From NCBI GenBank assembly GCA_038882715.1, contig JAVZNR010000010.1, positions 1 through 60,255 of the forward strand: a stretch of DNA of 60,255 nucleotides, read 5' to 3'. The stretch is from Candidatus Bathyarchaeia archaeon (GTDB lineage Archaea; Thermoproteota; Bathyarchaeia; Bathyarchaeales; DTEX01). The notes beneath the pieces are model-generated. The model had not been told where the DNA came from and ran no database searches. It was given only the letters and a program-made list of their open reading frames with translations. Positions 1 to 60,255 of this stretch are shown here, piece by piece (position 1 is the first letter of the stretch; the number at the start of each line of letters is the position of its first letter). Both the position numbers and the translations under genes were made by a program.

Positions 1-33
1 GCGTCAAAGAATACTTTATTGAGGGAAATGTGA
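1..33 (+). CDS. C-terminal end of an upstream gene (partial)
   Basis: The first 33 bases read as an open frame of ten codons ending in TGA at 31-33. That stop overlaps the GTG start of the ferredoxin gene at position 30, which is the usual spacing of translationally coupled archaeal genes. Only the last ten residues are visible, so no function can be given. Given the CooC/CooT genes that follow, the missing gene could belong to a CODH/ACS locus, but that is inference only. Confidence 0.35.
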   Translation, partial: ASKNTLLREM

Positions 34-323
34 AAATCGACAATAAGATATGTCAGGGGATAGAGTGTAAGCTCTGCATTAAAGCCTGCCCAACCAACGC
101 CCTCTACTGGGGCTATGGCAGAGTAAACTTAGTTGAAGACCTATGCGTCTACTGCGCGGCCTGCGTCCTAAGCTGTATAGTCGATGACTGCATTAAGGTG
201 ACGAGGAAGAGGGCTGATGGAAAAATAGAATCCTTCAGCAAGCCGGCTGAAGCGGTTAAGCTCCTTCAAACCCTAAGCTCGAAGAGAAGAGTTAATTTAG
301 TGAGCCGCGTTTTTCAGCATTAG
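30..323 (+). CDS. Small dicluster 4Fe-4S ferredoxin-like protein
   Basis: This 97-residue protein has two cysteine clusters near the N-terminus. The first is CxxxxCxxCxxxCP at about residues 8-21, the second CxxCxxCxxxC at about residues 39-49 with a further cysteine just after, as expected for two [4Fe-4S] centres. The C-terminal third lacks cysteines. It probably carries electrons in the cytoplasm. The GTG start overlaps the stop of the preceding partial gene, and a CooC-type ATPase follows after 32 bases, so a link to CO dehydrogenase/acetyl-CoA synthase chemistry or its maturation is plausible but inferred. The first cluster is slightly stretched compared with the textbook CxxCxxCxxxCP. 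Confidence 0.8.
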   Translation: MKIDNKICQGIECKLCIKACPTNALYWGYGRVNLVEDLCVYCAACVLSCIVDDCIKVTRKRADGKIESFSKPAEAVKLLQTLSSKRRVNLVSRVFQH

Positions 324-355
324 GCGCTTAGGCGCTAAAAAAAGGTGGATCCATC

Positions 356-1159
356 TTGAAGATCGCTGTAGCTGGGAAGGGCGGTGTGGGAAAAACCCTG
401 ATTTCCGGAACCCTAGCGCGCGTCTATGCGCGTCAGGGTTACAGGGTGTTGGCTGTTGACGCTGATCCAGCCATGAATTTAGCGTACGCGATAGGAATTC
501 CGCCCGAAGTCTCATCGAGAATAGTGCCTATTGCCGAGAACACTTCGCTGATAGAGGAGAGAACCGGGGCTAAACCCGGCTCAGCTTTTGGAATATTCTT
601 TAGCTTGACGCCGACGGTTGAAGATATAGCGGATAAGTATGGTGTGATTGGGCCCGATGGCGTTAGGCTGCTTGTTATGGGAACCATAAGATCAGGTGGC
701 TCCGGATGCGCGTGTCCCGCTAACTCGCTTATAAGCGCCTTAATCAGGCATGTAGCCCTTAAAGAAGGCGACGTCGTTGTAATGGATTTGGAGGCTGGCT
801 TGGAGCCGCTCGGCAGGGCGACCGCTAAGGGTTTCGACGCGCTTCTCTGTGTTGTTGAGCCGAGCGCCCCATCTATAGAGACAGCGATGAGAATAAAGAA
901 TTTGGCCGGCGAAATAGGCATAAAGCGGGTTTTCTTTGTCGGAAATAAGATTTCATCTGTTGAAGATAAAGAGTATGTTGAGGAAGCCTTCAGCAAAGTT
1001 GGCCTAAACCTGTTGCATCTTATCCCATTCGATGTATGTGTGGTTAAAGCTGGGAGGCTCCGCGTGGCGCCGATAGATTATTCGCCTTCGTCGCCGGCAG
1101 TATTGGCAATCAAGGAGCTAAGCGGGAAACTGATGAGAAGCCTGCTGAAAAAGGATTGA
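356..1159 (+). CDS. cooC: CooC-type P-loop ATPase (CODH nickel insertion)
   Basis: This 267-residue MinD/ParA-superfamily ATPase has a deviant Walker A GKGGVGKT at residues 7-14, a DADP switch near residue 37 and a GCACP motif near residue 121. The CxC pair is the metal- and dimer-related signature of CooC/AcsF proteins. CooC uses ATP hydrolysis to help insert nickel into the C-cluster of CO dehydrogenase or the A-cluster of acetyl-CoA synthase. The start is TTG, preceded by GGTGGA. The length fits the family (about 250-270). It follows the ferredoxin gene, and a second CooC lies convergent to it. The family call is strong; which metalloenzyme it serves is not visible here. Confidence 0.88.
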   Translation: MKIAVAGKGGVGKTLISGTLARVYARQGYRVLAVDADPAMNLAYAIGIPPEVSSRIVPIAENTSLIEERTGAKPGSAFGIFFSLTPTVEDIADKYGVIGPDGVRLLVMGTIRSGGSGCACPANSLISALIRHVALKEGDVVVMDLEAGLEPLGRATAKGFDALLCVVEPSAPSIETAMRIKNLAGEIGIKRVFFVGNKISSVEDKEYVEEAFSKVGLNLLHLIPFDVCVVKAGRLRVAPIDYSPSSPAVLAIKELSGKLMRSLLKKD

Positions 1160-1257
1160 TTTATTCTGCGCCTGTTTTCCTTGTTCTAAAGCAGCCTAGG
1201 CTATCATAGATGGTATGCGCCTACTAGAGACACAAGGACAACTCCCAATAAAATTTC

Positions 1258-2049
1258 TTAGCTACCATTTTTCTCCGCTAGTTCCGCTAGAATAGTTTTC
1301 TTTAAGATTTCCTTTAGATCTAGCATGGCTATGTTTGATTTTAAGGTTTCTCTTCTGAGACATGAAACATAAAGTTCCCTATCGAACCTCACTACGCCAT
1401 TAATCTCCAAATTTAGTTCGGCGGCTTTATCCATGACTAGCTCCCTAATGTCCTCGGTGACTTTATTCGCTATAACCCAAAATTTCTTCTTTAGGGATTG
1501 AGCTACCTTTTTTAGTATTAGGGCCAGCTCCATGGATTCGGCTGTCGGGTCAACGATGACCATTAGTCCATCGGAAACCTCTTCAAGCCTCCTGCCCACA
1601 TGCTCGATTCCGGCGTCGGTATCCACCAAGACAATCTCATTCTCTCTTAAGATAAGGTTGCCGAGCAGTATTCTTGCCAATATGTTGAATGGGCATGCGC
1701 AGCCTTCGCCATACTCCCTAACCTTACCCACGGTTACGAGCTTTATCCCATCGCTGGAGGTCGCTACATACTCTTCTGGCAGCAAATCTAGCCTTACTCC
1801 TCCCCTAGCCTTTGACAACGCTTGGACTATGTCCGGCTCTATTCTCTCAAAAACTTCCTCATCCTTTTTTCCGCCAACATATTCGACGAGGGGTTTTGGC
1901 GGCTTAACCCCTAAAAGATCCGGTAAGAGAACATTGGATTCGTCGGAGTCAACGATATAGACATTAAACTTCTCTGAGAGTATTTTAGCCATAAGGACTG
2001 TTAAAGCCGTCTTGCCAGTTCCGCCCTTCCCGCAAACCATGATCTTCAT
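1258..2049 (-). CDS. cooC: Second CooC-type P-loop ATPase
   Basis: This protein of about 263 residues has Walker A GKGGTGKT close to the N-terminus and GCACP in the middle, so it is a paralogue of the CooC gene at 356-1159 rather than a duplicate; the sequences are clearly divergent. I prefer the ATG at 2049, with GGTG six bases upstream, over the GTG at 2058. It lies 60 bases downstream of the CooT-like gene on the same strand, forming a CooT-CooC pair for nickel handling in CO dehydrogenase maturation. Two CooC paralogues may serve different metal sites (CODH and ACS), but this is inference. Confidence 0.87.
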   Translation of the reverse strand: MKIMVCGKGGTGKTALTVLMAKILSEKFNVYIVDSDESNVLLPDLLGVKPPKPLVEYVGGKKDEEVFERIEPDIVQALSKARGGVRLDLLPEEYVATSSDGIKLVTVGKVREYGEGCACPFNILARILLGNLILRENEIVLVDTDAGIEHVGRRLEEVSDGLMVIVDPTAESMELALILKKVAQSLKKKFWVIANKVTEDIRELVMDKAAELNLEINGVVRFDRELYVSCLRRETLKSNIAMLDLKEILKKTILAELAEKNGS

Positions 2050-2109
2050 GCTTAACACCGTTAAACAGTGTACATGACATTTAATTAAATGTGTTTTGCA
2101 GATTTTAGC

Positions 2110-2307
2110 CTACTGGCTTTCTATAATGACGATTGAGTTTAATGCGTCAATAAGCGATATCTTCATGTTCGGTAGGATTCTCTCCTCAGCGTCCACATTT
2201 AGGATCTTGATGCATCCGCGATCCGCAGCTATGAGAGCAACGTTTTCGGCGACCAGTCTTCTGCCACCGTTTCTAGCATCATTAACATAGATTTTTAAGA
2301 GGCACAT
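2110..2307 (-). CDS. cooT: CooT-family nickel-binding protein
   Basis: This 65-residue protein begins MCLLKIYV, close to the conserved N-terminus (MCxAKV) of CooT, a small nickel-binding protein of CO dehydrogenase maturation in which the N-terminal cysteine is the metal ligand in a homodimer. The rest is short beta strands ending in a hydrophobic strand, as in the family, and the length matches (60-70). A GGGCGG-like ribosome site precedes the ATG. It is first in a two-gene operon with a CooC ATPase, which strongly supports the nickel-delivery assignment. Confidence 0.85.
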   Translation of the reverse strand: MCLLKIYVNDARNGGRRLVAENVALIAADRGCIKILNVDAEERILPNMKISLIDALNSIVIIESQ

Positions 2308-2398
2308 GGATTTTCCGCCCTCTCTTCAGATATTATTAGATATTAGAATGTTTTCCTCAAGATATACCTATGGTTCCCGCTGGCGCAATTAACAGAGA

Positions 2399-2408
2399 AG
2401 TTTATAGA
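2399..2408 (+). promoter_or_regulatory. TATA-like element for elp3
   Basis: An AGTTTATAGA stretch lies about 35-40 bases before the ATG of the Elp3 gene, the spacing expected for an archaeal TATA box giving a very short leader. Called by eye. Confidence 0.35.
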
Positions 2409-2441
2409 TGTCTTTCTTAACCTTATAATGAATGATGTTTA

Positions 2442-4031
2442 ATGGACGCCTCCATATATCGAGAGATCATCGAGCATATAATGAGCGTACCAAAACCCAC
2501 ACCCAAGGATGTTCAAGCAGCCAAGATTAAGGTTGCTGAAAAATATGATTTAAGCGCGCTGCCACCGAACTCTGAACTCATAAAATTTCTGAGGCCGGAA
2601 GAGAGGCCTAGGCTCCTCAAGGTTTTAAGAAGAAAGAGCGTTCGAACAATCTCAGGGGTCACCGTTATCGCGGTTATGGCTAAGCCGTGGCCTTGCCCCA
2701 AGAAGGAGCCATGCGCATACTGTCCGGGAGGCCCATCATACGGCGTTCCGCAGAGCTATACTGGCCGTGAGCCAGCTACGATGCGCGGCCTACAATTCGA
2801 CTTCGATCCATATAGGCAGGTTAGACATAGGATTGAGCAGCTTGAAGCCATAGGCCACTCAGTCGATAAAGTTGAGTTGATAGTTATGGGCGGAACCTTT
2901 CCCGCTATGCCGGAGGACTACCAAAAATACTTCATTAAGGAGTGTTTGGATGCTGTTACTGGGTTGCGCTCAACATCGATTGAGGAGGCGAAGAAGAACG
3001 CTGAGGTAAGCCGCGTAAGGAATGTCGGCATAACCGTTGAAACGCGGCCAGACTGGTGTAAAGAGCATCAAGTTGACTTGATGCTGTCTTATGGGACGAC
3101 GCGCGTTGAGATAGGTGTACAAAACATTTACGACGACATATATGCGCTCGTAGATAGGGGGCATAGCGTCGAAGACGTCATAGAGGCGACCAGGATCCTT
3201 AAGGACGCGGGGTTAAAGGTAGTCTATCACATGATGCCGGGGCTTCCAGGATCAGATTTTAACAGGGACTTAGAGGCTTTTAGAAGAATTTTTTCTGAAC
3301 CGGATTTTAAGCCCGATATGCTTAAGATATATCCGTGTCTAGTGGTTAAGGGGACTAAGATCTACGACTGGTGGGCTAAAGGTCTTTATAGGCCTTATAC
3401 GACGGAGGAGGCCGCTAGGCTGGTTGCAGAGGTCAAGAAGATCACTCCAGAATGGGTTAGGATTATGCGCGTTCAAAGGGATATACCCGCATACCTCATA
3501 GAGGCCGGCGTAAAGAGTAGCAATCTTCGGGAGCTTGCCCTAAAGATGCTTAGAGATGAAGGTTTACGCTGCAGATGTATTAGGTGCCGTGAGGTCGGGC
3601 ATAGGTGGCTTAAAGACCGCGTTAAACCCGACCCCGATAACATTAAGGTTTTGGTTAGGCGTTATGAAGCCTCTGGAGGCGAGGAATTCTTCATATCCAT
3701 TGAGGATCCAGCGAACGATGTGTTGGTAGGCTATCTGAGACTTAGGATCCCATCCAGCATGGCCCATAGGCCGGAGATCTCCGGGAAAAATGCTTCTATA
3801 ATAAGGGAGCTGCGCGTTCTAGGGCCCTTAGTTCCAGTTGGGAAACGTGAGGATGAGGGCTATCAGCATAGAGGCTTCGGCAAGTCTCTGCTGGAGGAAG
3901 CCGAGAGAATAAGCATTGAGCAGGGCTGCAGGAAGATTCTAGTTACAAGCGCTCTTGGAACAAAACGGTATTATATGCGTTTCGGCTACGTTTATGATGG
4001 ACCCTACATGAGCAAAAACCTATATGGGTGA
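2442..4031 (+). CDS. elp3: Elp3-type tRNA uridine-34 modification enzyme (radical SAM/GNAT)
   Basis: This 529-residue Elp3 homologue starts the modification of wobble uridine in tRNA (cm5U type) using acetyl-CoA and S-adenosylmethionine. A short helical N-terminus is followed by the radical SAM cluster motif CPKKEPCAYCPGG near residues 86-98, with its three cysteines for the [4Fe-4S] cluster. The TIM-barrel-like region contains GxTxETRPDW near residue 200. The C-terminal GNAT domain (about 400-529) includes the acetyl-CoA loop QHRGFGKSLL. Length and domain order match archaeal Elp3, which acts without the other Elongator subunits. The ATG at 2442 is likely leaderless or nearly so. It stands alone as a transcription unit. 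Confidence 0.95.
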   Translation: MDASIYREIIEHIMSVPKPTPKDVQAAKIKVAEKYDLSALPPNSELIKFLRPEERPRLLKVLRRKSVRTISGVTVIAVMAKPWPCPKKEPCAYCPGGPSYGVPQSYTGREPATMRGLQFDFDPYRQVRHRIEQLEAIGHSVDKVELIVMGGTFPAMPEDYQKYFIKECLDAVTGLRSTSIEEAKKNAEVSRVRNVGITVETRPDWCKEHQVDLMLSYGTTRVEIGVQNIYDDIYALVDRGHSVEDVIEATRILKDAGLKVVYHMMPGLPGSDFNRDLEAFRRIFSEPDFKPDMLKIYPCLVVKGTKIYDWWAKGLYRPYTTEEAARLVAEVKKITPEWVRIMRVQRDIPAYLIEAGVKSSNLRELALKMLRDEGLRCRCIRCREVGHRWLKDRVKPDPDNIKVLVRRYEASGGEEFFISIEDPANDVLVGYLRLRIPSSMAHRPEISGKNASIIRELRVLGPLVPVGKREDEGYQHRGFGKSLLEEAERISIEQGCRKILVTSALGTKRYYMRFGYVYDGPYMSKNLYG

Positions 4032-4117
4032 ATAATAGCCTATAATAAAATGGCTACTTAGGGCTGATAAGTAACGCCCATGATGCTTAACTTAAAAGCA
4101 GTAAGGTGAATGTTAAA

Positions 4118-5665
4118 ATGATGAAGGGCGCGGATAAATTTGAGAAAATAAGCGAGCTGGCCCGCAGAAGAGGCTTCTTCTGGCAGTCATATGAGATTTA
4201 CGGTGGCGTAAGCGGCTTCATCTGCTGGGGTCCTTTCGGCGCCGTTATGAAGCGGAGGATAGAAGACAAGTTTAGAGAATTTTTCCTGAAGCGGCTAAAT
4301 TTCTATGAGGTCGAGACGCCCATAATTGCTCCGGAGCGGGTTTTCAAGGCTTCTGGGCATGTGGAGCATTTTAAGGAGCCGATGGTTGAATGCTTAAAGT
4401 GTAGGAGGAAGTTTAGGGCAGACCATCTCCTTCAAGACCTCGCGAAGATAAGTTCGCAGGAAACCGACAGGATGGGGCTTCAGGATATTAAAAACGAGAT
4501 TGAGCGCCACAATATTAAATGCCCGGAGTGCGGTGGAGAGTTTTCTGAGCCAAAATATTTTTTAACAATGTTTCAGACGAGTATTGGGCCGTACGCTGAT
4601 AACGTCGGCTATGGGCGCCCGGAGGCTGCTCAAGGAATATTCGTCGAGTTTAAGCGCCTATATGAGCAGGTCAGGGAGCGCCTACCGATAGGTTTCGCCC
4701 AAATAGGTCACGCGTTGAGAAACGAGATATCGCCTAGGCAGGGGCCGATAAGGCTTAGAGAGTTCACAATAATCGACTTGGAGTTCTTCTTTGACCCGGA
4801 GAACGCGAAATGTCCGCTTCTAAATGAGGTTGCGGACGAGAGGTTGAGGGTTGTTTTAGCTAGGAATAGGCTTAGCGGAGACGAGAGCCCCGTGGAGTTA
4901 ACAGTCAGGGAGATGGTGGCTGACGGATACATTATGGTTGAGTGGCTGGCGTTCTTCATGGCGCTGGCCAAACGGTTTGTCGCAGGCTTAGGCATACCGG
5001 AAGATAGGCAGCGCTTCATAGAGAAGCATCCTTGGGAAAGGGCACATTACTCCGCCCAAGGCTTTGATCAAGAGGTTTACCTTGAAAGATGGGGTTGGGT
5101 TGAGGTTGCGGGCTTCAATTATCGTACGGACTATGATTTGAAGGGGCATATGAGGGAGAGCGCCGTCGATATGAGGGTCTTTAAACCGAGCGAAAAGAAC
5201 GGGGGCAGGCATTTTATTCCACACGTTATTGAGCCGAGTTTCGGGTCGGATCGCTTAGCTTACGCAACCCTAGAGTACGCGTACACGGTGAAGGACGGCA
5301 GGGTTATTCTTAAGCTGCCTAGGGACATAGCTCCAGTGCAGGTGGCTGTCTTGCCTCTAGTGAGCAGAGATGGGCTTCCCGAAAAAGCCAGAGAGGTCTA
5401 CAAGGTTCTTTTAGATGAAGGCTTTACGGTCGAATACGATGAATCTGGCTATATTGGCAGACGATACGCACGGTTCGATGAGATAGGTGTCCCATTATGC
5501 ATAACAGTAGACTATCAGACGCTTGAAGACAACACTGTAACAATACGTGATAGGGACACGTGGAGGCAGGTTAGAGCTGAGATAGGTAAAATGCCGCGGC
5601 TCATATACGAATACCTGCGCTACAGAATTAACTTTGAGGATTTAGGCTCCGCAGTCAAGAACTGA
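4118..5665 (+). CDS. glyS: Glycyl-tRNA synthetase (class IIa)
   Basis: This enzyme of about 515 residues charges tRNA-Gly. Early residues GGVSGFICWGPFGA and a motif 2-like RNEISPRQG segment are those of the archaeal/eukaryotic alpha2-type GlyRS. A CxxC...CxxC pair (residues about 95-140) is the zinc-binding insertion. The motif 3 region PSFGSDRLAYATLE is followed by the C-terminal anticodon-binding domain (VAVLPL...). The open frame extends to GTG 4106, but GGTGA at 4105-4109 is an ideal ribosome site for the ATG at 4118 (or the adjacent ATG at 4121), so I use 4118. Confidence 0.95.
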   Translation: MMKGADKFEKISELARRRGFFWQSYEIYGGVSGFICWGPFGAVMKRRIEDKFREFFLKRLNFYEVETPIIAPERVFKASGHVEHFKEPMVECLKCRRKFRADHLLQDLAKISSQETDRMGLQDIKNEIERHNIKCPECGGEFSEPKYFLTMFQTSIGPYADNVGYGRPEAAQGIFVEFKRLYEQVRERLPIGFAQIGHALRNEISPRQGPIRLREFTIIDLEFFFDPENAKCPLLNEVADERLRVVLARNRLSGDESPVELTVREMVADGYIMVEWLAFFMALAKRFVAGLGIPEDRQRFIEKHPWERAHYSAQGFDQEVYLERWGWVEVAGFNYRTDYDLKGHMRESAVDMRVFKPSEKNGGRHFIPHVIEPSFGSDRLAYATLEYAYTVKDGRVILKLPRDIAPVQVAVLPLVSRDGLPEKAREVYKVLLDEGFTVEYDESGYIGRRYARFDEIGVPLCITVDYQTLEDNTVTIRDRDTWRQVRAEIGKMPRLIYEYLRYRINFEDLGSAVKN

Positions 5666-5764
5666 GCGGTTTTGAAGGCTACTGTTATAGGTAGATTTTT
5701 AAACAGTCTTTTTACTATCTCTTTTAGAGAATTAACACTGAATATTGAGGTTGGGGGCTTACAG

Positions 5765-6424
5765 TTGGTATTCCCAATAGAAGCCGAGCCGCGCGCAAAG
5801 AGAAGGGCTTTAAACCTATGCCAAGACCATTTGAGAAAGATCATTGAGATAGTTCGTAAGACAGCACAGCTAGTCGATAGCTTTGTCGCTGGAGATGCAG
5901 GTTCTGTGCTACATTCGTACGATGAAATTCAGAGACTAAGCGATGAGATAGCGGATTCAAAGAGAGCTGTCACGCAGGAGATTGTTGAGGTAGGCGCCAT
6001 ACTGCTCAACCGCGAAGACTTTCTAAGGTTCATTTACGTGATAAGCGAGATAGCTGATTTATGTAAGGGGGTATCGTTCAGGATACTGGTTATAGTTGAG
6101 CGGAAATGGGAGGTACCGCGGGAGCTCAAGAAAGGCATAGCCGAACTTTCAAGCGCTGTCTTCAACGCTATGATGAGGCTGAGAGACGCAGTGTTTGCGC
6201 TGAATTATGGTTCTCCACAAATGTTTGAAAAAGCTAGGGAGGTCGAGATCACTGAAAGAGAGGTCGACAACCTCTATAGGAGGGTGGAGATATCGTTACT
6301 GGAGCAAAATATTGAAGCATCCAAGATGCTTTTAATAAGGGACATAATAGGTCTCCTAGAGGATACGGCTGACAAAATAGAGGATGCCTCAGACGCCGTG
6401 AGGATTCTCTCCCTCGCCCTATAA
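5765..6424 (+). CDS. DUF47 / PhoU-like protein
   Basis: This all-helical protein of about 219 residues resembles the DUF47 group of PhoU-related proteins, which often partner Pit-type phosphate transporters or act as phosphate regulators. Helical repeats with E/D-rich segments (EITEREVDNLYRRVE near the C-terminal half; LLEDTADKIEDASD near the end) are typical metal-binding PhoU-like motifs. No transporter gene is adjacent. I prefer the TTG at 5765 because GGGGG lies seven bases upstream and the product has family length. A TTG at 5672 would add a hydrophobic extension of 31 residues without a ribosome site. The role remains unproven. Confidence 0.75.
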   Translation: MVFPIEAEPRAKRRALNLCQDHLRKIIEIVRKTAQLVDSFVAGDAGSVLHSYDEIQRLSDEIADSKRAVTQEIVEVGAILLNREDFLRFIYVISEIADLCKGVSFRILVIVERKWEVPRELKKGIAELSSAVFNAMMRLRDAVFALNYGSPQMFEKAREVEITEREVDNLYRRVEISLLEQNIEASKMLLIRDIIGLLEDTADKIEDASDAVRILSLAL

Positions 6425-6441
6425 TCTCAGAGGACGTAAAT

Positions 6442-7011
6442 ATGACCTCAAACAAAAACGCAAAGATTGAAGCGGAGTTTCTAGAGAACTTTCTAGTAGT
6501 CTGGGATCCGAAAGACGGGTCAAACCTCTATAAAATAGGCTTCTATGGGAAACCGCTTGGAATACCGAAGCCTAAAAGCCCCGAATTTAATGTCCCGCTG
6601 GTGCTCGACCTAATGGAGGGCCTCTATTTACTGGAGAAGGGCATAATAGATGTTTTCGAGGGGCTGGAGAAAAGCAGGGTTAGCGTGAGGGTTCTGAGGG
6701 CTAGGGCTAGACAGGTTTACGAGGACTTTGACTTAAAGTTTGCTGTATACAAGGATTTAAGGGAGAAGGGCCTAGTCGTAACGCCTGGCGTAAAGTTTGG
6801 ATGCGACTTCGCAGTATATAAGCAGGGTCCTGGGTTAGAGCATGCTCCCTACATGGTTTCAGTTAAGAGTAGAAAGGATGAGATAACGCCGACGGAGATA
6901 GTTAAAGCGGGGCGGCTTGCAACAACTGTTAGAAAACGATTTATTATAGCTGTTCCAGACCTTGAGAAGGGTAAAGTAGAGTACCTGATTTTTAAGTGGT
7001 TTAAAGCGTAA
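6442..7011 (+). CDS. endA: tRNA-splicing endonuclease
   Basis: This 189-residue archaeal EndA cuts bulge-helix-bulge introns in precursor tRNAs. The C-terminal nuclease domain contains YKDLREKGLVVTPGVKFGCDF, then GPGLEHAPY with the catalytic His, and a Lys in KAGRLATTVRK; the third catalytic residue is the Tyr of the AVYKQG segment. The N-terminal half has the usual mixed alpha/beta fold. The size suggests the homotetramer or heterotetramer class. It begins 17 bases after the DUF47 gene, so the two may be cotranscribed. Confidence 0.93.
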   Translation: MTSNKNAKIEAEFLENFLVVWDPKDGSNLYKIGFYGKPLGIPKPKSPEFNVPLVLDLMEGLYLLEKGIIDVFEGLEKSRVSVRVLRARARQVYEDFDLKFAVYKDLREKGLVVTPGVKFGCDFAVYKQGPGLEHAPYMVSVKSRKDEITPTEIVKAGRLATTVRKRFIIAVPDLEKGKVEYLIFKWFKA

Positions 7012-7019
7012 ATGCAGGT

Positions 7020-7406
7020 TTAAGCGGCTTCTTCGCCAGTAGCTGTGGTTTTCTCCTCCTCGCTTTCCATAATTCTCATGTTTATCTGCAGAATATCTTC
7101 CGTTATAGTGTTTCCTCTAACCATCTTTCTTCTTCTTTCACCTTTATCCTTAGGTTTAAAGCCAACTCCACTACTTAACAGGATGCGCGTCTTCACGCCT
7201 CCGTGGACATCAGGCCTCATAGGGAATCCGTCCTTATCGCTTCCGCCCGTTATTATAAGCTTTACGCCGGGCATTCCAACCACTGAGCCGTCAACTATAT
7301 CACCTATCTTTCTGCCAATCAACGGGGTGGCTCTAGCCCCCTCCACCTCAACAGACTTTGATTTGCCGGTTTTGGGATCCGAAACTATTATCTTGAACTT
7401 AGCCAT
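7020..7406 (-). CDS. rps6e: Ribosomal protein eS6
   Basis: This 128-residue small-subunit protein starts MAKFKIIVSDPKTGKS and contains the eS6 core GRKIGDIVDG...GMPGVKLIITGGSDKDGFPMRPDV. The acidic, alanine-rich tail (EEEKTTATGEEAA) is a short archaeal extension. The reading frame continues upstream, but the ATG at 7406 has GGAGA about eight bases before it and gives the family N-terminus. It converges on endA with an eight-base gap and is followed upstream on the same strand by the transglutaminase gene, which is unlikely to be functionally related. Confidence 0.95.
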   Translation of the reverse strand: MAKFKIIVSDPKTGKSKSVEVEGARATPLIGRKIGDIVDGSVVGMPGVKLIITGGSDKDGFPMRPDVHGGVKTRILLSSGVGFKPKDKGERRRKMVRGNTITEDILQINMRIMESEEEKTTATGEEAA

Positions 7407-7458
7407 ACTTTGTTCTCTCCAAGAGATATTCTTGAAAAAATGAGTTTCGACATATAAA

Positions 7459-8628
7459 TTATTCGCATAAATAGCCTTTGGATGAAACGTAGAGTCTTGG
7501 AAGCGGTATGAGGGGAACAATAATATTTGGGTAAAGCCCTATAGAAAGAGTTTTTTCCTCCATAATGTCCTCCTCGCATATGTAGAACTCATGGGTTTCA
7601 AGGAAACCCTTCAGTAATCGGGCTTCGGCGGCATAATCGGTTTTAGTTATGTTCATGTATTGAAACGTGTAATGCCTTAATATCGCTGAGGAAGTTATGG
7701 ATTTTAAGGGCTCTGCCTCTAGATTAGCCTCAACATATGTTAAATCAACTGGCAGCCAACCCCACGGTGGAATAAAAACCATTGCCCAGCCGTGCCAACC
7801 AACTCTAATCTGTCTGAACAAGAGATGCCCGCTGTAATATGTTCTATTGCTGTTCCAGCCGCTAATATATATGCAGCCAACCTGCAAATAAGCTGGTATG
7901 CCGACCGCGCGGCAAAACGTTATGAGCAGATTTGCTTGGTCGTCGCAGTCTCCTCTACGGCTCAAAAATGTTTCTATAGGATACTTCGGGAGTTCGGAGG
8001 TTTCATATTTGATTTCCCTCGCTATCCACGAGACGAACCTCTTAATAATTTTCAGAACATTAGTTTCATTACCAACTATTTTTAGGGCTTCCTCCATGAG
8101 CGTGGATACGTTCGACTGCCAGAGACTTGTCGGCTGACAATGCTCTTTTCGAAGATCTTCCGGGATCTCGTCGATTCTCCCAGAGATCTCCTCCGAAATG
8201 TTCGGCAGCTTCCTCTCCTTAAATATTAAAACATATGTAGCATTATAGCCTACTTTTTCGCCGGGCACGATTGATTCTCTTCCAAGGTTTAGTATGAGCA
8301 CAGCGTTCCCATTAGAATCTTTCTTAATACTCTCTATACTGTGAGAAACCCTAGCCAGATAAGCCTCCTGCCAGCTATTGTTAATAAATAGGCCTACTGC
8401 CCTATCGTTATCAGTTAAGTTCCATATCTTTTTCTCCTCTCTATTTTCGAAGAGGACTTTCATGGTTAGGCTGAAGACCTTCCCTTCTAGCGGCGGCCTA
8501 TAGGTAGCTTGCCTTAAAACTGCCAGCAGCAGGAACGCTAAGAGCATTAGGATGATTAAGTAGTCTCGTACTTTTGCTGCTGTTTTCGGCTCTATGTCAA
8601 AACGGCTTACTTGAGTAGATATGGGCAT
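7459..8628 (-). CDS. Membrane-anchored transglutaminase-like domain protein
   Basis: This protein of about 389 residues has an N-terminal transmembrane helix (DYLIILMLLAFLLLAVL, near residues 22-38) and a large extracytoplasmic part. The transglutaminase core shows the Cys-His-Asp triad: Cys in RRGDCDDQA, His in GWHGWAMVF and Asp in LPVDLTY. Such archaeal proteins are thought to act as cell-surface proteases or crosslinkers; the substrate is unknown. I prefer the ATG at 8628, about 25 bases downstream of a TATA-like element; a GTG at 8646 is also open. The gene diverges from a macro-domain gene. C-terminal residues resemble an extra beta domain without clear family. Confidence 0.8.
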   Translation of the reverse strand: MPISTQVSRFDIEPKTAAKVRDYLIILMLLAFLLLAVLRQATYRPPLEGKVFSLTMKVLFENREEKKIWNLTDNDRAVGLFINNSWQEAYLARVSHSIESIKKDSNGNAVLILNLGRESIVPGEKVGYNATYVLIFKERKLPNISEEISGRIDEIPEDLRKEHCQPTSLWQSNVSTLMEEALKIVGNETNVLKIIKRFVSWIAREIKYETSELPKYPIETFLSRRGDCDDQANLLITFCRAVGIPAYLQVGCIYISGWNSNRTYYSGHLLFRQIRVGWHGWAMVFIPPWGWLPVDLTYVEANLEAEPLKSITSSAILRHYTFQYMNITKTDYAAEARLLKGFLETHEFYICEEDIMEEKTLSIGLYPNIIVPLIPLPRLYVSSKGYLCE

Positions 8629-8651
8629 CAAAAGATAAATTGTCACGAAGG

Positions 8652-8660
8652 CTTAAATAA
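8652..8660. promoter_or_regulatory. Shared TATA-like element between divergent genes
   Basis: CTTAAATAA reads as an AT-rich core in both directions. It sits about 34-42 bases before the macro-domain ATG (8694) on the plus strand and about 25 bases before the transglutaminase ATG (8628) on the minus strand. Called by eye. Confidence 0.35.
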
Positions 8661-8693
8661 TTGTCTTTTTGCAGAATATTATGGTGAAATTTT

Positions 8694-9236
8694 ATGCAGA
8701 TCAAAGTTGGCGAAACATCAATCGAGCTCGTTAAAGGGAATATAACTGAGCTGGATGTCGAATGCATCGTTAACGCGGCGAACAGTTTACTCAAGATGGG
8801 CGGAGGGGTTGCCGGCGCGATAAGAAGGAAAGGCGGGCAGAAAATACAGGATGAATGCGATGAAATAGTTGCTAAAAATGGACCTGTGCCGGTCGGAGGA
8901 GCCGTTATAACAGGCGGAGGAAACTTAAAGGCGAAATATGTTATACACGCTGTCGGCCCGGTTTACGGTGAAGGTGACGAGGAAAGGAAGCTTAGGGAGG
9001 CAACCCTAAATAGTCTTAGAATTGCTGAGCAACATAATATATCCAGCATAGCGTTCCCAGCGATCTCGACAGGCGCCTTCGGGTTGCCGAAAAAGATCTG
9101 CGCTGAAACAATGATAGCGGCGACGCTATCATATGTCAGGGGCGGGACAAGCATAAAAAGAATAATTTTCTGCTTATATGATGAGGAAACATTCAACGTA
9201 TTTAGGGAGGTTCTTGAAAGATTTAAGGCTGGTTAG
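8694..9236 (+). CDS. Macro domain (ADP-ribose-binding/hydrolysing) protein
   Basis: This 180-residue single macro domain has the ligand-pocket motifs NAANSLLKMGGGVAGAI near residues 25-41 and SIAFPAISTGAFGLP near residues 114-128. The first resembles active MacroD-type enzymes that remove ADP-ribose from proteins or nucleic acids, or deacetylate O-acetyl-ADP-ribose. The ATG at 8694 has GGTGA six bases upstream. The gene diverges from a transglutaminase gene and is followed by a SIS-domain gene after 116 bases. No ADP-ribosyltransferase toxin is visible nearby, so a housekeeping role is the simplest reading. Confidence 0.92.
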   Translation: MQIKVGETSIELVKGNITELDVECIVNAANSLLKMGGGVAGAIRRKGGQKIQDECDEIVAKNGPVPVGGAVITGGGNLKAKYVIHAVGPVYGEGDEERKLREATLNSLRIAEQHNISSIAFPAISTGAFGLPKKICAETMIAATLSYVRGGTSIKRIIFCLYDEETFNVFREVLERFKAG

Positions 9237-9352
9237 TGGGACGCATCTATTTATGGTCTTCCTAAAAAGCAATTTGTTCGGATACGTCTGCGCGGAGATA
9301 ATTGACGATTTAAAGCAATAAGTTTTTTAGATGTTTTCTCAGAGATTTATCT

Positions 9353-10093
9353 ATGCTACCCCTAATCGAGGAATATAAGAACAAAATTTTCAAGCTGATT
9401 GAAAGGATATACTCAGAGGAATGGGAAGACATTTTGAACGCCTCTAAAATTATGGCTGACTGCGTCAAAGAAAACAATTTAATTTATGCTTTCGGCGCCG
9501 GGCACTCCATGGCTTTGGCTCTGGATATTTTTTATCGTGCTGGCGGCCTGCCTCAAGTTTATCCAATGCTTGACCTAAGCGTGTCAGCCTATAACGGCGC
9601 CATTAAAAGTACAGAGCTTGAAAAGCTGCCTGGATACGCTAGGGTTCTAATTAATTATTATGGCTTGAAGGAGGGAGAAACGCTTATAATTGTTTCTAAT
9701 TCAGGGAACAGGGTTCTTCCAGTTGAAGCTGGGATTGAAGCAAGGAAGAGGGGGGTAAAGGTTATCGCTATAACTTCGGAGGAGTACTCTAAGTCTCTTC
9801 CGGTCGAGAACCCTTATGGGAAAAAGCTATTTGAGGTTGCCGATGTCTCCATAGATAATAAGATGCCGCCCGGAGATGCCGTAATAGACGTAGAGGGTTT
9901 ATCGGCGAAGATAGCGCCTGTATCCACAATAATAAACTCCTTCATCTTACAGAGCCTAGTGATCGCCACAGTTGATAAGCTGATTAAGGATGGTGTTAAG
10001 CCTAGAATTTGGGTGAGCGCGCATATACCCGGTGGAGAAGAGAAGAATAGGGCGATACTGGCAGAATACTTCAGGAGAATCAAGCCTCTATAG
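9353..10093 (+). CDS. SIS-domain sugar isomerase-like protein (UPF0309 type)
   Basis: This 246-residue protein has a SIS phosphosugar-binding fold: FGAGHSMALALDIFYRAGG near residues 47-65 and TLIIVSNSGNRVLPVEAG near residues 108-125. The architecture is like the UPF0309 group of SIS proteins, related to MurNAc-6-phosphate etherase and phosphoheptose isomerase. It probably binds a phosphorylated amino sugar or keto sugar. The next gene, 57 bases on, encodes a BadF-type kinase of the N-acetylglucosamine kinase kind, so the two could phosphorylate and then isomerise or cleave the same sugar. The exact substrate cannot be read from sequence. Confidence 0.82.
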   Translation: MLPLIEEYKNKIFKLIERIYSEEWEDILNASKIMADCVKENNLIYAFGAGHSMALALDIFYRAGGLPQVYPMLDLSVSAYNGAIKSTELEKLPGYARVLINYYGLKEGETLIIVSNSGNRVLPVEAGIEARKRGVKVIAITSEEYSKSLPVENPYGKKLFEVADVSIDNKMPPGDAVIDVEGLSAKIAPVSTIINSFILQSLVIATVDKLIKDGVKPRIWVSAHIPGGEEKNRAILAEYFRRIKPL

Positions 10094-10150
10094 GCGGTTA
10101 CCTATGTCTAAGTTTTATGCGGCTCTAAGTGATCATGGGCTTAACGCGGG

Positions 10151-11158
10151 GTGAAATATCCTTTGCATAGGAAACTGGTTCTCGGGGTTGATGGTGGAGC
10201 AACAAAAACCATATGCGTTATTTCTGATGAAGATTTTAGGGTTGTTGGGGTTGGAAAAGCTGGCCCATGCAACTATAATGTTGTCGGCGTCGAGAACGCT
10301 CGAAGAAACGTTGAAAAAGCTATTCAGATGGCTTATTCAAGTATTAGTGATGGGCAGCTGAAGGGTAAAGTAGCCGACGTGGGATGCTTTGGGATCGGCG
10401 GGTTGACGACGCAGCGTGATTACGAGATAATCTCCAGTAAAATAGTTCCATTAGAATCCGCTAGAAACAGGGTAATAGTTAACGATGTTGTAGTCGCCTT
10501 CTACGCTGCAACAGGCGGCGAACCGGGCATAGTTGTTGTCGCCGGCACTGGCTCCATAGCCTACGGCATGAATAGTAGGGGGGAGAGCATGATATCCAGC
10601 GGATGGGGTTGGCTTATAGGCGATGAGGGGAGCGCCTTCTACATAGCGAGGCAGGCGCTGGCTTCAGCCACGAAGGCCTATGATGGGAGAGGGAGAAAAA
10701 CCATTCTGGTGGACATGTTTAGGGAGGAGTTTGGGGTAAGCGACTTTAAAGATATAGTTCCAAAAATCTACCATGAGGTTACGTCAACCAATATTGCCTT
10801 GCTGTCTAGAGTAGTTTTTTCAGCTGCGAGAAGAGGCGACAGGGTGGCGATGAAAATATTGAGGGATGCGGGTGAGGAGTTAGGTAAAGCGGCGGTTGCC
10901 ATAGCGAGGAGACTTTTCAATAAAGGTGAGCGTATAGTGGTTGGCGTGTCGGGCGGCGTCTTCAGAGCGGATTTAACGGTGTGGGAGCACTTCAAGAAAT
11001 ACGTGTCAAAGCGGCTGCCAAACGTCATATTCACTCCTCCAGTAGAGCATCCGGTTGTAGGCGCGCTGATAATGGGATATAAGGCTCTTAACTTAGAGAT
11101 AAGCGACGAGGATAAGTTGTCTCTGATGGAAAATGTGGCGCGTGAAATTGGGGAGTAA
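10151..11158 (+). CDS. BadF/BadG-type sugar kinase (N-acetylglucosamine kinase-like)
   Basis: This 335-residue ASKHA-fold ATPase shows phosphate 1 motif LGVDGGATKT near residue 12, a connector VVAGTGSIAYG near residue 122, WLIGDEGSAFYI near residue 143 and an adenosine motif VGVSGGVF in the C-terminal half. Members of this BadF/BadG/BcrA/BcrD branch with this length phosphorylate N-acetylglucosamine or related hexosamines; the CoA-reductase activators of the same family carry a cysteine cluster that is absent here. The GTG start at 10151 follows a GGGG tract. It is the second gene of a probable sugar operon with the SIS protein. Confidence 0.85.
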   Translation: MKYPLHRKLVLGVDGGATKTICVISDEDFRVVGVGKAGPCNYNVVGVENARRNVEKAIQMAYSSISDGQLKGKVADVGCFGIGGLTTQRDYEIISSKIVPLESARNRVIVNDVVVAFYAATGGEPGIVVVAGTGSIAYGMNSRGESMISSGWGWLIGDEGSAFYIARQALASATKAYDGRGRKTILVDMFREEFGVSDFKDIVPKIYHEVTSTNIALLSRVVFSAARRGDRVAMKILRDAGEELGKAAVAIARRLFNKGERIVVGVSGGVFRADLTVWEHFKKYVSKRLPNVIFTPPVEHPVVGALIMGYKALNLEISDEDKLSLMENVAREIGE

Positions 11159-11259
11159 ACGCTTCCCTTTAAATCCAAAGATATCGGGAACTTTGTGTTC
11201 GGCTGGGCATCGAAAATCCTTAAATGGGCTACCGCTCTAGTGAATGTTGGTGGATTAAT

Positions 11260-11463
11260 ATGGAGAGGAAGCCTTGCCCAAACATAGAAGTTAACTTGGA
11301 GAATTGTCCATGCACGTATCCATGCGATATTAAAGGTATCTGCTGCCAATGCCTACTTAACCATAGATTGCATGGCGAGTTACCGGCATGCTATTTCCCA
11401 CCTGAAGTCGAGAGAACGTATGATAGATCCATAAGAAGGTTTATAGCGGTTTACAGAAAATAG
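11260..11463 (+). CDS. Small cysteine-rich protein, DUF6485 type
   Basis: This 67-residue protein has seven to eight cysteines arranged CPN...CPCTYPCD..GICCQCL and then PACYFPPE...TYDRS, a pattern I recognise from the DUF6485 family of small probably metal-binding proteins in anaerobes. The frame extends upstream to 11224, but the ATG at 11260 gives the family N-terminus MERKPCPN. Function is unknown; a zinc or iron-sulfur site is likely. It sits between the sugar kinase and KDG kinase genes on the same strand. Confidence 0.72.
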   Translation: MERKPCPNIEVNLENCPCTYPCDIKGICCQCLLNHRLHGELPACYFPPEVERTYDRSIRRFIAVYRK

Positions 11464-11516
11464 CGGAATAAAGATGTGCTTCCAGAGATTCACAGAATAT
11501 ATGCGTGGGGTTCACC

Positions 11517-12482
11517 ATGCTCGACGTCGTTACTCTGGGTGAAATGCTAGTTCAATTTAACCCTGTTACAACTGGGCCCTTAAGGCACGTGGTGTACTTT
11601 GAGAAGCATGCTGCGGGTTCGGAGGCCAACTTTGCGATAGGCATGGTTAGGCTCGGCTTTAAGGCGGGGTTTATAACTCGCGTTGGAAACGATGAGTTTG
11701 GGAAATATATTCTCTCTGTTTTAAGGGGTGAGGGTGTAGATACCTCAAGGGTTAAGATAGACTATGAGGCGCCAACCGGCATATATTTTATACAGAGGGG
11801 TTACCCTATACCGGAGAGGAGCTCCGTGCTCTATTATAGGCGGGGTTCAGCTGCGAGCAGAATGTCGCCTGGAGACATAGATGAGAACTACATTAAGGGC
11901 TCTAGGCTGCTGCATTTAACGGGGATCACGCCCGCTTTAAGCGAGAGTTGCAGAGAAGCCACATTTAAATCGTTGAGGATTGCTGTTGAAAACAAGATTA
12001 TGGTTTCCTTCGACACGAATATTAGATTGAAGCTCTGGCTTAAAGCGGAAAAAGCCCGAGAGACGTTGCTCCCAATGATTGAGAAGGCAGACATAGTCTT
12101 GACTGAACCAGAAGACGCTGAGATCCTAATAGGCGAGAAAGATCCGGGAAAAATAATTGATAGGATGCTTGCGCTGGGCCCAAGGATAATTGCAGTTAAG
12201 CTCGGCGCAGAAGGGGCTGTAGCGTCCGATGGGCGAGCGATTTTTGTGAAGTCAGGGTTTAAAGTCCCGGTTGTCGATGTTATCGGCGCGGGGGACGCGT
12301 TTGCGGCCGGATTTATAGCGAGCATTCTTCGAGGGAGAAGCCTAGAAGAGGCCTTAATGTTTGGTAACGCCGCCGGCGCACTGGTTGTAGCTGTTAGGGG
12401 CGATATAGAAAATCTGCCATCATGGGAGGATATTGAGAAGTTTTTGGCTTTCCAGAGAAAGGAGCCCGTGGTGCTCAGGTGA
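11517..12482 (+). CDS. kdgK: 2-keto-3-deoxygluconate kinase (PfkB family)
   Basis: This 321-residue ribokinase-fold enzyme closely follows the Sulfolobus KDG kinase pattern: LGEMLVQFNP at the start, GPLRHVVYFEKHAAGSEANFA, VGNDEFG, TGIYFIQRGYPIP near residue 85 and the PfkB signature VIGAGDAFAAGF with the catalytic Asp near residue 257. It phosphorylates 2-keto-3-deoxygluconate (and perhaps the galactonate) in the semiphosphorylative Entner-Doudoroff route or in sugar-acid breakdown. I use the ATG at 11517, which has GGGG six bases upstream; a GTG at 11505 is open too. It is last in a run of sugar-related genes. Confidence 0.9.
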   Translation: MLDVVTLGEMLVQFNPVTTGPLRHVVYFEKHAAGSEANFAIGMVRLGFKAGFITRVGNDEFGKYILSVLRGEGVDTSRVKIDYEAPTGIYFIQRGYPIPERSSVLYYRRGSAASRMSPGDIDENYIKGSRLLHLTGITPALSESCREATFKSLRIAVENKIMVSFDTNIRLKLWLKAEKARETLLPMIEKADIVLTEPEDAEILIGEKDPGKIIDRMLALGPRIIAVKLGAEGAVASDGRAIFVKSGFKVPVVDVIGAGDAFAAGFIASILRGRSLEEALMFGNAAGALVVAVRGDIENLPSWEDIEKFLAFQRKEPVVLR

Positions 12483-12497
12483 GGGGAAAAGCAAATC

Positions 12498-12503
12498 TTT
12501 TTT
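12498..12503 (+). terminator. Poly-T terminator after kdgK
   Basis: A T6 run lies 15 bases after the kdgK stop in the 29-base gap between convergent kdgK and infB, as expected for an archaeal U-tract terminator. Confidence 0.4.
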
Positions 12504-12511
12504 CTTAGCCG

Positions 12512-14299
12512 TTAGCCGGATGCCCAGAGAGGTGAAATCTTTCTCATTATCGTGATTATTTCGCCTAAAGCCTCCATCTCGTCGGCGCTTAACTTATCCT
12601 TAAACTTGCTGTTTAGGAGCCTTGCATGCTCCTCTGGAATATGAGAGTAAAGTATGTCTCCCTCATCGAAATGTCTCCCGACGATCGGCCTATCTATTGA
12701 GATGGCAACCTGCCTCCCTTTTCCAGCATTTGGGATCGCTGCGCCCTTATCCTGTATCTGCAGTATTTCGCCTATCTCCTTCCCTTCGCCTGTCATTAAC
12801 CTTATTCTAGGCTTTATCTGTCCGGCTAGGATCTCCACGCCAACTATTGCTGGCTTAGATCTACGGAAAACGTAGCCCGGCAGAACCTTTATCTTCGCCG
12901 GCTTAACCAGCCTCTCAAATTCGCCTCTCTCACGCGTCTCCTTCTCGCTTCTCATCCACTTAATATACTCGTCAATCAAGTGGTAGATGACGTTGTGCCA
13001 GAAGATGGGTATATTGTGCGCTTTCGCCTCTTCCTCAGCGTCGGGTAAAACCTTAACATTAAATGCTAGGACGACGCCGTATAAAGGCTCCTTCTCTTTA
13101 ACGATTGTGGCTTCAGTCACATCTCTCTTCGACACGTCGCCAACGTCCGCCAATCTTACCGGGACACCGTTCCTAGAAAGGCTTTCAGCTATAGCCTCTA
13201 GGGAGCCCAATGTATCCGCCTTCAAGACAACTCCATCAATCTCGGTCGATATCCTTATTTTCCCAATCTCCTCTAAAACCTCCTTAACATATTCGTCTAC
13301 CTTAGCCTCTGAGGGAACCACGTACACCGGCGCCCCGGCCAGAGCGCCTTCAAGGTTTGGTGCAACAATTTTCACTCCGGCAGCCGCGTAAACCTCATCA
13401 ACGGATAGGAATCTCTCTCTGGGATCCCTTATCTCATCGAGCGGTTTAGGCATTAATATTGCCCTTACGCTTGTCACAATGGGTTTCTCCTTGCCGCCTA
13501 GCACTATTATGTCGCCTTTCCTCAAAACGCCGTCATAAATTATCGCGTTCACGGTTACGCCTAAACCAACCTCCTCCCTAACCTCTAGGACCGTGCCTTT
13601 TGCTGGGCCGCTGGTTGTTTGGAGTCTCCCTCTAAGATACTGCTGCGTTAAGCCCGCTAAAACCGCTATAAGCTCCGGTATTCCTTCACCCGTTTTCGCG
13701 CTTGTCGGTATGATGGCCACCGTTTTTGTAAAGTCTCTTATCCTATCAAATCTATCGGCCCTGAAAGATAGCTCAGAGAACTTCCCAATGATCCTATAGA
13801 GATGTTCGTCGAGGATCTGCCTAACAGCAGGCTCCTGCCTCTTGTAGGATTCTAGGAATGGAGCGTTGGGGTAGGGTTTCCAGCCCGGTATTCTGTCAAT
13901 CTTGTTTGCTGCCACTAGAAAAGGCGTCTTCCTAGACTTTAAGATCTCAATAACTTCGTATGTTTGAGCCTCAAAACCCTTCAAAATATCTATGACGAGT
14001 ATCGCTATGTCAGCTATTCCGCCGCCCCTACGCCTCAGGTTCGCGAAAGCCTCATGTCCCGGGGTATCGATCACTAAGAGCCCCGGTATCCGGATTTCGC
14101 CGCCAACGATCCTTAGAAATGGGCCAGCTATCTCCTTTAAAGTATCTATTGGAAAGAAGCTTGCGCCTATATGCTGAGTCATGCCTCCAACTTCACGGGC
14201 TTGAACACTAGTCTTTCTAATTAAGTCTAGAAGCGTGGTCTTGCCAGTATCAACGTGACCGAGGACACAGACGATAGGTTGCCTGATTCGAGTCTCCAA
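12512..14299 (-). CDS. infB: Translation initiation factor aIF5B
   Basis: This 595-residue GTPase joins the ribosomal subunits at initiation. G1 GHVDTGKTT is at residues 14-22, G2 near GGMTQHIGA, G3 DTPGHEAF near residue 75 and G4 NKID near residue 130. Domains II-IV follow, ending in a helical C-terminal segment. The length (about 590-600) equals archaeal aIF5B without the bacterial N-terminal extension and without an intein. The start is TTG. It lies convergent to kdgK. Upstream, 170 bases contain a small inverted repeat described separately. Confidence 0.96.
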   Translation of the reverse strand: METRIRQPIVCVLGHVDTGKTTLLDLIRKTSVQAREVGGMTQHIGASFFPIDTLKEIAGPFLRIVGGEIRIPGLLVIDTPGHEAFANLRRRGGGIADIAILVIDILKGFEAQTYEVIEILKSRKTPFLVAANKIDRIPGWKPYPNAPFLESYKRQEPAVRQILDEHLYRIIGKFSELSFRADRFDRIRDFTKTVAIIPTSAKTGEGIPELIAVLAGLTQQYLRGRLQTTSGPAKGTVLEVREEVGLGVTVNAIIYDGVLRKGDIIVLGGKEKPIVTSVRAILMPKPLDEIRDPRERFLSVDEVYAAAGVKIVAPNLEGALAGAPVYVVPSEAKVDEYVKEVLEEIGKIRISTEIDGVVLKADTLGSLEAIAESLSRNGVPVRLADVGDVSKRDVTEATIVKEKEPLYGVVLAFNVKVLPDAEEEAKAHNIPIFWHNVIYHLIDEYIKWMRSEKETRERGEFERLVKPAKIKVLPGYVFRRSKPAIVGVEILAGQIKPRIRLMTGEGKEIGEILQIQDKGAAIPNAGKGRQVAISIDRPIVGRHFDEGDILYSHIPEEHARLLNSKFKDKLSADEMEALGEIITIMRKISPLWASG

Positions 14300-14331
14300 T
14301 TCAAATCACTCTCGCCTTACCCAACCCTAAG

Positions 14332-14375
14332 AACCGCATCGCTTGGCTGCCTAGGCGGCTGCGTTCCGCGCGGTT
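14332..14375. repeat. Imperfect GC-rich inverted repeat upstream of infB
   Basis: AACCGC at 14332-14337 is matched by GCGGTT at 14370-14375, enclosing a CCTAGG palindrome. It lies in the 5' region of infB on the minus strand. It could form a leader hairpin; it does not fold as a tRNA by eye. Confidence 0.3.
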
Positions 14376-14471
14376 AAGCAATGGATAAGTAGACAAGATA
14401 TATAAATGAATCTCCGCTTAGATACGGCTCTTACAAAGGAGGCGAGGAAGCGCGGGGAGTCGATGAAGACG

Positions 14472-15545
14472 CTATGTAGCTAGTATCTTCATGTAATCAA
14501 CGTTTCTCTTAACGAGCTCTACTGCGGCATTTATTCTTCTTGAATCCTTCGGCTTTATTCTTCCAATAATTTTCTGCACATGCTGGAGCGTCGTATAAGT
14601 GTCGTATGGTACAAGTATTAATGGAATATTGAGTTCATCAGCCCTTGGGAAAACCCTCACGTTTGGATATAGATTTCCAGTCAACACGATCGCTGCTACA
14701 TCGGTTTCAAGAGCTGTTAAAATTATGTCTGTTCGATCACCGCCCGTGATTACAAGCTCATTAGTCACTTTTCGGAAGTATTTTGCCGCGCTCTCAGGGG
14801 TCATTGCACCTATGAGAATAGCCTCAACCATCTTATCCAACCCATCCTTTCCAGCTAAGACCCTTCCGCCGATGAAGTCGCATATTTCTCTAACGGTGGG
14901 AGCGCTTAGCATTTTATCTTCAGGAATCAAACCTAAAACGTTAATGCCAGATTTCTCGATAAACGGCTTAATTACCCGCTCAGTCCGCTCCAACCTGTCC
15001 TGCGGTATCCGATTCAAAATGACGCCGAATATTCTAGTACCCCACCTTATACAGCAGTCCTGAACCTGCAGAACGTCATCTACAACAGAATCCTCTCCAG
15101 CTTTCTCGACCAAAAGTATTTCGGCGTTAAAGTCCCTTGCGAGTTTCGGAACAGGGCATCCTGCAAAGGCGCCTGTGGAGAAAGTGGGCGGCCCCTCTAT
15201 AAGCATTAAATCCGCTTTCTTTGAGATCTTCTCGTAGGCCTCATGTATTTTTTCAATGCAGGATTTTATGTCAATCCTTGTAAAATCCTCTAGAAACTCG
15301 TCTTTTCTAAGCACTAGTGGGCATATATCGCTGCTCTCACATCTCATGTTCAGGATCGATCCAATTATCTCCGCATCCTCATCTACGTGTTCTCTTCCAG
15401 GGATCAGTGAGGAGCTAAAACCTATAGGCTTAAAGTATCCGACGCTCTTGCCCATCTCCTTAGTAATAGATATGAGCGCCATTATAATAGCGCTTTTACC
15501 TGAAAGCTCATCCGTCGAAGCAACGTATATTGCTTTTTTAACCAA
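14472..15545 (-). CDS. BioD-like/DRTGG-domain protein (phosphotransacetylase N-terminal-like)
   Basis: This 357-residue protein resembles the N-terminal regulatory half of bacterial long-form phosphotransacetylases. It has a dethiobiotin-synthetase-like P-loop region (residues 1-210, starting VASTDELSGKSAI where a Walker A would lie) followed by a DRTGG domain (GGDRTDIILTALETD near residues 266-280). The catalytic Pta domain is missing. Such stand-alone proteins are common in archaea beside acetyl-CoA synthetase (ADP-forming), which is exactly the upstream neighbour, 27 bases away on the same strand. A regulatory role in acetyl-CoA/acetate conversion is a reasonable inference. The start is TTG. 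Confidence 0.82.
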   Translation of the reverse strand: MVKKAIYVASTDELSGKSAIIMALISITKEMGKSVGYFKPIGFSSSLIPGREHVDEDAEIIGSILNMRCESSDICPLVLRKDEFLEDFTRIDIKSCIEKIHEAYEKISKKADLMLIEGPPTFSTGAFAGCPVPKLARDFNAEILLVEKAGEDSVVDDVLQVQDCCIRWGTRIFGVILNRIPQDRLERTERVIKPFIEKSGINVLGLIPEDKMLSAPTVREICDFIGGRVLAGKDGLDKMVEAILIGAMTPESAAKYFRKVTNELVITGGDRTDIILTALETDVAAIVLTGNLYPNVRVFPRADELNIPLILVPYDTYTTLQHVQKIIGRIKPKDSRRINAAVELVKRNVDYMKILAT

Positions 15546-15572
15546 CTTACATCCCTCACATATACTTTAAAC

Positions 15573-17675
15573 TTAAATCCTACTTATTATTATTCTTATG
15601 TCAACCCCTAAGCATCCTTCGCCGCTCTCATAAACAAAAAGCGGGTTAACCTCCATCTCAGATATCTCCTTGACCTGCATCATAATCTGCGATATCTTGA
15701 GGATCACATCGATAACCGCATCTATATCTGAGGGCGGCTCACCTCTAACGCCTCTAAGGAGAGTATAAGCTCTGGTCTCCTCAATCATCTGGGCTGCTTC
15801 AGACCTTGTCAGCGGGCCTAGGCGATACGAGACGTCTCTCAGGAAGTTAACGTATATCCCGCCTAAACCAAACATTATTAATGGGCCGAACTGAGGGTCT
15901 CTAACCGCGCCGACGATGACCTCCTTACCTGGAGGCGCCATTTTCTGCACGAGGACGCCGGTTATCCTTGCGCCTGGAATAGCGGAACGCGCTCTCCTCA
16001 CTAAAATCTCATAGTTTTCTTCGGCTTCGCTGCGGCTTCTAACGCCTAGTATAACGCCGCCGATATCTGTCTTATGCAGTATATCGGGTGAGACTATTTT
16101 TAGGACGACCGGGTAGCCGATTGAATCAGCTATTTTTCCGGCTTCCTCCCTGCTCCTAGCTATTCCAGCCGTCGGCATAGGTATGCCCGCCGCCTTAGCC
16201 ACCTCAATAACCTCATCGACCATTAGAGTTGGGCGCCCCTCCAGCCTTGCGCGGTTGACTATATCCGCTATCTTCCCTATGTTTACGTCTAGCTGCGGAG
16301 CTAGTCCTTCAACCGGCATATCACGTATGAGGCTGTATTCATGCATTGTTTTTAGAACGAAGGCAGCTGATTCTGGGAAAGCGTAATTCGGTATGCGGCC
16401 CTCCTTAAGCGTTCTGATGGCTGGAGAAGTGTCTTCAAGCCCCATGAAGGACGCTATTATCGGTTTAGTGGACGATTTTCCCACCTCGGCAACAACCTTA
16501 GCGATCTCCTCACATGGGGTTACAGCTTGCGGCGTTAAAATAACTATTATTCCATCCACATTTCCACTCTTTAAACCGGACTCTAAAGCCAATTTATACC
16601 GGTTTTCTTCAGCGTCACCTAGAACATCCAGCGGATTACTTAGGCTTGCATGGGGAGGCATCTGCTCCCGAAGCTTCTCTATTATCTCGTACTCCAGCAG
16701 CGGTAGATCTAACCCCATCTTCTCGCATGCGTCAGCCGTTAATATACCTGGGCCTCCGCCGTTCGTCACTATTAAGACCCTTTTACCTTTTGGGATTGGC
16801 TGTAGGCTGAACGATATAACAAGGTTAAACAGCTCCTCCAGAGTGTTAACCCTTATTATCCCAGCTTTTTTGAAGGCTGCTGAGAAGGCTGTCTCTGACC
16901 CCGCCAACGATCCCGTGTGGGATGAAACCGCTTTTACTCCGGCGCTAGTTGTTCCAGCTTTTATGGCTATTATAGGCTTTTTTCTAGAGACTCTCCTAGC
17001 TACTTCAACGAAGCGTTCGCCCTCCTTAACGCCCTCTACATAAAGCCCAATAACCCTAGTATCCTCATCTTCGCCTAAAGCCTCTATGAAGTCAGCTTCG
17101 TTTAAATCAGCCTCATTACCTAAGCTTACGAACTTCGTGAACCCAATCTCGTTTCTAATAGCCCAATTCAATATAGCGCTTCCAAGAGCCCCGCTCTGTG
17201 AGACAAACGCTATGTTTCCTGGCAGAGGCATTGAGGGCGCAAATGAGGCGTTCACCCTGCTTTGAACGCTTATTATGCCTAGACAATTGGGGCCCTGCAT
17301 GCGCATCCCGTATTTCCGACATATGCTGACGACTTCGCGTTCTAGCTGCGCCCCCTCCCTGCCGGTCTCGCTAAAGCCAGCTGAGATGACGATTAAACCC
17401 TTAACCCCCTTTAAACCGCAATCCTCGACAACTGACGGCACAATTTTGGCTGGAACAACTATTACCGCTAGGTCAACTTCTCCGGGGGTTTCTCTTATGC
17501 TTCTGTAGCATTTAAAGCCAAGTATCTCGTCAGCGTTCGGGTTTATTGGGTATAAAGCCCCTTTAAAGCCAGCTTCAACGATGTTTCTGAATACTCTGTG
17601 CCCAACCTTAGAGGGGTCTCTGCTTGCACCGATAACGGCTATGGATCTTGGGTTGAAGAACGCGTCCAGCTTCAT
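15573..17675 (-). CDS. acd: Acetyl-CoA synthetase, ADP-forming (alpha-beta fusion)
   Basis: This 700-residue enzyme converts acetyl-CoA, ADP and phosphate to acetate, CoA and ATP, the archaeal way to make ATP during acetate formation. The N-terminal CoA-binding domain begins FNPRSIAVIGASRDPSKVG. The succinyl-CoA-ligase-like domain carries the phospho-His site SSHTGSLAGSE near residue 260. The beta/ATP-grasp part starts around residue 480 with ARLEGRPTLMVDEVIEVAK and contains GYPVVLKIVSPDILHKTDIGGV. Alpha and beta subunits are fused. I choose ATG 17675 (GAGGG six bases upstream) over TTG 17681. It leads a two-gene operon with the DRTGG protein. Confidence 0.94.
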   Translation of the reverse strand: MKLDAFFNPRSIAVIGASRDPSKVGHRVFRNIVEAGFKGALYPINPNADEILGFKCYRSIRETPGEVDLAVIVVPAKIVPSVVEDCGLKGVKGLIVISAGFSETGREGAQLEREVVSICRKYGMRMQGPNCLGIISVQSRVNASFAPSMPLPGNIAFVSQSGALGSAILNWAIRNEIGFTKFVSLGNEADLNEADFIEALGEDEDTRVIGLYVEGVKEGERFVEVARRVSRKKPIIAIKAGTTSAGVKAVSSHTGSLAGSETAFSAAFKKAGIIRVNTLEELFNLVISFSLQPIPKGKRVLIVTNGGGPGILTADACEKMGLDLPLLEYEIIEKLREQMPPHASLSNPLDVLGDAEENRYKLALESGLKSGNVDGIIVILTPQAVTPCEEIAKVVAEVGKSSTKPIIASFMGLEDTSPAIRTLKEGRIPNYAFPESAAFVLKTMHEYSLIRDMPVEGLAPQLDVNIGKIADIVNRARLEGRPTLMVDEVIEVAKAAGIPMPTAGIARSREEAGKIADSIGYPVVLKIVSPDILHKTDIGGVILGVRSRSEAEENYEILVRRARSAIPGARITGVLVQKMAPPGKEVIVGAVRDPQFGPLIMFGLGGIYVNFLRDVSYRLGPLTRSEAAQMIEETRAYTLLRGVRGEPPSDIDAVIDVILKISQIMMQVKEISEMEVNPLFVYESGEGCLGVDIRIIISRI

Positions 17676-17717
17676 AGGCAACCCTCGTTAACTTGGGATA
17701 TCTGTCGAATCCTCATT

Positions 17718-17742
17718 TTAAGCGCTTAAGCTGAATATATAT
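17718..17742 (-). promoter_or_regulatory. Promoter and possible operator of the acd operon
   Basis: On the minus strand an ATATATAT core (17735-17742) lies about 60 bases before the acd ATG. Just downstream is a perfect 12-bp palindrome TTAAGCGCTTAA (17718-17729), placed where the transcription start would fall. A regulator bound there would block or modulate initiation. Called by eye. Confidence 0.4.
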
Positions 17743-17833
17743 CTAGCTCTTAAAGTATAAGGCGCATTTATCTTAAATGAAAATTTTATTCGATTTTTAG
17801 GGGGTTAAAAAGCTAATATTATATCCGACTTCT

Positions 17834-18439
17834 CTATTCTCCGTTTCTAAAATCTGCGAGTATTTTCTCCTTAACCATGTCAAAATGCTCAGGTAGTTTT
17901 TGCGGCGGAAGGTTCCTGCTCAGGTACTCTGAGAAGTATTTTGTGTATTTTTCCATGCTTTCTGAAGCCAGCATCTCCGCGTACTTCGCTATGTGTTCAC
18001 CGCGTATTCTAGACTCATCTGGCAGTATGGATTCATCATGTGGAACTTCTATCCCCGCATCCACGAATCCCTTCATTGTTGCAAATACGGCTGCACCCCT
18101 TGAAGGTGTATGTAAACCTATATCTAATACGGCTTCCCTAACACCTTTCTTAGCAGCCTTTAGGCCGCACAGCATCCCGGTCAAATATGCTGCCGGAAGA
18201 TTGTTTAAGTCTCCAAGCCAATTATACTTCTTCCTCAACTCGCGGGAGTGCGCTGACGCTATAACCACATCTCCTATAACCGTTGCCCTCACAAGCTGAG
18301 CTATTATGTTTCTATTGGTTTTTCTGACGATAAGCCTAGGTAAACCTGAAAGTATAAGCTTTTTTCTAAGCCTGTAGTCTGTTTTACCCTCTCTACGCCT
18401 CCTGAACGGAACGCTATACGAGGGCCCTTCAGCCATCAT
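17834..18439 (-). CDS. rpl18: Ribosomal protein uL18
   Basis: This 201-residue 5S rRNA-binding protein has the archaeal uL18 core GLPRLIVRKTNRNIIAQLV near residue 32 and GRxxxA-type residues in the middle. The ATG start overlaps the eL19 stop. It is the last ribosomal gene of the operon here; the usual next genes (uS5, uL30, uL15, secY) do not follow, and the acd operon is next on the same strand. Confidence 0.96.
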   Translation of the reverse strand: MMAEGPSYSVPFRRRREGKTDYRLRKKLILSGLPRLIVRKTNRNIIAQLVRATVIGDVVIASAHSRELRKKYNWLGDLNNLPAAYLTGMLCGLKAAKKGVREAVLDIGLHTPSRGAAVFATMKGFVDAGIEVPHDESILPDESRIRGEHIAKYAEMLASESMEKYTKYFSEYLSRNLPPQKLPEHFDMVKEKILADFRNGE

Positions 18440-18888
18440 CGCTTCCTCCTTAAACCATGCGCCTCAATATAACGGTGCAAGTCCGCAGTTGACTTAAAGG
18501 CGCCCGCCTTAGCCTTAAGATATAGCTGCCTGTAAACTCTAACAGATATAACGTGCTTCTCCTTAAGTTCACGAAGCCTCCTTCTTAAAGACCTGATCCT
18601 CTCAACCCAATCCTTCTGATGGCTAACTCTAGCGCTCATGGCACCGCTTCTGCTCCCCATTCCCCTACGCCTACCCTTCCTCTTCTTCTCGTGAGCGATG
18701 CGCGCTCTGGCGCGGCTAACCCCTCTATCCTTCAGTTTCCTTATGACGCCCTCATGTATCAGCCTTTTAATATCTTCCCTAGTTATTGCGGCTTCAACAT
18801 TCTCAATTTTTTCGGGATCTATCCAAACTCTATCCTCACCGACGCCTAGAATTTCCGCAGCCATCCTGCGCTGGCTCTTTAAACTCAA
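18436..18888 (-). CDS. rpl19e: Ribosomal protein eL19
   Basis: This basic protein of about 150 residues has the eL19 signature QRRMAAEILGVGEDRVWIDP at the N-terminus and a long Arg/Lys-rich helix. I use the TTG at 18888, seven bases after a near-perfect GGAGGTG; the TTG at 18894 would be too close to that site. It lies between eL32 and uL18 with a four-base overlap to the latter. Confidence 0.95.
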   Translation of the reverse strand: MSLKSQRRMAAEILGVGEDRVWIDPEKIENVEAAITREDIKRLIHEGVIRKLKDRGVSRARARIAHEKKRKGRRRGMGSRSGAMSARVSHQKDWVERIRSLRRRLRELKEKHVISVRVYRQLYLKAKAGAFKSTADLHRYIEAHGLRRKR

Positions 18889-18913
18889 TTTCAAACACCT
18901 CCATGTATAGCGG

Positions 18914-19360
18914 TTATTTCTGGCTGGTCTCCGCGGTTTCCTCCTTTCTTTCCTCTATGGGTACACCCGGATTTAAAACGTGGATGCCCATCTCCTTCGC
19001 ACCTCTAAGTATTTCAGCCCTCTTTTTAGCGCCAACGGTATGAGCTATCCTTGCGGCTTCAGTTTCAGGATTTATTTTACTTAAATCATTAACGTTATAG
19101 ACGATAACTTCCCTATAAGCTGATGGATGCAAACCTTTGGCAGCCTTCGGGCCACCGTAACCAATTTTAACTTTAGCCGGCCATCCCTTAACTTCTTTAC
19201 GCATCTTGCTGTCTATGCCTTTTGGCTTCCTCCAGCTCTCGTCGACGCGGCCGTATCGCCAGCTCTCTTGCCTGATAAAATCTGGCTTCTTCCTCTTTAT
19301 TTTCTCCCTTAACTCAACGCTATCCTTCAGCTTTTCTAGGCCTTCGCTTCTTGCCGTCAA
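18914..19360 (-). CDS. rpl32e: Ribosomal protein eL32
   Basis: This 148-residue protein contains the eL32 core KKPDFIRQESWRYGRVDESWRKPKG near residues 24-48 and GYGGPKAAKGLHPS near residue 68. The C-terminus is an acidic tail (EERKEETAETSQK). The TTG start overlaps the uL6 stop by four bases. Confidence 0.95.
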   Translation of the reverse strand: MTARSEGLEKLKDSVELREKIKRKKPDFIRQESWRYGRVDESWRKPKGIDSKMRKEVKGWPAKVKIGYGGPKAAKGLHPSAYREVIVYNVNDLSKINPETEAARIAHTVGAKKRAEILRGAKEMGIHVLNPGVPIEERKEETAETSQK

Positions 19361-19923
19361 GCAACTAAACCCTCCAGCCTCTCATAAACATATATGCCGT
19401 CTAAAAATCTACGCGGGTCTCTATCTTTTATTCTTGTCGCCTGCTCTATGTTGGCAGCTGTTTGGCTAACCTCCTCCAGATTTATTCCCTGAACAATCAC
19501 ATCGTCTCCCTTAACAGTAACCTTAGCTTTACCAACTATCTTCGCAACCCTTGGGGTTCTCTCACCCATAAAGTTCTCTATTAAAACTTTGTCTCCGCTA
19601 ACCTTTACGGATACTGGAAAGTGAGCGTAGACAACTTTAAGTTTATAGGTGAAGCCCTTTGTTACGCCCCTAATCATATTTCTAATATGTGCGGCAACTG
19701 TTCCAACATGGGCTTTCTCCCTCCTTTTAGGCCAGAGGGCTGAGACCTCAACCTCATCTCCTACAACACTTATCGACACTGGATAGCCTGAAAAGTCTCT
19801 GGAGAGATGACCTAACGGCCCGCTTACTTCCACTAGCATCTTGTTTACGCTTACCTTAACCCCTTCTGGAATCTTAACTTTTCTAGTCTCCCTCTTAACC
19901 TCTTCAATCTCCTGTACCTGCAT
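19357..19923 (-). CDS. rpl6: Ribosomal protein uL6
   Basis: This 188-residue large-subunit protein has two uL6 alpha/beta repeats; VEVSGPLGHLSRDF near residue 31 and the HIRNMIRGVTKGFTYKLKVVYAHFP region near residue 78 are diagnostic. It lies between uS8 and eL32 in the standard archaeal order. Confidence 0.96.
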   Translation of the reverse strand: MQVQEIEEVKRETRKVKIPEGVKVSVNKMLVEVSGPLGHLSRDFSGYPVSISVVGDEVEVSALWPKRREKAHVGTVAAHIRNMIRGVTKGFTYKLKVVYAHFPVSVKVSGDKVLIENFMGERTPRVAKIVGKAKVTVKGDDVIVQGINLEEVSQTAANIEQATRIKDRDPRRFLDGIYVYERLEGLVA

Positions 19924-19938
19924 CCCAATCCACCCATC

Positions 19939-20328
19939 TCAGTAAACGTAAGCTAAAAGTTTTCCTCCGATACCCTTTTTCCTCACCTCTAGATGGGACA
20001 TGACGCCCTCCGGCGTAGAAACCACCAAAATCCCAATATCCCTAGCAGGGAGATAATTTTTCTCCCACTTCTCAATATCTTTAACCTTAAAAGAGTATCT
20101 GGGCCTTATGGCTCCACACTTATTTATCCTGCCTAAAAGCTGAACCCTAAACTTCCCGGTTCTACCATCATCAATAAACTCAAACTCGCCAATGTAGCCA
20201 TGCATCTGCATAACCCTGAGAACATTACCCAGTAGCTTAGAAGCTGGCATTATATAGCATTCCTTTTTTCGCCTCAACTCATTATTGTAAATCGTGGTTA
20301 AGCCATTCGCTATAGTATCCATGTTCAT
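19939..20328 (-). CDS. rps8: Ribosomal protein uS8
   Basis: This 129-residue small-subunit protein has the N-terminal [14 protein letters not shown] segment and the C-terminal uS8 motif [27 protein letters not shown]. The start is ATG 20328 or the in-frame ATG two codons later. It sits ten bases after uS14. Confidence 0.96.
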
Positions 20329-20340
20329 TCACGCTCACCT

Positions 20341-20505
20341 CTAATTATACTTCTTGAAGCCTAGCTTTTCAGCCACCTCTCTAAAACATTGGCGGCAGAG
20401 CATTAAACCATACTTTCTTATAATTGGCCCGTAGGATCCGCATCTCCTACACGGCCTGCTACCCTTACCAATTTTCCTTACTTTCCTCTGATTTTTCTCG
20501 CTCAT
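20341..20505 (-). CDS. rps14: Ribosomal protein uS14 (zinc-ribbon form)
   Basis: This 54-residue gene is easy to miss by length. It translates to a basic N-terminus, then [22 protein letters not shown], with the two CxxC pairs of the zinc-binding uS14, and ends KLGFKKYN. Its ATG overlaps the uL5 stop by four bases (ATGA). It occupies the expected position between uL5 and uS8. Confidence 0.95.
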
Positions 20506-21092
20506 TCTTTACGCTTCCCCCTCTTTTTCACCTTCTTCTCTTCCGTCAATTCAACGCCGAACTCCTCTTTCATGAACGCCATGGCTTCCTCAGCTGTTAC
20601 CCTATGTTTTGCACCAACTTTGGATCTTGCACGCCTCCTATATTTAACTCTATAGCCGGGCCTGCATAAAGATACACATATGTCCATACCTATTATGCCG
20701 AGCTCCGGAGAATACTTTGTTCCAGGTATATCGATATGTTCGCTTATGCCGAACGCGAAGTTTCCAAAATTGTCAAATGAGCTTACCGGAATCCTATTGT
20801 CGACAGCCTCCAAAACTCTCTTCAGAAATTCCACGGCTTTCTCCCCCCTCAGAGTTACTAGACATGCTATTGGCTCCTTTCGCCTTATACCGAAATCCCT
20901 AATGGTCTTCTTAGCTCTCCTAAAACATGGCTTCTGACCGGTTAATTCCTCAAGCAACTTCATGGCTTTCTCCAGCGGTTCACCGGACTTTCCAACACAG
21001 CAATTAACAACAACCTTCTCAATTCTGGGTTTAAGCATAGGGTTCTCTTGCCACTTAACCTTAAAGTTCTCGTTCTGCTCAGCTGCTAGCAT
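20502..21092 (-). CDS. rpl5: Ribosomal protein uL5
   Basis: This 196-residue protein binds 5S rRNA. Diagnostic segments are [22 protein letters not shown] near residue 22 and the [17 protein letters not shown] region near residue 122. The C-terminus is very Lys/Arg rich ([11 protein letters not shown]). The start overlaps the end of eS4 by 14 bases. Confidence 0.96.
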
Positions 21093-21864
21093 ACGCCTCT
21101 TCCTCCACCTCTTCGCTTGGCAATGATATTTTTGCCTCTCTGTCGCCTATGACGAACAAGTAATCTAAAACTGTGGAGTAAACGCCTCCTTTATTATCCT
21201 CTATCGTCACGAGACTTTTACGCTTCTTTTGCCCCCTAATTTCCTCAATAGATTTAATAACCCCGTATTTCCCTATGTTTTCCCCATCTATAATTATGCC
21301 CATCATGCCTTCTTCTAGCCTTAAATGCTCAAGGATCTCTTGGTTGGGCAGCCCTATTCTCAATGTATCAAGAGTTCTATAAGCATTCCCAGCGGGCTTG
21401 CTCGGATCCTCACTGCGTATCAATATGTTTCTTCCATCATGAAGATTAAGTTGAATATGCCCGCCATCAACGGTTGTCTTATCCTCAATCCTGCAGATCT
21501 TATAGCTCGCCTCTTCAAAACCTATTTTATGAAGAATTAAACCCTTTCTAGACGGAAGAACCCTATAATAAGCTTTAATCTCAGGGATCGAGACAACATC
21601 CATTAATCCAACGGGAAAATGCTCATCACACCTAACCTTTCCGTCAACTAGAACTCTCCCCTGAGCAATAATCTTCTTCGCTTCCCTCATTGTCTCAGCT
21701 AAACCTAAAAGATCCCTAATAATTATTCCTAGAGGGATGCAGCGCTCAATAGGGTGAGGGCCTGGGCTAGGTTTAACGGCCCAAACATACTTCTTCCTAT
21801 GTATGGGCCAGAATGCCGGGGTTGCTTCCCGCTTAAGATGCCTGCTTCCACCCATCTTACCCAT
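21079..21864 (-). CDS. rps4e: Ribosomal protein eS4
   Basis: This 261-residue protein has the eS4 N-terminus (GGSRHLKREATPAFWPIHRK), an S4-type RNA-binding domain around residues 43-100 and a central KOW-containing domain, with the C-terminal acidic tail [12 protein letters not shown]. It lies two bases after uL24. Confidence 0.95.
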   Translation of the reverse strand: MGKMGGSRHLKREATPAFWPIHRKKYVWAVKPSPGPHPIERCIPLGIIIRDLLGLAETMREAKKIIAQGRVLVDGKVRCDEHFPVGLMDVVSIPEIKAYYRVLPSRKGLILHKIGFEEASYKICRIEDKTTVDGGHIQLNLHDGRNILIRSEDPSKPAGNAYRTLDTLRIGLPNQEILEHLRLEEGMMGIIIDGENIGKYGVIKSIEEIRGQKKRKSLVTIEDNKGGVYSTVLDYLFVIGDREAKISLPSEEVEEEAYASS

Positions 21865-21866
21865 CT

Positions 21867-22286
21867 TTACACACCTTTAACCTCGCTTACAGGCGTTTCC
21901 TCAGGCTTTTTAGCTTCCTCAATAAAGCCTCTCCTCTCTAATATTCTTTTCCTAAACTTATCGTCTAGATTCAAGCGTATAATCTCAACGTTAGATGGAT
22001 GGATCGGAGCGAAGATGGTTGTTCCATCGGCTTTCTGACGGGTTATACCCTCAATAAATATATGATACTTTTTTCTATCAACCCTCACAACTTTCCCCTC
22101 AACCCCTTTATAGTCCCCTCTAAGAACTCTAACAGTGTCCCCCTTCCTAATTGGAAGAGACCTTGTGCCATACGTTTCTCTGAGATCGCTTGATAGGTGA
22201 GCCGAAAGGATTTTTCCACGGATATGGTTGGGCGCTTGAAAAAGCCTTTTCCTCTGCTTACCCGGCTTAATCGTTTTACTCCTCAT
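21867..22286 (-). CDS. rpl24: Ribosomal protein uL24
   Basis: This 139-residue protein has the archaeal uL24 start ([21 protein letters not shown]) and a KOW motif [20 protein letters not shown] near residues 47-66. It lies eleven bases after uL14. Confidence 0.95.
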
Positions 22287-22297
22287 TAATAATCCCC

Positions 22298-22738
22298 CTA
22301 TATTATTATGCTCGCCGCGCTAGCTATCCTCGGCCACCTTTCCGCAGCCTCTCTAGCCACCGGGCCGCGGATCTCCGACCCACGCATCTCACCTTCAGGC
22401 GTTATAATAACCGCGGCGTTATCCTCGAACTGAACCCATATTCCCTCTGGGCGCCTGTAAGGCTTCCTTTGCCTAACTATCACGGCATGGAATATTTTTT
22501 TACGCATGTCCGGAGTGCCCTTTCTAACGGAAACCACCACAATGTCTCCTACAGCGGCAGCCGGGGCTCTTCTATGTCTTCCCTTATATCCGATGACTTG
22601 AACTAACCTGAGCTCCTTGGCTCCAGAATTATCAGTGCACTTGATTATTGAGCCTGCATTTATCCCCTTACTTATCCTAGTTTTAGGTTTTCCAACACCT
22701 TTAGCCTGTAAGCCTCTGGTTTTAGCTTTTGCCGCCAT
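22298..22738 (-). CDS. rpl14: Ribosomal protein uL14
   Basis: This 146-residue protein carries the uL14 core [22 protein letters not shown] near residue 30 and [14 protein letters not shown]. The N-terminal extension (about 20 residues rich in Lys and Gly) is archaeal. It lies one base after uS17. Confidence 0.96.
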
Positions 22739-22739
22739 T

Positions 22740-23066
22740 CTAAGTCACCTCTTTCTGACCTATTTTCTCCACCACAACGAATGAGACTGTCTTGCTTATT
22801 GGTCTGCATTCGGCTATTCTCACAACATCGTTTTCCGTCGCATTTATGCATGGAGGGTTGTGGGCCGGTATCCGGTTTTGTCTCCGCTCATAGCGCTTAA
22901 ATTTCGGCACATAATACACGTAGTCTCGTCTAACTATAACCGTTTTCTCCATTTTGGCGCTGACAACAACACCCTCAAGTATCCTACCCCTAATCTTAAG
23001 CGAGCCGTGGAATGGGCAGTTTTCATCATCGCATGTCTTCTCAGGAGGCTTAATAGTGTACGACAT
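22740..23066 (-). CDS. rps17: Ribosomal protein uS17
   Basis: This protein of about 108 residues has the archaeal uS17 start PPEKTCDDENCPFHGSLKIRG and VVSAKMEKTVIVRRDYV near residue 34. The ATG at 23066 overlaps the Rpp29 stop as TGATG; the frame extends two codons upstream (TTG 23072). A CxxxxC near residue 11 may bind a metal. Confidence 0.95.
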   Translation of the reverse strand: MSYTIKPPEKTCDDENCPFHGSLKIRGRILEGVVVSAKMEKTVIVRRDYVYYVPKFKRYERRQNRIPAHNPPCINATENDVVRIAECRPISKTVSFVVVEKIGQKEVT

Positions 23067-23350
23067 CACCAACGTCTCCTAACTATTTTCTTAACCCTAT
23101 CTTCAGGCCGTCCAATTAAAACTTTACCATCAATCTCGATAACAGTCTTATCAGGTAAGGTAAAGTGAAAGATGCAATTCTCCTTAATTAAAATCTTTTC
23201 CTCATTATTTTTGCAGAGGATTTTAAACGTGTTTTTGGTTTCATCAATCACTTTGCCGCGTAAACCAACATAAGAAGGATTTGTGCTCTTAACGACTCTA
23301 ACATTCAAACCAATAAACTCGTCTTGAAGTATGTGAGATAAATCCCTCAT
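23066..23350 (-). CDS. rnp1: RNase P protein component 1 (Rpp29/Pop4)
   Basis: This 94-residue protein belongs to the archaeal Rpp29 family, which assists RNase P RNA in 5' maturation of tRNA. It shows the Sm-like barrel residues FIGLNVRVVKSTNPSYVGLRGKVIDETKNT near 12-41 and RPEDRVKKIVRRRW at the end. It lies between uL29 and uS17, the common archaeal location. The start overlaps uL29's stop by four bases. The eIF1/SUI1 gene often found next to it is absent here. Confidence 0.92.
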   Translation of the reverse strand: MRDLSHILQDEFIGLNVRVVKSTNPSYVGLRGKVIDETKNTFKILCKNNEEKILIKENCIFHFTLPDKTVIEIDGKVLIGRPEDRVKKIVRRRW

Positions 23351-23556
23351 TTAGATCCTCTATCCTCCTCATTGTTGACAGTTAATATGCGAGCTATTGT
23401 CCGCTTAATCTCCCTAATTCTAGCCGGCTTTTCAATAGCCCCACCAGCCTTAACCATGGTCCTCAACCTAGCCAGCTCAGCGCGCAGCTCATTTAGCCTC
23501 CTTTCGCGCTCCTCACGGGTCATGCGCCTAATCTCTTTGACTCTGAGAATCGCCAT
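23347..23556 (-). CDS. rpl29: Ribosomal protein uL29
   Basis: This 69-residue helical protein contains RMTREERERRLNELRAELARLRT and the C-terminal REIKRTIARILTVNNE segment typical of uL29. It lies five bases after uS3. Confidence 0.95.
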   Translation of the reverse strand: MAILRVKEIRRMTREERERRLNELRAELARLRTMVKAGGAIEKPARIREIKRTIARILTVNNEEDRGSK

Positions 23557-23561
23557 CTTAA

Positions 23562-24200
23562 TTATCCCCCTGACTTGGCTACGTCGGCTTCGCCTTCAGC
23601 GGCAGTTTCCTCAATAAGCTCCACTTCATCTGGGAATTTTGCTTCCGGTGAAACTATGGTGACCTGAACCCCGAATATTCCGGGCTTCAAATAAACATGT
23701 GTGACGGCTCTTCTAACATATTTCATCGCCGGCTCCCCGCTCTTAGGTATATATCCATCCCTAAACTTCTCGGCTCTAGCCCTCTCAGTTCTAAGCTTGC
23801 CACTTATAGTTATCTCAGCGCCTAGAGCGCCGGCGCCCATTATCTGATTTAACGCCCAGAAGCCAACCCTCCTAAAGTGGATTCCACGCCTCAAGGCAGC
23901 AGCTATCCTAGATGCCATAACATGAGGATTCAGCTCCGGAACCTCTATTTCAGCAACCGATATCTGCGGGTTTGGAAGATTAAATTTCTCCTCCAAAATC
24001 TTAGCCAGATTCCTTATTGTTTCGCCTCCGCGCCCTATTATAAGCCCTGGGCGCACAGCGTATATGACCACGTTTGTGCCGAGGGGTGTCTTAGTTATAT
24101 TGACTCCGCCGTAACCCGCCCTCTCGAACTCTTTCCAAAGGAACTCGTCTATTTCGGCTTTTCTAATAGACTCGCTTATAAAATGCTTAACATAAGACAT
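23562..24200 (-). CDS. rps3: Ribosomal protein uS3
   Basis: This 212-residue protein has a KH domain with the GxxG-type loop VIYAVRPGLIIGRGGETIRNL near residues 46-66 and the uS3 C-terminal domain (AEITISGKLRTERARAEKFRDG). It ends with an acidic/alanine tail. It begins two bases after the uL22 stop. Confidence 0.96.
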   Translation of the reverse strand: MSYVKHFISESIRKAEIDEFLWKEFERAGYGGVNITKTPLGTNVVIYAVRPGLIIGRGGETIRNLAKILEEKFNLPNPQISVAEIEVPELNPHVMASRIAAALRRGIHFRRVGFWALNQIMGAGALGAEITISGKLRTERARAEKFRDGYIPKSGEPAMKYVRRAVTHVYLKPGIFGVQVTIVSPEAKFPDEVELIEETAAEGEADVAKSGG

Positions 24201-24202
24201 GC

Positions 24203-24667
24203 CTATCCCTCTTTCACTTGTTCAAGAACTATTTCAACATGGCATAGGGTCTCAAACTTCGGCGTGGCTCTGCCGAATGCCCGCGGAATATATCTCCTTA
24301 TTTTAGCGCCGGGATACGCTGACGCATGAATTATCTTAAGTTTCTCCACATCAAACCCCTTGTATTCGGCGTTCGCCTCAGCGTTCTCAAGAACCTCAAG
24401 TATCCTTGAGGCAGCCTTAACCGGGTATCTCCCAGCTCCGCTTAACCCCCTTCTATGCGGAAGCTTCTTCTTGTAGCGCCTATACGGGACAGCTTTCTTC
24501 TTCGCTATAACTTGGCTTAAGTATTCTTTTGCCTCATCGAGCATCATATCTTTTATCGCTGCGCAGATCTCTCTGGCAGCTTTAGGCGATATTCTAAGCT
24601 CTCTTCCGCTCGCCCTAACCATCGTATCCGGGTTGTAAACGGTTACTGAGTATCCCCACTCCGGCAA
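24203..24667 (-). CDS. rpl22: Ribosomal protein uL22
   Basis: This 154-residue protein has the uL22 pattern [21 protein letters not shown] near residue 18 and [34 protein letters not shown]. The start is TTG at 24667 with GGTGA seven bases upstream. It is first in the operon here: a TATA-like element lies 44 bases before it, and the usual upstream genes uS19, uL2, uL23, uL4, uL3 are absent. Confidence 0.95.
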
Positions 24668-24710
24668 ATATACTTCACCATGTTATTAGTGAAAGAGAAA
24701 ATGCAACAGT

Positions 24711-24720
24711 TATTTATAAG
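24711..24720 (-). promoter_or_regulatory. Promoter (TATA) of the ribosomal operon
   Basis: On the minus strand CTTATAAATA lies about 44 bases before the uL22 start codon, in an A/T-rich gap of 120 bases. This suggests the ribosomal operon starts at uL22. Confidence 0.5.
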
Positions 24721-24787
24721 AATTTTTCTCTTAACACCAAAATAAAACGCTTAGACCCTTTGGTGTCGGCGCCCTTCTTTCTCCTAT

Positions 24788-25072
24788 CTATCCGCCGCCG
24801 ATCACAGTCATAAGCGCCAGTGTGTCTCCATCCCTAAGGCTTATGCGTCCAATGTTCGCTAAGTTCACCGCGGAGCCGTTTAAGGTTATTAGTAGGGTTG
24901 GGTCTACGGGGTTTTCGCCTACACCGCTGATCAAATCCTTGATTGCCTTATGGGATTCAGCTATCTCTGCGAGCAGATCCTTGAGCGAAGCGCCCTCAGA
25001 TAGGTCATACTCTTCCTCGCCCTTACCAACCTTGTGTCTGGCGACACCTAGGTAAATAACTTTAACCCTCAT
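24788..25072 (-). CDS. MoaD/ThiS-family ubiquitin-like sulfur carrier
   Basis: This 94-residue beta-grasp protein ends in VIGGG, the diglycine terminus needed for adenylation and thiocarboxylation. The RDGDTLALMTVIGG segment is typical of MoaD/ThiS proteins and archaeal SAMPs. It may supply sulfur for molybdopterin or tRNA thiolation, or be conjugated to proteins. No MoaE or E1-like gene is in the window, so the pathway cannot be settled. ATG start at 25072. Confidence 0.88.
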   Translation of the reverse strand: MRVKVIYLGVARHKVGKGEEEYDLSEGASLKDLLAEIAESHKAIKDLISGVGENPVDPTLLITLNGSAVNLANIGRISLRDGDTLALMTVIGGG

Positions 25073-25246
25073 GAACCCTCAAAAAGGATATACGGGGTAA
25101 TTGATTTAAACTTTGCTAGTCTCTTAGGTTTTAAATTTTCCTTTTAGAATCCTTCTTCTGATTCTGAGGAAAAGTTAAAGGAAAATGTATATCATCTTTT
25201 TATATCCCGGTGAGATTAATTCTGTTGGTTATCTTAAGAGGTATAA

Positions 25247-25801
25247 GTGTTGTCCGGTGAGGTAAATATTGGCTCCAGTATCGATTACTCAGACTTCATG
25301 TTTGAGAATAGCCTAGTTACGGTTGTCGCCGTCAAGAGTTCGCCTAAAATTGACCTTGTGGGTTTTTCAGTTGGACCGTTTGAGGAGGGGCAGGAATACG
25401 AGGTTAGGCTCTGGGTTGCCAAAGAGCTTGAGAGGGATGGCGTAGTTAGAGTTAGGGAAGGCGAGTTGGATGCCGCTAAGCTTTATAAGATTCAGTGGAC
25501 TGAACGCATACAGTCTGTTGGGCAGCTGGCAACGCTTCCAGAAGACTTTTATCCTAGGCTCAGACGCTTAATTAATGATCTTAAGGCCGCTTCAAGGACA
25601 AGCCCTGAGAAAATGAGAGAATATGAGTATGTTCAAAACCTGGCGCAGGACATAGTTAACTGCAGGCTCAGGAAAATCGTATCATTAGCTTCTATTTCAA
25701 CGCAGGAGGGGCAGACCCCTAAAAACCTTACCCTTGAGGAGAAGAGCCTTTTCGATAGCATACGCCAGATCGTTAACGAATGGGTGTCGAAGATAATATA
25801 G
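25247..25801 (+). CDS. GINS complex subunit (Gins23-like)
   Basis: This 184-residue protein begins with a small beta domain (about residues 20-70) and continues into a helical domain (PEDFYPRLRRLINDL near residue 98; helices up to the C-terminus), the B-then-A order of archaeal Gins23. GINS joins MCM and Cdc45/RecJ in the replicative CMG helicase. The MCM gene begins 24 bases downstream, the same neighbourhood known for gins23-mcm in Sulfolobus. Sequence similarity alone would be weak; order and domain layout carry the call. GTG (25247) or TTG (25250) start. Confidence 0.8.
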   Translation: MLSGEVNIGSSIDYSDFMFENSLVTVVAVKSSPKIDLVGFSVGPFEEGQEYEVRLWVAKELERDGVVRVREGELDAAKLYKIQWTERIQSVGQLATLPEDFYPRLRRLINDLKAASRTSPEKMREYEYVQNLAQDIVNCRLRKIVSLASISTQEGQTPKNLTLEEKSLFDSIRQIVNEWVSKII

Positions 25802-25825
25802 CACCTCACATGGGGGTGTACGCTC

Positions 25826-27868
25826 ATGACGGAGCTCGTGGTTGAGAATCCGCTTGAAAAATTCGGCTCATTGTTTAAGACCGCTAAGTATCGCCAGAGA
25901 GTCGCCCAAATGGCTCTCAGCGCCTCCACATCGCTAACCCTAGACTTCGAAGACCTCCTCGTTGTCGATCCACGCCTCGCAGACGGCATACTTGAGAAGC
26001 CTCAGGAATACCTTAGCTACGCTAATAGCGCGGCTCTCGGCCAGCTGCAGATAGAGGTTCCCGAATACGCTGAGAGGATTAAAGAGACCGGCATAACGGT
26101 TAGGGTGCGCGGGCTACCACACATAACGCCGCTGCGTAGGCTTGGATCCGAGCATATTGGCAGGCTCGTTATGGTTGAAGGCATAATAATGCGCGCGTCA
26201 ACGGTTAGGCCAATAGTCACCATGGCTGCTTTCAGATGTAAGAGATGTGATACAGAGGTTTATGTCCCGCAGAGCGGCGCCTTCCTAACGCTTCCAATCA
26301 AGTGCAGTAATAGGGCCTGCGGTAAAGGCGGACCATTCGAGTTTATTCCCGAAAAGTCTAAGTTTATTGATTACCAGGAGCTGAGGATTCAAGAGTACCC
26401 CGAGGATATTCCTCCGGGCCAGACTCCCCGCTCCCTAGACATTAGGGTTATCGGCAAAGATATAGTTGACACAGCTAGGCCGGGAGACAGGGTCTACGTT
26501 GTCGGAATAGTTAGCGCCGAGGCCACTTCCTATCCCAGAACCGGTAAGAGCAGGGCTTTCACGCTTTACCTTGACGCGAACTATATTGACGCTGCGGGAA
26601 GAGAACCCGAATCCCTACTTATAAGTCCTGAAGAGGAGGAGCAGATAATCAGGCTTGCTAAGGATCCGAAGATTCACGAGAAAATAATTCGGTCTGTGGC
26701 CCCATCAATATACGGCTATGAGCATATTAAGGAGGCGATAATGTACCTCCTGTTCGGCGGGGTACCCAAACACCTGCCGGACATAAACGTTAGAGGCGAC
26801 ATACATGTGCTCCTCGTAGGCGATCCCGGAACAGCGAAATCGCAGCTACTGCGGTACGTTCAGAGGATTGCGCCTAGAGGTCTATACACCAGCGGTAGGG
26901 GTACGACTGCTGCGGGCTTGACGGCGGCTGTTTTACCGTCTCCAACGGGCGGCATGACCCTTGAGGCCGGAGCCCTTGTTTTAGCCGATAAGGGCGTCGC
27001 CTGCATAGATGAGATCGATAAGATGAGGAATGAGGATAGGGTTGCCATACATGAGGCTATGGAGCAGCAGACGGTTTCAGTGGCTAAGGGCGGCATAGTT
27101 GCCACGCTGAATGCTCGGACAGCCATCTTGGCGGCGGCCAACCCGGCCCTTGGGAGATACGACCCATATAGGACTGTTGCGGAAAATATCTCTTTGCCCG
27201 TAACTATCCTGTCGAGGTTCGACCTAATATTTGTCTTAAGGGATGTTCCGGACAAGGATTTCGATTCAAGGATGAGCGAACATATGCTTAAACTGCATGT
27301 TAAGGAGGCGCCTCCAGTTGAGCCGCCTATCCCACCGGAGCTGCTTAGAAAATATGTTGCGTATGCGAGAAATAATGTTAGGCCGATTTTAACTCCTGAA
27401 GCCATGGAGCGTCTCAAAGAGTTTTATTTGGAGATGCGTTCGGCGAGCGAGGGTGAAGGTTCACCGATAGCCATAACAGCCCGCCAGCTCGAAGCGCTAG
27501 TTAGGATCGCTGAGGCTAGGGCCCGCGCGGCGCTTAGAAACGTTGTTTTGCCTGAGGATGCTGAGGCCGCCATAAATATTATGAGGAGGTCGCTTGAGGA
27601 GGTTGGCATAGATGTTTCCTCGAAAAAGTTTGATATAGACATTATTATGGTTGGTAAGCCTAGAAGCGTTCAGGATAAGCTGCGCGTTATACTCAGCACA
27701 ATCGTTGACATGGAGAAGGAGTCCGGCATGGTTAATAGGGCTGATCTCCTTGAGAGGCTGAGCAGCGAGTACGGTATAGCTAGAAGCGAAGCGGAAAAGC
27801 TAATACAGCAGATGATACGTGAAGGAACATTATATGAGCCTAGGGCAGGATACTTAAAGAAGACTTAG
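25826..27868 (+). CDS. mcm: Replicative DNA helicase MCM
   Basis: This 680-residue MCM has an N-terminal hexamerisation part with a zinc site CKRCDTE...CSNRACG near residues 137-170, then the AAA+ core: Walker A GDPGTAKSQLL near residue 335, Walker B GVACIDEIDKM near residue 390, sensor 1 AAANPALGRYD near residue 437 and the arginine finger LSRFDLIF. A winged-helix domain ends the protein. There is no intein. ATG start with GGGGGTG upstream. It follows the GINS gene and precedes Hel308 by 17 bases, forming a replication/repair block. Confidence 0.97.
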   Translation: MTELVVENPLEKFGSLFKTAKYRQRVAQMALSASTSLTLDFEDLLVVDPRLADGILEKPQEYLSYANSAALGQLQIEVPEYAERIKETGITVRVRGLPHITPLRRLGSEHIGRLVMVEGIIMRASTVRPIVTMAAFRCKRCDTEVYVPQSGAFLTLPIKCSNRACGKGGPFEFIPEKSKFIDYQELRIQEYPEDIPPGQTPRSLDIRVIGKDIVDTARPGDRVYVVGIVSAEATSYPRTGKSRAFTLYLDANYIDAAGREPESLLISPEEEEQIIRLAKDPKIHEKIIRSVAPSIYGYEHIKEAIMYLLFGGVPKHLPDINVRGDIHVLLVGDPGTAKSQLLRYVQRIAPRGLYTSGRGTTAAGLTAAVLPSPTGGMTLEAGALVLADKGVACIDEIDKMRNEDRVAIHEAMEQQTVSVAKGGIVATLNARTAILAAANPALGRYDPYRTVAENISLPVTILSRFDLIFVLRDVPDKDFDSRMSEHMLKLHVKEAPPVEPPIPPELLRKYVAYARNNVRPILTPEAMERLKEFYLEMRSASEGEGSPIAITARQLEALVRIAEARARAALRNVVLPEDAEAAINIMRRSLEEVGIDVSSKKFDIDIIMVGKPRSVQDKLRVILSTIVDMEKESGMVNRADLLERLSSEYGIARSEAEKLIQQMIREGTLYEPRAGYLKKT

Positions 27869-27885
27869 CGGTAAAGGTTTCAGCC

Positions 27886-30132
27886 TTGCTGGTTGAAGAT
27901 CTAAATATTCATCCTGAAGTGAAGAGGGTTCTTGCGGAGGAAGGTATAAGGGAGCTTTTCCCACCCCAGGCCGACGCCATAAAGGCTGGAGCCCTTGAGG
28001 GACGAAACCTCCTCCTAGCCAGCCCAACGGCCTCAGGCAAAACTTTGGTTGCTGAACTATGCGCGCTTAAACATGTGCTGGAGAATAATGGTAAAGTTCT
28101 GTATTTGGCGCCGTTGAAGGCTTTGGCGAACGAAAAGTATGAGGAGTTTAAGAAGTATAGCGTTATCCGTAAGCCCGACGGTGGACATGTGAGCGTAGGC
28201 ATAAGCACAGGGGACTTTGATAGCAGCGACCCTTGGCTTGGAAGATTCGATATCATTGTGACAACGAACGAGAAGTGCGATTCGCTTTTAAGGCATAGGG
28301 CTCCATGGATAAGCGAAATATCCCTTGTGGTTGCGGATGAGGTTCACCTGCTTAACGATGTTGAAAGAGGGCCGACGCTTGAGGTTGTCTTAGCTAGGCT
28401 TATGCAGCTCAACCCGAACATACAGGTGCTGGCTTTAAGCGCAACCGTCAAAAACTACGATGAGATAGCGGAGTGGCTTGGCGCCAAGGCGATAACGACT
28501 GAATGGAGGCCGGTTAAGCTCCGCGAGGGGGTTCTCCTAGACGATGAGATACAGTTTAGGGATGGGGGCTCGATTAAAGTAAACCGCTTGGTTAAAGATC
28601 TATCGATAAATCTTGCGCTGCACGCCGTCAAGCAGGGTGGACAGGCCCTTATATTTGCGTCTTCGAGGAAGAACGCTGTAAACCTCTCTAGGAAGGCTGC
28701 CCCTGAAGTGGGCGCCTTGCTCTCTAAGTCGCTTAAGCGCTCGCTGGACAATATAGCTGAGGAGATCCTGTCGTCCGGCGAGAGGACTAGGCTAAGCGAT
28801 CTTCTAGCCGAGCTCGTTAGAAACGGGGTTGCGTTCCATCACGCTGGCCTATCGGGGATACACCGGAAAATCATCGAGGATTCTTTTCGCGATGGGAAGA
28901 TTAAGGTTTTGACGGCTACTCCAACATTGGCTTTCGGCGTTAATCTTCCGGCCAGAATGGTGATTATAAGCGATTATAGGCGCTATGAGCCGGGCTACGG
29001 CTACTACCCCATATCCGTCCTAGAGTATAAGCAGATGGTTGGGCGCGCTGGCAGACCTAAATACGATGATGTTGGCGAGGCGGTTCTTGTGGCGAGAACC
29101 GAGGAGGAGCGCGACTATCTAATGGAGAGCTTTGTTTTAGCTAAGCCTGAGCGGATATGGTCTAAGCTCGGCGTCGAACGGGTTTTAAGGAGCCATGTTT
29201 TGGCTACGATAGCGTCCGAGTTCGCCTACTCGGAGCAGGGCGTATACGACTTCTTCTCTAAGACGCTTTACGCCTACCAATATGATATCGGCGCCATTAA
29301 GGGCACAATAAACAGGATCTTAAGGTTCCTTTACGATGAGGGCATGATAAAGTATGAGGGCGGCTTCATCCGCGCAACCGAGTTCGGCGCAAGGGTCTCG
29401 CAGCTATATATTGACCCGGTTTCAGCCATAATAATCCGCGACGCGCTTAAGGGGAGGGCGCCGAAGCTAGCGGACATTAGCTTCCTCCACATGGTATCGC
29501 GTACGCCTGATATGGCTCCCAGGCTTAGGCCGGCTTCTAGCGAGATCGATAAGATCGCGCTCTTCGTTGAGGAGCATAGGGATGAATTCATGTTCGATGT
29601 TCCGGACGAGTGGGCTGATCGAATAGAGTTCGAGGAGTTTCTGGGCGAGGTTAAAACAGCCCTAGTCTTAAATGCTTGGATAGAGGAGTACAGCGAGGAT
29701 CAGATAATTGAGTTTTTCGGGGTTGAGCCCGGAGACCTCTACCATTTAACCGAGACCGCTAAATGGCTCCTCTACGCATCATATGAGCTGGCGAAGCTGC
29801 TCGGCCATAGGGATCTACTCTCTAAGCTGGCTGAGCTGATGGAGCGCGTTGAGCATGGCGTGAGAGCCGAGCTGCTTCCGCTGGTTAGGCTTGAGGGCGT
29901 AGGCCGGGTTAGGGCGCGCATACTTTACAATGCTGGGTTGAGAACAATCGAAGATCTTAGAAAGGCATCTGTAGAGAATCTTATGTCGCTGCCGTACATA
30001 GGTCCAAAGATAGCGAAGAAGATAAAGGAGCAGGTTGGCGGAACACTAACGCAGGAAGAGTGGCGGAAGCTGACCCAAGCGGCTAGTAGGCAGGAGCAGC
30101 AGCCGCTGACAGAGTATTATGGCAAAAGCTAG
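27886..30132 (+). CDS. hel308: ATP-dependent DNA helicase Hel308
   Basis: This 748-residue Ski2-like superfamily 2 helicase acts at stalled forks and on branched DNA. Q motif FPPQADAI near residue 25, motif I ASPTASGKT at about 44-52, motif II ADEVHLL near residue 150, motif III LSATVKN, motif VI QMVGRAGRPKYD near residue 384. The winged helix and ratchet domain follow, ending with an HhH motif (GVGRVRARILYNAGLRTIEDL near 670) and a short tail QQPLTEYYGKS, which resembles a PCNA/RPA-binding tip. TTG start. Confidence 0.95.
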   Translation: MLVEDLNIHPEVKRVLAEEGIRELFPPQADAIKAGALEGRNLLLASPTASGKTLVAELCALKHVLENNGKVLYLAPLKALANEKYEEFKKYSVIRKPDGGHVSVGISTGDFDSSDPWLGRFDIIVTTNEKCDSLLRHRAPWISEISLVVADEVHLLNDVERGPTLEVVLARLMQLNPNIQVLALSATVKNYDEIAEWLGAKAITTEWRPVKLREGVLLDDEIQFRDGGSIKVNRLVKDLSINLALHAVKQGGQALIFASSRKNAVNLSRKAAPEVGALLSKSLKRSLDNIAEEILSSGERTRLSDLLAELVRNGVAFHHAGLSGIHRKIIEDSFRDGKIKVLTATPTLAFGVNLPARMVIISDYRRYEPGYGYYPISVLEYKQMVGRAGRPKYDDVGEAVLVARTEEERDYLMESFVLAKPERIWSKLGVERVLRSHVLATIASEFAYSEQGVYDFFSKTLYAYQYDIGAIKGTINRILRFLYDEGMIKYEGGFIRATEFGARVSQLYIDPVSAIIIRDALKGRAPKLADISFLHMVSRTPDMAPRLRPASSEIDKIALFVEEHRDEFMFDVPDEWADRIEFEEFLGEVKTALVLNAWIEEYSEDQIIEFFGVEPGDLYHLTETAKWLLYASYELAKLLGHRDLLSKLAELMERVEHGVRAELLPLVRLEGVGRVRARILYNAGLRTIEDLRKASVENLMSLPYIGPKIAKKIKEQVGGTLTQEEWRKLTQAASRQEQQPLTEYYGKS

Positions 30133-30182
30133 GTGACATTGTGTAAGGTTTTTTGTGGCGGCTCTCTAAGTTAAGCAGAGAT

Positions 30183-30199
30183 AAAAAAGGAAAAAGGAG
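30183..30199 (-). terminator. T-rich terminator after the CARDB gene
   Basis: Read on the minus strand, CTTTTTCCTTTTTTAT lies within 30 bases after the end of the CARDB gene. This fits an archaeal U-rich terminator. Confidence 0.4.
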
Positions 30200-30211
30200 A
30201 GGAAGGAATAT

Positions 30212-32584
30212 TTAGTGTCTCTTTGTTTTCAATAGCAGTTTTGTTGAAGCTAAGATTGTTGCGGCGAGAATAATGACGATGATGGGTTCGGTTATTATTG
30301 TTGTTTCCGGAGCGTTAAAACTTGAGCTAACGATTATTTCGCCGCCTACCGGAATCTTCTCTACTACTGTTACTGGTGTTTCGGTGGTGCATGTGTTATC
30401 ATTGGTATCTATCTCGTCATTTACGGGTAATGCTCGAACCTCAATCCAGTATGTTCCGGGATCCACGTCGCTGGTGTCCCAAATAAACTCTGGTGTCGCT
30501 TCCTCTCCTGGTTCCAAGGTCATTGTTTGGTCGGAGCCTATTTGTATGGGTGGTGTGAGCGGTGTTCCATAGTAGCATCTTACTGTGAATGTCTCGGTTT
30601 TGCTTCCATCGTTTCTTATAACTGCTGTAATTTTCACTATCCCCCCTCTTATTACGCTAGTCACATCGGTGCTTTGGCGTACAGCCACAATGTCGTGAAC
30701 CTGAACCTCTATTGTAGTCGCTGCTGTGCAGTTGTTGTTTTCTTCATAGGTTTCAGGCAATTCCCTGCCGGAATCGGCCATGGCGCGAATATAATAGGTT
30801 CCCGGCGGAACTCCACTCGTGTTCCACGCAAACCTTATGGTGGTTCCTTCATTTTCTCCAAGGCTGTAGACTCTGATTGTGTGTACTGGCTCTATTTTCA
30901 TCCATGTTGTTTGGTCTGGGCTATAGAAGAGCGTTACATTGAATGTTTCAGCATAATAGTTTCCGCTATTCTTTACAACCACGTCTATTCCAATGGTCTC
31001 CCCCTGAATCACGGTATACTTCGCTGGGGTCTGGCTGATAGCCTCAACATCTCTAGTATACGCATAAACCGTAACATTAAGATCGGCAGTATCTGATACA
31101 GTTGTATACTCCTTGGTTCTGCCGACGGCTGTAAGGTTCTGACCAAGATTAAGTATAAAGATTCCAGGTTCATTGGGTGTTAATGTAACGCTAAATGTCA
31201 GTGTAGCGTTTTCAGGTGAGTCAAGGTTTGTTATGTTCCAAACTATTACCGGTCTCCCATCGACGGTTCTATATTCGGCGTCTCCTTTGCTTGGGGTCTC
31301 GAGACTTACGTATGTCACTCCTTCATAGATGTAGTCTGTCACATTAATATTCACCAGTTCGACGTTTCCGGTGTTTATGTTTACTACGAGGATCTTTATC
31401 TCATATGTGGTGCTATGGCCTACTATGGCTGGATCTGGTCCATCAACCACTCTAACAAGGGCTTTCTCAACAGATATGCTTGGAGCCTGAGCCGGAGCCA
31501 CCGTAACGATGGTGGTGGCAGTGCAGTTATTATTCTTCTCATTAAATTCGCTTATCCTTCTAGATGAGTCCGCGAAGGCTTTTATAAAGTATGTTTCAGG
31601 AGATACTCCAGCAGTGTTCCAGTCAAAGCTTACTGTTGTTTCGCTGCCTGGATCTAAGCTGTTGACGGTTTTTGTATCTATTGGAGTATTATCGTAGTAT
31701 ACTGTTACGTTGAATGTCTCGGTATAGTTGCCAAAGTTTTTGACTACAACATCGATCCTAACCAATCCACCCTGCTCTACGGTGGTTACATTCGTGGTCT
31801 GACTTATTGCGGCGACATCATGAACTTTCACGGTTACAGTAGCCTGAGCCGTACACCAATTGTTCTCCTCATTTATCTCCGCTATCTCGCCAGCAGAATC
31901 CGCAAACGCTCTTATTATATAAGTTCCGGGCTCAACGCCAGCGGTGGGGCAATCAAACTCCACAACGGTTGTTGCTCCAGCAGCCAAATTCTCCACTCTT
32001 TTAGCGCAAGTCACTTTCGGCCCAAAGTAGACTGTTACATCAAAGGACTCACTGCAAGTCCCACTATTCCTCACCTCAACAGACACTTTTACTGTTTCAC
32101 CTTGCTCTACTTCGGTTGCATTGGCCTGTTGGCTTACGGCAACTACGTCGTGGACTACTATCCCCCTCTCTTCGTCTGGATGGTCTGTTGTTGGGGCCTG
32201 ATTTAGATTGGGGTTCTCTTGGTCAGTTGCCCACATCAACCCATAAGAACGTGGATTACCTAGAGAAGCCCAATTCACCATCATATCTGTGTAATTGCCA
32301 CTTATTCTGAAGTCCGCAATCGTTGGATCGGTTACCTTATAGTTCCTGTAGTCATATTGTTGCCCGGGGCCATACTCATCAAATTTTCCATCACCCTCAA
32401 TATCCTCTAATAGATAGATTTCACCAATTCCATCATCATCTGTATCTTCTACAAACAGCAGATAGCTTGCGCCAATAATATTTCCTCCACTCATGTAGAG
32501 CGGCATTGTGGTGTTAATGAACCACTTATAACGAGCATCACTCACCTTCGTGTCAACCTTCCACTCAGAGCCCCGGCACTCCAT
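30212..32584 (-). CDS. CARDB-repeat cell-surface protein, body (frameshifted)
   Basis: This 790-codon frame is the main body of a large secreted or surface-anchored protein. An Asp-rich stretch (DTDDDGIGEI, DIEGDGKFDEYG) likely binds calcium. Four CARDB-type beta-sandwich repeats follow, each beginning like VHDVVAVSQ or DVEAISQ and ending TYYIRAxADS...NEENN. A DUF11-like domain (PAIVGHSTTYEIKI...) sits between repeats 2 and 3. The C-terminus has a hydrophobic helix (PIIVIILAATILASTKLLL) and a basic tail, so the protein is probably anchored by it. There is no signal peptide in this frame: it is in the overlapping ORF at 32565-32792, one base out of phase. Numerous NxT/S sites suggest glycosylation. 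Confidence 0.85.
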   Translation of the reverse strand: MECRGSEWKVDTKVSDARYKWFINTTMPLYMSGGNIIGASYLLFVEDTDDDGIGEIYLLEDIEGDGKFDEYGPGQQYDYRNYKVTDPTIADFRISGNYTDMMVNWASLGNPRSYGLMWATDQENPNLNQAPTTDHPDEERGIVVHDVVAVSQQANATEVEQGETVKVSVEVRNSGTCSESFDVTVYFGPKVTCAKRVENLAAGATTVVEFDCPTAGVEPGTYIIRAFADSAGEIAEINEENNWCTAQATVTVKVHDVAAISQTTNVTTVEQGGLVRIDVVVKNFGNYTETFNVTVYYDNTPIDTKTVNSLDPGSETTVSFDWNTAGVSPETYFIKAFADSSRRISEFNEKNNNCTATTIVTVAPAQAPSISVEKALVRVVDGPDPAIVGHSTTYEIKILVVNINTGNVELVNINVTDYIYEGVTYVSLETPSKGDAEYRTVDGRPVIVWNITNLDSPENATLTFSVTLTPNEPGIFILNLGQNLTAVGRTKEYTTVSDTADLNVTVYAYTRDVEAISQTPAKYTVIQGETIGIDVVVKNSGNYYAETFNVTLFYSPDQTTWMKIEPVHTIRVYSLGENEGTTIRFAWNTSGVPPGTYYIRAMADSGRELPETYEENNNCTAATTIEVQVHDIVAVRQSTDVTSVIRGGIVKITAVIRNDGSKTETFTVRCYYGTPLTPPIQIGSDQTMTLEPGEEATPEFIWDTSDVDPGTYWIEVRALPVNDEIDTNDNTCTTETPVTVVEKIPVGGEIIVSSSFNAPETTIITEPIIVIILAATILASTKLLLKTKRH

Positions 32585-32792
32585 AACATTTTAGTCTCAA
32601 GTACAAGTAGTCTTCATCGTAATAATAGTACGCTTCCTCCACATCTCTCCAATCATCTTGCGATCCATTCTCATTCTTATCCCAATCAATATAAATCCAA
32701 TCTGAATCAGAGGACCATGCACTTGCAACATTAGACATCAAGGCAACACCAATTAACAATGCCACAGCAAAAACAAGATACTTTCTTGACAT
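32565..32792 (-). CDS. Signal peptide and N-terminal segment of the CARDB protein
   Basis: This 75-residue frame begins MSRKYLVFAVALLIGVALMS and then ASA, a Sec signal peptide with a plausible cleavage after ASA near residue 25. It continues WSSDSDWIYIDWDKNENGS... and stops shortly after CYGVPG. The text continues naturally in the next frame (SEWKVDTKVSDARYKWF) if one G of a GGGG run (plus strand C at 32571-32574) is removed. So this and the 30212-32584 frame are one gene with a single-base indel. The ATG at 32792 has GGGAG about ten bases upstream; an ATG at 32810 is also open. Confidence 0.8.
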   Translation of the reverse strand: MSRKYLVFAVALLIGVALMSNVASAWSSDSDWIYIDWDKNENGSQDDWRDVEEAYYYYDEDYLYLRLKCYGVPGL

Positions 32793-33021
32793 AATATACG
32801 TCTCCCTCATACTTACAATAAAAAGTTCACTGCTTCTTTATCTTAAATATTTTATTCAGTTTTACTCTTTAATCTGCACCAAATTATCTGGCTTAAGTGC
32901 CCCATAATATGAGCTGGCAAATCATGCGGTTGTAAATTGCTCAGAGTAAAGGGTAAATTTATGTTTTTCAAGCATTATTACTACTTTAGCGTTAAGCGCT
33001 GTGTACGGAGGCTGATTAGCC

Positions 33022-33294
33022 TTGGCGTCTGAGCTGTTTGGCATCGTCGTTAATTACAGGTTGGGGCCTAGAGAGCAGTATCCGCGCGAATGCATACTAC
33101 AGTTTCCGAATGTTAAGTCGCGTAGCGAGACTAACCAACTAATCGGTCGGAAGGTTGCTTGGACCGACGGAAAGAAGAATACTATTGTCGGCGTCATTGT
33201 GGCTCCTCATGGAAATAAGGGTCTTGTGAGGGCTAGGTTTAGGAGGGGGCTGCCGGGCCAAGCCTTGGGAACGCGGGTGAGAATAGTCGGATAG
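33022..33294 (+). CDS. rpl35ae: Ribosomal protein eL33 (L35Ae)
   Basis: This 90-residue protein contains the L35Ae signature: VVNYRLGPREQYPRECILQF, GRKVAWTDGKKNTIVGVIVAPHGNKGLVRARFRRGLPGQALGTRVRI. The start is TTG. It stands alone as a transcription unit with a poly-T terminator following. The gene is common in crenarchaeal-type genomes. Confidence 0.93.
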   Translation: MASELFGIVVNYRLGPREQYPRECILQFPNVKSRSETNQLIGRKVAWTDGKKNTIVGVIVAPHGNKGLVRARFRRGLPGQALGTRVRIVG

Positions 33295-33343
33295 CCGCCA
33301 GCCTCAGCCTCCGCTGGATTCGCTGAATTTTCCAAAAATGTTA

Positions 33344-33351
33344 TTTTTTTT
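33344..33351 (+). terminator. Poly-T terminator after eL33
   Basis: Eight consecutive T bases 50 bases after the eL33 stop, ahead of the next gene on the same strand. Confidence 0.45.
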
Positions 33352-33401
33352 ATCGTGATGATTATTTTTGGTTTGATGAGGCTTTAGATGCGGGTGGTGT
33401 T

Positions 33402-34397
33402 TTGGAAACCCTTCTATTGAGTGATGACGAGGTTAAAGGGCTTATCTTGATGAGGGATGTTATGGACGCTGTTGAGCTAGCTTTTAGAGAGAAGGGTCTT
33501 GGCAGGGTTCAGATGCCGCCGAAAATATACCTGTTTTTCAGCAAATATAATGGTGATCTAAGAGCGATGCCCTCTTACCTAGAGGAGATGAATATAGCCG
33601 CTGTTAAGGTCGTGAACGTCCATCCGGAAAATAAGAAGAGGCATGGTCTGCCAACGGTTATGGCCGTAATAATCCTCGTGGATCCTAGAAGCGGCTTCCC
33701 ATTAGCGATCATGAGCGGAACAACCATAACCAATATGCGCACAGGGGCGGCTGGAGGCATAGCTGCAAAATATCTCGCAAGAAGGAATTCGAGAGTTGTC
33801 GGGCTGGTTGGCGCCGGGGTTCAGGCCAAGACGCAGCTGGCAGCTCTCCTAGAGGTTTTTGGCTCCTTTGATGAGGTTAGGGTTTGGAGCAGAAGCGAGG
33901 AGACGAAGACAAGGTTTAGAGAGGAGGCTACAGCTAACTACGGGCATTTATGTAGGGTTGTGGCAGCTAAAAGTATTGAGGACGCTGTTAGGGGAGCCGA
34001 TATAATCGTGACTACGACGCCTTCTAGGGCTCCACTCGTCATGGATGAGTGGGTTCAGCCTGGAGCGCACTTCAACTGCATAGGTGCAGATGCGCCCGGC
34101 AAGGAGGAGCTAGACCCATTGATACTTAAGAGGGCTAAAATAGTCGTCGACGACTGGGAGCAAGCATCGCATAGCGGGGAAATAAATGTCCCCTTAAGCA
34201 TGGGGACAATCTCTAAGGGCGACGTTTGGGCTGAGATTGGAGAAATAGTTGCTGGGTTAAAGCCCGGAAGAATAAGCGAGAGCGAAATAACGGTTTTTGT
34301 CTCAACCGGGCTGGCGATACAGGACGCTGTTACAGCAAACATGGTTTATAAAAGAGCCTCGGAGCGAGGAGTTGGTAAAAGAATCAAGTTAGTTTAA
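33402..34397 (+). CDS. Ornithine cyclodeaminase/alanine dehydrogenase family enzyme
   Basis: This 331-residue mu-crystallin-family NAD(P)-dependent enzyme has the Rossmann motif VGLVGAGVQAKTQL near residues 132-145, an N-terminal pocket segment MPPKIYLFF near residue 38 with RTGAAGGIAAKYLA near residue 112, and IGADAPGKEELD near residue 225. Archaeal members with this pattern are alanine dehydrogenases, as in Archaeoglobus, while others cyclodeaminate ornithine to proline. I would favour alanine dehydrogenase but cannot exclude the other. TTG start with GGTGG upstream. Confidence 0.85.
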   Translation: METLLLSDDEVKGLILMRDVMDAVELAFREKGLGRVQMPPKIYLFFSKYNGDLRAMPSYLEEMNIAAVKVVNVHPENKKRHGLPTVMAVIILVDPRSGFPLAIMSGTTITNMRTGAAGGIAAKYLARRNSRVVGLVGAGVQAKTQLAALLEVFGSFDEVRVWSRSEETKTRFREEATANYGHLCRVVAAKSIEDAVRGADIIVTTTPSRAPLVMDEWVQPGAHFNCIGADAPGKEELDPLILKRAKIVVDDWEQASHSGEINVPLSMGTISKGDVWAEIGEIVAGLKPGRISESEITVFVSTGLAIQDAVTANMVYKRASERGVGKRIKLV

Positions 34398-34427
34398 GCA
34401 TCGATACGGTAATCGGCCTAGGTTAGC

Positions 34428-34607
34428 CTAGAGGGAGAAGAGAGAGGGGAAAAGGGTAGGCTCGTATAGCATGGCGTAATCATCAAAGTTTATCAAAAAT
34501 GCCTCAATAATTGGAAGCAAGCTGGCTATTTTTTCTAGACGAATCTTAATTGCGATTTTGCCGTCGCTGCATCTAATTACGTAGCTCTCCACAATGTCAT
34601 TTCTCAT
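34428..34607 (-). CDS. Small uncharacterised protein after DUF99
   Basis: This 59-residue frame starts ATG 34607, twelve bases after the DUF99 stop, on the same strand. The product begins MRNDIVESYVIRCSDGKIAI and continues with a basic amphipathic helix RLEKIASLLPIIEAFL and an aromatic tail. It fills what would otherwise be an empty 200-base gap. Size and fold are reminiscent of small Pcc1-like or swapped-helix dimers, but I do not recognise the family. Close coupling to DUF99 is the main support. Confidence 0.4.
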   Translation of the reverse strand: MRNDIVESYVIRCSDGKIAIKIRLEKIASLLPIIEAFLINFDDYAMLYEPTLFPSLFSL

Positions 34608-34619
34608 CGACTCTTCAAT

Positions 34620-35201
34620 CTAGTTAGTGTAGAGTGTTTTCATTATTCCTCTAGCCAATAGCCTCGCCACTCTAAGCGGCTCCGGTATTGCGCCGTGCAG
34701 CGTAAACTTATTGAGTATACCCTTCGCCTCCTCTAACCTCATTCCGTAAAACCTAATGTACACTTCATGCCCGGTATGGAGCTTCACTAGGGTTCTTGGA
34801 CCATTCCTATGGTAGATTTCTATGCGTTTCTCGCAGTCCTCTGGAAACAGTTCTAGAAAGTATTTGTCTAAGCCCTCGGACTCCTCGTATGTTACGCATA
34901 TAAGCGGTTTAGCGGTTTCCTCGTAAACCCTCTGTAAGTCAACTACGTTGTACCAGCTTATCACGCAGCCGTTAAGCATTAAAACGTTAATATCGTCTCT
35001 CTCCAGAGCCCTATACATACCTATAATCTTCTCGGTTGCATCCATTCCGCCTAAAGTGGCCCTTGAGAAGGTGAAGCCGTCTATTATCCCGTCGCTTCTT
35101 GAGACTACGCCGGCGAGGATGGATTTGTCGCTTAACTCTCTAATGAAGCTCTCTGATACGCCGAGCGCTCGGAAGGCTTTCTTATGTATGTGTAGGCGCA
35201 A
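34620..35201 (-). CDS. DUF99 (UPF0215) protein, endonuclease V-like fold
   Basis: This 193-residue protein begins with RLHIHKKAFRALGVSESF and contains GVVSRSDGIIDGF near residue 32 and LNGCVISWYNVVDL near residue 99, which match the DUF99 family. DUF99 is structurally related to endonuclease V but its reaction is unknown; involvement in nucleic acid metabolism is inferred. TTG start. It is followed by a 59-residue ORF. Confidence 0.85.
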   Translation of the reverse strand: MRLHIHKKAFRALGVSESFIRELSDKSILAGVVSRSDGIIDGFTFSRATLGGMDATEKIIGMYRALERDDINVLMLNGCVISWYNVVDLQRVYEETAKPLICVTYEESEGLDKYFLELFPEDCEKRIEIYHRNGPRTLVKLHTGHEVYIRFYGMRLEEAKGILNKFTLHGAIPEPLRVARLLARGIMKTLYTN

Positions 35202-35265
35202 AACTAGTTCCGTCCTCCAGCCCTAGCCATATTATGTGAACACAGATATTAAAGGTATTCTCAGG

Positions 35266-36987
35266 CTAGCCGATAAAGAGGTCTACGACCTTAAGGTTCT
35301 CTGCGTCAATAAGCCCGTAATCCGTTATCTTAAGTTTCGGGACAACGGGTAGCGAGAGAAAGGATAGAGCGGTGAAGGGGCTTTTAATTCTACAGCCCAT
35401 GTTCGAGGCGGCTTCCTCTAGGGCTTCAGTCCTCTGGGATATCTCTTCGGCTTCTAAGGCAGCCATCAACCCCGCTACTGTGAGCGGAAGCTCAGTGACA
35501 ACTTTTCCATCCTTAACTACTACTAAGCCTCCGTTAATCTCTTTAAGCCTTAAAATAGCCCTATGGATGTCTCGGACGTCTGCTCCAACAGCGACGATGT
35601 TGTGCGAGTCGTGGGCGACCGTTGACGCCATGGCTCCGCTCCTAAGGCCGAAGCCTATCACAAACCCTTTCCCAATCCTCCCTGAGCCCCTGTGCCTCTC
35701 AACTACACAGATCTCCAGCATATCGCTATCTGGATCGGGTTTAACCTCGCCCTCAACAACATTCACTTCGCAGTGAGTCTCCTCCGTGTATATTTGGTTT
35801 TCAATCAAGCCTATGGCTCTGGCAACCGCTCTCCCATGTTTAATTCTCGGATGCCTAATCTTTAGGTCTTCAACGCTTATTTCCCCAATGTTCACTGAGC
35901 CTAGAGCGATTCTCTTAGGCTTCTCCTCCTCAACGTATAGGTATGCGCCTCCTCTAGCCACGACCACACCGTCTATTAGGACGGTTTCAGCCATAAAGTC
36001 CCTTAAATTATTCACGATGACGATGTCGGCGGATTTTCCGGGTGAGAGGGCTCCTAGATGCTTTAGCCTAAAGTATTCTGCGGGCTTAAGCGTAACCATT
36101 CTGACAGCGTCCACGGGGTCTATGCCCTCCTCAACAGCCCTCCTTAAGCAGTGGTCTACGTGCCCCTCGCGGACTATGTCGCCTGCATGCCTATCATCTG
36201 TTACAAGCATGGCTCTTTCGGGGCAGCGTTTAGAAACTATTCCAGCGAGCCTTGATAGGGCTTTTGCCGTTGAGCCTTCACGTATCATGATCCACATTCC
36301 AAGCGAGAGCTTCTCTCTGGCTTCTTCTAGGCTTAGGGCTTCGTGATCTGACATGATTCCGGCGAGAGTGTAGGCGCAAAGGACTTCTCCCCTCAGGCCA
36401 GGCGCATGCCCATCAATAATCATGTTTCTACAAGCCTCTATCTTATCTAGGATACTTCTATCCCCCTTCACTACGCCCATGTAGTTCATGACTTCACCTA
36501 AACCTAGGATGCGTCTAAAACTCTTAAGCACCTTTACTTCCTCTACGCCTATCTCTGCTCCCGATGTTTCGAAGTCCGTTGATGGGACTGATGACGGTAT
36601 CATAAAGTAGAATTTTAGAGGCGTTTTCTCGGAGTCTTCGAGCATGAATTTTACGCCATCTAAACCTAGAACATTGGCTATTTCATGTGGATCAGCGACA
36701 ACGCAGCATGTGCCGTGGGGTACAACTGCTCTAGCAAATATTCTAGGGGTCATGAGCGAGCTCTCTATGTGGACGTGTCCATCGATGTAGGCTGGCAGAA
36801 CATATTTAGATGGGAAATCAAGCCGCTCTTTTGCGGGTTTGGGTTTGACGCCAACGTACACTATTAAGCCGCTCTTTACGCCGATGTAGCCGTCGGAGAT
36901 GTCTCCGCTGTAGACGTTAACGATTTGGCCGGAGATTAATAAGTCTAGGGGCGAACGCCCTAGGCAAGCGTCTATAAGTTCCTTCAT
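35266..36987 (-). CDS. ade: Adenine deaminase
   Basis: This 573-residue amidohydrolase converts adenine to hypoxanthine in purine salvage. The metal site HVHIESSLMTPRIFARAVVPHGT near residue 70, DGHAPGLRG near residue 193, SDHEALSLEEA near residue 213 and the C-terminal adenine-deaminase domain (GFVIGFGLRSGAMASTVAHDSHNIVAVG near residue 443) are diagnostic. Length fits the family (550-600). Confidence 0.94.
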   Translation of the reverse strand: MKELIDACLGRSPLDLLISGQIVNVYSGDISDGYIGVKSGLIVYVGVKPKPAKERLDFPSKYVLPAYIDGHVHIESSLMTPRIFARAVVPHGTCCVVADPHEIANVLGLDGVKFMLEDSEKTPLKFYFMIPSSVPSTDFETSGAEIGVEEVKVLKSFRRILGLGEVMNYMGVVKGDRSILDKIEACRNMIIDGHAPGLRGEVLCAYTLAGIMSDHEALSLEEAREKLSLGMWIMIREGSTAKALSRLAGIVSKRCPERAMLVTDDRHAGDIVREGHVDHCLRRAVEEGIDPVDAVRMVTLKPAEYFRLKHLGALSPGKSADIVIVNNLRDFMAETVLIDGVVVARGGAYLYVEEEKPKRIALGSVNIGEISVEDLKIRHPRIKHGRAVARAIGLIENQIYTEETHCEVNVVEGEVKPDPDSDMLEICVVERHRGSGRIGKGFVIGFGLRSGAMASTVAHDSHNIVAVGADVRDIHRAILRLKEINGGLVVVKDGKVVTELPLTVAGLMAALEAEEISQRTEALEEAASNMGCRIKSPFTALSFLSLPVVPKLKITDYGLIDAENLKVVDLFIG

Positions 36988-37043
36988 CGCCGTTTGTCTC
37001 CTAGGGGATGGTTAAGCGCGCGGAAACGCTGTTTGCTTTCGCT

Positions 37044-37754
37044 TTAGGGTTCTAGGGTGAAGTAGACGCGCTTGTTCAGCCTGCCCTTGCTCTCAAATTT
37101 CAGCAGCTTTATCTGGCCGACCTCTCTTAGGTTTCTGACGTGGGTTCCGCCGTCCGCCTGCCTATCTACGCCGACAACCTCAACAATGCGCAGCTTGGGT
37201 ATGTTTGGCGGGAAGGCTTCAGCCATCTTAACTACTCCGGGTATTTTTAGGGCTTCTTCTCTGGGCAGCTCGTACCATTTAACCTCTATGTCTTTTCTGA
37301 ATAGCTCGTTGGCTTTCTCCACGCACTTTATGATGATGTCTTTATCTAGGCGCTCTAGGCTGAAGTCGAAGCGAACCTTATCCTCTTCAATCTGGTTTCC
37401 GGTTACGAGGGCGCCTGTCTCGTTGCAGACCAGTGATGCGAAGACGTGGGAGGCTGTGTGGCTGCGCATAAGCCTGTATCGCCTATCCCAATTGATGATG
37501 CAGTGGACTTTGTCGCCGGCTTTTAAGCCCTCTCTGTCAACTTCATGTGAGATCTCGTCGCCTATCTTTGTGACGTAGATGACGTTGAAGTTTTCGTCTC
37601 CACGTATTATTTTTCCTGTGTCGTGGGGTTGTCCTCCGCCTCTGGGATAGAAGACTGTTTGGTCTAAAATAATGTATTTGCCGTCGGCGACCTTAACCAC
37701 CGTTGCATCGCATTCCTTAAGGTAGCTATCCTCTAGGTAGAGGGCCTTAGTCAA
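37044..37754 (-). CDS. alaX: Alanyl-tRNA editing protein AlaX
   Basis: This 236-residue free-standing editing domain hydrolyses Ser-tRNA-Ala (or Gly-tRNA-Ala). It has an N-terminal beta-barrel with FYPRGGGQPHDTG near residue 35 and the zinc motif HTASHV near residue 98. The second zinc segment reads QADGGTHV near residue 202, where many AlaX proteins have CGGTH; Asp or the preceding residues replace the cysteine. The size fits AlaX-M. Start is TTG. Confidence 0.88.
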   Translation of the reverse strand: MTKALYLEDSYLKECDATVVKVADGKYIILDQTVFYPRGGGQPHDTGKIIRGDENFNVIYVTKIGDEISHEVDREGLKAGDKVHCIINWDRRYRLMRSHTASHVFASLVCNETGALVTGNQIEEDKVRFDFSLERLDKDIIIKCVEKANELFRKDIEVKWYELPREEALKIPGVVKMAEAFPPNIPKLRIVEVVGVDRQADGGTHVRNLREVGQIKLLKFESKGRLNKRVYFTLEP

Positions 37755-37901
37755 GTGTTCGCACCCAAAGGAGATTTGTGGTGAAACCTAAATTTATATG
37801 TTTAATTTTTTCATCTGGGTGAATCAACAAAAATGTAGGTAATGCTTAATAATATGTTGTAAAATATTTTTACTTTGCTATTTAAAGGCTAGAGGTTATC
37901 C

Positions 37902-38945
37902 GTGTTGTCTAATGCTGTGCCTAATGCTTTAAGGAGTGAAAAGATTCAGAGGATGCTTAGGGCTTTGAGGGATGGAGAGTTTAGCAGCATAGAGCCGGCT
38001 GTAAACTTCGGTGTTGGGGTTGAGTATCCGGCTCTCAAGGGCTTCTTCGGCCTTTTTGAGGAAGCTAATGAGGCTCTTCTGGCGTTAAGTGAGACCGGTC
38101 TTTTGAGTTCTGAAATAGTGGATAATGTTGCAGTTTGTCCCGTCTGCCGATCCCATAGGCTTATGGTTAAGATGCATTGTCCCTCATGCGGCTCGTCTAG
38201 GCTTGTTAGGGGCGCTATGATTGAGCATTTGTCGTGTGGGCATATTGATTTTGAGGAGAGGTTTAAGGGTGAGGGGGGGCTTATATGCCCGCGCTGTGGT
38301 AAGCCGCTTAAATCTTTAGGGGTAGACTATAGGACGTTTAGCTTCCTTTATAGGTGTCTTGGCTGTAGGAGCGTTTTCTCAGATCCGAAGGTTGAGTACC
38401 TGTGTAGCAGTGGGCATAGTTTCGGTGAAGGCGATATTTCTGTTCAGGTTGTTAGGGCTTTTAGGCTTAACCCTGAGAAGAGTTTTCTGCTTGAGCGTTT
38501 AACATTTGATCTCGAGGCTGTCTTTAAGCCGCTGAGGGATGCGGGTTTCGTTGTGGAGTCTCCTGCCGAGGTTCGTGGGGAGACTGGCATCAGCCACGAG
38601 TTCTCTTTTGCGATATGGGGTAGCGCTGAGAGTAGGGGTGGCGGTGAGCCTCCTGTTGCCGTTGGCTCCACGCATACGTTTGATAGTGCTGTGACCGCTG
38701 TTAGTGTTCTTGCGTTTTGGGCTAAGGCTGCTGATGTTGGTGCGAGGCATAAGTTTATGGTGGTGCTCGGCGGCGTTGATGGGGGCGGTAGGGAGCTTGC
38801 CGATGTTTATGGCGTTAAGATTATTGATGGTAAGAGTTCATCCGAGGTTTTATCTAAGGCTAAAGCCATGATATTGGAGGCTGCTGAGGCCGCTAGAAGA
38901 GAGACGGAGAAGGGGGAGGGGGGGGCTGCGCCGGCTCCATCGTAG
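37902..38945 (+). CDS. TackOD1-like zinc-ribbon protein
   Basis: This 347-residue protein has several CxxC pairs: CPVC near residue 78, CPSC near residue 90, an isolated SCGH, CPRCGK near residue 129 and a last GCRS cluster. The HCPSCGS...EHLSCGHIDFEERF segment resembles the Thaumarchaeal output domain (TackOD1) family, usually encoded near type IV pilus or signalling genes. The C-terminal third (EFSFAIWGSAES...HKFMVVLGGVDGG) has a nuclease-fold or Rossmann-like look and ends in a Glu/Ala tail. It is followed by pilus genes. Role unknown; nucleic-acid or protein binding is a guess. GTG start with GAGGT upstream. Confidence 0.6.
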   Translation: MLSNAVPNALRSEKIQRMLRALRDGEFSSIEPAVNFGVGVEYPALKGFFGLFEEANEALLALSETGLLSSEIVDNVAVCPVCRSHRLMVKMHCPSCGSSRLVRGAMIEHLSCGHIDFEERFKGEGGLICPRCGKPLKSLGVDYRTFSFLYRCLGCRSVFSDPKVEYLCSSGHSFGEGDISVQVVRAFRLNPEKSFLLERLTFDLEAVFKPLRDAGFVVESPAEVRGETGISHEFSFAIWGSAESRGGGEPPVAVGSTHTFDSAVTAVSVLAFWAKAADVGARHKFMVVLGGVDGGGRELADVYGVKIIDGKSSSEVLSKAKAMILEAAEAARRETEKGEGGAAPAPS

Positions 38946-38980
38946 TCGATGTTTTTCGGCGGCGCTTCATGGGAGGAAAC

Positions 38981-39053
38981 TATAGTCTAAAAATCTAGAC
39001 TATAAATCTTATAAGATTTAAGTGCTCTAAATTATAACAGATGTATTATCTGT
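38981..39053 (+). promoter_or_regulatory. Palindrome-rich promoter region of the pilus operon
   Basis: Three inverted repeats occur in 73 bases before the pilin gene. TATAGTCTA (38981-38989) pairs with TAGACTATA (38996-39004) across six bases. A perfect 18-bp palindrome TAAATCTTATAAGATTTA spans 39003-39020 and contains the likely TATA core CTTATAAG. ACAGAT (39037-39042) pairs with ATCTGT (39048-39053), a leader hairpin just before the GAGGTGA ribosome site at 39059. The set looks like an operator/promoter for the pilus operon. Confidence 0.55.
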
Positions 39054-39073
39054 AGTATGAGGTGAAAGTAAGG

Positions 39074-39559
39074 TTGAGTAGGTCTTTTAGGAAGAGCGCT
39101 AAGGCAGTCAGCCCTGTTATTGCGACAATCATTATAGTCGCAGTAGCCATAGTCATGAGCATAGCAGTAGCATACTGGATGCTAGGACTAGCAACAACAT
39201 TCACAAGATACGAAAAACTAGAATTCGTAGTAGCATACGCAGAAAAAACAACAGAAACTGTTGATTCTTTCAGTGTCGCTTTTAATGTCACATTACAGAT
39301 TAAGAATACTGGGTCTTCTGACGCGACAATACAGATGATATTACTCAACGGAAAACTGGATGGACAAGCATGTGTAAATGTTACCGATACGGCGTACGAA
39401 GCTCTTTCAAATTCATCTTTAAATATACCTGTGAAGGCTGGACAAACAGTATTATTGTATGTGGGTCTTCCAAACACTTATTCATCTGGGCAGACTGTTG
39501 AGATAATGGTTCAATCGGCTGCTGGTAATCAGTATCCTAAGACAGTAGTCTTGCCTTAG
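39074..39559 (+). CDS. Type IV pilin-like protein
   Basis: This protein of about 161 residues has a short basic leader (SRSFRKSAKA) and then VSPVIATIIIVAVAIVMSIA, the archaeal pilin N-terminus (prepilin peptidase cleavage expected before VSPV). One hydrophobic helix is followed by a beta-rich, glycosylation-prone head (several NxT/S). I choose the TTG at 39074 because GAGGTGA lies eight bases upstream; a GTG at 39062 is open. Codons for residues about 25-65 end mostly in A/C, whereas the head domain uses T/G-ending codons. Confidence 0.85.
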   Translation: MSRSFRKSAKAVSPVIATIIIVAVAIVMSIAVAYWMLGLATTFTRYEKLEFVVAYAEKTTETVDSFSVAFNVTLQIKNTGSSDATIQMILLNGKLDGQACVNVTDTAYEALSNSSLNIPVKAGQTVLLYVGLPNTYSSGQTVEIMVQSAAGNQYPKTVVLP

Positions 39560-39655
39560 GCCTTAGTCAACAATTAACGCTAAAGTTATATGCTCTTCCT
39601 TCCCCCTAAATTTTTGTTAAAATACGTATGAAAGTTTTTGTTGAGGGTTCAAGTT

Positions 39656-41314
39656 TTGGCTGAGAAAAAAGAAAATAAAGAGAATAATGCGGATAAATCT
39701 AACGTTAATGCTGGTGTGGAGGGGAAAAAGAAGAGTAGTTTACGCTCTTTATTCTCGTTCTCCATAGGTAAGAAGGTTGCTCCACCACCGCCGGTCGCCG
39801 TCTTCTCAAAGCTCCCGGAGAACGCGGAGATCCTAGACTCCTACGCGATTCATCCGCCTTTCTCGAAGGTTACGATAGCGAGACTTCCGGAGCTGGGCGG
39901 TGGAAAAGCATACTTCGTTGAGGAGGTTGAGCTAACACCTGAGGAGCGCCCAATCCTAGATAAGCTGATCGACATCATGAGCATCGAGATTGAGCCTCCG
40001 GAAAACGAGAACATTAATCCTAGCACATATATTGAGAGCGAAGCCGAGAGACTAGCAAAAAAATACGGCTTAACTAAACGCGTCAAGCGCTTAGGCGAGG
40101 AGTCATGGCAAAGAATACTATACTATCTGCATAGAGACCTCATAGGCTTCGGGCCATTACATGTGCTCATGAGCGACAGAATGATAGAGGACATATCAGT
40201 CAACGGCGTAAACCTACCAGTATACGTCTGGCACAGAAGACACGAAAGCATGCCGACAAACCTAAAAATAGTCGATGAGAGAACCCTAGACAACCTACTC
40301 GTAAAGCTCACACACATAGCGCAGAAACATATTTCAACAGCATTCCCAATACTCGACGCCATGCTCCCAAGCAAAGACAGAGTCGCAGCAACATTCAGAT
40401 TCGAGGTCTCACCGAAGGGAAGCACATTCTGCATAAGAAGATTCAGGGAAGAACCATTCTCAATAGTCGACCTAATAGAGCTCGGAACAGTAGACGAGAT
40501 GCTAGCAGCATACTTCTGGCTCATGATAGAAAACAGAATGACCATAGCCGTCATAGGCGGAACAGGCGCCGGGAAAACAAGCACACTAAACGCCCTAGCA
40601 AGCCTCGTAAAACCATCCATGAAAATAGTCACAGTCGAAGAAATACCCGAACTACTGCTGCCGCATGAAAACTGGGTTCAACTCGTAAGCAGGGCAAGCT
40701 ACGGCCTAGGCATGGCTAAGATAGGCGAAATATCGCTGTTCGACCTAGTTAAAGTCTCGCTGCGATATAGACCAGACTACATAGTTGTAGGCGAAGTCAG
40801 AGGCGAGGAAGCCTTCGTGCTCTTCCAAGCCATGGCTACAGGGCACGGCGGATTAACAACCCTCCACGCCGAGAGCATCGAGCACGCTGTGAAAAGGCTG
40901 ACAAGCCCCCCAATGAACGTGGCTGAAAGCTACATACCGCTCATAAACGTCGCGATACTACAGGAGCGCGTCCAGCTGCCCAGACCCAGAATGGGGTTAA
41001 CCTTCGGTAGAAGGATTAGAGAAGTCTGCGAGGTTATTGATTATGGGAAGTATGAGCGGATAGCGTCATGGAACCCCCTAAACGACAGCTTCAACTCAAA
41101 CTTTAAAAAGAGCGAGATGCTGAGAAGAATAGCCATAAAATACGGCGTCAGCGTGGAAAGCGTCCTAGAGGAGCTCTCCAGAAGAGCCCTATTCTTCCAC
41201 GACCTGCTGGCCCGCGGAGTAAGAAACAACAACGAGGTTAAGAGAGAAATAATGAGATACTACCTGCTAAACCCATTCCCAGTCATAGCCCTACAAAGAA
41301 GGATCGGAGGCTAA
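39656..41314 (+). CDS. Type II/IV secretion ATPase (pilus assembly)
   Basis: This protein of about 552 residues is a PilT/VirB11/GspE-superfamily ATPase powering pilin assembly. An N-terminal Lys/Glu- and proline-rich linker precedes the N domain. Core motifs are Walker A GGTGAGKTS near residue 302, Asp box EEIPEL, Walker B DYIVVGEVRG near residue 378 and His box GHGGLTTLHAES. The TTG at 39656 has GAGGG eight bases upstream; the frame opens at TTG 39638. Followed by the TadC-like gene after seven bases. Confidence 0.92.
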   Translation: MAEKKENKENNADKSNVNAGVEGKKKSSLRSLFSFSIGKKVAPPPPVAVFSKLPENAEILDSYAIHPPFSKVTIARLPELGGGKAYFVEEVELTPEERPILDKLIDIMSIEIEPPENENINPSTYIESEAERLAKKYGLTKRVKRLGEESWQRILYYLHRDLIGFGPLHVLMSDRMIEDISVNGVNLPVYVWHRRHESMPTNLKIVDERTLDNLLVKLTHIAQKHISTAFPILDAMLPSKDRVAATFRFEVSPKGSTFCIRRFREEPFSIVDLIELGTVDEMLAAYFWLMIENRMTIAVIGGTGAGKTSTLNALASLVKPSMKIVTVEEIPELLLPHENWVQLVSRASYGLGMAKIGEISLFDLVKVSLRYRPDYIVVGEVRGEEAFVLFQAMATGHGGLTTLHAESIEHAVKRLTSPPMNVAESYIPLINVAILQERVQLPRPRMGLTFGRRIREVCEVIDYGKYERIASWNPLNDSFNSNFKKSEMLRRIAIKYGVSVESVLEELSRRALFFHDLLARGVRNNNEVKREIMRYYLLNPFPVIALQRRIGG

Positions 41315-41321
41315 AAAAGAG

Positions 41322-43076
41322 ATGGCTTCATTCACAGGCCTAGCCTACCAAGGCTTCAGCTGGCTCTCAAAGGCGCTAATGACGATACTCTACGCTGGGA
41401 GACCATCCAAGCTAAGAGATAGCCTAGAAGCCGCCGGAATAAAAATATATCCCGAAGCATACCTCTCAGTGGTAGGCTTCTTCATAATAGTCTCCGCAGC
41501 AGTCTCAGCCATAATAGCGTGGCTAACAGGCTTCCTCCCAATCCTCATGGCGCCAATCATAGTCCTCCTAATCGGCTACACGCTGCCAAGCATAAAAGCC
41601 CAAGACAGAGCCTCAAAACTCGACATGGAAGCACCATTCATGGCAGCATACATAAGCGTCATGGCGACAGGCGGGCTATCACCATACTCAAGCCTAAAGA
41701 GGCTTAAAAACTGCGAGCTCCTCCCACACACATCTAAAACAGCGAGGCTCATGGAGGTCGACGTACACTTGAAAGGCATGGATCCAGTAGCAGCCATAGA
41801 GAAATCCGCTGAAAAAGTCCCCTCAAAAGAATATAAAGAATTCCTTATGGGATACGTCCACACCCTGAGAACAGGCGGAGACGTCGTCCACTACCTCTTG
41901 ACGCGGACAGAAACCATGTTCAGAGACCTAGCCACAAAAATAAGGGCTTTCGGCGAGCGGGCGGCGCTGCTCCTAGAATCATATGTAGCCATAATGATCC
42001 TCTCAACCCTAGGCATAAGCATCGTCTACCTAACATCCATAGCCTTCCAAGGATACTGGCAGGGAGGCTTCACGGCTGAAAACTTCCTCCTATACGCATA
42101 CATAATCGTCCCCGTCCTCTCAATCCTCTTCATATACCTCTCAGACCTATCCAGCTTCCAGGAGCCGATCTACGAGACCGCGCCCTACAAGATCTTCGCG
42201 GTCTCACTGCCCCTAATGATATTCCTCCTCCTAGAAATGTTCTTCATATACCTTGTTCCAGAGCTAGCCCTAGCGCTGCCATTCGCAGACCAGTTTAAAG
42301 GCTTCCTAACATTTCTTAGAAGCATATTCGGCCTTGAATTAGGCTTCGAACCATCCCTAGGTATGGGCATAGCCCTAATAATCAGCACGATCCCGGCGGC
42401 GTTATCCCACAGCTACTACAACCGCCGAAGAGGGAGAAGCATAGTCAGAGAGGTAACAAACTTCCTCAGAGACATGACCGAAGCAAGGAAGACCGGCGCA
42501 TCGCCCGAAGCATGCATAGATCAGCTCTCAGCGAGATCCTACGGAGAATTCTCCAAACACTTGAAGATAGTTGCCAGGCAGCTCCGCTGGGGTCAACCAT
42601 TCAGGGTCGTGTATGAAACGTTGAGGAAAAGGATAAGCTCATGGTTTGCGCTAATAAACCTCTACCTCCTAGTCGACGCAACAGAGGTTGGCGGCGGAAG
42701 CCCCGAAACCCTTGAAACCATGGCTAGGTTCGGCGAGATGCAGGCCTCTCTTGAGAAGGAGAAGATGGCCGCCCTCCGACCGCTTATGATAATGCCCTAC
42801 ATAGGTTCAGCCATAATGGTCTTCTCAACTCTGGTAACCATAAACTTCATGTACTCGGCGGTTATGTCAATATCCCGTGTGGCAATACCCTTCAAACAGA
42901 TCGTAATAACCATTGTTCCGGCGCTAGTCTTCCAATCATACTTAATGGGCATAGTGACCGGGAAAGTTAGCACAGGAAACGTCTCAGCCGGATTCAGGCA
43001 CGCAATAATACTGACGACAATAACCCTGCTAACAATAGTTTTCATGCGCTTCTTCCAAATAATCCTGCCAATCTAA
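41322..43076 (+). CDS. TadC/T2SSF-type pilus platform membrane protein
   Basis: This 584-residue polytopic protein has two T2SSF domains: about residues 100-205 (ATGGLSPYSSLKRL...YVHTLRTGGDVVHYLL) and about 380-475 (FLRDMTEARKTGASPEACID...DATEVGGGSPETLETM). About eight or nine hydrophobic helices lie between and after them. It is the inner-membrane platform on which the secretion ATPase acts. Starts ATG at 41322, seven bases after the ATPase. Confidence 0.9.
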   Translation: MASFTGLAYQGFSWLSKALMTILYAGRPSKLRDSLEAAGIKIYPEAYLSVVGFFIIVSAAVSAIIAWLTGFLPILMAPIIVLLIGYTLPSIKAQDRASKLDMEAPFMAAYISVMATGGLSPYSSLKRLKNCELLPHTSKTARLMEVDVHLKGMDPVAAIEKSAEKVPSKEYKEFLMGYVHTLRTGGDVVHYLLTRTETMFRDLATKIRAFGERAALLLESYVAIMILSTLGISIVYLTSIAFQGYWQGGFTAENFLLYAYIIVPVLSILFIYLSDLSSFQEPIYETAPYKIFAVSLPLMIFLLLEMFFIYLVPELALALPFADQFKGFLTFLRSIFGLELGFEPSLGMGIALIISTIPAALSHSYYNRRRGRSIVREVTNFLRDMTEARKTGASPEACIDQLSARSYGEFSKHLKIVARQLRWGQPFRVVYETLRKRISSWFALINLYLLVDATEVGGGSPETLETMARFGEMQASLEKEKMAALRPLMIMPYIGSAIMVFSTLVTINFMYSAVMSISRVAIPFKQIVITIVPALVFQSYLMGIVTGKVSTGNVSAGFRHAIILTTITLLTIVFMRFFQIILPI

Positions 43077-43099
43077 CTGGGTTTACGTGGGGAAAAGCG

Positions 43100-43870
43100 A
43101 TGCAGGTGCACATAAAACCGGTGAGAGACTTCAAGGGGGTGAGTGCCGCAGCGGATAAAAGAGCTGTTTCACCAGTAATATCAACTGTAATCATAACCGC
43201 AACGTTGCTAATAATACTGGTGGTCGCCTCCTCCCTAGCGATAAGCATGCTTGAAATCCAAATGCAAAACTCCGAGTTCGAGCAGGCTAAAACAGCAATG
43301 CTACTGCTTGACAGAACAATAATGGACGTGTCACTTAGGCCCGGAGCAGCAAGCTCAGTCCAATTCAACCAGAGGAGCGGGGGAATAGGCATGTACGAGA
43401 GCGAGCCAATCAACATAAAGATCGAGGACACCTCAAAATCAGAGATTATCCCAATAAACTCTTACGTGATTAAGTATCGTGGGGGGAGCATGGTTTCAGC
43501 TGCAGAAGCAAATCTAACCAATCCAGGCGGACTAATAGTCGACATGTCTAAGCCCTTAGGACATGTTCGAATAGAGTCTGGAAACGGCGCATGGATAATA
43601 TTAGACTACAATAGAGTGCGTATCACCGTGAATAAGGAGCTTAGAACAATGGACATTTACTTGATCCGTTTAGAGAGAGGAACATTCGGCGGCTCCGGGA
43701 CCGTGAATGTTAGAGTTCAAAACAAGGGAATAAATGTGAAATCAATAACGCTTAGCGAAAGCAGCCTAACGGTTCGCGTGGAAGTTGGCGGTATAAGCGA
43801 GGAGCAATTTTACTCAGGGATATCTGTTGTTAGGGTGATAGAGGTCACCATAATGGTTTCTGTGGCGTGA
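43100..43870 (+). CDS. Pilin-like protein with VSPVIST N-terminus
   Basis: This 256-residue protein has a leader ending DKRA followed by VSPVISTVIITATLLIILVV, the archaeal pilin-type helix. The extracytoplasmic part has beta-rich, Ser/Gly-rich segments. It is the fourth gene of the pilus operon. It may be a second pilin, a minor tip subunit or an adhesin-carrying one. ATG start with GGGGAA upstream. Confidence 0.8.
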   Translation: MQVHIKPVRDFKGVSAAADKRAVSPVISTVIITATLLIILVVASSLAISMLEIQMQNSEFEQAKTAMLLLDRTIMDVSLRPGAASSVQFNQRSGGIGMYESEPINIKIEDTSKSEIIPINSYVIKYRGGSMVSAAEANLTNPGGLIVDMSKPLGHVRIESGNGAWIILDYNRVRITVNKELRTMDIYLIRLERGTFGGSGTVNVRVQNKGINVKSITLSESSLTVRVEVGGISEEQFYSGISVVRVIEVTIMVSVA

Positions 43871-43881
43871 GGTGTTTTGGC

Positions 43882-44415
43882 GTGGTTCACGTATCAATAC
43901 AGCATATTATTGGAACGGTCGCGCTGATAGGCTTAGCCATATCCCTCGCCCTAGCCTACCAGATAGTCGTCGGATACGTTGAAGAGAACGCTATTAAAAC
44001 GCAGCTGAACCAGATCGCGGAGTACGTCTCGATGAGCATAACGAACACAATCAGCCTAACAGACTTCACTTACGGTGTCCTATCCATAGGCGAAGCGGTT
44101 TCAAAGCGCTTAAACCTTCCATTAGACCTCAGCGGGAAACCCTACAATATTACTATTGTGGAAAGGGGTGGAAGATACTATGTTCATGTGAGCATTGTTG
44201 GGAGAAAAGACTTGTACGCGGAATCACCTATAACAGCGAGCTCAACACATAGAATACGGATATTCGCCGGTGGAGATTTACCGGAAGGCCTACTAGAAGA
44301 CTCCAACATTGAGCCTAGGGTATGGGTTTACGGCGGCAGCCCAAACATGGTTGTCTGGTGCCATAAGGCTGGCGACATCATATATGTTGGCTTAGGCCTA
44401 TTGACGGGAGGCTAA
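43882..44415 (+). CDS. Single-helix pseudopilin-like protein
   Basis: This protein of about 177 residues has one N-terminal hydrophobic helix (IIGTVALIGLAISLALAYQIV) followed by a beta-rich head with NxT sites. The frame opens at GTG 43867 but the GTG at 43882 has GAGGTG seven bases upstream, so I use that. It lies between other pilin-like genes in a tight operon. Probable minor pilin; family unassigned. Confidence 0.7.
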   Translation: MVHVSIQHIIGTVALIGLAISLALAYQIVVGYVEENAIKTQLNQIAEYVSMSITNTISLTDFTYGVLSIGEAVSKRLNLPLDLSGKPYNITIVERGGRYYVHVSIVGRKDLYAESPITASSTHRIRIFAGGDLPEGLLEDSNIEPRVWVYGGSPNMVVWCHKAGDIIYVGLGLLTGG

Positions 44416-44421
44416 TCGACG

Positions 44422-45447
44422 ATGAAGACATACGAGTATATTTTTGCAGCGATTATAATGGTTGCAATACTGCTGGCCGCGGTCTTCTTAACTGGCATAT
44501 CGCCGCCGCTCTACAGGAGCACATCTGAAATGGAGCAGCTAAAAATGGCTGCGCAGAAGATAATGGCGCAAATACTCTTAAGCCCGGGGGAGCCGGATGA
44601 CTGGGGTGAAAACATTACTATAAAGGGCTCCGACCTATCATCCTTCGGCCTAGCCGTAAGCACAGTCTTCACCCGCGAAGCATTTGTCTTAGACCCAGAT
44701 AAGGTTCAGAGACTAAGCCAGAGCCTGCCGGGAAACATCCCTATACAACCGAACACAGTTAGAAGTCTCCTAAACCTCGACTTCGACTATAACATAAAAA
44801 TGGAATTCATACCAACGCTAAAAATAGAAATACGCCAGACAGGTTTAAATAATATTGAGGTTAATGTTGTCTCGGAGCAAGGCATGCCTGCTGTGAATGC
44901 TAAAGTGACTGTTGGTGCGGTTTTCCTTAGCGGTGGGGTTTTCTTAGAGCGGGATTATGGCTTTACTGATGAAAACGGGTGCTGCAGCTTAACCTTAAAT
45001 TTCTTTAGCCCAGCTCTCTTAATCGCTGCTGTAGATCATTATGGTGTACAAGGGGTTGCAGTGGAGACCGTTGGCGCCATAACACATGCCTACTTCATCG
45101 GTAACTTCTTCCTTTCACCCTATAGTATCTCTGGTAATGAGGTTTACCAAATATTTCTCACGAAACTTCCTAATGGATCTATCAATATGATGAGTGTGCA
45201 GTATAGTGCGAGCTTCGCTGGTAACATCGGCAGCTACTATGTGCATGAGATGGATGGCATAGAGCCGTATACCGTTGCGGTGGTGGCGGCCGCTGGTAGC
45301 AATCTTATGGCGGCTTGGAAAATTATCCCGGAGAGTTTCGGTTCCTTGGCTGAAGAAATGCCTTTAGCCTACATGCTTGAACGAAGCGTTAAGATCGGGT
45401 TCTCCTCATATACGGTTAGATTATGGGTATGGAGGATGTCTTGGTGA
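44422..45447 (+). CDS. Single-helix protein with Ig/carboxypeptidase-regulatory-like domain
   Basis: This 341-residue protein starts MKTYEYIFAAIIMVAILLAA (one N-terminal helix) and has a central domain VNAKVTVGAVFLSGGVFLERDYGFTDENGCC which looks like a Big-1 or carboxypeptidase-regulatory beta sandwich. A cysteine pair (GCC) may form a disulfide. It is in the pilus operon, likely a minor pilin or tip adhesin. It overlaps the next gene as TGATG. Confidence 0.7.
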   Translation: MKTYEYIFAAIIMVAILLAAVFLTGISPPLYRSTSEMEQLKMAAQKIMAQILLSPGEPDDWGENITIKGSDLSSFGLAVSTVFTREAFVLDPDKVQRLSQSLPGNIPIQPNTVRSLLNLDFDYNIKMEFIPTLKIEIRQTGLNNIEVNVVSEQGMPAVNAKVTVGAVFLSGGVFLERDYGFTDENGCCSLTLNFFSPALLIAAVDHYGVQGVAVETVGAITHAYFIGNFFLSPYSISGNEVYQIFLTKLPNGSINMMSVQYSASFAGNIGSYYVHEMDGIEPYTVAVVAAAGSNLMAAWKIIPESFGSLAEEMPLAYMLERSVKIGFSSYTVRLWVWRMSW

Positions 45448-45899
45448 TGGACTGTTCAAGGCTTGGGCAGGTGAGAATAATTGAGGCTGTTATAGCGGCG
45501 ATCCTAATTTTTATAGCCTTCACGGCGGCGTTCTTCATGCTCTTCTCCTCGGAGAAATTCTTCAAACAGGAAACTGTTGACTTAAATAGGCTAGCCTATA
45601 ATGTCCTGCATCGCCTAGCTGAATCCGGCGTAATCGAGATCGCTGTTAATGAAGGCCAAAGCACCGTGTTGGCCAACGCCCTCCAGAGCCTACTGCCCCA
45701 AAACGTATACTATAATCTGACAATTTATAAGAGGGATAGCTCCGGTCAGGGATGGAGCTATCCTTCTTATGTCTCAAACGCTCCTAGAGAAGTTTTTAAG
45801 AGGTCGAGTGAGGTTGCCTCGGCCAGCATAACCTACACGTCGAAGAATGGTAAAATATATTATCTGAATTTAGTTCTCACGAGGGCTGGGCTCACATGA
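45447..45899 (+). CDS. Single-helix pseudopilin-like protein
   Basis: This protein of about 150 residues starts MDCSRLGQVRIIEAVIAAIL and continues with FIAFTAAFFMLF, one N-terminal hydrophobic helix behind a short basic leader. The ATG at 45447 overlaps the preceding stop (TGATG) with GGAGG about eleven bases upstream; a longer frame from 45423 is less likely. The head is mixed alpha/beta. Probable minor pilin. Confidence 0.7.
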   Translation: MDCSRLGQVRIIEAVIAAILIFIAFTAAFFMLFSSEKFFKQETVDLNRLAYNVLHRLAESGVIEIAVNEGQSTVLANALQSLLPQNVYYNLTIYKRDSSGQGWSYPSYVSNAPREVFKRSSEVASASITYTSKNGKIYYLNLVLTRAGLT

Positions 45900-46005
45900 G
45901 TTTCCGGTCTGACTTCTACATCATTATATTATTAAACCATAAAGAATATATACAATGACAGATATAACATATAACAACATAATGGAATATTCGGGTTGAT
46001 TGCCT

Positions 46006-47295
46006 GTGAATCGATTTAGAAACGATAGGAGAGGGCAGTTCGTTATTCTGGTTGCGGTTATAATAGCGGCCTTCATGTTCTCCCTAATCCTGTCAATAAG
46101 CCAGATAAGTACGAAAAGGCAGGAAGTATCCTATGAGCCAGTAGACGAAACAGTCCTAGCGATAACAAGCGACTTCGAAAGATGCTTAACAAGAGCACTA
46201 GCGATCGCCTCACAACAAAAATATTTTGAGGGAGATGGAAATGCGATACCAGAGGGTGAAAAACTCATCGAAAGTTGGGTAAGTTCGGTGCTTGAGTCTT
46301 ATGGAGGATTTGGACTAAATATTGAGAAAGGGCAAACGAGTTGGTCGTTGGATTATGGCATCAGTCAAGTTTTTTCACAGCTTAGCGTAAGTATTGAAAA
46401 GTATGGATTAAAGAAGTTATCAGTTTCTTTAGGCAAATGTGTGATGCTTAACATTGAAAATGTGATAATTGATAGAAACAGTGGTAACGTTAAAATTGAG
46501 TTTCAAATATTTCAGAGTGGCGAAAAGGGCAGAAGGAATGAACCGATACCAAATCTAACAGAGAATTCTCTATGGATTAAGGTTAACAATACGGTCGTCA
46601 AAAACTTTACTTTAAGTCCCTATATTGGGCGAGGTAGGTATATTGTTGAGTTTACTTCACCCATAGAGCTCGATGATGAGGTAACAATAATAACAATAAC
46701 TATAATAGCTGTTACTCCCGAAGACAATATAGTTGTCTCAGCGCGTCGCTCCATATTCTATTCTGTAAATGAATCCGCGCCCCCTCAGGCGGCTGATTGG
46801 AGCACATTATACCTTGCGAAATATATAACAAAAAAGGTAATAATATTGTCTCCAGAGCCAAGCAGTGGCAAAGATGAGTTTGGGACGCCGCCAAGGAGCC
46901 ATGGTCAAAGTGAAAGAGTAGAGATAAGATCAGAAAAGACGCCGTTCGAAATCACCCTTGACCATGAAATAGAAATTATATTATTTATGGAGGCAAGCAA
47001 GTATAAAGGCAAAAACTTCACCATACTTGTTACGGTATCCTTCGGATACTATAGTAGTTCTGGCCACTACCACCAAATTGGGAATGAGGGTATAGAGGTT
47101 GGGAAGCAAAAGGGAGGCGCCCCTGATATCTTCTATAACCTAACGTTTTCTGTGCCAGACGATATAAAAATCGTGCCGGAAGGAAGCGTTTTCGAGCTCG
47201 TAATAGAGGCGCGGTTTATTGGTGGGGATGGCACTCTAAAAATATATTTCGGCGGCGACACTCCATCAAGAATCAAACTGTATACCCCTCATTAA
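46006..47295 (+). CDS. Large single-helix pilus-associated surface protein
   Basis: This protein of about 429 residues has a short basic leader (NRFRNDRRGQ), a hydrophobic helix FVILVAVIIAAFMFSLILSI and a long beta-rich exterior with NxT/S sites. It ends abruptly at RIKLYTPH after the first copy of a 23-bp direct repeat; without the duplication it would read on to a TAG at 47331-47333 with a proline-rich end (PPPPSF). Codons for roughly the first 70 residues end mostly in A/C; those after about 46225 use T/G. The GTG at 46006 is preferred; a TTG at 46000 is open. Possible adhesin or pilus surface subunit. Confidence 0.7.
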   Translation: MNRFRNDRRGQFVILVAVIIAAFMFSLILSISQISTKRQEVSYEPVDETVLAITSDFERCLTRALAIASQQKYFEGDGNAIPEGEKLIESWVSSVLESYGGFGLNIEKGQTSWSLDYGISQVFSQLSVSIEKYGLKKLSVSLGKCVMLNIENVIIDRNSGNVKIEFQIFQSGEKGRRNEPIPNLTENSLWIKVNNTVVKNFTLSPYIGRGRYIVEFTSPIELDDEVTIITITIIAVTPEDNIVVSARRSIFYSVNESAPPQAADWSTLYLAKYITKKVIILSPEPSSGKDEFGTPPRSHGQSERVEIRSEKTPFEITLDHEIEIILFMEASKYKGKNFTILVTVSFGYYSSSGHYHQIGNEGIEVGKQKGGAPDIFYNLTFSVPDDIKIVPEGSVFELVIEARFIGGDGTLKIYFGGDTPSRIKLYTPH

Positions 47296-47316
47296 GAATC
47301 AAACTGTATACCCCTC
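47268..47316 (+). repeat. 23-bp direct repeat, 26-bp period
   Basis: The 23-bp block beginning AAGAATCAAACTGTATACCC occurs at 47268-47290 and again at 47294-47316, separated by ATT. The second copy lies immediately after the stop of the pilus surface gene and leads straight into a HepT toxin fragment. The 26-bp shift changes the reading frame. Confidence 0.95.
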
Positions 47317-47545
47317 CGCCTCCTTCATTTTAGCCGAATCAGGGTTCTTAAACAGCCAAGAGGCGTATAGGCTTAAAAATATGGCTAGGATCAGAAATAG
47401 AGTTGCACACACTTATAGGCGGCTGGATCCGGAGGAGCTTAAAGCCTACGGGAGCGAAGCGGCGCTCTCAAAGGATCTAGCGCTAAAATTGATAGAGGAA
47501 GCGAGAAAGAGAAGCGTAGATCCGCCCAAACCCTCGAGGCTCTAA
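47315..47545 (+). pseudogene. hepT: HepT (HEPN) toxin remnant, N-terminus missing
   Basis: In-frame codons from about 47315 to TAA 47545 encode ASFILAESGFLNSQEAYRLK and then the HepT signature RNRVAHTY (R at 47393, H at 47408, Y at 47414), the RX4HXY motif of HEPN RNase toxins, followed by a helical tail. The first 50-60 residues expected for HepT are absent: upstream the frame runs only to a TAA near 47236 with no ATG, GTG or TTG. So the gene is truncated where the 23-bp repeat begins. The catalytic motif itself is intact. It is directly followed by its MntA partner. Confidence 0.75.
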
Positions 47546-47568
47546 CTCAAATCTTCAAGCGGAGAAAC

Positions 47569-47919
47569 ATGGCGCTAGCCTACCTTTTCGGTTCAAGAGC
47601 TAAGGGTCTCGAAACCGAGGATAGCGACTGGGATATCGCTGTACTCTTCAGCGAGAAGCCGAGTGATATAGGCGGGCCTGGCGGGCTTCAAGAGGAAATA
47701 GCCGGAGCTTTAGGGGTAAGCGAAGACAAAATAGACCTCATAGAATTAGAGGCGGCTGACCTCCACCTGAAGTTCAGAGTTATAAAGGAGGGAAAAGTTC
47801 TCTACGAGACTGAGCCCGGCGTGAGGGCCAAGTTTGAAGCCCAAGTTCTCATAGAGTATCTTGATGCTAGAGGGATGTATGAGTTGTATCTCAGCAGGCT
47901 TCTGAAGAAGAGATCTTAA
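47569..47919 (+). CDS. mntA: MntA-type nucleotidyltransferase antitoxin
   Basis: This 116-residue minimal nucleotidyltransferase has the GSX10DXD motif GSRAKGLETEDSDWD at about residues 8-22, the catalytic core of MntA. MntA of Shewanella inactivates HepT by AMPylating the Tyr of its RX4HXY motif, and a HepT remnant lies just upstream. The ATG at 47569 has GGAG four bases before it. Family members normally start 20-30 residues earlier; the in-frame upstream codons read like that N-terminus but contain no standard start codon. Confidence 0.85.
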   Translation: MALAYLFGSRAKGLETEDSDWDIAVLFSEKPSDIGGPGGLQEEIAGALGVSEDKIDLIELEAADLHLKFRVIKEGKVLYETEPGVRAKFEAQVLIEYLDARGMYELYLSRLLKKRS

Positions 47920-47947
47920 TGTTTCGCGGAAAACAGTGTGAGGTCGC

Positions 47948-48865
47948 CTAGTATTGTCCTAGGGAGCCGTCCCTTCTGGCGGCGTCGTATCCGATCTTGA
48001 AGGCGTATAGCGATATGGGCGTCGTAACGGCTATAAAGATGATTAGGCTTACGATGTTTGTGAGTATTGCAGGCGAAGATAAATCCTTTCCAGACTGGAG
48101 GCATAATCTTATCCCGTCTAGGGAGTATGTTAGCGGGAAAGCCCTCCCAACCCACTCAAGATACCATGGCAGGAGCCTAAGCGGATAGAATACGCCTGAA
48201 ACGAGCTGGCTCAGCCACGAGAAAGCCCACGTAACCGGGCTGCCCTGCTTAACCTTCATTATTACGCCGGCGCTCAATATGCCTATATCCATGTGACTCG
48301 CTATGAGCAGAACAGTCAATATTACTGCTGTTAGAATCGAGTATGGGGTCACGTAGAACTCCGCCCCTAGGAGAACGCCTATGGCCAGTGACATCAAGAG
48401 GAGCGCCGAGGAAACTATAAATGAGAAGCAGACCTCGCCTAGGAGGAAAACCTTAAAGTCCGTTGCGGTTGAAAGTATGGTCTCCATCGTGCCGTTCCAC
48501 TGCTCTTCACGTATGCTTTCATTTATGCTTTGGACGGCGAAGTGAACATACTGCTGGAAGGCTATACCTATGAGCGCAAAAGTGAAGTAGCCGCCGACAG
48601 CGTAGCCAGCTTCCTGAACCTGCTGGGGTGTGGTGATAAGCGAGAACAGATAGTATGTTATAACGAATAGAACTATACCTGACAGCTCTAGGAGAAGCCA
48701 AAACTTATAAGTCCACCAAACTTTAAAGTCCCTCACAACGAAGGATAAGACGATGCGATATATGGGGGTTCTCCTCCTAGGCACGTCTTCTGAGATCACC
48801 TTGATAAGCTTCTCAACCTCCAAGATTTGAGCCGCCTCCTCAATATGTTGCGACTGTCCCCTCAT
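47948..48865 (-). CDS. ABC-2 type transporter permease
   Basis: This 305-residue membrane protein has a cytoplasmic N-terminal helix (residues 1-55), then about six hydrophobic helices, including the ABC-2 pattern of an amphipathic segment EEQWNGTMETILSTATD. It forms an exporter with the neighbouring permease and ATPase genes on the same strand. Its start overlaps the end of the upstream permease gene by 26 bases. Confidence 0.88.
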   Translation of the reverse strand: MRGQSQHIEEAAQILEVEKLIKVISEDVPRRRTPIYRIVLSFVVRDFKVWWTYKFWLLLELSGIVLFVITYYLFSLITTPQQVQEAGYAVGGYFTFALIGIAFQQYVHFAVQSINESIREEQWNGTMETILSTATDFKVFLLGEVCFSFIVSSALLLMSLAIGVLLGAEFYVTPYSILTAVILTVLLIASHMDIGILSAGVIMKVKQGSPVTWAFSWLSQLVSGVFYPLRLLPWYLEWVGRAFPLTYSLDGIRLCLQSGKDLSSPAILTNIVSLIIFIAVTTPISLYAFKIGYDAARRDGSLGQY

Positions 48866-49721
48866 ACCTTATCCTGTTGACGCCCCACCTGAAAACCCTT
48901 AAACCTAAGGGTATAAATATAATGCTGTACGCGACCAGTATGGCTACGTCCCATAGAACCATGGGCGAAAGAACCGTTGCACCATTCAACAATATTCTTC
49001 GGGCAGCATCTAAAGCATAAGTGTACGGCATAAGCATAGCCGCCGCATATAGCCCCGGAAAAACCTCAAGGTATTTTAGCGGGAACAGAACCCCGCCTAG
49101 GAACTCGGTTACGCTGGCGAAGAGGAATGTGAGCGGGTCACCCTTTTTATACACGAGGATTAATCCGGCGGCCATTATACCTATGCCCGCGTAGCTTAAA
49201 ACCATGAGCAGTATTATCGCTAGAAACGATAGCGCGGTTCCGAGATTTATTGTTAGTGGAACCTTTAAGACGCATATGCCTACAATTAGAACGCCGAGCA
49301 TAAAGTATCCGCTGACTAGGAAACCTCGGATCGACTGGCCAATAATATATGACCTCATGTTTATTAGTGAGGCAACTATTGGTTCAAGAGTACCCTCACG
49401 CACCTCATGCTGCAGGGAGTGGCTTAGCCTACTGATGCACATCCAGAGATAATTTGCTGTGGCGACGCCGACTAAGGCGAACGATATCCAGCCAACCTCG
49501 CCGTACCCGGCTAAAGCAACTCTCCTAGAATCAACCTGAAGACCCATGAAAGAATACATTGCAACTGAGGCGACTGTGCTTATGGTCTCCATTATAACCC
49601 AAGTTCTATAGGATAGGAATATTTTGAAGTTAGCCCAGAACACAGCCCAAACATGCCTAATCTCGGATGAGACGCGTGGGCGATCATCCCTAAAGAGCTC
49701 AACAATATCCTCGACCTTCAA
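48840..49721 (-). CDS. ABC-2 type transporter permease
   Basis: This 293-residue permease has six hydrophobic helices and the ABC-2 amphipathic segment HEVREGTLEPIVASLINMRSY. It is homologous in layout to the downstream permease, so the exporter probably uses a heterodimer. It overlaps the ATPase gene stop by four bases. Confidence 0.88.
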   Translation of the reverse strand: MKVEDIVELFRDDRPRVSSEIRHVWAVFWANFKIFLSYRTWVIMETISTVASVAMYSFMGLQVDSRRVALAGYGEVGWISFALVGVATANYLWMCISRLSHSLQHEVREGTLEPIVASLINMRSYIIGQSIRGFLVSGYFMLGVLIVGICVLKVPLTINLGTALSFLAIILLMVLSYAGIGIMAAGLILVYKKGDPLTFLFASVTEFLGGVLFPLKYLEVFPGLYAAAMLMPYTYALDAARRILLNGATVLSPMVLWDVAILVAYSIIFIPLGLRVFRWGVNRIRYEGTVATY

Positions 49722-50713
49722 GCGGATTCAGCCTCCCTAGTCAGCTTAACAAATATGTCTTCAAGCGTGGGTTCAGATCTACGCACCGCGGATATCTTCA
49801 CGCCTAGAGAATCAAGTCTACTGACGATGGTTGGTATAGCCTCATACTCGTCGTCAACCTGTAAGCGTACAGTTACGTTAAACGGGCTGTTCTTGACATC
49901 AACAACCCTTTTAACCATTGGGAGCCTAGAGAGGCTCTCGACAACGCTGGTTAAGTTCTCTATCTCTTTAATATCCACCTCGATGGCACGTATGTCTCTA
50001 AGCATCTCTCTTAAAACCGAGGGCGGCGCATCAGCTATTATGCGTCCACCGCGCATTATGGCTATTCGCTCGCAGAGCTGCTCAACCTCAAACATGTTGT
50101 GACTAGTGAATATTATCGTCTTCCTGAGCTCGGTGTTTAAAGCCTTCAGAAGCCTCCTAGTCTCAACAGCGCTTATGGTGTCTAAACCTATCGTTGGCTC
50201 ATCCATAAACAGTATCGGCGGGTTGTGCAGTAAGGCTCTGGCCAGCATAACCCTAACCTTCATTCCCGTAGAATAGTCTTTGACGAGCTTCTTCCTCTCC
50301 TTACTCAGCCCGAAAAATTCAAGCAAAGCGTTAATTCTCTTCTCAGCGACGTCTTTAGGAACATTCTGAAGGTAAGCGTAGAACCTCAGGTTGTCTTCGG
50401 CGTTAAGCCTCCAGTAAAGCGATCTGCCGCCCGTCTCGCCGTGAAACCAGCCTATGCAGCTCCTAACCTTAACAGGCTCCTTCACTATATCGTAGCCGTT
50501 TACTTTAGCTGTCCCCTCGGTTGGAAGTATTATCGTGCAGAGCATCTTTATGAGCGTGGTCTTCCCGGCACCGTTAGGCCCAAGAAGCCCGAAAAACTCA
50601 CCGCGCTTAACTTTAATATTCACGTGGTCAACTGCCTTAACATAGCGCTTAGCATTATCCTCTTTACTCTCAAACACCTTTGTTAGATCAAATGTTTCAA
50701 CAGCGTATTCCAT
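49718..50713 (-). CDS. ABC transporter ATP-binding protein
   Basis: This 331-residue ATPase has Walker A GPNGAGKTTLIK near residue 47, signature YSTGMKVRVMLARALL near residue 146, Walker B PPILFMDEPTIGLD and a C-terminal DUF4162-type tail. It is the ATPase of an ABC-2 exporter, commonly a drug, lipid or polysaccharide exporter; the substrate cannot be read. The ATG at 50713 is preferred over TTG 50716. Confidence 0.93.
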   Translation of the reverse strand: MEYAVETFDLTKVFESKEDNAKRYVKAVDHVNIKVKRGEFFGLLGPNGAGKTTLIKMLCTIILPTEGTAKVNGYDIVKEPVKVRSCIGWFHGETGGRSLYWRLNAEDNLRFYAYLQNVPKDVAEKRINALLEFFGLSKERKKLVKDYSTGMKVRVMLARALLHNPPILFMDEPTIGLDTISAVETRRLLKALNTELRKTIIFTSHNMFEVEQLCERIAIMRGGRIIADAPPSVLREMLRDIRAIEVDIKEIENLTSVVESLSRLPMVKRVVDVKNSPFNVTVRLQVDDEYEAIPTIVSRLDSLGVKISAVRRSEPTLEDIFVKLTREAESA

Positions 50714-50825
50714 CAAATATTACCGCTCGGGCATCTATTTAACCTAAACTAATAGCGGGAAGAAAAATAAGTTGTCTTTGCCTAATAAGCGTAACTGCCG
50801 GCACCCATCTTCGAACATCCAAGGT

Positions 50826-51500
50826 TCATAAGATGCCTTGAATTACGGCTGATAGGCTCATTAACTCTTCAATAACCGCGTACTTGGAGACATTGGTCTC
50901 ACTAAAACTCCATTTATTATTCCTGAAGAGGATAAACTTCACGCCAGCTCTCTTAGCGCAAGCAGCGTCTATCCAATGATCGCCGACAAAAACCGCTTCG
51001 TCGGCGGATACGCCTAAAGTTTCTAGGGCTTTTAATAGATGTTCAGGGTCAGGCTTTAAATTGTTAACGTCATCTCTTGTGATGAACGCGTCGACATATT
51101 TGTCCAGCGAAAACATTTCAATGATTCTAGCAGCATACTCTCTACAGCTGTTGGTTACAATACCGGTCTTCAGCCCCATTTTCCTCAAGGTGTTAAGCGT
51201 CTCTAAAGCCCCATCCATCAGCTTAACTCCCTCCAGAGCCTTTATCTCAAAGATGCTTAGCATCGACTTAGCTCCCTCAAAAACTCTGCTAATGAACTCT
51301 TCAGGCAGGTTTTTCCCACGTAGGCTTTCACCCGCAGCCTTAAAAATCTCGAGGCTAGGCATGCTCTCGCTTAGGAGGCTGGGTTCAACGCCATGCTCAA
51401 TAAAAAATTTAATCAACGATTTCTTTGCGCCAGCATAATCTATTCTGGAATGTATTAATGTGTCATCTAGGTCAAATATCACAGCTCTTACTTTAACCAT
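50826..51500 (-). CDS. HAD-superfamily hydrolase
   Basis: This 224-residue HAD phosphatase has the nucleophile motif IFDLDDTLIHSR near residue 8, cap helices (C1 cap), motif II TNSCRE near residue 117 and motif IV VGDHWIDAACAK near residue 171. It resembles the phosphoglycolate phosphatase/pyrophosphatase subgroup; the substrate is unknown. Confidence 0.88.
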   Translation of the reverse strand: MVKVRAVIFDLDDTLIHSRIDYAGAKKSLIKFFIEHGVEPSLLSESMPSLEIFKAAGESLRGKNLPEEFISRVFEGAKSMLSIFEIKALEGVKLMDGALETLNTLRKMGLKTGIVTNSCREYAARIIEMFSLDKYVDAFITRDDVNNLKPDPEHLLKALETLGVSADEAVFVGDHWIDAACAKRAGVKFILFRNNKWSFSETNVSKYAVIEELMSLSAVIQGIL

Positions 51501-51680
51501 TTCTCATCTATCTCCGATGGAATAAGTCAAAAATTTTAGCAACCGCTATAAAAACATAAAATACTGTTTTTCTTTATATGTATTTTCAGCGTAATCAGAT
51601 GCACGGTAACCTACAGTGTGCTTAATGTACCAGAAATAGTGAAATAATAACAGAGAGATGCGTTTTAGGCTGGCCTTGGA

Positions 51681-52748
51681 ATGAGGGAGCGTTCGCTTGC
51701 AAAAGCGTTTGCGCTTACGGTCGCTGGGTTGCTAGTTTTCATTCTCTACCTCTACTTTTTTGTCGGCATAAGTGACATGATTGAAGTTTTTAGGAGGGTT
51801 AATCCATATAGCTGCCTGCCCATATACTTTGCAACCATAGTCGCAATGGTGCTGAGCATGCTCTTTTACTCTATGAGCTGGAACACGCTCCTGAAAGCAT
51901 TGTCGGTAAACGCTGGCCTAAAAAAGGCTTTCATTTACTGCTGGCTGGGAAACTTTGTGGATCTTATAATTCCATTAGAGACTATTTCAGGCGAAGTGGT
52001 TAGAACCTATCTTGTTCAGAGGGATTCTTGGGATCCGGGCAGGGTTGTAGCGTCGGTTATCGCCCACCGTATAATAACAGTGTTTGTTACTTTAAGTAGC
52101 CTACTGGCAGCCTCCCTCTTCCTATTCTTTAGGTATGAGATTGGCGCCGAAATCCTATACTTGCTGGCGATGATAAATGCAGGTTCTCTTACTCTAATTG
52201 TTCTTTTACTCTACGTTTCCTTGAGGGAAGAGGCTGCTGAGAAAATAGTCAACGCGTTCGTTAAGGTTGTTTCTCTAATAGTTGGGAAGAGCCGCTTAAA
52301 CCCCTCAGAAGCCAGGAAAAAAGTGTATCAAAGCCTAATTCAATTTCATAGCGGTTTTAAGTCGTTTGGTAAAAGGTTGGATGCCGTGGCGAAATCCGTA
52401 GCTTATGGCTTTGTCGCCTGGGTTTTCCATTTAAGCGTATATCTATTAGTTTTTTATGCGTTAGGATTCAATGAAATCTCGATGAAGGTAGTTGAGTCAA
52501 TTGTAGTTTACGCGGTAAGCCTCGCCGTTCAATCGGCGCCGATAGCGCTTCCGCTTGGACTGGTAGAAATAGTTATGACGAAGCTATATACACTATTTAA
52601 TATTCCAACAGCTATTGGCGGAGTGGCCACGCTTCTCATAAGAGCTGTAACCTTCTGGTTCCAAATCGCAGTCGGATATGTTCTGGCTCAATGGATAGGT
52701 GTAAAAGAACTGATTGGTCAAAAGCCTAAAGAAACATCAACCTGTTAA
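51681..52748 (+). CDS. Flippase-like integral membrane protein (UPF0104 / LPG synthase TM type)
   Basis: This 355-residue protein has about eight hydrophobic helices, including GNFVDLIIPLETISGEVVRTYLVQR near residues 90-114, which matches the lysylphosphatidylglycerol synthase TM/UPF0104 family. These proteins move lipids or lipid-linked sugars, or are of unknown role in archaea. ATG start. Confidence 0.82.
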   Translation: MRERSLAKAFALTVAGLLVFILYLYFFVGISDMIEVFRRVNPYSCLPIYFATIVAMVLSMLFYSMSWNTLLKALSVNAGLKKAFIYCWLGNFVDLIIPLETISGEVVRTYLVQRDSWDPGRVVASVIAHRIITVFVTLSSLLAASLFLFFRYEIGAEILYLLAMINAGSLTLIVLLLYVSLREEAAEKIVNAFVKVVSLIVGKSRLNPSEARKKVYQSLIQFHSGFKSFGKRLDAVAKSVAYGFVAWVFHLSVYLLVFYALGFNEISMKVVESIVVYAVSLAVQSAPIALPLGLVEIVMTKLYTLFNIPTAIGGVATLLIRAVTFWFQIAVGYVLAQWIGVKELIGQKPKETSTC

Positions 52749-52785
52749 AAAGATTTTTCTAGCTAGGAGCTGCTAATCTTCTATT

Positions 52786-53136
52786 GTGGAAGAGTTGAGT
52801 CAGAAGCCGCTAATAGCCCTTACAATAAGATACTTCACTAGAAGAGGTTATACTATAGATGAGAATCCATCTCAGAATAATGATTCGCCGCGCAGAGGCT
52901 TCGACCTAATGATACGGAGGGGAAGCGAAGCCCACCCGGTTTGGGTTAAAGACTGGAATAGAACTGTTGGCGTAAACATAGTTATAAATATAGATAAAAT
53001 TGCGCAGAACGCTGGTTTATCCAGCCCAATCCTTGTAGCTAGAAAGTTTAGTGAGCATGCGAAGGCGTACGCAAACCGCAGGGGAATAAGATTGATCACG
53101 AAGTCAGATATATTGAAGGGGCTAAAAGTATTCTAA
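52786..53136 (+). CDS. Small Mrr-like nuclease-fold protein
   Basis: This 116-residue protein has GFDLMIRRGSEAHPVWVKDWNRTVGVNIV near residues 39-67, the D...xVK pattern of PD-(D/E)XK nucleases, and a helical C-terminal half (ARKFSEHAKAYANRRGIRLIT). The usual E/Q before the x-K is replaced by Trp, so catalysis is doubtful. GTG start. It ends four bases into the AK6 gene on the other strand. Confidence 0.7.
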   Translation: MEELSQKPLIALTIRYFTRRGYTIDENPSQNNDSPRRGFDLMIRRGSEAHPVWVKDWNRTVGVNIVINIDKIAQNAGLSSPILVARKFSEHAKAYANRRGIRLITKSDILKGLKVF

Positions 53137-53729
53137 AATTTATCTAAATATTCCTCCAGTTTCCCTTCAGCCTCAAGCTTGCCTAGCCAGTCTACGACCC
53201 CAACCCTACGTTCCCTTAACCCGCCAAGAACATCTAGGATCTCTTGAACAACTTTATTCACGCTTTTCGATGTCACATCTATCTCGCAGACCTTTTCAAC
53301 ACCGAACTTCTTCACGGCTTCGAAGAGACAGACATCTAGGATTTCAGCAGCTAGGTTCTCCATAATCTTCCTCTCCGTGTAAGATCTCTCCTCAAGAATT
53401 CTCTTGAGCTCTTCGGGGTTTCTCCTCAAAACGAAGACGATGCTCGCTTTCTCGGCTGGGGTAACGTCGACGGCTAAATGCCCCTCTATAATTATGTCTT
53501 TTTGGGCTTTTGAGATGATTTCGCCGACTCTCCTAGAAATCTTTTCTATATCAGCAATTAAAGTGTCTCTCTCCTTATCGAAACCGATGTAAAGCTTCTC
53601 CTTCCTGATGAGTTCGCCTAAAGACACTAACTGGGCGTCTATCCTAGATGCGAGCGCGGCTGAAACCGAAGTTTTTCCAACGCCCGGTGTTCCAGTTATA
53701 ATTATTATGCGCCTAATAGATATACTCAC
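53133..53729 (-). CDS. AK6/Fap7-type adenylate kinase
   Basis: This 198-residue P-loop protein has Walker A TGTPGVGKTSVS near residue 12, IIEGHLAVDV near residue 79 (NMP-type pocket) and RRNPEELKRILEERSYTERKIMENL near residue 102, matching the Fap7/hCINAP/AK6 family. Archaeal members act as adenylate kinases or as ATPases in small-subunit (uS11) maturation. GTG start. Confidence 0.9.
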   Translation of the reverse strand: MSISIRRIIIITGTPGVGKTSVSAALASRIDAQLVSLGELIRKEKLYIGFDKERDTLIADIEKISRRVGEIISKAQKDIIIEGHLAVDVTPAEKASIVFVLRRNPEELKRILEERSYTERKIMENLAAEILDVCLFEAVKKFGVEKVCEIDVTSKSVNKVVQEILDVLGGLRERRVGVVDWLGKLEAEGKLEEYLDKF

Positions 53730-53793
53730 CTACCTTCAAAAGCATTCAGTATCTCTCATACTCTTGATTTATAGACCAAGTATATATATGCGC

Positions 53794-54243
53794 TTAGATC
53801 TTTATCCGAACCTCTTCTTTTATGCTCCTCAAGACAAGCGCGGTCTCCGTGCTAATTACACCGTCAATCATCCCTATATCGTCGATTATCTTCGCGAGTT
53901 TGTTTTGATCTTCGGTTCTAATCTTGGCTAAAGCATAGTAGGAACCTGTTACATCGTAAACTTCGTAAACGTCATTCATTCTGCTTAACGCTTCAAGAAC
54001 ATTATGTAGCTTCTTTGGATCCGCGTTTATCAGCACAAACGCAGTTATGTTTTTTCCAACCTTCTCTGGGGAGACTATGGCGGTAAACCCCTTTATAACG
54101 TTCTTTTTAAGGAGCTTTTTCACCCTAGTGAATATTGTCGCTTCGCTAACATTCAGCTTCTCAGCTATTTTCCTGAAAGATACCCTGGCGTCCTCCTGCA
54201 GCATCCTAATTATTTCCCTATCAACATCATCTATTAGACTCAT
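53794..54243 (-). CDS. Lrp/AsnC-family transcriptional regulator
   Basis: This protein of about 149 residues has an N-terminal HTH (DREIIRMLQEDARVSFRKIAE; NVSEATIFTRVKKL) and a C-terminal RAM/ligand domain. It is divergent from lysW; in Sulfolobus an Lrp-like regulator (LysM) controls the lysW cluster, so it may sense lysine or arginine. ATG 54243 has GAAGGG seven bases upstream; the frame continues to 54279 but that start is unlikely. Confidence 0.92.
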   Translation of the reverse strand: MSLIDDVDREIIRMLQEDARVSFRKIAEKLNVSEATIFTRVKKLLKKNVIKGFTAIVSPEKVGKNITAFVLINADPKKLHNVLEALSRMNDVYEVYDVTGSYYALAKIRTEDQNKLAKIIDDIGMIDGVISTETALVLRSIKEEVRIKI

Positions 54244-54280
54244 TATATATCCCTTCAAAAATAAAGATTCCAAACTCAAA

Positions 54281-54289
54281 TATATAAAT
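54281..54289 (-). promoter_or_regulatory. TATA-like element of the Lrp gene
   Basis: On the minus strand ATTTATATA lies about 40 bases before the Lrp ATG, a normal archaeal spacing for a short leader. Confidence 0.5.
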
Positions 54290-54321
54290 CGATTGAAGAA
54301 AAAACGCTTTATAGCATGAAT

Positions 54322-54352
54322 ATTAAAGATTCTTTAATGTTTCCGAAACATT
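54322..54352. promoter_or_regulatory. Two overlapping 17-bp palindromes, candidate Lrp operators
   Basis: ATTAAAGATTCTTTAAT (54322-54338) and AATGTTTCCGAAACATT (54336-54352) are perfect palindromes with centres 14 bases apart. The second abuts the lysW TATA box. They lie between the divergent Lrp-type and lysW genes, so Lrp-family dimers binding side by side could control lysW, the regulator, or both. Confidence 0.65.
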
Positions 54353-54358
54353 TATAAA
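54351..54358 (+). promoter_or_regulatory. TATA box of the lysW operon
   Basis: TTTATAAA lies about 26-33 bases before the GTG of lysW, giving a nearly leaderless transcript. Confidence 0.6.
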
Positions 54359-54383
54359 GAAATATGCTTTCTCCTATTAAAGC

Positions 54384-54578
54384 GTGAAAAAGGAGGCGGT
54401 AACCTTCAAGACAAAATGTCCTGAATGTGATGCGGAGATAGAAGTCCCGGAAGACGTGATATCTGGTGAAATAGTTAGTTGTCCAGACTGCGGTCTTGAC
54501 TTAGAGATAACACTTGATGAGAAAGGCGCTATTAACGTTAAGCCAGCTGAGATTGAAGGTGAGGACTGGGGCGAATAG
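54384..54578 (+). CDS. lysW: Amino-group carrier protein LysW
   Basis: This 64-residue acidic protein has a zinc ribbon (CPECDAE near residues 12-18; CPDCGLD near 33-39) and ends in EDWGE, the C-terminal Glu to which alpha-aminoadipate (or glutamate) is attached during lysine (or arginine) synthesis. GTG start. It heads the lysW-X-Y-Z-J-K operon. Confidence 0.95.
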   Translation: MKKEAVTFKTKCPECDAEIEVPEDVISGEIVSCPDCGLDLEITLDEKGAINVKPAEIEGEDWGE

Positions 54579-54584
54579 AATCAG

Positions 54585-55448
54585 ATGGTCAGAATAAGCC
54601 TAGTGTACGATAGGGTTAGATGGGAGGAAAAGGCATTAATAGAGGCGTCTGAGAGGCTTGGATTAAATCTGAATCCAATAGACTCGAAAGAAATCTACCT
54701 TAACGCGACTGAAAACCCCGACAAGCTTGAGGGAACATTTGGGGATGTGGTGCTCCAGCGCTGCATAAGCTACTTTAGGGGCCTACATATAACAGCAGTC
54801 CTAGAAGGTTCAGGCCTTCGAGTCATAAACCCATTCAACGTCTCACTGATCTGCGGAAACAAGCTCTTCACGATAATCGCCCTATCAAAGCTAGGTATCC
54901 ATGTTCCTAGAACACTGGTAGCCTTCACAAATGAGGGGGCTGTAAAAGCCCTAGAGGAGTTAGGCTACCCAGCTGTCTTGAAACCGGTTGTGGGAAGCTG
55001 GGGTCGCTTAGTGGCCCTTGTTAAGGATAAGGAATCTGCTCAGGCGCTTATAGAGGCACGCGAAGAAATGCAGAACTCCCTTATGCAGATCTATTATCTC
55101 CAAGAGTATATTAAGAGGCCGCCGCGCGACATACGCGTACTGACTGTTGGGGATGAGGTTATCGCGGCAGCATACCGCTACCCGGCTGAAGGCGATTGGA
55201 GAACCAATGTTGCCCGCGGAGGGCGAATGGAACCATGCCGCCTCACAGATGATCTTGCCGAGATCGCCTTAAAGGCTTCTAGGGCTGTTGGCGGCGGAGT
55301 TTTAGCGGTCGACTGCATGGAGTCGCCTAACGGCATAGTTGTACACGAGGTTAACAATACGCCGGAGTTTAAGGGACTCTACTCCGCAACTAGAGCCGAT
55401 ATACCTGAGAAAATTATTAGATATGCTGTTAAGGTGATGAAGAAATGA
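54585..55448 (+). CDS. lysX: LysW-alpha-aminoadipate ligase LysX
   Basis: This 287-residue ATP-grasp (RimK-like) enzyme joins alpha-aminoadipate (or glutamate) to the C-terminus of LysW. Segments LICGNKLFTIIALSKLGIHVPRTL near residue 88, YPAVLKPVVGSWGRLVALVKD near residue 128 and VHEVNNTPEFKG near residue 257 fit LysX/ArgX. It begins six bases after lysW. Specificity for lysine, arginine or both is not visible by eye. Confidence 0.93.
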   Translation: MVRISLVYDRVRWEEKALIEASERLGLNLNPIDSKEIYLNATENPDKLEGTFGDVVLQRCISYFRGLHITAVLEGSGLRVINPFNVSLICGNKLFTIIALSKLGIHVPRTLVAFTNEGAVKALEELGYPAVLKPVVGSWGRLVALVKDKESAQALIEAREEMQNSLMQIYYLQEYIKRPPRDIRVLTVGDEVIAAAYRYPAEGDWRTNVARGGRMEPCRLTDDLAEIALKASRAVGGGVLAVDCMESPNGIVVHEVNNTPEFKGLYSATRADIPEKIIRYAVKVMKK

Positions 55449-56497
55449 AGGTTGGTGTCTTCGGTGCCTCAGGGTATGTTGGCGGCGAGCTTCTACGCCT
55501 GCTCCTAGCCCATCCGAAGGTAGAGGTTTCAGCTGCAACATCAAACACTTACGCTAACGAGTATGTTCATAGGGTTCACCCAAACCTTAAGGGTCAAACG
55601 ACACTAAAGTTCATTAAGTCTGATCCACTTAAGGTTGCCGATCTATGCGACATCCTGTTTGTTTCAACGCCGCATGGTGTCTCATCATCCTTTGTGCCGC
55701 AACTAATTGAAGCCGGCTTAAAAGTGATAGATACAAGCGCGGATTTCAGGCTTAAAAACCCGGATGATTACGTGAAATGGTATGGATGGAGCCATAAAAA
55801 CCCAGACCTCCTCAGTAAAGCTGTTTACGGCTTACCGGAGCTCCACAGGGAAGAGATTAAGAAGGCTCAGCTGGTCGCTGTTCCGGGATGCATGGCTGCA
55901 GCCAGCATCTTGGCTCTCGCACCCATAGTTAAATCGGGTAAAATTGAAGTTGACAGGATTGTGATAGACTTTAAAGTTGGCTCCTCAGGCGCTGGCGCTA
56001 AACCATCATTGTCAACGCATCACTCTGAGCATTTCGGCGTTATTAGACCGTATAAGCCTGTCGGCCATAGGCATACGGCTGAAATCGAGCAGGAGCTCAG
56101 TCTCCTATGTGGAGAAAGAATTAAGGTCTCAATGTCAGCCCACGCCGTCAATATTGTTAGGGGGATACTTTCAACATGCCATACTTTCCTAAAAGAGCCG
56201 GTGACGCCGATAGAGGTTTGGCGCATTTACAGGGATTTTTACTCTAATGAACCCTTTATCAGGTTTATACGTGATGTTAAGGGGATCTACAGGTATCCTG
56301 ACCCGAAGATAATCGTGGGTTCAAACTTCTGTGATATAGGTTTCGAGATAGATGAGCACACGGGCAGATTGGTGATTTTATCAGCCATAGATAATTTGAT
56401 GAAGGGGGCTGCTGGAACAGCTGTTCAAGACATGAATATAATGTGCGGCTGGGATGAGAGGGAGGGCTTACGCTACTATGCATTACACCCAATTTAA
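55445..56497 (+). CDS. lysY: LysW-aminoadipate/glutamate semialdehyde dehydrogenase LysY (ArgC-like)
   Basis: This 350-residue NADPH-dependent reductase has GASGYVGGELLRLLLAHP near residues 8-25, the catalytic Cys in VPGCMAAASILAL near residue 138 and the ArgC motif GSSGAGAKPS near residue 178. It converts LysW-bound aminoadipyl (or glutamyl) phosphate to the semialdehyde. It overlaps lysX by four bases. Confidence 0.93.
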   Translation: MKVGVFGASGYVGGELLRLLLAHPKVEVSAATSNTYANEYVHRVHPNLKGQTTLKFIKSDPLKVADLCDILFVSTPHGVSSSFVPQLIEAGLKVIDTSADFRLKNPDDYVKWYGWSHKNPDLLSKAVYGLPELHREEIKKAQLVAVPGCMAAASILALAPIVKSGKIEVDRIVIDFKVGSSGAGAKPSLSTHHSEHFGVIRPYKPVGHRHTAEIEQELSLLCGERIKVSMSAHAVNIVRGILSTCHTFLKEPVTPIEVWRIYRDFYSNEPFIRFIRDVKGIYRYPDPKIIVGSNFCDIGFEIDEHTGRLVILSAIDNLMKGAAGTAVQDMNIMCGWDEREGLRYYALHPI

Positions 56498-56530
56498 AGT
56501 TTACCCTATAATTTTGTGAGCGTGTCCACG

Positions 56531-57337
56531 ATGATAGTCCTGAAAATCGGCGGAGACATATTTAGAAGGGGGCTAAGCGATAGCCTCGCCAACGATATAG
56601 GTGAAATCTTAAAGAGGGACAGGCTGGTTATCGTTCATGGTGGTGGAGACGAGGTTACAGAGATAGCTGAGAAGCTTGGCAAGAAGCAGATTTTCGTGAC
56701 CTCGCCTGAGGGCGTCAGGAGCAGGTACACGGACGAAGAGACCGTGGAAATATACACGATGGTTATGGCTGGCAGGGTGAATAAGGCGATTGTCAAATGG
56801 CTTATAGGGAAAAATATGCCGGCTGTTGGGATTTCAGGCGTCGACGGCGCATTAATGATCGCGAGCAGGAAGAAGAAGCTTCTGGTGGTTGATGAGCGTG
56901 GGAGAAAGCGCATTATAGATGGAGGCTTCACTGGAAAAATATCGAAGGTTAACTCAAGTCTCCTTGAGGTTCTCGTAGACCACGGTTTTCTGCCAGTCGT
57001 CTCACCTATAGCCCTTGGCGAAGAGAACGAGTACCTGAATGTTGACAGCGATAGGGCGGCTGGGCAGATAGCTAGCGCGTTAAAGGCTGAAAAAATAGTC
57101 TTTCTGACGGATGTTCCGGGCGTAAGATTAGGCGAAGAATATGTTAAGCGGATTAAGCTAAGCGAGGCCAAGGAGGTTCTGCCTAAGATAGGCCCCGGCA
57201 TGGATAAGAAGCTAATTGCTTCGATAGAGGCTCTGGAAGCCGGCGTTAAAGAGGCTATTATCGCATGCGGGTTCACGGATAGCCCGGTGATAAGCGCTCT
57301 TAACGGTTTGAATGGTACGGTGATAAGCGCTGAATGA
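56531..57337 (+). CDS. lysZ: LysW-aminoadipate/glutamate kinase LysZ (ArgB-like)
   Basis: This amino-acid-kinase-family protein of about 268 residues starts MIVLKIGGDIF and has VIVHGGGDEVTEIAE near residue 34, NVDSDRAAGQIASALKA near residue 173 and GPGMDKKLIASIEAL near residue 223. It phosphorylates the LysW-bound side chain. The frame opens at GTG 56516, but the ATG at 56531 gives the conserved start. Confidence 0.92.
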   Translation: MIVLKIGGDIFRRGLSDSLANDIGEILKRDRLVIVHGGGDEVTEIAEKLGKKQIFVTSPEGVRSRYTDEETVEIYTMVMAGRVNKAIVKWLIGKNMPAVGISGVDGALMIASRKKKLLVVDERGRKRIIDGGFTGKISKVNSSLLEVLVDHGFLPVVSPIALGEENEYLNVDSDRAAGQIASALKAEKIVFLTDVPGVRLGEEYVKRIKLSEAKEVLPKIGPGMDKKLIASIEALEAGVKEAIIACGFTDSPVISALNGLNGTVISAE

Positions 57338-57347
57338 AGAGGAAATG

Positions 57348-58556
57348 ATGGGCGTCGAAAACTCTTTTCTCGCAAATGTTTACCAGAAGTATCCTATTTG
57401 TGTCGTTAGAGGCGAAGGCGCCATCCTCTATGATGTTAAGGGCAGACCATATGTAGATTGCATGGGCGGCTACGGGGTAAGCCTAGTTGGTCACTGCCAC
57501 CCTAAGGTTGTTAAAGCCATAAAGGAGCAATGCGAGAAGCTTATAGCGTGTCACGGCTCACTATACAATGATAAAAGAGCTGAGCTACTGGAGAAACTAG
57601 TGAAGATAGCGCCAAAAGGGTTAAACAAGGTTTTTCTCTCTAACAGCGGCGCTGAGGCTGTTGAATGCGCCATAAAGGCCGCGGTAAAATACGCTGGTAA
57701 ACATGAGATTATAAGTATGGTTAGGGGTTTTCACGGCAAAACCTTGGGCGCGCTGTCGGCAACATGGAACCCGAAGTACCGTGAACCCTTCAAACATATT
57801 TTAAGCCAGAGCTTCAGGTTTGTGCCCTTCGGAAGGCTCGATAAGGTTGAGGAGGCTATTACGAAGGATACCGCGGCAATAATTGTCGAGCCTATTCAAG
57901 GAGAGGGTGGAATTCACGTCGCACCGCAAGGCTATCTTGAGGGATTGAGGAAGATATGCGATGAAAACGGTGTAGTGCTGATATTCGACGAAGTTCAAAC
58001 GGGTTTTGGAAGGACGGGCCGAATGTGGGCCTCGGAGCACTGGGGTGTTACGCCGGACGTGATGTGTGTTGCAAAGGCCATGGGTGGCGGAATACCGATA
58101 GGTGCAACAATAGCTAGAGAGGATATTATGGGTTCGCTGAAGGTTGGCGAGCACACAAGTACGTTTGGCGGAAACCCCCTTGCATGTGCAGCTGCCTGCG
58201 CGACGATAGACGCCATAATTGAAGAGGGGTTGGTTGAAAGGGCGCGAGTTCTTGGAAACAGGTTTAAGCATATTCTTCAGGGTCTTGTAGATGAGTTTAG
58301 TATTTTAAGGGAGGTTCGCGGCTTAGGTCTGATGCTGGGGCTTGAGACCAGAATAGACATATACAACATATTGATGGGGGCTTTAGAGAGAGGCGTAATA
58401 CTGCTCTATTCAGGCAGGAACATTATACGTTTTCTTCCTCCGCTCACGATAAGTTTAGAGCACCTTGAAAAGGTAGCTGACGTGTTGAGAACGGTTCTCT
58501 CAGAGGAAGAGAAGAAGTTGCCAGCAGGTATTGGCCACCATGGTGCCGGGGAATGA
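57348..58556 (+). CDS. lysJ: LysW-lysine/ornithine aminotransferase LysJ
   Basis: This class III PLP aminotransferase of about 402 residues has SNSGAEAVECAIKAA near residue 97, the catalytic-Asp segment VLIFDEVQTGFGRTG and the PLP lysine in CVAKAMGGGIPIGA near residue 246. It makes LysW-bound lysine (or ornithine) from the semialdehyde. The ATG at 57348 (GAGGAA five bases upstream) is preferred over 57345. Confidence 0.93.
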   Translation: MGVENSFLANVYQKYPICVVRGEGAILYDVKGRPYVDCMGGYGVSLVGHCHPKVVKAIKEQCEKLIACHGSLYNDKRAELLEKLVKIAPKGLNKVFLSNSGAEAVECAIKAAVKYAGKHEIISMVRGFHGKTLGALSATWNPKYREPFKHILSQSFRFVPFGRLDKVEEAITKDTAAIIVEPIQGEGGIHVAPQGYLEGLRKICDENGVVLIFDEVQTGFGRTGRMWASEHWGVTPDVMCVAKAMGGGIPIGATIAREDIMGSLKVGEHTSTFGGNPLACAAACATIDAIIEEGLVERARVLGNRFKHILQGLVDEFSILREVRGLGLMLGLETRIDIYNILMGALERGVILLYSGRNIIRFLPPLTISLEHLEKVADVLRTVLSEEEKKLPAGIGHHGAGE

Positions 58557-59665
58557 ATCGAGGGGAATGGCGCCCAATAGATTTGTTGAGAAGGATGCTG
58601 GAGATTTACAGCCCAAGCGGCAGAGAGGGCGAGATCTCATCTTTTCTGGCGGACGTTATGGCGGAGCTGGGCTTTGACAAGGTTTGGAGGGACAAGGTTA
58701 GCAACGTTTATGGGGAGATAGGGTTCGGTGGACCGACTATTCTTTTATGTGGACATATGGATACCGTCCCCGGCAAAATAGACGTTAAACTTGAGGGCGA
58801 TAGGCTTTATGGGAGGGGGGCCGTAGATGCAAAGTCTTCTCTGGCAGCCATGATCCTGGCTGCTTCAAGCCTAAAATCAGAGGGTTTAAAAGGACGAGTT
58901 ATAGTTGCCGGGGTTGTTGATGAGGAGGGGCGGGGGAAAGGCATTAAGCATATGATTCGCGGAAACCTTAATGTGGATTACGCGATATTTGGTGAACCGA
59001 GTGGCATAAGAAACATAACGTTCGCGTATAAGGGTCATATCAAGTTAAAGCTTGCTTTTAGAACAGCTGCCGGGCATGTTGGAGCCCAGCATATTATGCC
59101 TAACGCTATCGAGAAGTGTTTTGAGTTTTGGAGTAGGCTTAAAGATTTATGTGACCGCGAATATAGGTCGCCATACGGCGTCTTCTACTCACTAACGCCG
59201 GCGATAACGAGCATATATGGTAAGGGAACAACCCGAAGCATACCTGACACATGTTTTTTAGAACTCGATTTACGTCTGCCACCCGCAGTTAGCTGCGAAA
59301 AAGCGGTGAAGATTATTGAGGATTTAATTGATAGGTTTAGGTATGAAAACTATGGGCTAAACCTAGATCTTAAGGCTATAGATATGGTTAAACCATATGT
59401 GGCTGACAAAAGTTCCCTCGTAATAAAGGCTCTTAAGGAGGCTATCCTTGAAGAGACTGGCGAAGAGGCTAGATTGATTCGGAAGACTGGGACAGGCGAC
59501 ATGAACATATTTGGATCACACTTTAAGGCGCCAGCTGCAACATACGGCCCCGGAGAAGCCGTTTTAAGCCATACGCTGAACGAGCATATAGATATCAAAG
59601 AATATTTAATGAGCATAAAAATCTATAAAAGAGCCGTTGAGAAGATTTTAAGCCACGGCTCATAA
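58553..59665 (+). CDS. lysK: LysW-lysine/ornithine hydrolase LysK
   Basis: This 370-residue M20-family zinc peptidase has LLCGHMDTVPG near residue 64, the metal ligand GRGAVDAKSS near residue 87 and GVVDEEGRGKG near residue 121. It releases lysine (or ornithine) from LysW as the last step. It overlaps lysJ by four bases and ends the operon; a rhomboid gene follows after 18 bases. Confidence 0.92.
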   Translation: MNRGEWRPIDLLRRMLEIYSPSGREGEISSFLADVMAELGFDKVWRDKVSNVYGEIGFGGPTILLCGHMDTVPGKIDVKLEGDRLYGRGAVDAKSSLAAMILAASSLKSEGLKGRVIVAGVVDEEGRGKGIKHMIRGNLNVDYAIFGEPSGIRNITFAYKGHIKLKLAFRTAAGHVGAQHIMPNAIEKCFEFWSRLKDLCDREYRSPYGVFYSLTPAITSIYGKGTTRSIPDTCFLELDLRLPPAVSCEKAVKIIEDLIDRFRYENYGLNLDLKAIDMVKPYVADKSSLVIKALKEAILEETGEEARLIRKTGTGDMNIFGSHFKAPAATYGPGEAVLSHTLNEHIDIKEYLMSIKIYKRAVEKILSHGS

Positions 59666-59683
59666 AGGGAGAAAGCGCTAGAA

Positions 59684-60255
59684 ATGATGCCCATAGGTGA
59701 TGAGAATCGGCCTTCTAGAAGACCATATGTGAATTACGCATTAATACTCGTAAATATTGTTGTGTTCTTCTACTTTTATCTGCAAGGTGCAAAAACGTTT
59801 CGCTTAGCCATACTTAGTTATGGGGCTATTCCTGCAAACATTTTAAGCGGGAGAAGGTTGGAGACTCTTCTCACAAGCATGTTTATGCATGCGGACATTA
59901 TGCATCTGCTGGGAAACATGCTGTACCTATGGGTTTTCGGGGATAATATTGAGGATGCTTTAGGCCACGCCAAATACTTAATCTTCTATCTATTCGGCGG
60001 CTTGTTTGCTAGCCTAATCCACATAGCGTCAACGATTCTATCCTTATATACGAGCCCGATTCCTTATGTTGTAGTCGAAATGGGGACTCCAGCGGTTGGG
60101 GCTTCAGGAGCCATCTCAGCGGTTTTAGGTGCGTATATGCTCCTGTATCCGCATGCGAGGATAAGGACCTTAGTCTTCTATATTTTCATCACAATAGTTA
60201 GTATTCCGGCATACTATTACCTCGGCTTCTGGTTCATATATCAGATGTTGATGGG
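59684..60255 (+). CDS. Rhomboid-family intramembrane serine protease (partial)
   Basis: The frame runs off the window end. Visible helices include NYALILVNIVVFFYFYLQ, then MHADIMHLLGNMLYLWVFGDNIED (rhomboid L1/TM2 with the HxxxN region) and PAVGASGAISAVLGAYM, where GASG holds the nucleophile Ser. The catalytic His in the later helix would lie beyond the end. Start ATG 59684 or 59687. Its neighbourhood (just after lysK) gives no hint of substrate. Confidence 0.85.
   Translation, partial: MMPIGDENRPSRRPYVNYALILVNIVVFFYFYLQGAKTFRLAILSYGAIPANILSGRRLETLLTSMFMHADIMHLLGNMLYLWVFGDNIEDALGHAKYLIFYLFGGLFASLIHIASTILSLYTSPIPYVVVEMGTPAVGASGAISAVLGAYMLLYPHARIRTLVFYIFITIVSIPAYYYLGFWFIYQMLM

Follow-up and report, generated by a model that had tools for sequence, protein, structure and literature searches.

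The divergent lrp/lysW locus

The window, that is the whole stretch of 60,255 nucleotides that was analysed, is one complete contig (C10) of the genome of a hot-spring Bathyarchaeota, the nearest named relatives of which are Candidatus Bathyarchaeota MAGs. A gene for an Lrp/AsnC-family regulator (minus strand) and one for a carrier protein of the LysW family (plus strand), both as described in the initial annotation, are read away from a common intergenic region of 140 bp with 76% AT. The following features were assigned:

53794 to 54243, minus strand: Lrp/AsnC-family regulator P0001 (149 amino acids), with Pfam AsnC_trans_reg and HTH domains, outside the LysM clade
54260 to 54276, no strand: P3, AATAAAGATTCCAAACT, weak P1-like site between the lrp TATA box and start codon, 62 bp from P1
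54281 to 54288, minus strand: TTTATATA, predicted lrp TATA box, conserved in same-genus loci
54322 to 54338, no strand: P1, ATTAAAGATTCTTTAAT, predicted operator for the neighbouring regulator P0001; perfect palindrome with place and dyad kept in relatives and an identical 17-mer in genome B24-2
54336 to 54352, no strand: P2, AATGTTTCCGAAACATT, perfect palindrome, interpreted as chance symmetry from the P1 end, a T-rich spacer and BRE/TATA; left arm unconserved and without covariation
54343 to 54348, plus strand: CCGAAA, predicted lysW BRE, almost without variation in 22 loci and lying 2 bp upstream of the TATA box
54351 to 54358, plus strand: TTTATAAA, predicted lysW TATA box, conserved in 22 loci
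54384 to 54578, plus strand: LysW/ArgW carrier protein with C-terminal EDWGE, 81.7 bits to NF041070 against a cut-off of 75
54585 to 59665, plus strand: remaining operon, with LysX-type ligase, ArgC/LysY, LysZ, LysJ and LysK, from NCBIfam matches

P0001, which starts with an ATG at 54243, belongs to the Lrp/AsnC transcription regulators; PF13404 and PF01037 both score above their cut-offs, corresponding to an AsnC-type HTH with the Lrp/AsnC ligand-binding domain behind it. Its best match among solved structures is FL11 of Pyrococcus horikoshii (PH1519, E = 7e-29), and its own genome contains nine matches to it. To the right of the gap the gene order is lysW-lysX-argC/lysY-lysZ-lysJ-lysK. From the usual archaeal spacing the lysW transcript would be expected to start at about 54379–54382, which with the GTG start codon at 54384 would make lysW nearly leaderless.

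Both palindromes are perfect, with 17 bp, 8-bp arms and a 1-bp centre each. Their centres (54330 for P1 and 54344 for P2) are 14 bp apart, they have the AAT at 54336–54338 in common, and the end of P2 falls inside the lysW TATA box. The perfect 17-bp symmetry, the three shared bases, the centre distance and the contact of P2 with the TATA box had been described correctly in the initial annotation. A single palindrome of such a size is nothing unusual, five with arms of at least 8 being present across the window as compared to 1.9 ± 1.3 in Markov copies. For the 140-bp gap the chance is about 0.0009 for at least two palindromes and about 0.03 for at least one, as judged after the fact.

Conservation of the two palindromes

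The divergent lrp/lysW pair is found in 22 Bathyarchaeota loci including that of the window, and these were aligned by anchoring on the lysW BRE/TATA block. P1 is retained at its place in the 22 gaps, mostly as an imperfect dyad, with its centre 12 to 14 bp before CCGAAA across the anchored loci. With the window left out it yielded a mean of 5.05 of 8 pairs, the highest among the centres tested (others 2.77 ± 0.56), and its pairing exceeded that of column shuffles (about 0.01), these statistics being somewhat flattered by uncorrected kinship and because the register of each locus had been fitted to a sequence profile, slightly in favour of P1. Compensating changes in both arms are seen in one of the nearest relatives, L003, where the site reads ATTGAGGAATCCTCAAT, and the dyad is degenerate in L005, L007, L009 and L018–L021.

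Another finding was the recurrence of P1 in B24-2 (L061/L023), where the orthologous lrp gene, encoding a 59% identical Lrp, faces argG in place of lysW. The lrp/argG gap of this genome contains ATTAAAGATTCTTTAAT letter for letter, and the operon behind it reads argG-argH-lysW-lysX-argC-lysZ-lysJ-lysK (named from the sequences, argG and lysW by family search). As the lrp gene faces argG there and P1 is intact, P1 follows the lrp gene and the pathway and not lysW as such. Its conservation in relatives together with the identical 17-mer in B24-2 argues that P1 is very probably an operator of the adjacent Lrp, activation and repression being taken together, and an Lrp operator between the two genes had indeed been proposed in the initial annotation.

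P1 may instead be the operator of another protein, for example of another Lrp paralogue. The nine matches to P0001 in the genome provide candidates, and shared occupancy of targets by LysM and Ss-LrpB is described for Sulfolobus (PMC4046817). Such an assignment is nevertheless unlikely, as P1 remains beside this lrp gene even where the divergent neighbour is argG, and as in the relatives examined no arginine or lysine gene recurs beside P1-like sites apart from the lrp gap. Of the near matches to P1 in the own genome, those examined in the search for a regulon lay mostly in coding sequence, and no convincing P1 was found at argG, argF or the dapA operon (profile scores of −0.5 for argG and 4.4 for argF). 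TTAAATGATTCATTAAG, close to the beginning of the LysM-family gene in this genome, reached a profile score of 11.3. In the Methanomethylicota relatives L063–L065 the lrp gene occurs without an adjacent lysW. Two side observations were made: a P1-like match scoring 16.4 at 59594–59610 of the window lies inside the end of lysK and, being coding, is probably due to chance, and an exact TTAAAGATTCTTTAA is located upstream of a phosphodiesterase-like gene in two genomes of one genus (L152 and L153, genomes G013 and G015), possibly as a second target or by chance.

P2 behaves differently. Its right arm is the constant GAAANATT, part of CCGAAANATTTATAA, the BRE and TATA block of lysW. The left arm drifts among relatives, and the paired cells of P2 do not exceed those of shuffles (94 versus 96). 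Seven of the eight pairs are kept in the nearest relatives L002 and L003, where the changed pair is uncompensated, and three to six in most others. The left half of P2 consists of the P1 end plus the T-rich spacer, its outer three bases belonging to P1, and the inner pairs follow from the self-symmetry of TCCGA; for completion of the left arm from the column frequencies of the relatives P is about 0.003. P2 is thus most likely a by-product of ordinary promoter parts and not a separate binding site, a lineage-specific role being possible in view of the seven pairs kept in the two nearest relatives.

The initial annotation had regarded P1 and P2 as twin operators, bound by two regulators or by one of broad specificity. 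The perfect symmetry of P2 in the window, its near-complete pairing in L002 and L003, and the low chance values for two palindromes in the gap and for the left-arm completion speak for this reading. It is nonetheless highly improbable, as only P1 is conserved as a dyad, the half of P2 that is conserved is the BRE/TATA block, most other relatives keep three to six pairs, the paired cells do not exceed shuffles, and the change in L002 and L003 is without compensation. Of the two motifs that the initial annotation had suggested looking for upstream of lysW in related genomes, the first is kept as a dyad and the dyad of the second is lost. A tandem array of Lrp sites was also rejected, as neighbouring Lrp dimer sites are reported to lie two or three helical turns apart (PMC2995911), and P1 and P2 overlap with centres at 14 bp, a spacing ill-suited to two Lrp dimers.

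CCGAAA followed by TATA was considered as a frequent promoter motif and discarded, since only two exact copies of CCGAAANNTTTATAA are present in the genome; the reading as BRE for this reason rests on conservation and position. The other exact copy (C5:81855–81869, L035) is located upstream of an S-adenosylmethionine decarboxylase-like gene of polyamine synthesis.

Pathway context and relation to LysM

The lysW cluster stands in an arginine context. The own genome carries lysA in a gene run reading dapA-dapB-ask-asd-lysA, and it has argG. Homocitrate synthase scored above the cut-off in none of 35 genomes, weaker homologues being present. LysW and argG co-occurred in 24 of the 35 and were both absent in eight (counts uncorrected for relatedness). 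The signature pair of the ligase, a substrate signature by which ArgX and LysX differ (PMC10433800), is Gly-Leu here as compared to Gly-Phe in Sulfolobus ArgX (StArgX) and Asn-Ser in Thermus LysX (TtLysX). The combination of another lysine route with argG, which characterises an ArgW operon, is thus found, and in B24-2 argG-argH is even fused to the LysW operon. The cluster most likely encodes a LysW-dependent arginine (ornithine) pathway, with an added role in lysine synthesis possible. With arginine (ornithine) synthesis being the most likely role of the operon, the effector of P0001 would most likely be arginine rather than lysine. Both amino acids, which had been named in the initial annotation, are sensible candidates, but its lysine framing is probably wrong, given the DAP lysine operon with a LysM-family regulator of its own.

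The argG promoter of the own genome carries a different conserved palindrome, TCGACCATTTTTGGTCA (C12:10208–10224). Most genomes of the family and some outside it carry this palindrome before argG (relatives L163–L187), but B24-2 does not, where argG-argH lies behind P1, and in many relatives GACCAAAAAG is located beside the TATA-like box of argG. A further regulator of argG is suggested by this palindrome.

Elsewhere, regulators of the LysM family are known from the LysW pathway of lysine synthesis. P0001 was rejected as a LysM orthologue, as it yielded 103.2 bits to NF040947 (LysM) at a curated cut-off of 180 and fell outside the LysM clade in the tree. A second Lrp of the own genome, divergent from the dapA run, yielded 131.9 bits. 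In the tree, for which the LysM rows had been picked by NF040947 score and in which the own LysM-family row is a long branch, the LysM-family rows separate at 100/98, with the Lrp of the window outside and the second own-genome Lrp on the LysM-family side. Around the latter (C8:82000–96000; L226 4065–10005), where it is divergent from dapA-dapB-ask-asd-lysA, an ornithine carbamoyltransferase-like gene lies close by. Two other families of the order have lysW divergent from an Lrp of the LysM-family side, and in L217 and L218 (G032 and G034) an unusually long LysX-like ATP-grasp gene of about 390 amino acids is found across lysW from the LysM-family Lrp. The distinct Bathyarchaeota clade of P0001 may consist of arginine regulators dedicated to the LysW-type operon for this amino acid and different from the DAP-facing LysM-family protein, with P1 having stayed through the change of the operon head between lysW and argG; the case for this is evenly balanced.

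Predicted mode of control

For the archaeal Lrp activators Ptr2, LysM and Ss-LrpB the dimer is reported to bind a few bp before the BRE, and for the Ptr2/LysM type the site is a dimer-sized inverted repeat of 13–17 bp (PMC2995911). P1, with its 17 bp located 4 bp before CCGAAA, fits this layout. A P0001 dimer on P1 would accordingly control transcription of the LysW operon from 4 bp upstream of the BRE, its activity being modulated by an amino acid that is most likely arginine. By analogy with the three activators the operon would be activated via contact with basal factors, activation being expected from the position of P1 next to the BRE. This is our first choice, and we give about even confidence to the full reading, in which P0001 acts on P1 as an arginine-tuned activator and P2 is not a site.

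Repression by the same Lrp from the same operator is a serious rival because of the place of P1 in B24-2. Hand-counted, P1 lies there between the TATA-like box and the ATG of argG, about 11 bp before the ATG and at or just past the expected argG start, whereas in the lysW loci it is found upstream of the BRE. The Lrp, probably in its arginine-bound form, would then interfere with the pre-initiation complex at the LysW operon, besides blocking argG in B24-2, and the usual effector of an archaeal Lrp protein acts as a co-repressor (PMC2995911). In the lysW loci, however, P1 leaves BRE and TATA free and occupies the place reported for activators, so that repression is held only tentatively here and activation is preferred.

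Among the closest known systems is LysM with lysWXJK of Saccharolobus (Sulfolobus) solfataricus (Brinkman 2002), where, as described in PMC2995911 and PMC4046817, an Lrp-family gene likewise adjoins lysW and a proposed amino-acid-tuned activator has its site just upstream of the BRE. Besides its separate place in the tree the window pair differs in being divergent, lysM preceding lysW in the same direction in Sulfolobales-type loci, and in its likelier effector arginine, LysM being described as answering to lysine. Going by the account in PMC2995911, Ptr2 of Methanocaldococcus jannaschii also has its dimer site a few bp upstream of the BRE, but its targets are ferredoxin and rubredoxin/rubrerythrin genes and not amino acid synthesis. 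FL11 of P. horikoshii is described there as responding to Lys, Arg and Gln with lysJKYZ among its targets; it binds a 13-bp palindrome and represses many genes, whereas P1 is 17 bp long and the target found here is a local one only. A LysW-type arginine carrier pathway beside a DAP lysine pathway occurs as ArgW pathway in Natrinema gari J7-2, a haloarchaeon, for which PMC10433800 mentions no Lrp regulator. The proposed pairing of P1 and P0001 is a modest variation on known biology. P1 represents a specific, testable predicted operator for a clade of Lrp proteins that is uncharacterised and belongs to an uncultured group of archaea, the eye-catching P2 most likely arising from promoter sequence as a by-product. 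Where arginine is what the LysW pathway serves, the data suggest that control of arginine and lysine is perhaps split between two Lrp proteins.

The initial annotation had also considered autoregulation of the Lrp gene, which is plausible in view of P3, the weak P1-like site over the lrp start. Its distance of 62 bp from P1 corresponds to about 6 turns, the match being weak and strong in L006 only (profile score of 4.5 in the window and 13.0 in L006). The P3 offset gave the second-best profile match in six of 11 same-genus loci, with only L006 above the 99% level of shuffles. A position over the lrp start would fit autorepression, and a higher oligomer formed via this second site may repress lrp. 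In L013–L017 and similar relatives P1 is found between two back-to-back CCGAAA blocks, so that one dimer could serve both genes.
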